A stretch of 42,423 nt of DNA from Thermoproteota archaeon (lineage in GTDB: Archaea > Thermoproteota > Bathyarchaeia > RBG-16-48-13 > GCA-020355125), in the NCBI GenBank assembly GCA_030837285.1, contig JAUPKU010000122.1, positions 1 through 42,423 of the forward strand, read 5' to 3'. Positions 1-42,423 of this stretch are shown in pieces. The notes below the pieces were generated by a model. That model saw only the letters and a list, made by a program, of their open reading frames with translations. It was not told the origin of the DNA and searched no databases. The translations under genes were made by a program, and so were the position numbers. The stretch's first letter is position 1, and the number at the start of each line of letters is the position of its first letter.

Positions 1-317
1 AAAAAGGCTTTATTTTTTATCGTAGAATTTTATTCTTTTAATTACCAAATAAAACATATTGAAAGTTTTTAGTAATGCTTTGAAAATGATTTACTGAACA
101 CTCTTAATAGAAGCAAAATCGAAGATATCACTTAGTTTAAGTAAGCAAATACTCTATTAATGATTGTTTCTAAGTATTCCTCAAATGCTGAGTCTTATTC
201 GGGGGCTTCATGACTGAGATGGCTATGACGCATGCGCTAGGAGTTACTTTGCGGAATCCTTTTTAGTATACGTGTTAAGTATTGCGTGTGCTAGTCATAG
301 AATACGGAGAATAGGAT

Positions 318-623
318 TTGCCATTAAGATTGCTTGACAGGATAAATCGGATATTAAGGGAAAGTGAATCATCTAACCTGATTTACTGGTCTAGATTCTT
401 CTTAGGAATCATCGCAGGTTTCATATGTGCAGTTCTTAGAGTAGAAGTAATAGGCTTGCTTATTGGTTTAGGCTTTTACCTCAGTTCGTTTCTTCTATTC
501 AATTACGTCTTGAAGATTAACTTAGAGGAAGTAGGCAAATTAAAGTTTTACACAACTGGATTACTGGAATTTCTACTAGCTTGGATTACTATTTGGACTC
601 TCCTCAACACATATTTAGTATAA
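318..623 (+). CDS. Small membrane protein, unknown function
   Basis: 101-aa ORF with several hydrophobic stretches (FFLGIIAGFICAVL, IGLLIGLGFYLSSFLLF, FLLAWITIWTLL). Confidence 0.55.
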   Translation: MPLRLLDRINRILRESESSNLIYWSRFFLGIIAGFICAVLRVEVIGLLIGLGFYLSSFLLFNYVLKINLEEVGKLKFYTTGLLEFLLAWITIWTLLNTYLV

Positions 624-660
624 TTTAAAATTCCCCGCTTAAAATGAAGTAAAAATGTTC

Positions 661-1143
661 TCATTTGAGATATCCATTAAGGGATTTTGCGTCAGATCTG
701 CTTGATCTTAATATCTTCAAGTACTCTACCCATGCAGCGAAGAATCCTCGGTCAAAGTCTTCTTGTAGAGAGCTCTTCGACATTCTGGCGAATTGTCGTT
801 GCAATTCATCCAATTTCTTTTCGTTATCAAGATTGACGCGGCTAATGTACAAATAGCGACTATCATTTGATTTAAGGGAAATAAACATCCCCTCGAGGGC
901 GTTGCAGTAGCCTTTATGCCAAGGAGTTGTTTTCATTTCCTTGCCTATTGTTTCTAATTCTCTTTCAGCATCTGCGAAGTCTCTTTGATTCAAATGCTGT
1001 AAGTAATTTGCTATGGAAGGCATCTTCTTTCGTGAAATTGGTTCTGCCACAACGACCATCTCCATTTCTTCTCTATTCCATCTACGGTCACCTTTAAATA
1101 ACCTCCGTCTTTGACAGAGGCAGACACCTCTAATTTTCGACAA
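661..1143 (-). CDS. Conserved hypothetical protein; true start may be internal (MEMVVVAEPISRKK or MPSIANYLQHLN)
   Basis: 160-aa ORF with soluble helical composition; the Cys/Arg-rich first ~25 aa look unlike the rest. Confidence 0.6.
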   Translation of the reverse strand: MSKIRGVCLCQRRRLFKGDRRWNREEMEMVVVAEPISRKKMPSIANYLQHLNQRDFADAERELETIGKEMKTTPWHKGYCNALEGMFISLKSNDSRYLYISRVNLDNEKKLDELQRQFARMSKSSLQEDFDRGFFAAWVEYLKILRSSRSDAKSLNGYLK

Positions 1144-1180
1144 ATACTTCTAAATATCACAAGTCGATGCTTTCTCTATC

Positions 1181-1759
1181 ATGCCATTTGTTAAAAGCTG
1201 GAAAGAAAAGGAGAAGATTGCTAAGAGATATAATATATCAGCTCAGCTTTATAACCTCCGTTATCGTGATGAACAAGAGAGCAAGTATGATGCAATATTA
1301 GACATTGTTAAAATTAATCTGGGAGAATACATTTTGGACATAGGCTGCGGAACAGGCTTGCTTATTCAAAGGATCGGAAAGAATAATGGAATCACAATTG
1401 GCATCGACTTTTCAAAGAAAATGTTGGAAGAGGCAAAGAAGACTTGTAGGGGTTTGGAGAATATTTCACTGATATGCGGGGATGCTGACTTCCTTCCCTT
1501 GAGAGATGGAACAATTAACAAGATCTTTGCCATCACGCTCCTCCAAAATATGCCACAGCCCAAACAAACTATTCTTGAGATTACTAGGATTGCTAAAGAT
1601 GTTTCAGAAATTGTTCTTACATGGCAGAAGAGGATTTTTGAAGAAAAAGACTTGACCAAATGGCTTGATAACTGTGAATTAAATGTTTCAAAATCATTTA
1701 ATGATGGGCAGTTAAAAGATTATGTACATGTATGCATAAAACGAAATGCTAGTTATTGA
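1181..1759 (+). CDS. SAM-dependent class I methyltransferase (UbiE/MenG-like fold)
   Basis: Motif I ILDIGCGTGLLIQRIG, then GIDFSKKMLEEAKK and GDADFLPLRDGT. Confidence 0.9.
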   Translation: MPFVKSWKEKEKIAKRYNISAQLYNLRYRDEQESKYDAILDIVKINLGEYILDIGCGTGLLIQRIGKNNGITIGIDFSKKMLEEAKKTCRGLENISLICGDADFLPLRDGTINKIFAITLLQNMPQPKQTILEITRIAKDVSEIVLTWQKRIFEEKDLTKWLDNCELNVSKSFNDGQLKDYVHVCIKRNASY

Positions 1760-1771
1760 AAAGATTTTTAT

Positions 1772-2056
1772 ATGAAGAATAAGATGAATAGCCAGATGAG
1801 TGTGATTGTAAACTTGGAGTCTAATCGAAGACCTTTGAATATCCTTATGAGAAGTCTCAACAACATGATAGTAGTGAAGTTGAAGAATAATCTGTCTTAC
1901 AAAGGACGTATGGTAAAATGCGACACCTACATGAATATGCTCCTTGAAGGAGCCTCTGAATTTGATGACGAAAACCTCGTTGCCAATTACGGGAACGTCT
2001 TCATTCGAGGAAATAACATTCTCTATGTTTGTGTAAATGCTAGCAAATTACCTTAA
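1772..2056 (+). CDS. Archaeal Lsm (Sm-like) RNA-binding protein
   Basis: Sm1/Sm2-like motifs: VVKLKNNLSYKGRMVKCDTYMNMLLEGA ... GNVFIRGNNILYVCV. Confidence 0.92.
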   Translation: MKNKMNSQMSVIVNLESNRRPLNILMRSLNNMIVVKLKNNLSYKGRMVKCDTYMNMLLEGASEFDDENLVANYGNVFIRGNNILYVCVNASKLP

Positions 2057-2133
2057 GTAATTTTTAATGTCTGGGAGTACAAAAGAATTAAATTACTAAT
2101 TTTAGTAAGCCTAACGTAGGAGTACCCCCCGAG

Positions 2134-2749
2134 ATGAATAGAGTAATAGGTGTTGAAAAGATAACACAAACACTCATAGAGGAACGTGATATAGAAATTA
2201 TTGAAAGAAAAGGATGAGGACATCCAGACTACATCGCCGACGGCGTTTCAGAGGCAGTATCAAGAGCCCGATGCAAGTATTACTTAGGAATTTGGTATTG
2301 TTCTTCATTATATGTCGATAAAGCATTGATTGTAGGTGAAAAAGCTCATACTTATTTCGGGGAGGAGAAGTCGATGAACCGTTTCGAGTTATCGTTGCTG
2401 GAAAGGCGGTTACGCAAATACTAAAAATGGAAAACTCTGTCAAATTCCTATAGGCCGCGCTAGAATCCAGTGAGTCATGTTGGGAAAAATCTACAATGTA
2501 TTGGGTGTAAACATAGCAGATACAGTATACAAAGAGGTCAATAGAATAAGAGAAGTCTGCGTTAAGATTCTCAGTCAGATTGGGAAACCCATTGACCAGC
2601 TCTTGTCAGCGGGAGTTGAGATTCTCTTGGAGGATAACGTCAGTTTGCAGAAGGTTATTGGAGACATTGAAGGTATCGTCGATGAGAAGTTATCTGGCAT
2701 TAAGAAAGTTACAAAGGATATTATAGAGGAAAAAGTAACGCTCTTTTAA
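2134..2749 (+). pseudogene. metK: Decayed archaeal S-adenosylmethionine synthetase (metK): N-terminal fragment joined to C-terminal fragment with the middle missing
   Basis: Frame from ATG 2134 gives MNRVIGVEKITQTLIEERDIEIIERKG*GHPDYIADGVSEAVSRARCKYY (TGA at 2215-2217 inside the ERKGxGHPDxIxDG motif). Shifted frames continue FGIVLHY..VDKALIVGEKAHTYFG and GGEVDEPFRVIVAGKAVTQILKMEN. Then NPVSHVGK shifts at an A-run into IYNVLG...ILSQIGKPIDQLLSAGVEI...KVTLF, which resembles the archaeal MetK C-terminus. Confidence 0.9.
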
Positions 2750-2947
2750 AATCATGCTCTTTTTTTATTTTCCCTCATTAAACAGCATGCCAGTATTAGT
2801 TGTCACTGAAAACAATAACTTAATATATTGATCGCTTTCATTTCAAGATGCTGTACAATTCGAAGAAGTCTTCTAAGATAAACGGGAGTTCTATTGAAGA
2901 AAATTTTCCTTGTTTGAAGTTCTTCTAGAGCTGACAGAAATTCGGAA

Positions 2948-4216
2948 GTGATATATTTGAATATACTTTTTCATGGAGGCGCCAAGGAAGTTGGTGGCTC
3001 ATGTATTCTAGTTGAAAATGATAATAATAGAGTCGCATTGGATTATGGAATAAAAGTTGAGAAAGGACTTTCATATGATGCACCTAAACGTTTGGACGCC
3101 GTTGTTATTACACACGCGCACTTGGATCATTCAGGAAACCTCTTAACCCTTTCAGATGGAAACACGGCAATAGTTGGCTCAGAAGCCACTCGCGACGTGT
3201 CGTCAGAGTTGTTAAATGATCTAATTAAAGTTCAGAGACTGAACGGAGTCGATATTCCCTATAGCTATAAAGACGTGAATAAGATAACGGATCTCTGGAT
3301 CAGCAGAGAAAAACTAGCCCTTCCGGGAATGGAGATTTCGCTCTATCCAGCTGGACATGTACTCGGAGCTCGGATGGCTTATCTTGAAGCTGAAGGAAAG
3401 AAAGTTCTGTACACCGGAGACTTCTGTCTCCATGATACAGAGATTCTAGATGGGGCTAATTTGAGTGCTTTCCCTAGAGAGCCAGATGTTCTCATTATGG
3501 AATCAACTTATGGCTGTATAGTGCGACCTACCAGAGAGGAATTGATTAACACCCTCTTCAAGAGCATTATTGAAACGATGGAGAGGAGAGGAAATATCCT
3601 GATACCAACCTTTGCCTTCCATAGGATCCAAGAGATGGCTAGACGAATAGACACCGCAATGGGGATGAAAATACTCCCCCGTTACAACACTTACATTATC
3701 TCGCGATTAGCCGAAAGGATTACGGAATACTTTGGCGAGTATAAAATGTCTCTTAAAAAGTCATTACAAGACGATATGGATCCGTTTAGGTACGAGAGGA
3801 TTAAGAGCATAAAGAAGGTAGACGCAATCCGTGAGCCCGCTATGGTGATTTGCACACCAGGCTTCGGTCAGGCAGGAATCAGTCGTGAACTGCTTTATGA
3901 ATGGGCTGAAGATGAAGATAATTCTATCATAATAAATACAGGCTATCTGCCTGAAGACAGCCCTCTAAATATGGCAAAAGAGAAGGGAGTAATCAAGAAT
4001 GATGGTGAATCAGTGGAAGTGAAGGCTGACGTGAAACAAATTGAACTCTCCGGGCATGCTGATCAAATTGAATTAGTCCAATTCGTTAAAACCATCAGAC
4101 CTAAAAGAACATTCCTTGTACATGGTGATCCAGATCAAATTTTAGCACTAGAGAAAAAAATCAGCGAATTCACTGAAGTAACCATTCCTGAGAACCACGA
4201 AAAATTCAAAATATAG
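2948..4216 (+). CDS. Beta-CASP family metallo-beta-lactamase ribonuclease (RNase J/CPSF-like), GTG start
   Basis: HGGAKEVGGSCILVE, VITHAHLDHSG, YTGDFCLHDTEILDGA, IMESTYG, ELSGHADQIEL, FLVHGDPDQ. Confidence 0.92.
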   Translation: MIYLNILFHGGAKEVGGSCILVENDNNRVALDYGIKVEKGLSYDAPKRLDAVVITHAHLDHSGNLLTLSDGNTAIVGSEATRDVSSELLNDLIKVQRLNGVDIPYSYKDVNKITDLWISREKLALPGMEISLYPAGHVLGARMAYLEAEGKKVLYTGDFCLHDTEILDGANLSAFPREPDVLIMESTYGCIVRPTREELINTLFKSIIETMERRGNILIPTFAFHRIQEMARRIDTAMGMKILPRYNTYIISRLAERITEYFGEYKMSLKKSLQDDMDPFRYERIKSIKKVDAIREPAMVICTPGFGQAGISRELLYEWAEDEDNSIIINTGYLPEDSPLNMAKEKGVIKNDGESVEVKADVKQIELSGHADQIELVQFVKTIRPKRTFLVHGDPDQILALEKKISEFTEVTIPENHEKFKI

Positions 4217-4850
4217 TTTAATTTCATACCTACTCGAAAATGCCATTTTTTGAAGCCACAGTAATTGAGAGAACATTCTGATCCAATTGTACCTGATAGT
4301 TAATGTGGTTGACGTGAAAGCAATAGTCATAGAGGATCATGATGTAATAATGGAATGATCGCCGTCAACCATATACAGTGCACAATAAAAACTGATGATT
4401 TTCGTCATGTAAACCTCATTACACCTCTGGTTTCTTTAAGCTAGTAGTTTCGGAGACTCAATATTTTTCTTTCCATAAGAAACCGAGAGAACGCAATACC
4501 CTATAGATCGTCTTAGAAAACAATAGAAGAGTTGTATGAAAAATCATAATGAATAACAGTCCGTTTCCATACACGATCCCATGAATTCATGCATTTTTGC
4601 ACTTTTTACAAGATTGCTAAGCTATAAAAACGGCTTATTCCCCAGATAAAGACTGAAAACAGCGTATCCGACCCTCCACTATCCAAAACAAGAGAGCCTC
4701 AGCCTCAGAGAGATAGACAGCACCAGCAACACTAAACGAGAAGAAAATAGAAATGGAGTCCGGACTTCGACCCATTGAATCAGATAATCTTAACATATCA
4801 TTTCAACTCTCTACAAATAACTGAAAAATAAGAAAGAAGGAGCAGGTATT

Positions 4851-5324
4851 TTGGGATTTCCTAAGAGGATTTATACATTGGAAGAATTTACGAAAGCGAG
4901 GAAATGTGTTGAAGAAGGCTATAGGCACCGCTTAAGAATAGTAGGAAGCACCGTCTTCAAGGATAGAGTTGATAAGATGCTAAAGCTCATACGCAAGGCT
5001 GGATACTACAATTACCTCCGGACCTACATTAGGCAAATTATAGAAATCGATGGAGTCAGTCAGCTTAGAGAAGCAGAGGCTACAATTTGGCTAAACAGTT
5101 TTACGATAAAAGAGGCTGTCGAAGGAGCGCGACTTATAGTTCAGAAGACTGAGCAGATGAAAGATTACTTATCAGGCGAAAAATACTACGAAAGAGGAGA
5201 GCTACAAACAATCAATAAGAGCGTGGAATTCCTCAAAACGCTTGTTAAGAAAAGGTTGAATAAGGAAGTGCGAAGGAGTTGCGAGGAAGTTATCAAATTG
5301 TGGACTAAGGAGACAATACTGTAG
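4851..5324 (+). CDS. Hypothetical protein (helical), TTG start
   Basis: 157-aa ORF with an upstream GGAG-like site (agaaggagcaggtattttg). Confidence 0.65.
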   Translation: MGFPKRIYTLEEFTKARKCVEEGYRHRLRIVGSTVFKDRVDKMLKLIRKAGYYNYLRTYIRQIIEIDGVSQLREAEATIWLNSFTIKEAVEGARLIVQKTEQMKDYLSGEKYYERGELQTINKSVEFLKTLVKKRLNKEVRRSCEEVIKLWTKETIL

Positions 5325-5347
5325 AAGTGAAGGACAATAGTAGGAGA

Positions 5348-5968
5348 CTACTTTTTTTCCTTTGAAGGGTGAGACCATCCTAATTTCTCCAGAATGATCT
5401 GCTTCTTCATCAAGACAATTGTTATCACTACTGTAGAGACAATCGAGATTATTATTGTCACACTTTGTCCCAGATATTCTTCAATGGCCAGACTGAACTT
5501 CTGACCGAAATACGCTCCTGCAACAGTTATTAAAACTTTTCCGGAAAAGAATGCTACGAAAAATCTGACTGGACTAAATCGCATTAAACCAAATGGTATG
5601 ATTATTGGATCATCAGGAACTGGAGTTGCAGCAGCTATGAATAATGCTATCATCCCCAGTTTATGAGAACCTCCCCCACGCTTGTCTTCAAACGTGTTCT
5701 TCAATCTATTCTTTACAATGCCACTCAAGAAGAAGGATAACCCAAAGTGAACCGTCTTGGCCACGGAAGCCCCCAAGGCTATCATAAGACCTATGAGAAG
5801 AGGATTAAATGATGGAAGAAGACTTCCTATTAAGCCAGACAAGACTAGATTTGAGGGACCCATGAAAGGGATTAGATTCAATACTAGCGATGAAACAAAA
5901 ATTCCCAAATATCCTAAAGCCAAAAAGTTCTCCAATAACCCAGTCATTAAATCAGATATTCTCCACAC
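5348..5968 (-). CDS. VTT/SNARE-associated (DedA-like) membrane protein
   Basis: Polytopic; NLIPFMGPSNLVLSGLIGSLLPSFNPLLIGLMIALGASVAKT and FFSGKVLITVAGAYFG. Confidence 0.75.
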   Translation of the reverse strand: MWRISDLMTGLLENFLALGYLGIFVSSLVLNLIPFMGPSNLVLSGLIGSLLPSFNPLLIGLMIALGASVAKTVHFGLSFFLSGIVKNRLKNTFEDKRGGGSHKLGMIALFIAAATPVPDDPIIIPFGLMRFSPVRFFVAFFSGKVLITVAGAYFGQKFSLAIEEYLGQSVTIIISIVSTVVITIVLMKKQIILEKLGWSHPSKEKK

Positions 5969-6214
5969 ATGATCTTAAGACTAGAAAAAAGGAAGTGCGT
6001 AGAGATAAACCAATCTGATTTAGACAACAATGACGAAACCAGAAAATATACTTGTCACATTATGTCAAATAATTCTTTGCCTTTATAGTAAATGCTCTTC
6101 ACTTGAAATAGAGTATTAAAACTAACTTTGAATCAGGTTTCTGAGATAGGAAATCTTCGATATTGAAGGTCGAATAGCAATGTTGATTTAGTAAGAAAAG
6201 CGTAGTGATAAATC

Positions 6215-7294
6215 ATGGTTGGAGTATCCGCATTCATCTATCACCCTGACTACTTAAAGTATCAATTTGGGCCAGAACATCCCTTCAAACCTATAAGAGA
6301 AAAGTACACCCTCGACTTTTTAAAAGAATTGGGAGTATTCGGTGAAAAGATGAAATACTACGAGCCTGAGCCTGCGACTGAAGAGGACTTGCTCTCTGTC
6401 CACTCTAGGGAATATATTAATTTCGTTAAAAAAATGTGCAAAGAGGGGCATGGATACTTAGATCAGGGCGATACACCAGCTACAAAAGGGCTTTATGAGG
6501 GCGCATGTTCTGTAGTCGGAGGCTCAATCCTAGGTGCAAAGTTGATTATGGGAGGGCAAGTCAATCACGCCTTCAATCCTGGTGGAGGACTTCATCATGC
6601 GAAGGCAGATAGTGCATCAGGCTTCTGCGTCTTCAACGACATTGCTATAGCAACAAGGTTCCTACAGAAGAAGTACGATCTAAGAAAAATTGCCATTGTT
6701 GATATAGACGGCCATCATGGGGATGGAACCCAAAGAATATTCTATAAAGAGAATATCTTGAAGATCTCTCTTCAGAGAGTTGGTATCTTCCCAGGAACAG
6801 GCTATGTTAAAGAAATTGGTGAGGGAGCTGGAAAAGGCTATTCTGTCAATATTCCTCTTCCGGGTGATGTTGACGATGAATCTTATTTGCGCGCGTTTCA
6901 AGAAGTGGTACCGCCACTGATTGAGAAGTATGAACCGGAGATCATCATTAATCAATTTGGCGTGGACGGCCACTATCAGGATCCCTTGGTTGGGTTAGCA
7001 TTGACAACTCAAGGGTATGAGAGAATCAGTAAGATAATGCATGATCTGGCACATAGATTTTCGGATGGAAGACTTCTGATCTTAGGTGGAGGAGGCTATG
7101 GCGTCAATAATACTGCTAAATGCTGGGCTATAATGTTCACAACAATTTCAGAAGCTCTACCAAAAGAGTCAATAGAGAGATATAATCGATTGTTCGACAG
7201 AGAATCTCCAGTGTGCAGCAATGAAGTTCGCAGGATAGTACAAGAGACAATTGTAGAGGTTAAAGGCAAAATATTTCCTCTTTATGGCCTCTAA
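6215..7294 (+). CDS. Histone deacetylase / acetoin utilization (AcuC) family deacetylase
   Basis: GGGLHHAKADSASGFCVFNDIAIA, IVDIDGHHGDGTQRIFY, NQFGVDGHYQDPL, LILGGGGYG. Confidence 0.93.
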   Translation: MVGVSAFIYHPDYLKYQFGPEHPFKPIREKYTLDFLKELGVFGEKMKYYEPEPATEEDLLSVHSREYINFVKKMCKEGHGYLDQGDTPATKGLYEGACSVVGGSILGAKLIMGGQVNHAFNPGGGLHHAKADSASGFCVFNDIAIATRFLQKKYDLRKIAIVDIDGHHGDGTQRIFYKENILKISLQRVGIFPGTGYVKEIGEGAGKGYSVNIPLPGDVDDESYLRAFQEVVPPLIEKYEPEIIINQFGVDGHYQDPLVGLALTTQGYERISKIMHDLAHRFSDGRLLILGGGGYGVNNTAKCWAIMFTTISEALPKESIERYNRLFDRESPVCSNEVRRIVQETIVEVKGKIFPLYGL

Positions 7295-7398
7295 GACTTG
7301 TACTATTAGGAATTAGTCTCTACCTGCGCGACTTTTTTTATTCCTCGGCCAAAGCGAAAAGTCAGGTTCATTAAAAAAAGGGAAAAGAAAGAAGAGTC

Positions 7399-7938
7399 TT
7401 ATCTCTGCGGAAGGGATAAGATTTCTATGATACAGCCAACCAACTTGCTCGTATCCATGTATGCCCATCCTTGATCTTGCGCTTCCATCTTGTTAACCTG
7501 TAATGGATCTATCCCCTCGTTCTTCCACTTCTCAAGCTCCTTCTCGAATGGAAGTGGCGTGTAGACGCCTATGTGATGTATTCCTTCACCATGCTTCTCT
7601 AGGTACTCTTTGTAAATTGTTTCTCCTTCGATTGTCTCAACTAGCTCGAGTCTTATAGAACCTACTTTCGCGTTGCCAAACTTTAAAGTGTAATCCACGG
7701 GTTTACCATGAACCATTGCTCTAGTAGATGGAGTGTGCATTACGCTTATTCTGAAGGGGCCAATTCCGAATTTCTTTGAAAAATTCTCAGCTGTCTTCTC
7801 TACATCTTTTACTACAAGACACACATGGGCGATTTCTGGTAGCATAATTCTGTCTTCAGGGATTGTTTTACTCTCACCAGGCTTCATTTCAAACACCAAT
7901 AATATGGATAATTCGTCTATTCTTAAGGCTGATGCCAT
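7399..7938 (-). CDS. VOC-superfamily (glyoxalase / methylmalonyl-CoA epimerase-like) protein
   Basis: PEIAHVCLVVKDVEKTAENFSKKFGIGPF ... HGEGIHHIGVYT ... IEILSLP. Confidence 0.8.
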   Translation of the reverse strand: MASALRIDELSILLVFEMKPGESKTIPEDRIMLPEIAHVCLVVKDVEKTAENFSKKFGIGPFRISVMHTPSTRAMVHGKPVDYTLKFGNAKVGSIRLELVETIEGETIYKEYLEKHGEGIHHIGVYTPLPFEKELEKWKNEGIDPLQVNKMEAQDQGWAYMDTSKLVGCIIEILSLPQR

Positions 7939-8170
7939 TTGAAAAAGAATTTTACAGTTTACAGACTACTTAGCAAAAACATCTACAATTAAGGAAATTT
8001 TCAGTTTGAGACAAGAAAAACTTTGGATTTTCACAACCCTAATGACAAAAGAGAACCATAAATTAAACTGACTAAAACATCATTTTTCAGTCGGAAACCA
8101 TAAATACTGATCCACTTGTCTTTGAAGGCATTATTCATCCAAAACAAGAGTTTGGGGAAGAAAAGACAGC

Positions 8171-9400
8171 ATGGCATTTAAGTCATATCCTCGGGTGTTT
8201 TTTGAACTCCTTATCATCGGTTTTGCAATTGTGTTAGGTCAGGGATTGGCACAGTCTTTCCTCCCGATTTTCGCGAAGGAACTTGATCCCTCGGGCATAA
8301 TAGCTGGTTTTGTTGTTTCAGCTTGGTTTCTTTCAAGAGTCTTTATTGAAATCCCGTCAGGAATCATCTCAGATAGAATTGGAAGATCAAGACTTCTAGT
8401 AGTAGGTATTAGTTTAAGCGCTTCAGGTGCTTTTCTATGCGCCATATCCAATTCTATCTATATGCTCATCATTGGAAGGGGGATATGGGGTCTCGGGACG
8501 GCATTATACTTCATGAATAATTCTGCGTTAATTATGGATCTCTTCGACCCGAGTGTAAGAGGACGAACGTTGGGTACGTTTCAATCAATCGAACTAATAG
8601 GATCTTTTATAGGAGCGCCATTCGGAGCATTCATAGCTGAGAACATAGGCAATTCTATTGTTAGAGGTTATAATCTCGTTTTCTATCTCAGCTTTGGATT
8701 GATACTGGCAGCCTTCACCCTAGCTTTTATGTCAAAGGAAATCAGACATGTAAGTACAGTAAAAACCACAAAATCCACTGTTTCCCTGAAAGAAGTATTT
8801 CTTTTGTTTGGAAATACAGGAGTGGCAGTGATCTGTATTTGTTCATTCTCTAGGATGCTCATCATGCAGGGAATAACCAATACAGTCCTAGAGCTTTATC
8901 TTAATGAGGGTATTATGTTAAGCGTTAGCCTTATAGGCATTGTTCTTAGTTTTAGAAGTGTAGGTTTCATAATCTCGTCAATATCCTCGGGATACTTGTC
9001 CGACAGGATTGGGAGAAAGCCCATAATTATTGTTGGTATCTTGATTGGAAGCGCAAGCATGCTGATTCTAGCTAATGTTTCGAGTTTCGAGCTTTTCATG
9101 TTAACCGCTCTCATGATGGGTCTTGGAGAAGGGATGGTCTTCACGTGCCTCTTGGTATTATTGTCTGAAGTTGTATCTCCTCATGTCAGAGGTGGAGCAA
9201 TCGGATTGTATAGAACTTTCATGGATCTAGGAGGATTCATAGGACCTATATTGTTTGCTTTTATGTACGACAATCTCGGACCCTCATTTCCATTCTATAG
9301 TGCAGCGGCAATTCTTCTATTCAATGCTATCTTGGTCATTTCTATTAGGAAGATGAAGCTAGTGACACAAAAAGGAAGCACTGAAGCATTTCATCATTAA
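8171..9400 (+). CDS. Major facilitator superfamily transporter
   Basis: 12-TM-like hydropathy; GIISDRIGRSRLLVVG and GYLSDRIGRKPIIIVG loop motifs. Confidence 0.9.
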   Translation: MAFKSYPRVFFELLIIGFAIVLGQGLAQSFLPIFAKELDPSGIIAGFVVSAWFLSRVFIEIPSGIISDRIGRSRLLVVGISLSASGAFLCAISNSIYMLIIGRGIWGLGTALYFMNNSALIMDLFDPSVRGRTLGTFQSIELIGSFIGAPFGAFIAENIGNSIVRGYNLVFYLSFGLILAAFTLAFMSKEIRHVSTVKTTKSTVSLKEVFLLFGNTGVAVICICSFSRMLIMQGITNTVLELYLNEGIMLSVSLIGIVLSFRSVGFIISSISSGYLSDRIGRKPIIIVGILIGSASMLILANVSSFELFMLTALMMGLGEGMVFTCLLVLLSEVVSPHVRGGAIGLYRTFMDLGGFIGPILFAFMYDNLGPSFPFYSAAAILLFNAILVISIRKMKLVTQKGSTEAFHH

Positions 9401-9598
9401 CTATTTAGGACATTATTTATACCCATATTTACAATTGATTGGCAGGTTGCGTCTAAAAAAGAGATTGATAGGACCGAAGTTTAGCAAACATAAATCCAAT
9501 TCTATCAGATAGACTATTTTCTAACCATTAGAAAATAAAATCTTAAGTAACAAGAAGAGTTTCAGTTGTTAGTAATTCTTTAAGTTGAGGAGTAAAGT

Positions 9599-10954
9599 AT
9601 GCGTGGAGATACGAATGTAAAGAAACTCCTAGCTGAAGCTGAGAAGCCAAAGGAGTTGGCGATGAAGTATCATCCTGTTTATAGAGGAAAGATCGAGATA
9701 GAACCGAAAGTACCCATCAAGAAGCTCGAGGACTTGGCTATGTGGTATACACCTGGGGTTGCTGAGCCTTGTATGGCTATTAAGCGGGACAATGATGCCG
9801 TCTTTGAGTACACAGGTAAATGGAATTTCGTCGCTATTGTGTCTGACGGGACTAGAGTTCTTGGGCTGGGAAATATTGGTCCTTTAGCCGGATTACCAGT
9901 GATGGAAGGAAAAGCGCTGATCTTCAAGTATTTTGGTGGGGTCGATGCCTTCCCCATATGTTTAGACACGAAGAATGCTGAGGATATTATCAGAGCTGTT
10001 AAATGGTTGACTCCAACTTTCGGCGGTATAAATTTAGAGGATATCGAGAAGCCTAAATGCTATTACATTCTCGAAAAGTTGAGAGAAGAACTCAACATTC
10101 CAGTTTGGCATGATGATCAACAAGGAACTGCGCTAGTAACTTTGGCAGGGCTTCTCAACGCACTGAAAATCGTGGGCAAGAAGCCAGGAGAAGTCAAGGT
10201 TGCTATGATTGGAGCTGGAGCAGCCAATATTAGTATAGCAAAGTATATTATGAAAGCAGGGGTTAAGTCAGGAAACATCATTATGGCTGATTCTAACTCA
10301 ATTCTCAGCAAAGAAAGGGTTGACGTTGAGAAGAATGACCCTGCTAAATGGGAGATCTGCGAGAAAACAAACGTAGAAGGAAAAGTAGGTGGCATACCAG
10401 AAGCACTTGAGGATTCCGACGTGTGTATAGCCTATTCAAAGGCTGTTCCCGGAACCATAAAGAAAGAGTGGATCTCCAAAATGGCGGGTGATGCAATAGT
10501 TTTTGCTGGGGCAAACCCCTTACCTGAGATCTGGCCGTGGGATGCAAAGGAGGCAGGCGCTAAAATAGTTGCAACGGGGCGATCGGATTTCCCAAATCAA
10601 ATTAATAATTCAATAGGGTTTCCAGCGGTCTTTAGGGGTACCCTTGACGTTATGGCTAAGAAGATAACGGATGAGATGTGTATTGCTGCAGCTTATGCAA
10701 TAGCGAATTATGCTGAGAAGAAGGGGATAAATGAAGAGTACATTATTCCAACGATGAAGGAGATGGGCGTCTTCGTGGAGGAGGCTGTAGCTGTAGGCAT
10801 GAAGGGGATGGAGCAAGGGGTTGCTCGAAGAAAGATGAGTCGACAGAGTCTGCGGTTGGCTGTCTCCTCTACGCTCAAGAGGAGCCAGAGGGTTACAAAG
10901 ACCTTGATGAAGGAAAACCTGATTCTTCCCCTATCCTATTATGGGAAACAATAG
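9599..10954 (+). CDS. NAD(P)-dependent malic enzyme
   Basis: MWYTPGVAEPCMAI, GLGNIGPLAGLPVMEGKALIFKYFGGVDAFPICLDT, IPVWHDDQQGTALVTLAGLLNAL, IGAGAANISIAKYI. Confidence 0.95.
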   Translation: MRGDTNVKKLLAEAEKPKELAMKYHPVYRGKIEIEPKVPIKKLEDLAMWYTPGVAEPCMAIKRDNDAVFEYTGKWNFVAIVSDGTRVLGLGNIGPLAGLPVMEGKALIFKYFGGVDAFPICLDTKNAEDIIRAVKWLTPTFGGINLEDIEKPKCYYILEKLREELNIPVWHDDQQGTALVTLAGLLNALKIVGKKPGEVKVAMIGAGAANISIAKYIMKAGVKSGNIIMADSNSILSKERVDVEKNDPAKWEICEKTNVEGKVGGIPEALEDSDVCIAYSKAVPGTIKKEWISKMAGDAIVFAGANPLPEIWPWDAKEAGAKIVATGRSDFPNQINNSIGFPAVFRGTLDVMAKKITDEMCIAAAYAIANYAEKKGINEEYIIPTMKEMGVFVEEAVAVGMKGMEQGVARRKMSRQSLRLAVSSTLKRSQRVTKTLMKENLILPLSYYGKQ

Positions 10955-10966
10955 GAGTTATCAGAA

Positions 10967-11851
10967 CTGGAAAGATCGCTTGAAGAAGGGATTGAGGAAG
11001 CCGTTGTCAACCTCCTTAGGCTTTCCGTTATCAGACTGCCAAAAGATGTAGAGGAGGCACTTCTAAATGCTTCGGAGCTAGAAAGAAACGAGACCGCAAA
11101 AGCTCAGCTTAAGGCTATGACCGAGAATATTCGGTTAGCCGAGCAGATAGGAGTGCCCATATGCCAAGACACTGGGACAATAAGCTTCTACCTTATGGTA
11201 GGAGACAAATTCTCCAATTTATCTATGCTTCCAGATATATTGAGGCATGCTACAAAACATGCGACAGAGGCGATTCCACTCCGCCCAAACGCTGTTAACC
11301 CTTTTACAGGAAAGAATAGTGGCGACAATATAGGAGAGTCTATGCCTTATATTCATTGGGAAATAGTCGAAGGAAACAATCTTCAAATAACCGCCCTTCC
11401 TAAGGGTGGGGGGAGCGAGAATGCCTGCGCTTTAGGAATGTTGGAGCCAGGTCTTGGAATCAAAGGAATAAAGAAGTTCGTTGTTGACACTGTAATTGAT
11501 GCAGGCGCAAAGCCGTGTCCACCTACTATCTTGGGCGTTGGTATTGGAGGAGGAGCAGACATCGCCATTAACTTGGCTAAGAAGGCTCTTCTAAGAAATA
11601 TAGGCAGTCGTCACAATGAATCCATTGTTGCAGATCTGGAGAGAGAATTGGAAGAACTTGTAAATCAGACTGGAATTGGACCCATGGGATTAGGTGGAGA
11701 TACGACAACTCTGGGAGTGAACGTGGAGTACGCTCATCGGCACCCAGCAAGTCTACCTGTAGCGGTGATGTTCCAGTGCTGGGCTTCTAGAAGAGCCTCT
11801 GCCAAAATACTGTTTGATGGAAAAGTAGAATACTTGTCGCATCGAATTTAA
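10967..11851 (+). CDS. Class I fumarate hydratase alpha subunit; the supplied ORF (ATG 11117) is N-terminally truncated, and a CTG at 10967 preceded by GGAG is the proposed start
   Basis: GVPICQDTGTISFYL, KNSGDNIGESMPYIHWEI, GGGSENACALGMLEPG, MFQCWASRRASAKILFDG. The in-frame upstream peptide LERSLEEGIEEAVVNLLRLSVIRLPKDVEEALLNASELERNETAKAQLKA is typical of fumarase alpha N-termini. Confidence 0.88.
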   Translation: MERSLEEGIEEAVVNLLRLSVIRLPKDVEEALLNASELERNETAKAQLKAMTENIRLAEQIGVPICQDTGTISFYLMVGDKFSNLSMLPDILRHATKHATEAIPLRPNAVNPFTGKNSGDNIGESMPYIHWEIVEGNNLQITALPKGGGSENACALGMLEPGLGIKGIKKFVVDTVIDAGAKPCPPTILGVGIGGGADIAINLAKKALLRNIGSRHNESIVADLERELEELVNQTGIGPMGLGGDTTTLGVNVEYAHRHPASLPVAVMFQCWASRRASAKILFDGKVEYLSHRI

Positions 11852-11866
11852 GAGTGTCTGATTTAG

Positions 11867-12463
11867 ATGGTCGAGTATCATCTTTGGACTCCTCTATCAG
11901 AGAAGGACGTGAGGAAACTGAAAATCCGTGATGTAGTTTATATCAGCGGAGTCATGTTTACTGCTAGGGATTCAGCTCATGAGAGGGCTTTGGAGTACTT
12001 CGGAGAAGGAAGAAACCTCCCAATTGACACTAATGGAGTGGCTCTCTTTCATTCAGGACCTCTCGTTAGAGAAGTGGATGGGAGGTATGAAGTTGTTTCG
12101 GCGGGTCCTACGACTAGCGCTAGAATGGAAGTATTTGAAGAAGTATTCATAGAGAAATCTGGCATCCGAATCATCATCGGGAAAGGTGGCATGGGAGCAA
12201 AGACAGTGGAGGCAATGAAAAAGTTCGGTGTTGTCTACTGTGCCTTTACAGGGGGAACTGGTGCTTTAGCAGCAAAAGCAATCAAAGCGGTTAAGTCGGT
12301 GGAATGGCTTGACCTCGGTATGCCTGAGGCATTATGGACGTTGGTAGTTGAAGACTTTGGACCACTCATTGTAGCGATAGATTCTTTTGGCAACAACTTA
12401 TATGCTAACGTGATGGATCAGGTTGAGAAGAATAGGCTGAAGATCCATCAATCGATCGATTAA
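11867..12463 (+). CDS. Class I fumarate hydratase beta subunit
   Basis: GVMFTARDSAHERALEYF, SAGPTTSARMEVF, IIGKGGMG, FTGGTGALAAKAIK, EWLDLGMPEALW. Confidence 0.93.
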   Translation: MVEYHLWTPLSEKDVRKLKIRDVVYISGVMFTARDSAHERALEYFGEGRNLPIDTNGVALFHSGPLVREVDGRYEVVSAGPTTSARMEVFEEVFIEKSGIRIIIGKGGMGAKTVEAMKKFGVVYCAFTGGTGALAAKAIKAVKSVEWLDLGMPEALWTLVVEDFGPLIVAIDSFGNNLYANVMDQVEKNRLKIHQSID

Positions 12464-12583
12464 CATTTTTATAACATAAGTACGCTAGTGCTTCTCCAGT
12501 TTTTAACCATTGAGAGATTAAATGTGAGATTGATTAATAGAAGGATTATTAGTTCACGGACCGCTCACAAATATTTAGTTGGG

Positions 12584-13996
12584 ATGCAGATGAGTAAGAA
12601 TCTTGAAGAGATTGAAAAGGAAATTCTGGGAGAAGCATACTTCTCCAATGAAACAAGGAAAAATCTAGCAGTTTTATGCAGTTTTGGTTGTCGTTTTGCA
12701 GGTACGCCTAGTGAAGAAGAAGCTGTCAAGTATCTGCTGCAAAAGATGAAGGATTATAATCTTAGCAAACCCCACAGAGAGGAAGTGAAGTATCTTGGCT
12801 GGAAACGTGGCATAGCAAAATTAGAGGTGACGAAGCCCGAGTCGAAAGAGCTTGAATGCATTGGACTTCCTTGGTCACCTAGCACATCTAAGGAAGGCCT
12901 TGAAGCTGAGCTTCTTAACATCGGTAATGGAACTTACGTTGACTATGAACTTCACAGAGATGATGTGAAGGGAAAGATCGTGATGACATCTGCATTCACT
13001 CCTCCTTGGATGAGGGGACAACACCGATGCGAGAAACTTTGCAGAGCAGAGAATATGGGTGCGGCAGGTTTCATCTATGCTAAGAATGACCCCGGCTTAC
13101 TTTGTGAGACGGGGGTGGCAAGCTGGAACCCACCAGAGACTCTTGGAAGGATCGTCAAATTCCCGGCAGTAGGAACATCGAAGGAAGTTGCCTCGTATCT
13201 AACAAGATTAAGGGAGAAGGGGAAAGTAAGTGTTAGAATCACGGCGAAGCACACTTCTGCACCTGCATTGACATGGAACGTCGTCGGTGAAGTCGAAGGC
13301 AGCGATAAGCCTGATGAGGTCATTGTTGTTGGAGGTCACTTGGATGGCCATGACATTGCTGTCGGCGCGATGGATAATGCAGCTGGAGTATGTGTCGTAC
13401 TAGAAACTGCCAGGCTCTTGTCGATTCACAAGAACGCTATTAAAAGAACTGTTCGATTCATCGCTTTTCCAGGTGAAGAGACAGGCTGCTTCGGATCAGC
13501 GGGCTACGTTATGGAACACTTAAAGGAATTGGATAAAATCAAGTTCATGTTCAATCTAGATGGGGCTGGTAGGGCGGCGAGACCAGGAATTATGGTTCAG
13601 GGATGGCCTGACGCGATACCTTTCTTCAAGAACGTCTCTAGAAACATGGATCAGCCGATGTCCGTGGATGTGAATTTCGGCATCTATAGTGATCATATGC
13701 CCTTCGCTTTAAGGGGGATTCAGACTGCTAGTTTAGTAGGAGGGATAGGATTCACAGCTTCCACGGGCACGCGGGGTTGGGGACATACTAAGGCTGACAC
13801 AGAGGATAAAGTGGATGTTCGTGATATGCGGGAGGCTTCTGCCAACCTTGCCAGGGTGCTATTTCGAATGGCAACAATAGAAGAGTTACCTTTTAAACGT
13901 AAATCGAATGAAGAGATAAAGACTATGTTACATAGACAGGGTTATGATGAGGTAATGGAAGTGCTCGGAAGCTATCCCTCCTGGCTTAAGATCTGA
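12584..13996 (+). CDS. M28-family zinc peptidase with PA domain; the ORF extends to 12488 but the ATG at 12584 or 12590 is the likelier start
   Basis: VVGGHLDGHDIAVGAMDNAAGVCVVLETARLL, FIAFPGEETGCFGSAGYV, FGIYSDHMPFALRGI. Confidence 0.88.
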   Translation: MQMSKNLEEIEKEILGEAYFSNETRKNLAVLCSFGCRFAGTPSEEEAVKYLLQKMKDYNLSKPHREEVKYLGWKRGIAKLEVTKPESKELECIGLPWSPSTSKEGLEAELLNIGNGTYVDYELHRDDVKGKIVMTSAFTPPWMRGQHRCEKLCRAENMGAAGFIYAKNDPGLLCETGVASWNPPETLGRIVKFPAVGTSKEVASYLTRLREKGKVSVRITAKHTSAPALTWNVVGEVEGSDKPDEVIVVGGHLDGHDIAVGAMDNAAGVCVVLETARLLSIHKNAIKRTVRFIAFPGEETGCFGSAGYVMEHLKELDKIKFMFNLDGAGRAARPGIMVQGWPDAIPFFKNVSRNMDQPMSVDVNFGIYSDHMPFALRGIQTASLVGGIGFTASTGTRGWGHTKADTEDKVDVRDMREASANLARVLFRMATIEELPFKRKSNEEIKTMLHRQGYDEVMEVLGSYPSWLKI

Positions 13997-14231
13997 CTTT
14001 TCTGAAAAATAGCATCGTGAAATCAGAGCCTCCCCTCATCCTTGTTTGTCATCGACAACTTTTACAGAATCTTAGATATGAGTAGATAGATGAATTCATG
14101 CTTTTTTGGATCTATAATACAATTTCACTATCTACTTCTTTTAATGGGTGGATTATAACTAACTTCCGAAAGCATATTATGATTCCGGAATGAAAAAGGA
14201 GAGTTTGATTTAGAATATGAAGAGTATTCGT

Positions 14232-17200
14232 CTAGCTGTAGTCGAAGGCCATGTAGTGAAATGTTGGAACGCCAGCTTCGTTGATGATTACGCCGAGGTT
14301 CAAGTACTGCGGGTCGAGGGGTGCTGTTTCCCACATTACGATAGTGGTTGTCTGTGAGGTAAGACTGAACGTCGTGATGAAGGATGATATTGTAGAGTTG
14401 GTTGCAGTCCAGTCAAAGTCGTTATGGTAGCTGATTGGCGCTTGAGTGAATGAGAACCCAACCGACGGATTAAGAATTGTAGGCGTTTTAACCACGAAAC
14501 CCCGTCGCGCAAACTCGTTGATTACGTTTTGTTTGCGTGCTTCGGCTGTCTGCACAACAGTTGAGCCTATGAGGTTTAGATATGCTCTTTGAGGTGCTGA
14601 GCTGACTTCCGCTGAATTCTGTGGATTCGTTATTAAGTAGTAGCCAACTTTCTGTGAATTTGCGTCAACGACGGCTATCATGGCGGGCGAGAGTGTTGTG
14701 GATGTCCCGCCACCGTAATAGGGGACAAAATAGTATGGGTTGTTATTAATGACGTACATCAAAATGTTCCCACTCTGCCAGTTGTTAAGTGTCAGCTGAG
14801 TCTTTGTTAGACCATAATTATTGATAGCGTCTAGGGCTGTCTGAGGCCCTGTTAGTGTGGTGTTTCCGGTTCTGAGGAGAAAGACGTTGCCTATGTCTTT
14901 CCCGTTTAAGGCTACATACATACCTGCAAGGTTCTTTCCGGCTGCGTTAGCATATTCTACCAGACGGACAGTAGCCCAATACGTTGTACCATTGAGGTAG
15001 AAGGAGACGTATCTCACATCCTCAATAGTCTTCTTTTGAGAGTCGGTAGTTAACTCGAAGAAATCGGTTCCTCGTTGCCAGTAATCAGGGGTTGAGACAT
15101 GATACGTGTTATAAGAGTCTATCTGCCTGTCAAAGAGGAATTCAGGGTATCGCAATTGCGATTGCAGCCATGTTGGTACAGACTGATTCCATTGCTGCTG
15201 GTACATTCCTCGGTAGAAGTCTAAGACATAGTTGTCCTCGCTATTTCCAAGTAAGTAGCCTTTTATGCTTCCGTCATAAGCGTTTACCAGAACTGTTGCG
15301 AATACTCGCCAGAAATTGTCTTGATTAGCAGGGTAATCCAAGTATTGGGTGGGCATACTTCTGTCTATGTAAACATAGAGTAAATAGTAGATGTCTTTAC
15401 CGTCGGATACTATGTAAGGGTCGTTGTCTAGGGTCATTCCTGGGAGGAGAATCTGTGAAAGGCGCTGATTAATATCTCTCATGAAGAGAGTCTTTACATC
15501 ACCGAAGTCTCCTCTGGCAAAGTCTAATCTAATCTGCTCTTGCCCGTATATCCCTGAAAAGAACCAGAATTTGTCAAATCCGCTAAGAGTGTAGTCAACA
15601 GTCTTATTGTAAGGTACATAGTTGTCGGATAGAGAGTTCTCCTTAATGTCGGGGGATACTTGTATGTACACTTGAGGGGAAGATTCGAATAAGCCTCCTT
15701 CCCCATAATAAATGGAATAAGGTTTGGTGAGGTTGAATACTGACTGTATTGACACTATCTCCCCGGTGACAGCGTCCATGGCTAAAATGCGTTCAGAATG
15801 TGTGATAAGCAGACGGGAAGAACGCCACTGTTCATCGCTAGATCCGCCAGTCGGCATAACTATTGTCAAAGGCGCTAACCAATACTCTCTGCCATTCACA
15901 TAGACTATATCAACAGAGGTAGTAGCAGGAGCCACGGGGGTGGGGAAAGTCATCCAGTTCACGCCGATGCTAGGGGTTAGTCTAAGCTTGGCTGCGGCGT
16001 CATTGAAGATTCGTATCTTGCTGAGGATTTCTAGGTTTGTTCCCGTGTTAATAGCGGAGCTGATGTCAGACTCTCTTATCTGTTCAACACCAGTTGCCCA
16101 TCGGGTGTATTCGACGTTAGGTAGATACTTTGGATTCCAAAGGTATTCTTCGTAGTGGCCTCCCATAGCTGGTCCGTATTGTACAGCAACGATTATTGGA
16201 CCTGCCGCAAGGCTGCCCACAACCAAAATAATTAGTAAGGCTAAGATGATTTTACGAGCATAGAGAATGCCAATGGCACTTTTAACATATAGTCCTTTCA
16301 GGCTGAAGAAGACTGCTAGAATTATTAAGATGAATTCACCTATTATCAGAGTCCTGACATAAAATGGAGTTGTTATATCAAAAGCCTGAGTTGGCACTTG
16401 GAGGAGAACTGGCGTCAGCAGGAGGAGGCATATTAAAGCTATAGACCGTATGCATCCTGCGATGTTTCCCCTGCGTAATTCGAAGATGAAAGAAATTATC
16501 AGTCGGATTATCCATATTACTCCAAAGATAATTATGATTGTCCTAGCGAAGAGTAGAAATTCTAGGACGGGGGAGTTCTCAATTAGCCATGTTCCAAGAG
16601 GTACTCCTGATATTGTTCCTGATGCATATTCTGAAGTGAAGAAAATTGTAGAAAGTGTTGAAAACGCTCTTTGAAGGAGATCCACCCATGAGATCAATTG
16701 TGACTCAATCCAATTCGATAGGAGGAGGTATTTCAAAGCTAAATCTTGGGCTACCAAAGGTCCTATCACGATGGCTCCTATGACAAATTCAAAAGACTTC
16801 CAGAGGATTCCTTTCTTCAGAGGAATCTTGTCATCCCAAACTGTCTCTCTCACGTGTGTGGAAAATGGGGATTCGCCGCTATACTGGAATACCTGTGTGA
16901 AAAATGCATTTACAGCCCCCCATAGCTTACTGTGGAGGTAAATCTCTCTCTGCCCAGTCTCGTCTTTGTCTATTATTATTCGAGGGTCACTCAACGCTAT
17001 TAGGAGGCCAATGCTTATGCAGGCGTAGAAATAGAAGTTGTTTAGGAAGTTTATTGCCCACCAGTCAATTCCTGCTTTAACTTTGTACATCTCTTCGAAG
17101 ATTTTGACGCTCAACCACCAATTCTGGTATAGAATGAAGATAATGAGGCCTCCGATTGCTATTGGGATGATTACCCATCGTCCTACTCGTGGTATTATTC

Positions 17201-17411
17201 GAGATCGAAAAGGTATTCCTTCGAACTCGGGGGGAATATTTCGCGTTCTTTGGGTACGTGGCCGAAGGCTAAAGAACAAGATGATAACTATCATAGATAT
17301 CAGCATTGCAAGTGTGACTAGGGGGGGTAGATTGAATGCATTAGCAAATGCAAATAAGAAAATCATTATAAAGAATATAATGATGGGAAGGGGTGTCCTC
17401 TGTCTCTCCAT
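14232..17411 (-). CDS. UPF0182 family large membrane protein (COG1615-like), 1059 aa
   Basis: Several N-terminal TM segments, GIDWWAINFLNNFYFYACISIGLLIALSD, then a long extracytoplasmic region with YVPYNKTVDYTLSGFDKFWFFSGIYGQ. Confidence 0.75.
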   Translation of the reverse strand: MERQRTPLPIIIFFIMIFLFAFANAFNLPPLVTLAMLISMIVIILFFSLRPRTQRTRNIPPEFEGIPFRSRIIPRVGRWVIIPIAIGGLIIFILYQNWWLSVKIFEEMYKVKAGIDWWAINFLNNFYFYACISIGLLIALSDPRIIIDKDETGQREIYLHSKLWGAVNAFFTQVFQYSGESPFSTHVRETVWDDKIPLKKGILWKSFEFVIGAIVIGPLVAQDLALKYLLLSNWIESQLISWVDLLQRAFSTLSTIFFTSEYASGTISGVPLGTWLIENSPVLEFLLFARTIIIIFGVIWIIRLIISFIFELRRGNIAGCIRSIALICLLLLTPVLLQVPTQAFDITTPFYVRTLIIGEFILIILAVFFSLKGLYVKSAIGILYARKIILALLIILVVGSLAAGPIIVAVQYGPAMGGHYEEYLWNPKYLPNVEYTRWATGVEQIRESDISSAINTGTNLEILSKIRIFNDAAAKLRLTPSIGVNWMTFPTPVAPATTSVDIVYVNGREYWLAPLTIVMPTGGSSDEQWRSSRLLITHSERILAMDAVTGEIVSIQSVFNLTKPYSIYYGEGGLFESSPQVYIQVSPDIKENSLSDNYVPYNKTVDYTLSGFDKFWFFSGIYGQEQIRLDFARGDFGDVKTLFMRDINQRLSQILLPGMTLDNDPYIVSDGKDIYYLLYVYIDRSMPTQYLDYPANQDNFWRVFATVLVNAYDGSIKGYLLGNSEDNYVLDFYRGMYQQQWNQSVPTWLQSQLRYPEFLFDRQIDSYNTYHVSTPDYWQRGTDFFELTTDSQKKTIEDVRYVSFYLNGTTYWATVRLVEYANAAGKNLAGMYVALNGKDIGNVFLLRTGNTTLTGPQTALDAINNYGLTKTQLTLNNWQSGNILMYVINNNPYYFVPYYGGGTSTTLSPAMIAVVDANSQKVGYYLITNPQNSAEVSSAPQRAYLNLIGSTVVQTAEARKQNVINEFARRGFVVKTPTILNPSVGFSFTQAPISYHNDFDWTATNSTISSFITTFSLTSQTTTIVMWETAPLDPQYLNLGVIINEAGVPTFHYMAFDYS

Positions 17412-17595
17412 TTAAATCACTTGCCAAGGGCTAGATTTATTGGGGGACGCATATAAACTTGGCTGAATTGCAGATCAACTCTTGAAGAATCAGAAGATTT
17501 TGAGCCACTTTAATTCTAAGAACTAACAGATCGGATAAGGTATTCATAAGTGTGTTTGGCAGTTGGATGTTTTTTAGAGTTTTAAGATGTCGTTG

Positions 17596-18156
17596 TTATC
17601 CTTTTCTTTTCTTATTATTCTCTAAATGTTTGAGAAGAGTATTGTAGAATTCTTTTTCGCGATTTTCTGGGAACACGATGAGCCAAGTTCTGTTATTCTT
17701 TAGTTTTATGGATATGCAGGGTACTGATCCACCAGTCAAGTTCATGCCGACTTGGAGGCTCGCGATTGTAAGTTTTGATAATGCTTTTGAGGTGGGTGAC
17801 CAAGGCTTCAGTCTGCTGGACAGATATGTTGTGATTCCCCGACGTGTTGTCTCATCTAGTTGAGCACTTTCGATATTGCTATAAGGGATTTTCTCCGTTT
17901 CTAACGCCTGTCGAATAACTAAAGTTGAGTCTTGAAGTTCGTAGACGAGTCTATGTGTTACGCCTAATAGCGCCATAATTCCGAAGAATATTACTATAAC
18001 ATACATTATGGGAATCATTATATAGATGGATTCCATACGCGTTGTTGTAGAGTCCACAAACATGATCATTGTGATTGTCGTTATTATTAGGAAAAAAATG
18101 GCGCCACGTGGAGACGTTTTTGGACCGATGAAGACTCGATATTTATTGTCCGCCAT
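17596..18156 (-). CDS. Membrane protein with two TM segments and a bacterial-PH-like domain
   Basis: FFLIITTITMIMFVD and MYVIVIFFGIMALLGVTH, followed by a PH-like RQALETEKIPYSNIESAQL region. Confidence 0.6.
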   Translation of the reverse strand: MADNKYRVFIGPKTSPRGAIFFLIITTITMIMFVDSTTTRMESIYIMIPIMYVIVIFFGIMALLGVTHRLVYELQDSTLVIRQALETEKIPYSNIESAQLDETTRRGITTYLSSRLKPWSPTSKALSKLTIASLQVGMNLTGGSVPCISIKLKNNRTWLIVFPENREKEFYNTLLKHLENNKKRKG

Positions 18157-18175
18157 ATTCAGAATATCATCTCAA

Positions 18176-19915
18176 TTAGTTTCTTCGTTCAAGTGCAGAT
18201 CTTAGTTTTAAGATTTTGTCTATACTTATCTCAAATCCAGATGCTGGATTCTCTAAATTCCAGTTTTCAAGAACCTGAGGGCTTATCTCACCAATGAAGC
18301 CAATTTCTTCTCCTGCAATCAATATTACTCCAATTCGTCCCTCAATGAAGCTTTTATGAACCCGCTCGTCCAATTCACATCGTAGACCCATGTTTATCAG
18401 AAAGGCATCTAAGACTGATTTTATTTCGCTAAAACTAGTGTTAGCATGAGCGACTATACAAGCGAGTTTCCTAGATTCCTCCACATCTACCCTTCTGTCT
18501 TCTCGATTAAGCTCAGCACACTCTCCGACTTCGAAAATCTTCTGTGGATAAGCAGCGTGGGTGTTGTTACTTAAAAACTCCATTAAACCCGGCATGAGTG
18601 ATGTTCTTAGACAGGAATACTTTGAAAGCATCGGGTTTGAGACTTCAATAACATGCGCGGGCTTCGTATTCATTTTATCAAACAAGGACTCCTTATTGGT
18701 CAGGGAGAAAGTCAGGATTTCCTGGAATCCAAGTCCGACCATGAGCTCCCTTGCGATATTGGAGAGAGATTCTATAGTGCTTATTCCCCCGAATGTTGTT
18801 AGTTGAGGCCATCGGGGTTTTATCTTGTTGTAGCTGAACATTATAGCTGCGTCTTCAATTACATCGACTTGGTGCATCACGTCAACGCGATAGCTGGGGA
18901 TTGTGACTTCAATTGTTTTCAAGTCTATTTGACGGAGACCATATCGAGCTTTTCTGAGTAAGTTTAGGAAGTCTTTATCCTTTAAGTCTAAGCCTAGGAT
19001 ACATCTAGCATAATCGAGTTCTAATATGATCTTTCTTTCTTCAAGTTTGGGAGTTACATCTGTCTTCTTCTTGCCATAGGGGTATTTGACTTTGGTTGAG
19101 AAGATCTTCTCACCTCTATCGGCTATAGATAGGGTGACCATAGTGAGAGTGTTCAAGACTGTTAGATATGAGGTTCCTGTGACTTCGATAAATATATCTT
19201 TCACATCTTCCTTGATTTTGCCCAAGTCGTTAGAGTTAATTATCGGAGGAAAAGAGAGAACCCGGTTCTCTGCATCATGTAGAATCGGCCAGTATTCGAA
19301 GGATTTTATGATGTGACCGTATTCGATTCCCTTTGGGTGAGACTCAACTATCTCTTTGAGGCTCATCTCCTTATCTCCCTCTAGTGGGATGAAACGGTAA
19401 GCTGTTGGCTTTGACGCTCCATAATGTAATGGCGGAGTTATTAGATTGAAGTTATAGAGTCCAATGGAAGTTCTCTTTCTTTTTCTGCCATAGGTTTGGT
19501 CTAGCTTGTCTTGGAGATGCATGAACTCTCTGATTATCTCATCATCGAGGTGGACGCCTTTAACTACGGCACAAGCTATATAGGGTCGGATCTTTTGGAG
19601 ACGAGGTTCAATGAGGACTTCCACCCCAGAGTAGCCTTCGATATTATAGTTTTTGAAGCCTTCTTCTATCCCGAGGGCTCCTTTAAGCTCTCTAGCTATT
19701 CCTTCTACGCTCCACAGATCAGGGCGATTTCCATCTTTAATCTCTATTGACAGCTCATCTTCAATAAGAGATTCCACTTCACCTTTTACATAGCAGAGCA
19801 TGTCATTTAGTTCATCTAAGTCTCTGGAAAGTTTCATTCCTAGTAAACGTTGTAGGTCATTGAATAAGACTTGGATAGTAGGCGTTTCTAAGTCACCTTC
19901 TGCTTCCTCAGCCAT
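18176..19915 (-). CDS. pheT: Phenylalanyl-tRNA synthetase beta subunit (archaeal type)
   Basis: B3/B4-like region KRTSIGLYNFNLITPPLHYGA, RYGLRQIDLKTIEVTIPSYRVDVMHQVDVIEDAAI, GFQEILTFSLTN. Confidence 0.93.
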   Translation of the reverse strand: MAEEAEGDLETPTIQVLFNDLQRLLGMKLSRDLDELNDMLCYVKGEVESLIEDELSIEIKDGNRPDLWSVEGIARELKGALGIEEGFKNYNIEGYSGVEVLIEPRLQKIRPYIACAVVKGVHLDDEIIREFMHLQDKLDQTYGRKRKRTSIGLYNFNLITPPLHYGASKPTAYRFIPLEGDKEMSLKEIVESHPKGIEYGHIIKSFEYWPILHDAENRVLSFPPIINSNDLGKIKEDVKDIFIEVTGTSYLTVLNTLTMVTLSIADRGEKIFSTKVKYPYGKKKTDVTPKLEERKIILELDYARCILGLDLKDKDFLNLLRKARYGLRQIDLKTIEVTIPSYRVDVMHQVDVIEDAAIMFSYNKIKPRWPQLTTFGGISTIESLSNIARELMVGLGFQEILTFSLTNKESLFDKMNTKPAHVIEVSNPMLSKYSCLRTSLMPGLMEFLSNNTHAAYPQKIFEVGECAELNREDRRVDVEESRKLACIVAHANTSFSEIKSVLDAFLINMGLRCELDERVHKSFIEGRIGVILIAGEEIGFIGEISPQVLENWNLENPASGFEISIDKILKLRSALERRN

Positions 19916-21489
19916 TCAAGATCTTGGGTGAAGAGGTTTCGGATGTCATTTATCCCAGCATTCATCATGAAGAGGCGATCCACACCTAAACCCCATGCAA
20001 TAACAGGTGCTTTAATTCCTAGTGGCAATGTTACCTCCGGCCTGAACATTCCTGCACCTCCGAATTCCAGCCAGCCAACATCTTTCTTGTAAGCAGCGAG
20101 TTCAACACTAGGTTCAGTGAACGGGAAGTAGTCAGGTTTGAATCTTACTCTTTCAGCTCCAGCTACCTCCAAAGCGAACTTCTCTAGGACACCAAGGAGA
20201 TCTCTAAAAGTCAGGTTAGGACTCACCACGATTCCCTCCACTTGATTAAATTCGGTAAGATGCGTCCTATCTACAACATCTGGCCTGTAACAGCGTTTTA
20301 TAGAGAAGTATTTCCCCGGGATCTCCAACTCCTCATTAATGAGCATCCTGACACTAAGGGGTGTCCCCTGACTTCGTAGGATTAAGCGCTTTGATTCTTC
20401 AGAGGAGAACTTATATCCCCATCCTCTAGAACCAGTTTCCCACCCGTTTTCATGGGTTTCTCTCACCTTTCTGATGAGGGCAGAATAGTCCGAGAGATCA
20501 CCTCTGCTAGGTTTCTTCACATAGTATATGTCGTGGATCTCCCTGGCAGGATGGTCTTGAGGCATGTACAATGCATCACAATTGAAGAACATAAATTCGA
20601 CAATCGGGCCTTCCATCTCCTTAAAGCCTAAGGCGACTAGTTTTAGCTTTAGTTCGTCAAGGAATCTCTTGTAAGGCTGTTTCTTCCCAGGCCAAACACT
20701 CGAAACAGGAGCTTTAATGTCATACTTCCTGAGTGAGACACTCTTCCATTTCCTTGAAGTTATAAGTTCAGGTGTGAGCTGGCTTAACTCTTCCACTATT
20801 CCACTCACTTGCCTAGCTAAATTCAGTCCACTAAGCGTCAAAGTGAGAAAGCGCCGGACATTTACTGATCGAACGATGACATCTGGTCGTTCTGCTAGTA
20901 TCCTTAATCCTTCAGTCAATTTAGCATCTAATTCGTTGACTATAGCTGAACTTTTTGAAAGGAAGGAAATGAGTTTTTCATCATCATCTATAACCGGCTC
21001 TTTTTCCACAGATAGAAACGTTCTTCCTTTATCCTTCAAAAACTGGAGCCAGTTCTTCCTTCTTGCCCAGCCTAGGGCGATGTTCACTTCCTCTTTACTG
21101 AGTCCAGATACTTCGGAGGCCTTCTCAAGAGGGATTTTTCCTCCTGCCTTAAGAACTGCTTCAGACAGAATCCTTTCGGGAAAGCCCTTCTGTTGGAATT
21201 TCTCTCCTTCAGAGCCTAAGGATATCGTTGTTCGCTGTTCTTCGTCAATCTTAGCCAAATCTTTAGAGGATAACCACAGAGCTGCCCTTGAAACTGAAGC
21301 AGGTAAGAGCCTCGTCTTATCTTTTAATTCGTCCATACTTGCTCTCTTGCCGTCCTTTGCAGCTAGTAAGAGCATCCTTTCTAGTCGATGCAGTCTTTTG
21401 TATTCTTGAGATTGACTTAGATTAGCCACAGACGTCTCCACCTGTGAATTGGCGTGATTCATTAGAAATTGTTGACTATAATTAGACAT
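19888..21489 (-). CDS. pheS: Phenylalanyl-tRNA synthetase alpha subunit
   Basis: Class II motifs: YMPQDHPAREIHDIYY, LRSQGTPLSVRML, KRCYRPDVVDRTHLTEFNQVEGIVV, WGLGVDRLFMMNAGINDIRNLF. Overlaps the annotated pheT start by 28 nt. Confidence 0.95.
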   Translation of the reverse strand: MSNYSQQFLMNHANSQVETSVANLSQSQEYKRLHRLERMLLLAAKDGKRASMDELKDKTRLLPASVSRAALWLSSKDLAKIDEEQRTTISLGSEGEKFQQKGFPERILSEAVLKAGGKIPLEKASEVSGLSKEEVNIALGWARRKNWLQFLKDKGRTFLSVEKEPVIDDDEKLISFLSKSSAIVNELDAKLTEGLRILAERPDVIVRSVNVRRFLTLTLSGLNLARQVSGIVEELSQLTPELITSRKWKSVSLRKYDIKAPVSSVWPGKKQPYKRFLDELKLKLVALGFKEMEGPIVEFMFFNCDALYMPQDHPAREIHDIYYVKKPSRGDLSDYSALIRKVRETHENGWETGSRGWGYKFSSEESKRLILRSQGTPLSVRMLINEELEIPGKYFSIKRCYRPDVVDRTHLTEFNQVEGIVVSPNLTFRDLLGVLEKFALEVAGAERVRFKPDYFPFTEPSVELAAYKKDVGWLEFGGAGMFRPEVTLPLGIKAPVIAWGLGVDRLFMMNAGINDIRNLFTQDLEWLRKQKVT

Positions 21490-21682
21490 TAGTTATATAA
21501 ATGTGAGCGAATTAAGTTGTTAATAATTTTCTTTATGATTACTTGAAAATCAGCAGGGAAACCGAAAAACATAACTAATCTAAAATATTCAACTTTCACT
21601 GGTTTTATTAAGTCCTTCTATGTTGATAAACTGCCTTGAATTCCATAGAGTATCGATAGGTGAAGGGAGTTAATTCCTCTGC

Positions 21683-22798
21683 TTACACTACTACATCTAT
21701 TTCCACGCCTATTCCTGGTTTTTCTGGAACTTTCAAGAATCCATCTTTATCGATAAGGATTGGCTCCTTCAGAATTAGTTGTTGGTTTTCGGCGGTTAGG
21801 AGTGGTGGATCAAGGGGATATTCTATCATTGGACAGTTCTCTATAGTGGCTACTGCCTGAAGGGTAGCGGGTAGTCCTAGAGCGACACTGCCGGTTGAGG
21901 AAACATGGGGGATTAAAATCTTGTTGAAGAAGTCGGCGATGATGGCGGTCTTCCTGATTCCTGTGATGCCTATGTCACCGAGTCTGATGTCTGGTTGGAG
22001 GACGTCAAAGGAGCCTTTAAAGAGGTGATCTTTAAATTCATATATGTTGGCTGAATGCTCTCCTCCTGCTATGAGCATATCGACAGAATCAGCCAGCTCA
22101 GCTAGTCCTTCTACATCTCGCCTTGCTAGAGGCTCCTCCAGAAGATACACATTGAGCTTGTCAAGTTCTCTAGCCATCCATAAGGCTGTTTTCCTAGACC
22201 AGTAATTATAACATAGAGATCGATTATTCTGGTTAGCGTCAACCAATATTATCAAATCATCTCCTACAGCATCTCTTACAGCTTTAACAGTGCTCAGATC
22301 GTCTTTGGGATTTGGTCTGTGCAACCTTAGCTTAACAGCTTTAAAACCATAGCTCATGATCTCCAAGACTTGTTTGACGTGTTCCTCAGTCTTGAGAAGC
22401 CTATTCGTGGCAGCGTAAGCCATGACCTTGTCTCTATGAGCCCCCAGAAGCTTGTAGATGGGCTTCCCAGAAGCCTTTCCAATGATATCCCACAAAGCTA
22501 TTTCAAGACCGCCATAATTGTTTCTGTTAAAAGCTGTTTCACGTCCAACCATACAGGTACTCCAGAACCACTCAATGTAGAAAGGAGACATCCCTACCAA
22601 AGCTGACAATACGTAGGAATCTGGGTCTCCTGCATAAGGGCCTATACCGGTTATTCCTTCGTCAGTATGAATCTTGTAGTACGAGAAGCCGAAGGATCTT
22701 GTTGGCTTGCCTTCAGGCTCCAGCCAAGCTGGTTTATAGTCTTCGGAAAGTAAGACTTGCTTCTTACTATGAATAACATCTACACTTGTTATTTTCAA
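21683..22798 (-). CDS. Mandelate racemase / muconate lactonizing (enolase superfamily) enzyme
   Basis: NNYGGLEIALWDIIGKASGKPIYKLLG, FKAVKLRLHRPN, ILVDANQNN, YLLEEPLARRDVEGLAELA, IPHVSSTGSVALG. Confidence 0.9.
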   Translation of the reverse strand: MKITSVDVIHSKKQVLLSEDYKPAWLEPEGKPTRSFGFSYYKIHTDEGITGIGPYAGDPDSYVLSALVGMSPFYIEWFWSTCMVGRETAFNRNNYGGLEIALWDIIGKASGKPIYKLLGAHRDKVMAYAATNRLLKTEEHVKQVLEIMSYGFKAVKLRLHRPNPKDDLSTVKAVRDAVGDDLIILVDANQNNRSLCYNYWSRKTALWMARELDKLNVYLLEEPLARRDVEGLAELADSVDMLIAGGEHSANIYEFKDHLFKGSFDVLQPDIRLGDIGITGIRKTAIIADFFNKILIPHVSSTGSVALGLPATLQAVATIENCPMIEYPLDPPLLTAENQQLILKEPILIDKDGFLKVPEKPGIGVEIDVVV

Positions 22799-23026
22799 AA
22801 GAATCCCTTCAAGTCAGATTAAAATTTAGATAATAACCGTATATCTATCTTTAGTTATCTGTTAGCCTACTGGAACAATACATCTCAAGGACTAATTCTA
22901 AGCAAACGAAGAGTATTAAAATACGTATAAATAAAATAACAAATAGCCCAGTTGAATTTTCCTGAAAACGAACTTATTGCATACTCTCGCGTACGCGATT
23001 GTCTCTTTGCAGGTTTAGAGATATTT

Positions 23027-23737
23027 TTATTCTTTGAAAATCCATGTGACTTCATCATAGTTGGTCTTTATTCTTTCAATGCGTTCTATAGGCCATGTCT
23101 CATCCCAACTAAGTCCCAGATCTTCATTAATTATCACAACTGTGGAATCTATCCTCCTTGGCTTTTTATCAAGAATTACAGTTACATTACAGATCCTCTG
23201 AGGTGAATCACAATTACTACACTTCCCCGTAGTGGCACAGGGAGTTTTGAACTTCTTCCTAAATGCATGGTACGGGGCAATAATATTTTTAATACGAAGT
23301 AATGCTTCATCTACATTCTTAACAATCTTGTTTCGCCCAACTATAATTATAACTCTCTTAGGGCCGAAAATCATTCCAACCACCCTGTTTCCAACCATGT
23401 CAATATTCACTATCTTGCCATCGAACGTAATTGCGTTCGAGCCTGTTATGAAAACGTCACTCATCAGGGCTTTTCTCTGAATATCTCCTCGTAATTGTGG
23501 TTTATCTATCATGTACTCGTTTGTGAAGGGATTGATGATAGAGTTCTCTTTTTTCAACAATTCTTCTAAGATAGAGATTTGTCTTATTGTTGCTGAGTCT
23601 CCTATGCCGACAACTGCGTCTCTAGGAACAAGATCTAGTATGAGCTTTAACGCTTCATCTCTGTTTTCTGCTAATTTTGCTTCAAAGTTATTTGATTCTA
23701 AAGCTTTTATTGTCACTTTAAAATCATTTTTATCCAT
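23027..23737 (-). CDS. LUD-domain (LutC/YkgG, DUF162) protein with a C-terminal Cys cluster
   Basis: AVVGIGDSATIRQISILEEL, SDVFITGSNAITFDGKIVNIDMVGNRVVGMIFGPKRVIIIVG, cluster CATTGKCSNCDSPQRIC. Confidence 0.88.
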   Translation of the reverse strand: MDKNDFKVTIKALESNNFEAKLAENRDEALKLILDLVPRDAVVGIGDSATIRQISILEELLKKENSIINPFTNEYMIDKPQLRGDIQRKALMSDVFITGSNAITFDGKIVNIDMVGNRVVGMIFGPKRVIIIVGRNKIVKNVDEALLRIKNIIAPYHAFRKKFKTPCATTGKCSNCDSPQRICNVTVILDKKPRRIDSTVVIINEDLGLSWDETWPIERIERIKTNYDEVTWIFKE

Positions 23738-23853
23738 AATTCTAACCCAACTCCAACATCAGTATACCTTCTTCATATTCCATGTCATTAGATTTTTTAA
23801 GTAAAAACTAACAGATAATCAAGATCAGGTAATTGTAAAAAAAGTATTCAGGG

Positions 23854-24345
23854 TTAGATGTTATGATCGAGGAAGTTAGCCCAGCCAAGGAATGGCGGTT
23901 GTACATCTATCTGCCAAAGGATAGCTATCAACTCTCCAAAATGAGAGATATTTTCTATAGCAAGTTGGACTAGAATGTCTTCAACTCTCATGAGAAATGG
24001 AGTGCCCACTCGTCTAGGAATCGTAACCTCCCTGTCTAGTTCACTTTGTGACAGATTTGCAAGGTACACCTTGGTTTTCTCTTCTACTTCATTTATTCTC
24101 TTCTCGATACTTTTTACGTCCTCAAATTCTTTCCAAGGACCATGTCCTAACGTAGATTGTGTTGCAGGTATGGTATGACTTATTGTTCTATCTTCCATAT
24201 CAATTGTGTGCAGAAGTATATCTCTTATTGAAGAAAAACTTGCCCCTCTGTCTTTAACAACTTCACTCCAAGACAGTTCATTTAGCATCTTTAAGTATCT
24301 TCCTCGGGCACTGTGAGTATAACGGATTAGTTCACCCGCATCCAT
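23854..24345 (-). CDS. DinB-family (four-helix metal-binding) protein
   Basis: SSIRDILLHTIDMEDRTI ... VEDILVQLAIENISHFGELIAILWQ, consistent with the DinB His pattern. Confidence 0.78.
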   Translation of the reverse strand: MDAGELIRYTHSARGRYLKMLNELSWSEVVKDRGASFSSIRDILLHTIDMEDRTISHTIPATQSTLGHGPWKEFEDVKSIEKRINEVEEKTKVYLANLSQSELDREVTIPRRVGTPFLMRVEDILVQLAIENISHFGELIAILWQIDVQPPFLGWANFLDHNI

Positions 24346-24503
24346 GTCATCTTCACTAGGAAGTAGAAATAGCTTTTAAAACAAGATAAGGCTTTTGTGT
24401 AATTACAAAAGAAAATCTTGCCGAAGTTGACTACAATGTATTTCTGTAAAGATGTTAGAAACCTAAGTCAACTAAAGAGTGAATGTTCTTTGGACAAGTT
24501 ATA

Positions 24504-25043
24504 TCATAAATAACTTGAACTATTTTTTAAAAAAAAGGCTTTTACATGCTGTCTTGTTAGGTAATAGACAATTAACCCGTTTAATATTATAGATACTACT
24601 CCCTGTGGAAGTGCAAGCAGACCAAGTAGTATTTCAAGTACCGCGAAGACCATGCCGACCGTCCATGCCCATCCGCTCCCAATCCAGTAGCCATAGGCTA
24701 TAACGAAGTTTATCAGTCCAATTATCACCAGTACACCACCTATAATCCCCAAGACTGCACCTGAAATGCCAGCGAAAATTGGAAAATCAGCGGCTCTAAA
24801 ACCAGTTCCCAGTATAACTGCAGCTAAAAGTACTAGTGTTCCTAATCCAAGAAAGATAAGTCCGCCTAAGACGTTTAGAGCTGCAATTATTGTTATACCA
24901 GTTGGTCTCTGAGTGATTCTTTCTGGCCCACTTGGTACTTGAGGAAGAGGTTTTATTGTCGAAGCTATTAATGCGTGTCCGCAATTAGGACAGAAACTAG
25001 CTTCTTCGTTTACCTCAGTCCCACATCTTGGACAGAAAGGCAT
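24504..25043 (-). CDS. Zinc-ribbon membrane protein
   Basis: N-terminal CPRCGTEVNEEASFCPNCG followed by about four TM segments. Confidence 0.8.
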   Translation of the reverse strand: MPFCPRCGTEVNEEASFCPNCGHALIASTIKPLPQVPSGPERITQRPTGITIIAALNVLGGLIFLGLGTLVLLAAVILGTGFRAADFPIFAGISGAVLGIIGGVLVIIGLINFVIAYGYWIGSGWAWTVGMVFAVLEILLGLLALPQGVVSIILNGLIVYYLTRQHVKAFFLKNSSSYL

Positions 25044-25119
25044 TATAGATACCTACTTATTTTGCTGGTTCTTTTCAAAGGAAAAGGGGAAAGTTTTTTC
25101 ATGACTTGCACTTGTTTAA

Positions 25120-26178
25120 CTATAGTTTTTCTCCGCAATTGCCACAAAACTTAGTTCCTACTTGATACGGTGTTCCGCATTTAGGACATTTAAGTTCAAC
25201 TGATTGAAGGAGTTTTCCGCAGTTTCCACAGAACTTCATGGTTTCGGGATTATCAGCTTGGCAGTTAGGACATTTTATTGTACGAGCAGGCATTAAACTG
25301 GTACCACAGTTTCCGCAAAACTTTTGTCCAACGCGATTCTGACTTCCACATTTGGAGCAGATCACCACCTGCTGTGGCTGAGTTTCTGGCTGGGCAGCCC
25401 TCATCATTTGAGCACCCAATGAAAGGCCTAATCCTGCTCCTAATCCAGCGCCGGCTGCACCTCCATCAGCGGGCAGAACAGCAGCTGTTTCTTTGGCATA
25501 CTGCATAGCCATAGCCTGCTGACCTACTCCCGAAGCGAATCTTCTAGCTTCCTCAGGTATTGTCACACCTTCGAATACTGTATCGACTATGGTAAGGCCT
25601 ACTCTTCGAGCTTCATTATTAATAACTAATGCGACTTTATCAGTGGTTTCATCGACATTTTTAACTAATGATGCAGTGTCGTAATCAGCGAATGCGTCGA
25701 TAACTCTTTCGATTACAAAACCCCGAATATAGTTCTCAATGTCGGCTGAGGTACTTGCGTTTCGGTTGCCAAAGAATTCTGTTACAAATAGGCGAGGATC
25801 CTCCACTTTATAGAGAGAATAGCCGAAGAAGCCTATCTCTGCTTGGTATTGAATCTGACCGCTGGGGGCTGAATATGCTTTACCACCGAAGTTGGCGCGC
25901 ATCTGACTGTTGCTAACGAAGATTACTTCGCATTCGAATATATTTCCAATTAGTCTAAGACGTTGGAGCAGGTCCGTCAGAAGAGGAACATTATTGCTGG
26001 ATATTGTGTGACGACCGGGACCAAAGATATCTAGAGCTTTTCCATCTCTGAAGAAGACCGCCCACTGGTTTTCCATAACAATAACCTGGCTGCCAAATCT
26101 CAATGAGACGTTTGGATATCTGACTGCTATTTGGTCAGGTGTGGCATTTTGCCATGATATAGCTTCAACTAAGGGCAT
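25120..26178 (-). CDS. SPFH-domain protein ('virion core protein'-like family) with three C-terminal zinc ribbons
   Basis: DQIAVRYPNVSLRFGSQVIVMENQWAVFFRDGKALDIFGPGRHTISSNNVPLL; Gly/Ala-rich linker; CSKCGSQNRVGQKFCGNCG, CPNCQADNPETMKFCGNCG, CPKCGTPYQVGTKFCGNCG. Confidence 0.88.
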   Translation of the reverse strand: MPLVEAISWQNATPDQIAVRYPNVSLRFGSQVIVMENQWAVFFRDGKALDIFGPGRHTISSNNVPLLTDLLQRLRLIGNIFECEVIFVSNSQMRANFGGKAYSAPSGQIQYQAEIGFFGYSLYKVEDPRLFVTEFFGNRNASTSADIENYIRGFVIERVIDAFADYDTASLVKNVDETTDKVALVINNEARRVGLTIVDTVFEGVTIPEEARRFASGVGQQAMAMQYAKETAAVLPADGGAAGAGLGAGLGLSLGAQMMRAAQPETQPQQVVICSKCGSQNRVGQKFCGNCGTSLMPARTIKCPNCQADNPETMKFCGNCGKLLQSVELKCPKCGTPYQVGTKFCGNCGEKL

Positions 26179-26190
26179 TTCTTTTTCCTC

Positions 26191-26736
26191 CTAAATTTCT
26201 TTTGACCTGAAATATTTTTCTCGCTCCTTCCATCTTTTCTCTGCACCATCAACAGCTGTTTTTACGTTATCAACACTGTCTGATACTGCTTTCCAATCCT
26301 TTGAATTAAGACTTTTTGCGACGTTATCCTCTGATTCACCTATGCGATCCAAATACTCAGCGAACTCTTTATCGAAATTGAAGACTCTTGCAAGCTCGGT
26401 TTCTCTTATATGACCTGACCTGTTGAACAGGGGTGCGTAACCGTACGTGCCTCTGTTAACCTGCTCCTTAATTATGTCAATGGCCTGAGTCACATTCTTG
26501 AATTTTCGATTAAGCGATGGTTGATTAGACTCAAGTACTTCTAGATAGAGTTCTTGCCATCTCTGGCGGAGGCTGGATATCTCTTTATTATAGTCTTCTC
26601 GTAAGCGCATGTCAAATTCTTTCAAGTCTTCCCTTGTACCTTTTCCAAAGAGAATAATGTCCTGTATTTTGGTTAATATGCTCTGTTTTGACTTGACTTT
26701 ATCAATCGTCTCTCTTTCACTCAAATTAATCACCAA
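26191..26736 (-). CDS. Coiled-coil protein, probably functionally linked to the SPFH protein
   Basis: 181-aa charged helical ORF, co-directional and 12 bp upstream of the SPFH gene. Confidence 0.65.
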   Translation of the reverse strand: MVINLSERETIDKVKSKQSILTKIQDIILFGKGTREDLKEFDMRLREDYNKEISSLRQRWQELYLEVLESNQPSLNRKFKNVTQAIDIIKEQVNRGTYGYAPLFNRSGHIRETELARVFNFDKEFAEYLDRIGESEDNVAKSLNSKDWKAVSDSVDNVKTAVDGAEKRWKEREKYFRSKEI

Positions 26737-26895
26737 CGATTAATGGAAGGTGAGAATTATTATCCCGCAGTATTTAAAATGTAAAGTCGGACTCCTATAA
26801 ATCTCCTTTGTATGGAACAAGATGCAACTTAGATAATGAACTAGAACTGGCAGAAACGCGAACTGTACAATTCATAAGTTTTAAATTATCACGTC

Positions 26896-27114
26896 TTGAC
26901 TACAGAAGAGTCACTTGACATCCCGCAAGAAGATGGTATTATGAGTACTAGTTTGATTAAGTGCCCTTATTGTAGTTCTGTTGTCGTCACTTCCGTTGGG
27001 TCGGATAAATACAAGTGCGCTCATTGCTATGCTCTTTTTCAGCTCATAAGACCTGACCTGATGTCCGGAGAATTTACATTGTTGAACACAACTGTCCAAG
27101 CTGGCGCGCGCTAA
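26896..27114 (+). CDS. Small zinc-ribbon protein, TTG start, divergent from the SPFH cluster
   Basis: CPYCSSVVVTSVGSDKYKCAHC in a 72-aa ORF. Confidence 0.65.
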   Translation: MTTEESLDIPQEDGIMSTSLIKCPYCSSVVVTSVGSDKYKCAHCYALFQLIRPDLMSGEFTLLNTTVQAGAR

Positions 27115-27152
27115 CAGCCCGTCCTTTTACATTCGTTAGATTTATTGGTTTT

Positions 27153-28292
27153 TTACAGATTCAAGTTTGACGAGGATATGCCTTTTTCTAACCATTCCTT
27201 AATTAAGGAAGCTAAATCTTTGTTTTCTTTAGGATATTGACTTGATTCAGATTTTGACAGGTTCGTTATAATAGGGATTTTCATTTCGTTTAGGGAACCA
27301 TGAGATCTTAAGTTGACTTCTTTGATTACTTCATTTTGCAAACCGAAAACCCATCCTTTTTCCCCGAGAGCTAGAATATCGCCTATTCGATTTGGATCCA
27401 AGTGGTAGAGTTTTGATGCTTCTTCTCTTGTAAAAGCTCTTTCAACACCATTTGTATCCTTGAGTATGTCTATGGATTTACTAATATTTCTGATGTCCTC
27501 CAAGTATAGGTAGGCTGCCCCTCCTAGATTACCATGATGTACAATGTATCTATCGGCAATGATAGTGTTCATTTTTGAATTAATACTATGCTCTTTAAGT
27601 ATCAACTCTAGGTTTACGGCTGTGCTTATTTTAGACATGCCATGATCAGCGGTTACACAGATCAGTGTTTCCGTTCCATTGTTCTCGAATATCTCAGATA
27701 TCTCGCTAATTGATTGATCTATTCCTCGTATATGACGATTTGATTCACTTTCTTGGGGGGCATATTTATGCATGGCATAATCCGTTGTGGCTATATAGGT
27801 AAAATCTGGGGCTTCTTTCAAAATTACTTCTTTAGCTGCTTTGAAGAGCCAGAGATTTATGTCTACGGAGTAGATGTTAGGTGGCTCGCCGATCTTTTTT
27901 ATCACCCAATCTTCAGGTTTTTCGGCTGAAAAAGAGGTTTTTGCTCCTTTACCTATTAAAGTACGCAATTTATCTTTAGCGGTTAGTAACGCGGTTTGTA
28001 GACCTTTTTTAGAAGCCCATTCTAAGAGAGTCTGAGTTTTTATAAAACTGGGAGACTCCATGTAGACTTCTTTTCCTGTCCCTCTATCGTAGTAGTAGTT
28101 ACTGGTTATTCCATGCACATCGGGATATTCCCCGGTGATAATAGATACATTATTTACGTTAGTCACTGAAGGGATTATCGAATTACCCTCTACAAAATAT
28201 CCTTGAATACTCAATCTTCGGAGAAAAAGTGCTGAATTAAGATAATCTATTCCACAGCCATCTAAGCAAATAAGTACAGCTTTTCTACTCAC
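27153..28292 (-). CDS. Alkaline phosphatase superfamily hydrolase, phosphonoacetate hydrolase (PhnA)-like
   Basis: LICLDGCGIDYLN, PSVTNVNNVSIITGEYPDVHGITSNYYYDRGTGKEVYM, LLTAKDKLRTLIGKGAKTSFSAEKPEDW, TTDYAMHKYAP, CVTADHGMSK. Confidence 0.85.
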   Translation of the reverse strand: MSRKAVLICLDGCGIDYLNSALFLRRLSIQGYFVEGNSIIPSVTNVNNVSIITGEYPDVHGITSNYYYDRGTGKEVYMESPSFIKTQTLLEWASKKGLQTALLTAKDKLRTLIGKGAKTSFSAEKPEDWVIKKIGEPPNIYSVDINLWLFKAAKEVILKEAPDFTYIATTDYAMHKYAPQESESNRHIRGIDQSISEISEIFENNGTETLICVTADHGMSKISTAVNLELILKEHSINSKMNTIIADRYIVHHGNLGGAAYLYLEDIRNISKSIDILKDTNGVERAFTREEASKLYHLDPNRIGDILALGEKGWVFGLQNEVIKEVNLRSHGSLNEMKIPIITNLSKSESSQYPKENKDLASLIKEWLEKGISSSNLNL

Positions 28293-28446
28293 ATCAAACT
28301 CATCTCGAAATTTTTTTCATTACTTCAAGAAGTATATAGTGCCTTTACAAGCTAGCTCAGTCGATAGCGCACGTGCTTCAAGGAAGCTTAATAACTAATA
28401 TGTACAAGAATTGATATTATTAATGACTTTTGCCTTAGATTAAATT

Positions 28447-29262
28447 ATGTTTAAAACTACCAAAATTGAAGATCTTAGGCCTATTTCAGATCTGGTTTCT
28501 TTGAAAGGTAGACGAGCTTTAATCACCGGTTCTGCTACAGGTATTGGTAAAGCCATGGCTTGTAGATTTGCAGAGTCTGAAGCTGCTCTGGAACTAGTAG
28601 ACATCAATGAAGAAATGCTGAGAAGTACAAAAGATGAACTTACAAATTTTAAAGTTGAAATTAACATACACAGAGTCGATCTTTCCAAGAAAGATGAAAT
28701 AATTAGTTTATGGAAAAAACTCGACAGAAGGGAACCTGACATACTGGTTAATAATGCAGGGATATACCCCTTTAAGAATTTCATAGAGATTGATGAAGCT
28801 TTCTTAGAGAAGGTTATGAAGATTAATTTTTACTCCGCGTTTTGGATGTGCCAACATATGATACGAGCGCGGATGGACAAAGGAGGTGTCATCATCAACA
28901 TAGGCTCAATAGAGGCTGTCTTGCCTTTTAAGGAGGGGATGGCTCATTATGATAGTAGCAAGGCTGGAGTCATCGCACTTACCAGAGCCTTAGCCAAGGA
29001 CTACGGTAAAGAAGGCTTCAGAATAAATGCTATTATTCCAGGCGGAATAATTACTTCAGGAACAAAGAATGCGGCAAAAGAAGTTCTGAAACTTAACTTT
29101 GGTCTTATAAAAACAGGCATAGAATTCAGGAATAGGTTGCCCTTGGGAAGGTTTGGCCAACCCGATGAAGTCGCACTTATAGCATTAGTCCTAGCAAGCG
29201 ACCTGTCCAGCTACGTCCATGGATCATTAATCCCTGTAGACGGAGGATTTCTATCTGCATAA
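28447..29262 (+). CDS. Short-chain dehydrogenase/reductase
   Basis: GRRALITGSATGIGKAMACRFA, ILVNNAGIYPF, GGVIINIGSIEAV, YDSSKAGVIALTRALAKDYGKEGFRINAIIPGGI. Confidence 0.95.
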   Translation: MFKTTKIEDLRPISDLVSLKGRRALITGSATGIGKAMACRFAESEAALELVDINEEMLRSTKDELTNFKVEINIHRVDLSKKDEIISLWKKLDRREPDILVNNAGIYPFKNFIEIDEAFLEKVMKINFYSAFWMCQHMIRARMDKGGVIINIGSIEAVLPFKEGMAHYDSSKAGVIALTRALAKDYGKEGFRINAIIPGGIITSGTKNAAKEVLKLNFGLIKTGIEFRNRLPLGRFGQPDEVALIALVLASDLSSYVHGSLIPVDGGFLSA

Positions 29263-29332
29263 ACGCGCGCTTTTGTGCTGATGGCTAAGCAGTGTTTCTG
29301 TACTATCTTTAGCATGCTGACCATAGTTCTAG

Positions 29333-29800
29333 TTAGGTGCGAGATTGTGCTAATATTTTTGCATGGACGATTGTGAAAACATTTCTTGGTAGCAGATTCT
29401 TAAGGTGCGAAGTCAGAGAACGCTTGAAACCTAAATCATTATTACCTTTCAGCTGTCTCTTGGTTAAAATAAGAGTTGCAAACTCATCTGCAGAGTCGTA
29501 TCTACAATAATACGTCTTAAATGCTAAATCTCCAAAAAGAGCAAGCGCATTATACCTGTGCTTAACACCTTTTCCACTTAAGGTGAACCTTCTTTTGAAA
29601 ATTATATTCATATCTTCCAAATTTTTCAGTATTTTTTCAGTCTTTCTAGTCAAAGGGAATGATTGTTTAATATCCTCTTTTGACCTAGGTTTCTTCAAAA
29701 ATATAAGTAAGTCCTCGATTAATCCATCTTTGGTGCGGTCTGAAGCTTTACTCTTCTTTCCAGAGGCAATTTTAAAAGGTAGATAAGATCGCGAGCGCAC
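29333..29800 (-). CDS. Hypothetical protein, possible winged-helix DNA-binding protein
   Basis: IEDLLIFLKKPRSKEDIKQSFPLTRKTEKILKNLEDMNIIFKRRFTLSGKGVKHRY resembles wHTH. Confidence 0.5.
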   Translation of the reverse strand: MRSRSYLPFKIASGKKSKASDRTKDGLIEDLLIFLKKPRSKEDIKQSFPLTRKTEKILKNLEDMNIIFKRRFTLSGKGVKHRYNALALFGDLAFKTYYCRYDSADEFATLILTKRQLKGNNDLGFKRSLTSHLKNLLPRNVFTIVHAKILAQSRT

Positions 29801-30178
29801 CTTTTTTCATGTCTCCTTATAAATTTGTTTTCATATTGCCCTTAACAATAACCTTCTATTTAATGATTTTTCATAATGTCGGGGTTTCTACCTGACACTA
29901 CAATCATTGCTCTCAGATACTCAGACAATCATGTAGCTGACATTTCTTAAAACAAACATCAGATTTAATCTTATCTTTTTCTTCTCAGAAAAATCCAAAA
30001 ATTCTTCGGATTAAAAGGTGATGTAATAAGTCTAGTCATCGAGGGGGTAAAATCATTTTTTCACCGGCTACATAAATAATATGCGCCCATCTTCTAGTAA
30101 ATCTGTAAGGGAGCATGTGCTAATGGAGAGTGTTCCGAATTAGTAGATAGCATAGTGCATGCTAGAGAAAATCGGATT

Positions 30179-30340
30179 TTAATCCCGTTTCCTCTTTAGA
30201 TACGCGACAGAGTTTGAAGTTAGACTTTGTGTGGTCACCGCGACAAGTTCCCACCCTTCATCCCCTAATCGACCTAATATTACTTCATCATTTCTTGTTC
30301 CATTTAGGTTAAGTACTCTATATTCCCATTTATCTACCAT
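30179..30340 (-). CDS. DUF4177-like small protein (53 aa), missed by the 60-aa ORF cutoff
   Basis: Reverse strand translates to MVDKWEYRVLNLNGTRNDEVILGRLGDEGWELVAVTTQSLTSNSVAYLKRKRD*; WEYRV..L...LGDEGWELVAV...YLKR pattern. Confidence 0.78.
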   Translation of the reverse strand: MVDKWEYRVLNLNGTRNDEVILGRLGDEGWELVAVTTQSLTSNSVAYLKRKRD

Positions 30341-30527
30341 TAAATCACTATGGAATATCTTAGAACAAAATAGATTTAAGGTTAGTTTATACGTGCCCTT
30401 GCCTAAGGCTTTTATCTGCTATTTAATGAATTGGTAAATTTGATAAAATATGTCTTTTTTTGGAAAGAAGGAAGTTAAATTCAATCCTTTCAGGGAAAAA
30501 TCTCGCGTTTTGAGGACTTGAAGTGTC

Positions 30528-30935
30528 ATGCCGAAAGATATAGAACGCCTAGGTGAGCTTTGTGAATATGGTCGTATGGAAAGATATCTTGATGAACTTC
30601 CTAAAGCCATAAAGGAAGAAAGGTCAAAGAATTCTGTGAAAGTATTTTCCAGAAATGCTTGTTTTTACATGGAATAGGAAGAAGAAACTATACTTTTCGA
30701 TGTAAGTCTAAAAGTGCTGTCAGCAAAAGAGTTCATCAAGGAATTTAATATGTTCAACCCTGATTGGAAGAAATACTTGAAGCAACCTGAGGCAGCAATT
30801 GGCTTCACTAATGGTGTCAATACTGTATATGTTAATCTCGAAGCCACATCGCCTTTGCTGAAGACTAATCATCTACGATTTCTTTTCTATCTCATCAGAA
30901 CTTACTTAAGCCCTGATGTCCTTCCTAACCACTGA
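30528..30935 (+). pseudogene. Unidentified interrupted reading frame (ATG 30528, in-frame TAG at 30675, reopens to 30935)
   Basis: MPKDIERLGELCEYGRMERYLDELPKAIKEERSKNSVKVFSRNACFYME*EEETILFDVSLKVLSAKEFIKEFNMFNPDWKKYLKQPE... in one frame across the TAG. Confidence 0.4.
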
Positions 30936-31172
30936 CGGGGCTCCATCTGTCGAACCATCTGGAATCAACATAGATCATAATCATCTGGATGGATACCGTC
31001 AAATGTCTTCTCAATCTCGATTCCGTAACCGTGCTCTCCTTCGATATATCCCTTCTTGGGCGCAGTTCTATCAACTTCTAATCATTCTTCGAGTAAGCGG
31101 AAATATGGAAAAAATAACTCCATATCTTCAAACTTATCGGCGGTGAGAATAAGTACTTAGTCCTTTTTGTAT
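30905..31172 (-). pseudogene. N-terminal remnant of a DJ-1/PfpI family protein
   Basis: Reverse strand: KKD*VLILTADKFEDMELFFPYFRLLEE*LEVDRTAPKKGYIEGEHGYGIEIEKTFDGIHPDDYD, frameshift, LIPDGSTDGAPSVVRKDIRA*; in-frame stops plus a frameshift. Confidence 0.85.
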
Positions 31173-31407
31173 ATATTTTGTTGTAGAGTTAAGATATATT
31201 AAAAATATCTATCAATTACTAGGAAATATTCTTGTGAGTTTAGTAGGCTACATTTATCCGTGCGTGTTACATAATGGGAATAAGACTAGCAGAGAATTTT
31301 CTATCGATATAACTATGGCACCAAACTTATAACAGAGATACATCCGCCTCGTCTATAGTTACACAAACTAAATTAAGTGATTATAGAATGCAAGTTACAT
31401 ACATTAA

Positions 31408-31433
31408 GTGTAATAAACTAGTGTAATAAACTA
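31408..31433. repeat. Perfect tandem duplication of the 13-mer gtgtaataaacta
   Basis: gtgtaataaacta gtgtaataaacta read directly. Confidence 0.9.
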
Positions 31434-31671
31434 GGAACTTTAGGTCTTAACCAATCCAAGTCGAATGGACATGTGTACAAGTATTATATGATTCAACATT
31501 ACGATTTAGAAACAAAGAAGCATAGTTGGTGCTACATCGGCTCTGAGAAATCACTACCAGACCAATACAAGATTGTTATACACAAATAACCACAATTGTA
31601 CACAACTTATACACAAAACACAAATAACCTTAATCATAGTCCCATTACTCAAAACAACGATGAATCAACAA

Positions 31672-31750
31672 GGGGTTGTCGGCTAGTTTGGTCTAGGCTT
31701 CGAGACTCGGGCTCTCGAGATCCTGGGTTCAAATCCCAGCAGCCCCACCA
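31672..31750 (+). tRNA. tRNA-Pro (anticodon CGG), 3' CCA encoded
   Basis: Acceptor GGGGTTG/CAGCCCC, anticodon stem CGAGA/TCTCG with loop CTCGGGC, T-arm CTGGG-TTCAAAT-CCCAG, then ACCA. Confidence 0.93.
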
Positions 31751-31805
31751 ACCTTACCTCACACACATGTAGCGTTTGTCGTGTAGATTACACCGCGTGC
31801 GTTAT

Positions 31806-32110
31806 CTGATTATTTCTTCATAGAGCAGTTGGAAATGTTCTCCAAACTTCTCATCATTCTTTTCTTTTCTCATAGAAATTATTCAAGGCATCAACTTTTT
31901 TCAATTTGTAACGAGGTATGGACCTAGCCAATCCTTTCATATCAAGATCTACAAACTTTCTATTTACCAAGAAACCTACATTCTCAAAAAATGCGACGAC
32001 CTAGAAAGGATAATCGTCAATTTCCGAGTTGATGTCTTCAATTTGATTTCTCTCATAATCCATAAATTCGAATTTCTCATCAATCCGTCCTCTTTTTCAC
32101 TTCCCTCTAG
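31806..32110 (-). pseudogene. Decayed protein gene, tentatively DUF4760-like
   Basis: Reverse strand: EKFEFMDYERNQIEDINSEIDDYPF*VVAFFENVGFLVNRKFVDLDMKGLARSIPRYKLKKVDALNNFYEKRKE, frameshift, NDEKFGEHFQLLYEEI. Confidence 0.65.
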
Positions 32111-32341
32111 AAATCATCTCTTGTCCAAAGAGATAAGGCAACCTCCTTTACTTAAGAAAAGTTGAGTGTAGAAAAACAACAAAAAACAATTGGAGAACAA
32201 AAAGCGAGAATTAGAATATAAGTTCTAAATGCTGTTTATTGTAATTATCCACTAAGAAATACTATAACAATTCATTTAAATTGAAAGAAGAATAGATCGC
32301 TCCCACAAGGTAAGAAAAAGTAAATATCTTATCTCAAATGC

Positions 32342-33859
32342 CTAGCGTACAAGTATCTTCTCAAAAAGACTTATCGTCTTTGAGAGTTTTTTAGGCAACA
32401 TCTTCCTAAGAAGAATAAAATCTTCTGAGTTGAGCGCCCGTAGTAAGGCAAGCCCCAGAATGTAGGTAGCTAAGCCTAAACCGATTTCAACAACAACGAA
32501 AACAGGAGACGTGTAAAGAGACATGTAAACATTCTGGAAGAGTTTTACCACAACTACAAGGAATAGAGAAGCTAGAAAACTCTTCCATAATCCTCTAATG
32601 TCAACTTCCAAACTAATTCTGCTCCTTAGTTTGCTATAAATAAAGATGAAGGTTATGATGTAAACAGCAATTCTCCCAGCAATAGCTCCAAATATACCAA
32701 GCGATGGAGCTAATATTACAACTAATGAACTGTCAGCAATTACTGAGAAAATGGATACGAAAATAAAAAACCGTGTTTCACCAATTGACTTCAATGTCGA
32801 GCTCATAATTATGCTGAAGGCTGCGAATATGGAAAAGACTGATATTAGTGCTAAGGGTAAACCACCATTGGCATATTCTAAGCCGAATAAAAGTATCATA
32901 AGAGATTCAGAAATTGAGGCTAAACCTAAGGCAGCAGGGAAGAATAAAAAGGATAAGTAGCGAAGAGCCTTCTTTAGCAGAGGCGTGAGTTTCGCCGTTC
33001 CCAATTGACCATAAGCTTCTGAAAATACAGGTAGTAATATTACATCTATAGTACCCCATATCACTGATAGAAGACCGATCCCCTTTAGAACCAGCTCGTA
33101 AACGCCTAAGGCAGCTAAATTGAATGAAACTGCTAGGAGGAGTATTCGGTCAGCCCAGTCCGACAGTACGTTGGAAACATTAGAAGTATAAACTGGAAGG
33201 CTGAAGCTCAAAAGGAGTTTAGACGGGTAGGAATCTTTTGCTCTAGGCAATAGCCCACGATAGCAGATCATCGTCAGCACTAGTCCAAACAATTCTCCAA
33301 AGAATGTCCCTAGAGCAAACCCATTCAAGGAAAATCCAGAAAGGATCAGAGCTAAAGATGCCAGACGAGAGACAATCGCAGTGGACGAATTTGAGATCAC
33401 AAATCTATCAAAGCGCTGTAAACCCTGTAGCAGAGCTAAATAAGTCAGTCTAATCACAGCAGCAAAGGAAGCGACAAGAGTCACCATGATGAAGAAAGCC
33501 GAGCTGTATCCTCCTTCGAATCTCAGCAAGATGATAACATATCCCAAGTAGGAGAAGATTAAGAATATCACAGAAATCTTTAAGACCAACTTGATAACGG
33601 ATGAAGCCACGTTTGAGGCTTTCTCAATTTCGCCCCTGCCAATATATTCTGCTACATACTTCGTTGCCGCGACAGGTAGGGCAAGGGGAACCACAACTAC
33701 GAAGATGGAGTAAATGAAGGTCAGTGATGAAATAATTCCAAGATCAGTTGGGTTGAGAATCTTAGCCGCGACGGAGTAGAAGCTCAGCCCGATTAAGAAT
33801 TGCAGAATATTTAAGCCGATTATGTAAACGAATCCTTTGCTGATTCTATCAACATACAA
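32342..33859 (-). CDS. Polysaccharide/lipid flippase (Wzx/MOP superfamily)
   Basis: Polytopic; FSVAAKILNPTDLGIISSLTFIYSIFVVVVPLALPVAATKYVAEYIGRGE and LLFGLEYANGGLPLALISVFSIFAAF. Confidence 0.88.
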   Translation of the reverse strand: MYVDRISKGFVYIIGLNILQFLIGLSFYSVAAKILNPTDLGIISSLTFIYSIFVVVVPLALPVAATKYVAEYIGRGEIEKASNVASSVIKLVLKISVIFLIFSYLGYVIILLRFEGGYSSAFFIMVTLVASFAAVIRLTYLALLQGLQRFDRFVISNSSTAIVSRLASLALILSGFSLNGFALGTFFGELFGLVLTMICYRGLLPRAKDSYPSKLLLSFSLPVYTSNVSNVLSDWADRILLLAVSFNLAALGVYELVLKGIGLLSVIWGTIDVILLPVFSEAYGQLGTAKLTPLLKKALRYLSFLFFPAALGLASISESLMILLFGLEYANGGLPLALISVFSIFAAFSIIMSSTLKSIGETRFFIFVSIFSVIADSSLVVILAPSLGIFGAIAGRIAVYIITFIFIYSKLRSRISLEVDIRGLWKSFLASLFLVVVVKLFQNVYMSLYTSPVFVVVEIGLGLATYILGLALLRALNSEDFILLRKMLPKKLSKTISLFEKILVR

Positions 33860-34106
33860 AGTATTTCACTAATCATCCTTCATTTGGTATGTTACCACTC
33901 TTTTGTATTGGGAGCATATGACCTATGTACTTATTAATAAAATTAGTTTTCCTACTATATCAGATTGAATATAACAACTTCGCATTCAGATAGAGAAGGA
34001 GAATGAGAATTAAGAATATCTCTCTTACACTAAAGTACTGCTTGAGGATAATGTGAAACCCGATCTTTAAAAGAATAATGCAACGCAAGCTATAATTTTT
34101 CATTAG

Positions 34107-35540
34107 ATGTTTTTTCTCATGATTGACATTATAGGAAAAGCTCTGGAAAGAGGATTAAAACTAGGAGCGAATTATGTGGATGTCAGAGTGGAAAAGCAAC
34201 AGTCAGAGTTGGTTATGTCAGAAGATGGAAAACCCAAAGAAGCAAGCTTCTCGATAGAAGATGGAGTGGGAGCAAGGGCATTGGCAGGGGGATCATGGGG
34301 ATTCTCCGCAATGCAACTCAAAGAAGAAACTGAGAATCAGATCATTCTCAGAGCTGTCGAAGATGCGGTTAAGCTCGCTAAGGCGGTTAAAAACTCATCC
34401 AGCAAGATAGAACTGGCTGAAGTTAAACCGTTTAAGGATGTTGTAAAGGCCAAGTTCAAGATTGATCCGAAAGGAATCGCATTAGAAGAAAAAATGAACT
34501 TCTGCACTGAGGCAAGTGATAGGATAATCAAATATGATCCAGCGGTCAAGAAATCTTCGTCAGCCATAGTATCCCTCTCAACAGATAAGACATTTAGTTC
34601 GTCTGAAGGAGCCGTAATACAAGAGTCACAGATAGTCGTCTTAGGAATACTTCATGCCCAAGCTGTTGAGGGTAATGCCTCTGAATATTATTCTCATACA
34701 ACCGGTGGTGTTGGTGGCTTTGAGGCTCTTAAAGAATACGATTTGGTTGAACACTCGGAAGAGATAGCTGAAAAGGCTGTAGCCCTCGTCAAAGCACCAC
34801 CAGCGCCAACGAAGAAGCTCCCGGTCATTCTGGATCAAGAATTCGCTTCAATATTGTCTCATGAAATTTTGGGACATCCTTCTGAAGCTGACAGGATTAT
34901 TGGCAAAGAGGCAGCTTGGGCTGGTAGGTCATGGTGGAATGGAAAAACGGGTGAGAAAATGTTCTCGGACAAGCTTACAGTTGTCTCAGATGCTACTCTA
35001 GGAGGATATCTAGGCTCTTTCAAGTATGATGATGAAGGCGTTCCTGCGAAGAGAATCGTCCACATCGATAAAGGTTTTCTAAGGGGTTTTCTCCATAGTA
35101 GAGAAACGGCTAAAATATTCAATGTGGAACCTAATGGAACCATGAGGGCTATGTCTTACTTGTTTGCGCCGCTCATTCGTATGACTAACACATATGTTGA
35201 GAAGGGCGACTGGAAGTTCGATGAGATGCTGGAAGGAATTAAGGAAGGCATCTACCTGAAGGGAGAGAAGATTCCATCTATAGACTCGCGGAGATACAAC
35301 TTCCAGATATCTGCCAAAGAGGCATACATGATATATAACGGCGAATTATCCGAACTGCGTCGTTCGCCTACTCTAACAGGTACTTCCAAGGAATTTCTAT
35401 CAAGTATAGACGCTATCGGAGATGATTTAATCATCTTCCCCATACCAAACTGTGGAAAAGGAGAACCAATGCAAACGATGAGAGTTGGAAACGGCGGTCC
35501 TCACATGAGGGGAATCGGAATGGTCACTGGACCAAGGTGA
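34107..35540 (+). CDS. tldD: TldD metalloprotease subunit
   Basis: HEILGH (HExxxH) within ILSHEILGHPSEADRI; VVSDATLGGYLGSFKYDDEGVPAKR. Confidence 0.92.
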   Translation: MFFLMIDIIGKALERGLKLGANYVDVRVEKQQSELVMSEDGKPKEASFSIEDGVGARALAGGSWGFSAMQLKEETENQIILRAVEDAVKLAKAVKNSSSKIELAEVKPFKDVVKAKFKIDPKGIALEEKMNFCTEASDRIIKYDPAVKKSSSAIVSLSTDKTFSSSEGAVIQESQIVVLGILHAQAVEGNASEYYSHTTGGVGGFEALKEYDLVEHSEEIAEKAVALVKAPPAPTKKLPVILDQEFASILSHEILGHPSEADRIIGKEAAWAGRSWWNGKTGEKMFSDKLTVVSDATLGGYLGSFKYDDEGVPAKRIVHIDKGFLRGFLHSRETAKIFNVEPNGTMRAMSYLFAPLIRMTNTYVEKGDWKFDEMLEGIKEGIYLKGEKIPSIDSRRYNFQISAKEAYMIYNGELSELRRSPTLTGTSKEFLSSIDAIGDDLIIFPIPNCGKGEPMQTMRVGNGGPHMRGIGMVTGPR

Positions 35541-35547
35541 GGAAGTT

Positions 35548-36942
35548 ATGTCTAATGCTACTGACACGATAATGGAGTTAGCAAAGAAGTATAATGTTGA
35601 CCAATCCGAAGCCTACTATTCTAAGAACAAACTTATAACAATTAGAATGGCTGTGAACGAAATTGCAGAAGCCAAGAGCCTAGTCACAGAAGGCATAAGT
35701 GTGAGACTCATTGTGGCTAATTCGATTGGCTTCGCTTCCAGCACGGAACTCACTAGAGAAGCTTTTAAAAAAATCGTTGAAACCGCTTACCACATCGCTA
35801 AATCTAAAAAGCCTGATCCTGACTTCAAATCACTGCCAACTCCGAAAAGGGTAGAGGAGTTTAAGGGAAGCTTTGATGAGGAGCTTAATGATCTTGAAGT
35901 GGAGGAGGCTGTCAAATATGGATCACTATCCCTCAGAGCTGGCAAGGAAGTAGATCCTAAGATTGATTTTTCGGGCTCTATAAATGTGATAAGCGAGGAA
36001 TGCAACATTGTGAATTCCTTGGGAATAGACGCGTCAGATGCTAGCACGTTCATATATTCTTCTATTACGGCTGAGAAGGGCGAAGAGGCTTCTGGAATAG
36101 GTCAGACTTGCTCGAAGAATAAAAAAGACTTTGAACCTGTTAAAGCCACTAGAGATGCTGCTGAGACTTGTTTGAAGAGTGTTGGAGGAAGAGGAATTAA
36201 GCCTGGGAGATACGATGTTATCTTCGGACCGGATTCATGTGCTGAATTGACTGAGTACATTCTATCTTATGGTCTTGATTTATCAGCAGTTGAAGCTGGC
36301 TTCTCCTATTTCCGAGGCAAACTTGGAGGAGAAGTTGCTAGCGACTCCTTAACGCTGTCTGACGATGGAAGACACCCTGAGGGAATAGCCTCCAAGAAGG
36401 TTGATGATGAAGGCGTTCCAACTCAAAGAACTGAACTCATTAAAAATGGAGTTTTGAGGAATTTCCTATGCGACACTTACTACTCGAATAAGCTAAGCTC
36501 CTCCGTAAGAGAATTCGAATCCACTGGGAATGGCTTCAGATTCGGGGCGATTCCAGGTAGAAGCCACTCCTCTGTCCCCAGGATTCAGCCAACAAACTTT
36601 GTCATAAAAGAAGGAAGAGACCCCTTAGACGAGCTTATAGAGAATACGAAGAAGGGAATCCTGGTTGGAAGAATCTGGTACACATATCCAATAAACCCGA
36701 CGGTCGGGGAGTTCTCCACTACCAATAGAGGAAACACATTCTATATCGAAGAAGGAGCAATAAAGTATCCTCTGCTTCCAAACAGCTTCAGAATAAACGA
36801 TAGCCTTCCAAAACTTCTCAAGAGAATCAGTGGAATCTCAAAGGAAGCGACACAGAGCGTAGTCTGGGGAGGAATCTCCAGTTGCATCTCTCCTCATATC
36901 AAAGTTCAAAATGTAGAAGTCACTTACAGCAAAGAGGACTGA
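35548..36942 (+). CDS. TldE/PmbA-like partner subunit lacking HExxxH
   Basis: Adjacent to tldD (7 bp gap); DVIFGPDSCAELTEYILSYGLDLSAVEAGFSYFRGKLGGEVAS, KKVDDEGVPTQRTELIKNGVLRNFLCDTYYS. Confidence 0.9.
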   Translation: MSNATDTIMELAKKYNVDQSEAYYSKNKLITIRMAVNEIAEAKSLVTEGISVRLIVANSIGFASSTELTREAFKKIVETAYHIAKSKKPDPDFKSLPTPKRVEEFKGSFDEELNDLEVEEAVKYGSLSLRAGKEVDPKIDFSGSINVISEECNIVNSLGIDASDASTFIYSSITAEKGEEASGIGQTCSKNKKDFEPVKATRDAAETCLKSVGGRGIKPGRYDVIFGPDSCAELTEYILSYGLDLSAVEAGFSYFRGKLGGEVASDSLTLSDDGRHPEGIASKKVDDEGVPTQRTELIKNGVLRNFLCDTYYSNKLSSSVREFESTGNGFRFGAIPGRSHSSVPRIQPTNFVIKEGRDPLDELIENTKKGILVGRIWYTYPINPTVGEFSTTNRGNTFYIEEGAIKYPLLPNSFRINDSLPKLLKRISGISKEATQSVVWGGISSCISPHIKVQNVEVTYSKED

Positions 36943-37002
36943 AACAAGTAAATAAATTCGGCTAAAAAGGGTATAGAAGAGGAAAAGAGGGCTGAGGGGA
37001 AG

Positions 37003-37692
37003 ATGAGGAAGGAATTGAAGAATCTCGTGGACAAAATCAAGGATCAAAGATTAAGGAAGAAAGTTGTGGACGTGATAGAGAACCCGACAATTAAGATTGA
37101 AAAGATAAAGTACAAAGGACTTTCACTAGAAGCTACTCCTGCTGGGAAAACCAGGCATCACGCCTACTCTGAGGGGCTTATCCAGCATATGATTGCCTCT
37201 TCAACCATTGCTTTATCCCTATGTGACATCGTTGAGAAGGTTTATCATGGTAGAGTTAACAGAGATATCGTCTTGGCGTCTACACTAGTCCACGATTCCA
37301 TGAAGCCCTTGACCTACGCCGTAGAGGAGAATGGGAGCTTTGAGGTTTCACCGCTTGGAGAGAAAATGGATCATCTAACTCTTATCGTTTCAGAGCTGAT
37401 TCGAAGAGACTTTTCTCTAGATGTTATCCACGCGGTTACTGCCCATCATGGAAGAGCGGGACCCATAAGTCCCAGAACCATTGAAGCCCTAATATGCTTC
37501 CTCGCGGATTCCACGGATGCAACCTTAAACGGTGAAACTCTTAATGCCGCAAGGTTCCTCATGAGAGACTGCTTACGGGAGGAGGCAGGGCAGCTGACGG
37601 CCGAACAGGCTTTTGCAATAGTGTATGCCAAACAGACTAAAGGCTGCGAGGGAGTAAAGGAAGAATTCAAGAGAATCCGAAATAAAGAGTAG
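37003..37692 (+). CDS. HD-domain phosphohydrolase
   Basis: HHAYSEGLIQHMIAS, STLVHDSMKP, AVTAHHGRAGP metal-ligand pattern. Confidence 0.85.
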   Translation: MRKELKNLVDKIKDQRLRKKVVDVIENPTIKIEKIKYKGLSLEATPAGKTRHHAYSEGLIQHMIASSTIALSLCDIVEKVYHGRVNRDIVLASTLVHDSMKPLTYAVEENGSFEVSPLGEKMDHLTLIVSELIRRDFSLDVIHAVTAHHGRAGPISPRTIEALICFLADSTDATLNGETLNAARFLMRDCLREEAGQLTAEQAFAIVYAKQTKGCEGVKEEFKRIRNKE

Positions 37693-37817
37693 CGGCAAGG
37701 CATAGACGCCAGAGTTCATTCAATAAAAGTTGTTGGTTAAAGGTTGCTTGATATTTGAAACAGTTAAATAGATAATAGAAATTTCTGTCTAGTTCATAAA
37801 TTATTTGGACTGCAATT

Positions 37818-39056
37818 ATGCTACTGAAGGAAAGTGAACTCTTGGAAAGAATATCCAATAAAGCCACTGGTGTTCTAAACCTTAGCAACCGGAATATGCA
37901 GGTTATAATTTTTTTAATCCAGCTTCTATCGTCTATTGCCTTTAATTTCATGAACAGTTTTCTCTCTCTGTTCATCAACACAGAACTAAACTACGTTCTC
38001 ATCGAGGCTACGGCATGGGCGGGAATATGCATGCTCATAGCCTCAAGTCTAAACGCGCTGACAGCACCCTTCTGGGGCTTCATGTGCGACCGCTCTGGAA
38101 CAAAAATTGTGCTTCTCATCTCACTGGCAGGCAGTATGGTAGCCTACGCTGGGATGACTGTATCAAACAATGCGCCAATCTTCGTTCTCTTTCAGGGATT
38201 GAAGGGAATCTTTGGACCCGTAAGCACCGTCATGTTCACGCTAATAGCACTTATCATATCGCAAGACAAACTCAAGATGGCCCTCAGCTATCAAGTGGCA
38301 GCTTTGACGATGGGTCAGCTTATAGGCCCAGGATTAGGGGGAATACTCGTATCACTATTCGGATATCGCCTGACACTTGTAACTGCGGCAGCTGTTTACG
38401 CGGGCATGATACCTCTTGTCCTCTTACTTAGACTGCCCACACCAACTAGCCAAAAAGGTGAACAGAGACAATTCACTAAAGAAGATCTTAAAGCAATTAT
38501 GCCCGATACTATTTCACTGATCTTGGTATATGCAAGTATCAGCTTCATAGTTCCGACAGTTCCTTGGTTCCTTCAATCACTAGGTGTCCCAAGCATCCAG
38601 CTTGTAACTCTTACAGCAATCACAACAATCCTCAACGGTTTAGCCTTTGGCTTAGCCTCCCCAATCCTCACTAAAGTTACCACAGGAAGGAGACTACCTC
38701 TCCTATCAGTGATATCCGCATTAGCAATCTTCACAACCAACTTTGCATCAAGCCCATATCTGTTCATAACCCTGAGAGTCATCATAGGCTCAATTCAAGC
38801 AGGAATCCCAGCCAACCTCCTTGGAGGAAAATCGGGAAGAAAGGGAACAGCAATGGGGATACTCAATTCAGCACGATTCATAGGTCTAGCTATAGGACCA
38901 TATACAGCCACCAGCATCCTCGGAGATGGCACAGCACCTAGACCACTATACATGTACGCTACAATGGCAGTAATATCTCTCTTCACCGCCGCCTTCATCT
39001 ATTTAACTCACACACAGAAAACTTCTAAACAAGTTCCTCAGAAAACTGAAACTTAA
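37818..39056 (+). CDS. MFS transporter, tandem paralogue A
   Basis: APFWGFMCDRSGTKIVLLISLAG; paralogous to the downstream gene across the full length. Confidence 0.92.
   Translation: MLLKESELLERISNKATGVLNLSNRNMQVIIFLIQLLSSIAFNFMNSFLSLFINTELNYVLIEATAWAGICMLIASSLNALTAPFWGFMCDRSGTKIVLLISLAGSMVAYAGMTVSNNAPIFVLFQGLKGIFGPVSTVMFTLIALIISQDKLKMALSYQVAALTMGQLIGPGLGGILVSLFGYRLTLVTAAAVYAGMIPLVLLLRLPTPTSQKGEQRQFTKEDLKAIMPDTISLILVYASISFIVPTVPWFLQSLGVPSIQLVTLTAITTILNGLAFGLASPILTKVTTGRRLPLLSVISALAIFTTNFASSPYLFITLRVIIGSIQAGIPANLLGGKSGRKGTAMGILNSARFIGLAIGPYTATSILGDGTAPRPLYMYATMAVISLFTAAFIYLTHTQKTSKQVPQKTET
38826..38884 (+). repeat. 59-bp perfect repeat, copy 1 (inside MFS A); partner at 40199-40257
   Basis: ggaaaatcgggaagaaagggaacagcaatggggatactcaattcagcacgattcatagg. 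Confidence 0.97.
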
Positions 39057-39181
39057 TCAACAGATTTCTTTGGTTACTTTGAACTCAAAGTTAAACTAAG
39101 GTAAGGAAGATTGTAGCCACTCCAAAAGATCTCTTAAAGAATAAATACTCCCCTCAACCTTTGGCTGTCTAACATACGGAG

Positions 39182-40411
39182 ATGGATGAACTGGAATCTC
39201 CTTCTCCGAGAAGATGGAATTCCTTGAGTGAAAGAAATGGGAAAGGGAAAGGAACTGGCTTTCTAGATATCAGATTCATAGCTTTAATTCTCCAATTCCT
39301 CATGTCAGTCTCCTTTAATCTCATGGGCAGCTTTCTTCCCCTCTTCATACATGAAGACCTTAACTACACCCTTATCGAGGCGACGAAATGGACAGGAATT
39401 TGCCAACTCGTCTCCTCAAGCCTTTACGCTGTAACAGCTCCCTTTTGGGGATTCATGTGCGACCGCATTGGAACAAAGAAGGTTTTGATCATGGCTATAG
39501 CAGGCAACTGCGCAGCCTACGCGGGGATGACCGTGTCGACTAACATTGAGCAAATCATAATTTTTCGGGCGCTACAAGGGTCCTTCGGTGGCGTTAGCAC
39601 AGTCATGTTCGTACTAGTCGCGTTGGTAGTACCTCCAACAGAGCTTAGAACTGCACTGAGCTATCAGATGGCGGCTATGACGATGGGACAGCTTGTAGGT
39701 CCAGGACTGGGAGGAACACTAGTATCATTTTTCGGATATCGCTTCGCCTTGGGAGCCTCCTCAATCATATTCCTAGCGTTAGTCCCCATGATATTCATGA
39801 TAAAGATGCCTTCTTCAACTAGTAAAACCGAGGTAGGCTACCACTTCGGAGTCTCTGATCTTAAAGTCATCCTACCTGATGCAGTGGCTCTTATCCTAGT
39901 ATATGCCTGTATGACATTCATAACGCCGACTATTCCATGGTTCCTCAACACGCTTGGCATCCCGTCAGAGCAACTCGTTCTCTTCACAACGCTCACAACC
40001 ACTCTGAATGGCTTGGCATTCGGCATTGCAACTCCATTCCTTACGAAGATGACAAATGAGAAGCTTCTACCCATCTTGTCAGTGGCGAGTGCTGCGGTAA
40101 TCCTAATGACCTCGTTTGTGACCAATCCTTACCAGTTCATAGCGCTCAGAATCATAATAGGCTCAGTTCAAGCAGGTGTTCCCCCCAACCTTCTCGGTGG
40201 AAAATCGGGAAGAAAGGGAACAGCAATGGGGATACTCAATTCAGCACGATTCATAGGCTTTGCCATAGGACCGTATATGGCCACCAGCATCCTTGGAGAC
40301 GGTACCACACCTAGACCACTATACATGTACACTACAATGGCAGTAATATCTCTCATCTCAGCTATGTTCTTGTACATAACACATACAAGGCGTAAGTCAA
40401 ATACAATATGA
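39182..40411 (+). CDS. MFS transporter, tandem paralogue B
   Basis: APFWGFMCDRIGTKKVLIMAIAG; paralogous to 37818-39056. Confidence 0.92.
   Translation: MDELESPSPRRWNSLSERNGKGKGTGFLDIRFIALILQFLMSVSFNLMGSFLPLFIHEDLNYTLIEATKWTGICQLVSSSLYAVTAPFWGFMCDRIGTKKVLIMAIAGNCAAYAGMTVSTNIEQIIIFRALQGSFGGVSTVMFVLVALVVPPTELRTALSYQMAAMTMGQLVGPGLGGTLVSFFGYRFALGASSIIFLALVPMIFMIKMPSSTSKTEVGYHFGVSDLKVILPDAVALILVYACMTFITPTIPWFLNTLGIPSEQLVLFTTLTTTLNGLAFGIATPFLTKMTNEKLLPILSVASAAVILMTSFVTNPYQFIALRIIIGSVQAGVPPNLLGGKSGRKGTAMGILNSARFIGFAIGPYMATSILGDGTTPRPLYMYTTMAVISLISAMFLYITHTRRKSNTI
40199..40257 (+). repeat. 59-bp perfect repeat, copy 2 (inside MFS B)
   Basis: Identical to 38826-38884. Confidence 0.97.
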
Positions 40412-40460
40412 AAACAGAAATCTGCTATTTAGTGGAATTTTCGTATTTGTAAGCGTTAAG

Positions 40461-40468
40461 TTTAAATA
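40461..40468 (+). promoter_or_regulatory. Candidate archaeal TATA element for the thermosome gene
   Basis: tttaaata about 43 bp upstream of ATG 40512; GGAGG at 40500-40504 fits as the RBS. Confidence 0.5.
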
Positions 40469-40511
40469 AAAACTCTTTTTTTCCCTTAAAACGTAAAATG
40501 GAGGAAAATAC

Positions 40512-42176
40512 ATGACTGAAGCAGTACCTGCTATGATAAGTGGTCAACCTGTGTTGATTTTAAAGGAGGGAACCAGCCGAAGTAGAGGTAAGGAAGCGCA
40601 GAGAGCCAATATTATGGCTGCGAAAGTCGTTGCTGAAGCTGTAAGAACCAGTTTAGGGCCGAAAGGCATGGACAAGATGCTCGTGGACAGCCTAGGAGAC
40701 ATCACGATTACTAATGATGGAGCCACCATCCTTAAGGAGATGGACATTCAGCATCCAGCCGCTAAGATGATAGTTGAAGTCTCCAAGACTCAGGATAACG
40801 AGGTTGGAGATGGAACTACTTCCGTTGCGGTTCTAGCTGGAAGACTTCTTGAAAAGGCTGAAGACCTCATAAACCAAAATATTCATTCAACGATAATTGT
40901 GGACGGCTACAAAGCCGCTGCTGATAAAGCCCTTGAATCATTTAATGAAATCGCTATAAAAGTTTCGCCGACTGACAAGGAAATGCTCAAGAAGGTAGCC
41001 GCTACATCAATGGCGACAAAACTTGTCTCTGAGAACAAGGAGTACTTGGCCGATCTGACAGTTAACGCTGTTCTGAAAGTGGCTCAGAAGACTGAAGATG
41101 GATACAAGGTGGAAATTGATGACATCAAGGTCGACAAGAAAGCTGGAGAATCCATGGACGAGACGAGAGTCATAGATGGCATAGTACTAGACAAGGAAGT
41201 AGTCCATTCTGGCATGCCTAAAAGAGTTGACAATGCGAAGATAGCCCTATTGAACTGTGCGCTAGAGATTGAGAAGACGGAATTCACAGCGAAGATCAAC
41301 ATTGAAAGACCAGAAGAGATGAAAGCCTTCCTCGAAGAAGAGGAAAGCATGCTTAAAGCAATGGTGGACAAAATAGCCTCAGCTGGAGCCAACGTCGTAA
41401 TATGCCAGAAAGGCATTGATGATGTAGCACAACACTATCTAGCCAAGAATAAAGTCTTAACAGTCAGAAGGGCGACGGAATCAAACATGGAGAAGCTTTC
41501 CAAGGCGACCGGAGGAAAAATCGTAATTAGCATAGATGACCTCTCCTCAAAAGACTTGGGCGCAGCAAAACTCGTAGAAGAACGCAAGGTAGGAGACGAC
41601 AAATGGGTCTTCATAGAAGGCTGTAAGAACCCAAGGTCAATCAGCTTGTTAATTAGAGGTGGAACTGACAAGGTAGTGGATGAAGCTGAACGCTCAGTCC
41701 ATGATGCAATCTGCGTAGTCCGTGACATAGTTCAAAGACCGCTCGTCGTCGCTGGTGGTGGAGCTCCAGAAGCTGAAGTGGCATCCCGAGTGAGAAAGTG
41801 GGCTGAAAAACTCTCTGGAAAAGAACAGCTAGCCGCTTTAAGCTTCGCCGACGCACTGGAAGTTATTCCAACAACGCTTGCCGAGAATGCTGGACTCGAC
41901 CCTATAGACATCCTGGTGGAACTACGATCTCGCCACGAGAAAGGCGATGTCTGGGCTGGAGTTGATGTCATAGAAGGAAAAGTCAAGGACATGGCTAAAC
42001 TCAACATCTATGAACCCCTAGTCGTAAAAGAACAGATGATCAAATCATCCAGCGAAGTCGCCTCAATGATCCTGAGAATCGACGACGTCATAGCCTCCGG
42101 AAAGACTGGCGGAGGACCGATGCCACCTAAGATGCCAGGCGGAATGGGTGGAATGGGCGGAGAAGGCGAAGAATAA
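40512..42176 (+). CDS. Thermosome (group II chaperonin) subunit
   Basis: [65 protein letters not shown]-terminal GGM-rich tail. Confidence 0.97.
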
Positions 42177-42423
42177 GCACCCCTTCTTTTTCCTATTTTT
42201 TAAAATCAACATTTTAAATCAAAGTTAAAGTTAATAGTACATTTTTCCTAGTTTTTAACGAATACGCTTAGTTCACACCATCTCCCTCCTGTAATAGTAA
42301 ACATTTAAAGTTCAATAGTTAATAACAAGTAAACCATCTACATATTTCGCTATTCAACACCCCCTATATTTTTCTATAAAGGCATTTTAAATCGCTCGCA
42401 CGCTCAAAAAAAAGGAGACAGGA

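Follow-up and report, generated by a model that had tools for sequence, protein, structure and literature searches.

A linked gene pair for a predicted helical protein and a YdjI-type SPFH zinc-ribbon protein in Thermoproteota and other archaea

The window analysed here, a 42,423-nucleotide contig (G000:C278) in the MAG of a Thermoproteota archaeon (2.74 Mb, 89% complete, 4% contamination) whose class also includes Bathyarchaeota, encodes a small, predicted helical protein, referred to as CC, directly ahead of an SPFH protein with C-terminal zinc ribbons. The two genes are paired far beyond chance in archaeal genomes, and because this linkage is strong and PspA is nearly absent from the phylum, the pair seems to correspond to the Bacillus PspA-YdjGHI module minus PspA. 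It probably serves as an SPFH scaffold at the membrane surface, to which the helical protein is an obligate partner. The pair offers a concrete means of asking how a mostly PspA-less phylum organises or repairs its membranes, and supplies an uncharacterised protein family with a partner that can be tested.

Gene organisation and the SPFH protein

Three co-directional genes had been proposed at this locus in an earlier sequence-only reading, and the minus-strand ORFs are present at 24504-25043, 25120-26178 and 26191-26736, transcribed in the order helical-protein ORF (26736-26191), SPFH gene (26178-25120) and zinc-ribbon TM gene (25043-24504). The features of the locus, with the basis for each in brackets, are:

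26770..26779, minus strand: possible archaeal TATA box TTTTAAATAC 5′ of the CC gene (sequence inspection)
26729..26734, minus strand: possible Shine-Dalgarno GGTGAT for the CC start at 26724 (sequence)
26191..26724, minus strand: putative helical partner protein CC, ~177 aa (NF047596 match, linkage in relatives, motifs, AF2 model)
26187..26192, minus strand: predicted Shine-Dalgarno AGGAGG for the SPFH gene, sharing bases with the CC stop codon (sequence)
25120..26178, minus strand: SPFH (Band_7_1, YdjI-type) protein with three C-terminal zinc ribbons, 352 aa (Pfam, AF2 fold match)
25540..26109, minus strand: SPFH domain, residues 24-213 (PF13421 match coordinates)
25372..25479, minus strand: Gly/Ala-rich low-confidence linker, residues 234-269 (pLDDT <50; GAGLGAG kept in relatives)
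25294..25359, minus strand: zinc ribbon 1, C274-C291 (PF13240/PF12773; cysteines invariant in 23 relatives)
25207..25272, minus strand: zinc ribbon 2, C303-C320 (Pfam scan and alignment of relatives)
25129..25188, minus strand: zinc ribbon 3, C331-C348 (Pfam scan and alignment; present in only some relatives)
24504..25043, minus strand: zinc-ribbon multi-TM protein, 179 aa (PF13240, 1.3e-9)

The CC ORF is open to 26736 (181 aa); the start is probably the TTG at 26724 rather than 26736, since relatives begin with MSERE or MAERE. The gap between CC and the SPFH gene is 12 bp, and lies between -1 and 16 bp in nearly all relatives; this short gap and the overlap of the AGGAGG with the CC stop codon suggest that translation of the two genes is coupled. 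The zinc-ribbon TM gene starts 76 bp past the SPFH gene on the same strand. Upstream of the pair, a small divergent ORF (26896-27114, plus strand) encodes 72 aa with a zinc-ribbon-like CPYC..CAHC motif and a weak LITAF-like match.

In a Pfam scan, the SPFH protein matches PF13421 (Band_7_1) at 1.1e-21 and 77.9 bits, where the gathering score is 24, with a weaker match to PF01145 (Band_7; 1.1e-11) and further matches to DZR (5.1e-22) and Zn_Ribbon_1, placing it by sequence in the YdjI type. The same profile, PF13421, also finds members in the control genomes of B. subtilis, L. lactis, S. acidocaldarius and M. acetivorans. A simple hydropathy scan detected no TM segment in the protein (maximum 1.15). 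Its AF2 model, built from shallow alignments with a mean pLDDT of 73.9, matches the structures of prohibitin, stomatin, QmcA and HflK/C with E values down to 2e-9, and the SPFH half is connected to the ribbon half by the Gly/Ala-rich linker. Elsewhere in the same genome, a separate stomatin-type SPFH gene is followed by a gene for a 6-TM protein in an NfeD-like arrangement (L002; G000:C192).

The expectation of an SPFH protein with three C-terminal zinc ribbons is borne out by the PF13421 match and by 12 of 12 cysteines in place. Their description as near-identical was too strong; pairwise identities are 11/25, 14/23 and 12/23 (44-61%), and the KFCGNCG core is the only part common to all three. 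Two to three ribbons are ordinary for the family, with two found in 92 and three in 18 of 126 paired relatives. At two loci (L074 and L083) the SPFH protein has no zinc ribbons, yet CC and a small TM protein are still encoded, which suggests that the ribbons are dispensable.

Linkage, distribution and recurrent neighbours of the pair

The helical gene was found in 39 genomes among 100 relatives, and in all 30 of the class loci retrieved it directly precedes the SPFH gene on the same strand. Most of the genomes are MAGs, and co-occurrence counts depend on profile thresholds; counted in this way, a 300-genome sample of the phylum contains the helical family in 152 genomes and some Band_7_1 match in 222. 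Among the matches listed, CC lies upstream on the same strand at less than 300 bp for 122 of 147 Band_7_1 genes, and within ~6 kb for a further 18. Strong Band_7_1 matches, defined as 69 bits or more, occur among the matches listed in 123 genomes of the sample, every one of which encodes CC (zero without it). For these listed strong matches, CC is adjacent upstream on the same strand in 114, one gene away in 7, ~3 kb off in 1 and on another contig in 1. Chance co-location of the two genes is ruled out by the 30 class loci together with these phylum counts. Pairwise distances of CC and SPFH proteins correlate at r = 0.87 over 76 loci, as expected from co-inheritance, but shared descent alone can give the same value. 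Named loci include Bathyarchaeota, Hadarchaeum, Geothermarchaeota and an ainarchaeum, and the pair therefore reaches beyond one phylum. No relatives of the pair were matched on plasmids. A literature search found no paper on the CC-SPFH pair and did not find COG4260 named.

An antiviral or conflict system is barely credible as the function of this locus. Its multi-component membrane architecture is the one feature in keeping with such a system; against this, there is no significant PADLOC match (only a partial one at 0.0037), the annotated neighbours of the pair in the window resemble housekeeping genes, and the pair, carried by roughly half of the sampled phylum genomes and diverging in parallel, does not behave like a patchy island. 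Searches of defence and phage libraries returned nothing relevant.

Clustering of 137 neighbourhoods of the pair, with TM counts from a simple hydropathy scan, revealed two recurrent same-strand families: a zinc-ribbon protein (c2; ~250 aa or, where it has 2 TM, ~320 aa) and a small 4-TM protein (c3 and c21, joined by hhalign at 96.8%) that is found beside the pair in many genomes. The usual order in Bathyarchaeota is c2, CC, SPFH, c3; in the window's closest relatives, a gene for a coiled-coil/zinc-ribbon protein (c37) stands just upstream of CC instead. The partners are present in the source genome but scattered. The 4-TM gene is unlinked to the pair there and in close relatives, the source genome holding a lone 115-aa member at L237:5631-5978 (G000:C255; 1.6e-17), and a c37 homologue with 68% identity, also unlinked, is located at L238:5035-6069 (G000:C189). 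Besides a C-terminal zinc ribbon, this homologue has a helical region and a stretch that may be GRAM/PH-like, and it is divergent from an ABC transporter operon; c2 was not found in the source genome.

These neighbours also bear on a role in protein quality control, with the module acting as a chaperone or adaptor whose ribbons recruit substrates or an ATPase, and not as a stress-repair scaffold. HflK/C and prohibitin serve FtsH/AAA proteases, and prohibitin, stomatin and HflK/C complexes are the best fold matches of the SPFH protein; zinc ribbons, moreover, are common protein-docking modules. However, no protease or AAA ATPase was recognised among the annotated recurrent clusters beside the pair, and we consider this role unlikely.

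The third gene of the window was read as encoding a zinc-ribbon four-TM protein, in agreement with the single N-terminal zinc ribbon and the ~4-5 hydrophobic segments found in a crude hydropathy scan. One explanation of its position is that all three window genes form a single operon in which this protein is the local anchor, replacing the small 4-TM protein: it shares the strand of the pair, follows after the 76-bp gap and occupies the downstream slot where relatives carry the small 4-TM gene. However, the gene does not adjoin the pair in the other 29 relatives, its homologues are widespread in the class on contigs other than those of the pair, one genome (G002) has two good homologues and lacks the pair, and the usual 4-TM family member sits elsewhere in the source genome. 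In an hhalign comparison in which one side was a single sequence, the protein showed no detectable relationship to the small 4-TM family. The single-operon explanation is thus rather unlikely, and the zinc-ribbon TM gene is a neighbour, possibly through chance, and not a conserved member of the unit; by analogy of position, its product may still be a local substitute anchor. Of the three-gene cluster proposed in the sequence-only reading, neighbourhood analysis retains the CC-SPFH pair and leaves out the zinc-ribbon TM gene, whose homologues are found elsewhere.

The helical protein and a proposed role for the module

The description of CC as a coiled-coil protein holds insofar as the prediction is all-helical, and is better replaced by that of a four-helix protein with a YGY motif conserved at its centre. 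Built from shallow alignments, its AF2 model (mean pLDDT 84) contains four main helices at residues 35-69, 73-94, 112-144 and 148-179, and an alignment of 23 members conserves an N-terminal G..T/KE.L/RRE.D motif along with the YGY. A full-length match to NF047596 (NCBIfam LIMLP_15305) was obtained at 4.7e-6, aligning residues 10-176 to model positions 7-173; its score of 26.6 bits, and those of relatives up to 58.9 bits (5.7e-16), fall below the curated cut-off of 210 bits. The CC sequence has no significant match among solved structures. CC appears to be an uncharacterised helical family with nothing marking it as PspA, since its Pfam scan gave nothing convincing, its NCBIfam match is below cut-off and its model has no significant fold match in the PDB, the best being E 0.16 with BAR and other helical proteins at the top.

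CC was also considered as a PspA/Snf7 homologue, a candidate rejected because Pfam and fold comparisons are both negative. In hhalign, CC matched neither archaeal Snf7 nor E. coli PspA, but the Snf7-PspA positive control was likewise unmatched, so this comparison carries no weight. It is distinctly improbable that CC is a highly diverged PspA/ESCRT-III protein, which would turn the locus into an archaeal version of a genuine Psp module. CC does occupy the position that PspA has beside a YdjI-type SPFH gene, is predicted to be all-helical with long helical hairpins, and has a CdvB2 filament among its weak fold matches (E 0.70); however, neither PspA nor Snf7 appears among the 25 most frequent Pfam families matched by the 23 CC family members, no fold match falls below E 0.16, and ESCRT-III-like genes occur separately in the source genome, on other contigs (weak matches). 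PspA itself (PF04012) has no match in CC or in the source genome, is found in none of 81 class genomes and exceeds the cut-off in 6 of 300 phylum genomes. A single genome (G295) has both PspA and the pair, on different contigs.

The reading that we prefer, and regard as modestly probable, has a two-gene module at its core, in which a membrane SPFH scaffold acts with a helical partner, ribbons that dock other proteins and a membrane anchor protein. CC would be translated immediately ahead of the YdjI-type SPFH protein as its dedicated helical-bundle partner, and the SPFH domains would assemble on the cytoplasmic side of the membrane as an oligomeric ring or patch. Because the SPFH protein has no TM segment, a membrane partner would be needed to hold it there, in relatives presumably the small 4-TM protein whose gene adjoins the pair. 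CC would bind the SPFH oligomer where PspA sits in the Bacillus module, and the zinc ribbons would dock partner proteins. Such a complex, once recruited to the membrane, may function in membrane organisation or surveillance. More tentatively, and with some doubt, Thermoproteota-type archaea may possess a PspA-independent SPFH system with a helical-bundle effector for membrane remodelling or repair, a 4-TM anchor and zinc-ribbon adaptors, replacing the Psp response; the effector role is assigned to CC by gene position only, as its four-helix model has no significant PDB match.

Comparison with known systems

The SPFH protein shares its fold with the ring-forming stomatin, prohibitin, HflK/C and flotillin proteins. 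Unlike these, it has neither an N-terminal TM segment nor a long coiled-coil C-terminus and carries zinc ribbons instead, and the loci of the pair that were read show no NfeD or FtsH linkage. For CC, the nearest named family is LIMLP_15305 of Leptospira, with full-length alignment but only 25-59 bits against the cut-off of 210; the one mention of it found in the literature is as the gene next to a non-coding RNA, in a list from the Leptospira peroxide response.

Archaeal Meth_adaptin ESCRT loci combine SPFH, coiled-coil and zinc-ribbon proteins with Vps4, ESCRT-III and adaptin-like genes (PMC10936438). An archaeal SPFH protein with a zinc ribbon is common to both, whereas Vps4, ESCRT-III and adaptin-like genes were not recognised beside the pair in the window. 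At two other loci, zinc-ribbon proteins adjoining the pair (L064:5584-7047 and L010:2125-2694) have a weak Arrestin_N match, the former fused to the c2 domain, and are reminiscent of adaptin/arrestin-type trafficking modules.

In B. subtilis, YdjI, which in turn requires YdjG and YdjH, brings PspA to the membrane (PMC8581546), and Ravi et al. described a ydjFGHL operon with band-7 plus ZnR (PMC11237479). The analogy drawn from sequence to YdjFGHI neighbourhoods stands for the SPFH protein, which belongs to the same Pfam family as the B. subtilis member, and fails for a PspA-like coiled coil. It also stands for the general plan, in that relatives encode helical, SPFH-ZnR, zinc-ribbon and small TM proteins. 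It breaks down at the particular zinc-ribbon TM gene of the window, which is adjacent and not conserved with the pair; zinc-ribbon proteins, some with 2 TM, are conserved beside the pair in relatives. No TPM-domain counterpart of YdjH was found among the window neighbours or the scanned neighbours in relatives, where small 4-TM proteins occur. The pair thus differs from PspA-YdjGHI in that CC is not PspA by Pfam or fold search, in a phylum where PspA is nearly absent, and in that the membrane and zinc-ribbon partners are encoded away from the pair in the source genome. It resembles the Bacillus module in the Band_7_1 SPFH protein with a C-terminal zinc ribbon and no TM segment, in the helical gene coming first, and in the zinc-ribbon and TM proteins of the operons in relatives. 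SPFH-zinc-ribbon proteins have been regarded as recruiting PspA; in this phylum, proteins of that SPFH type are retained alongside another helical partner.
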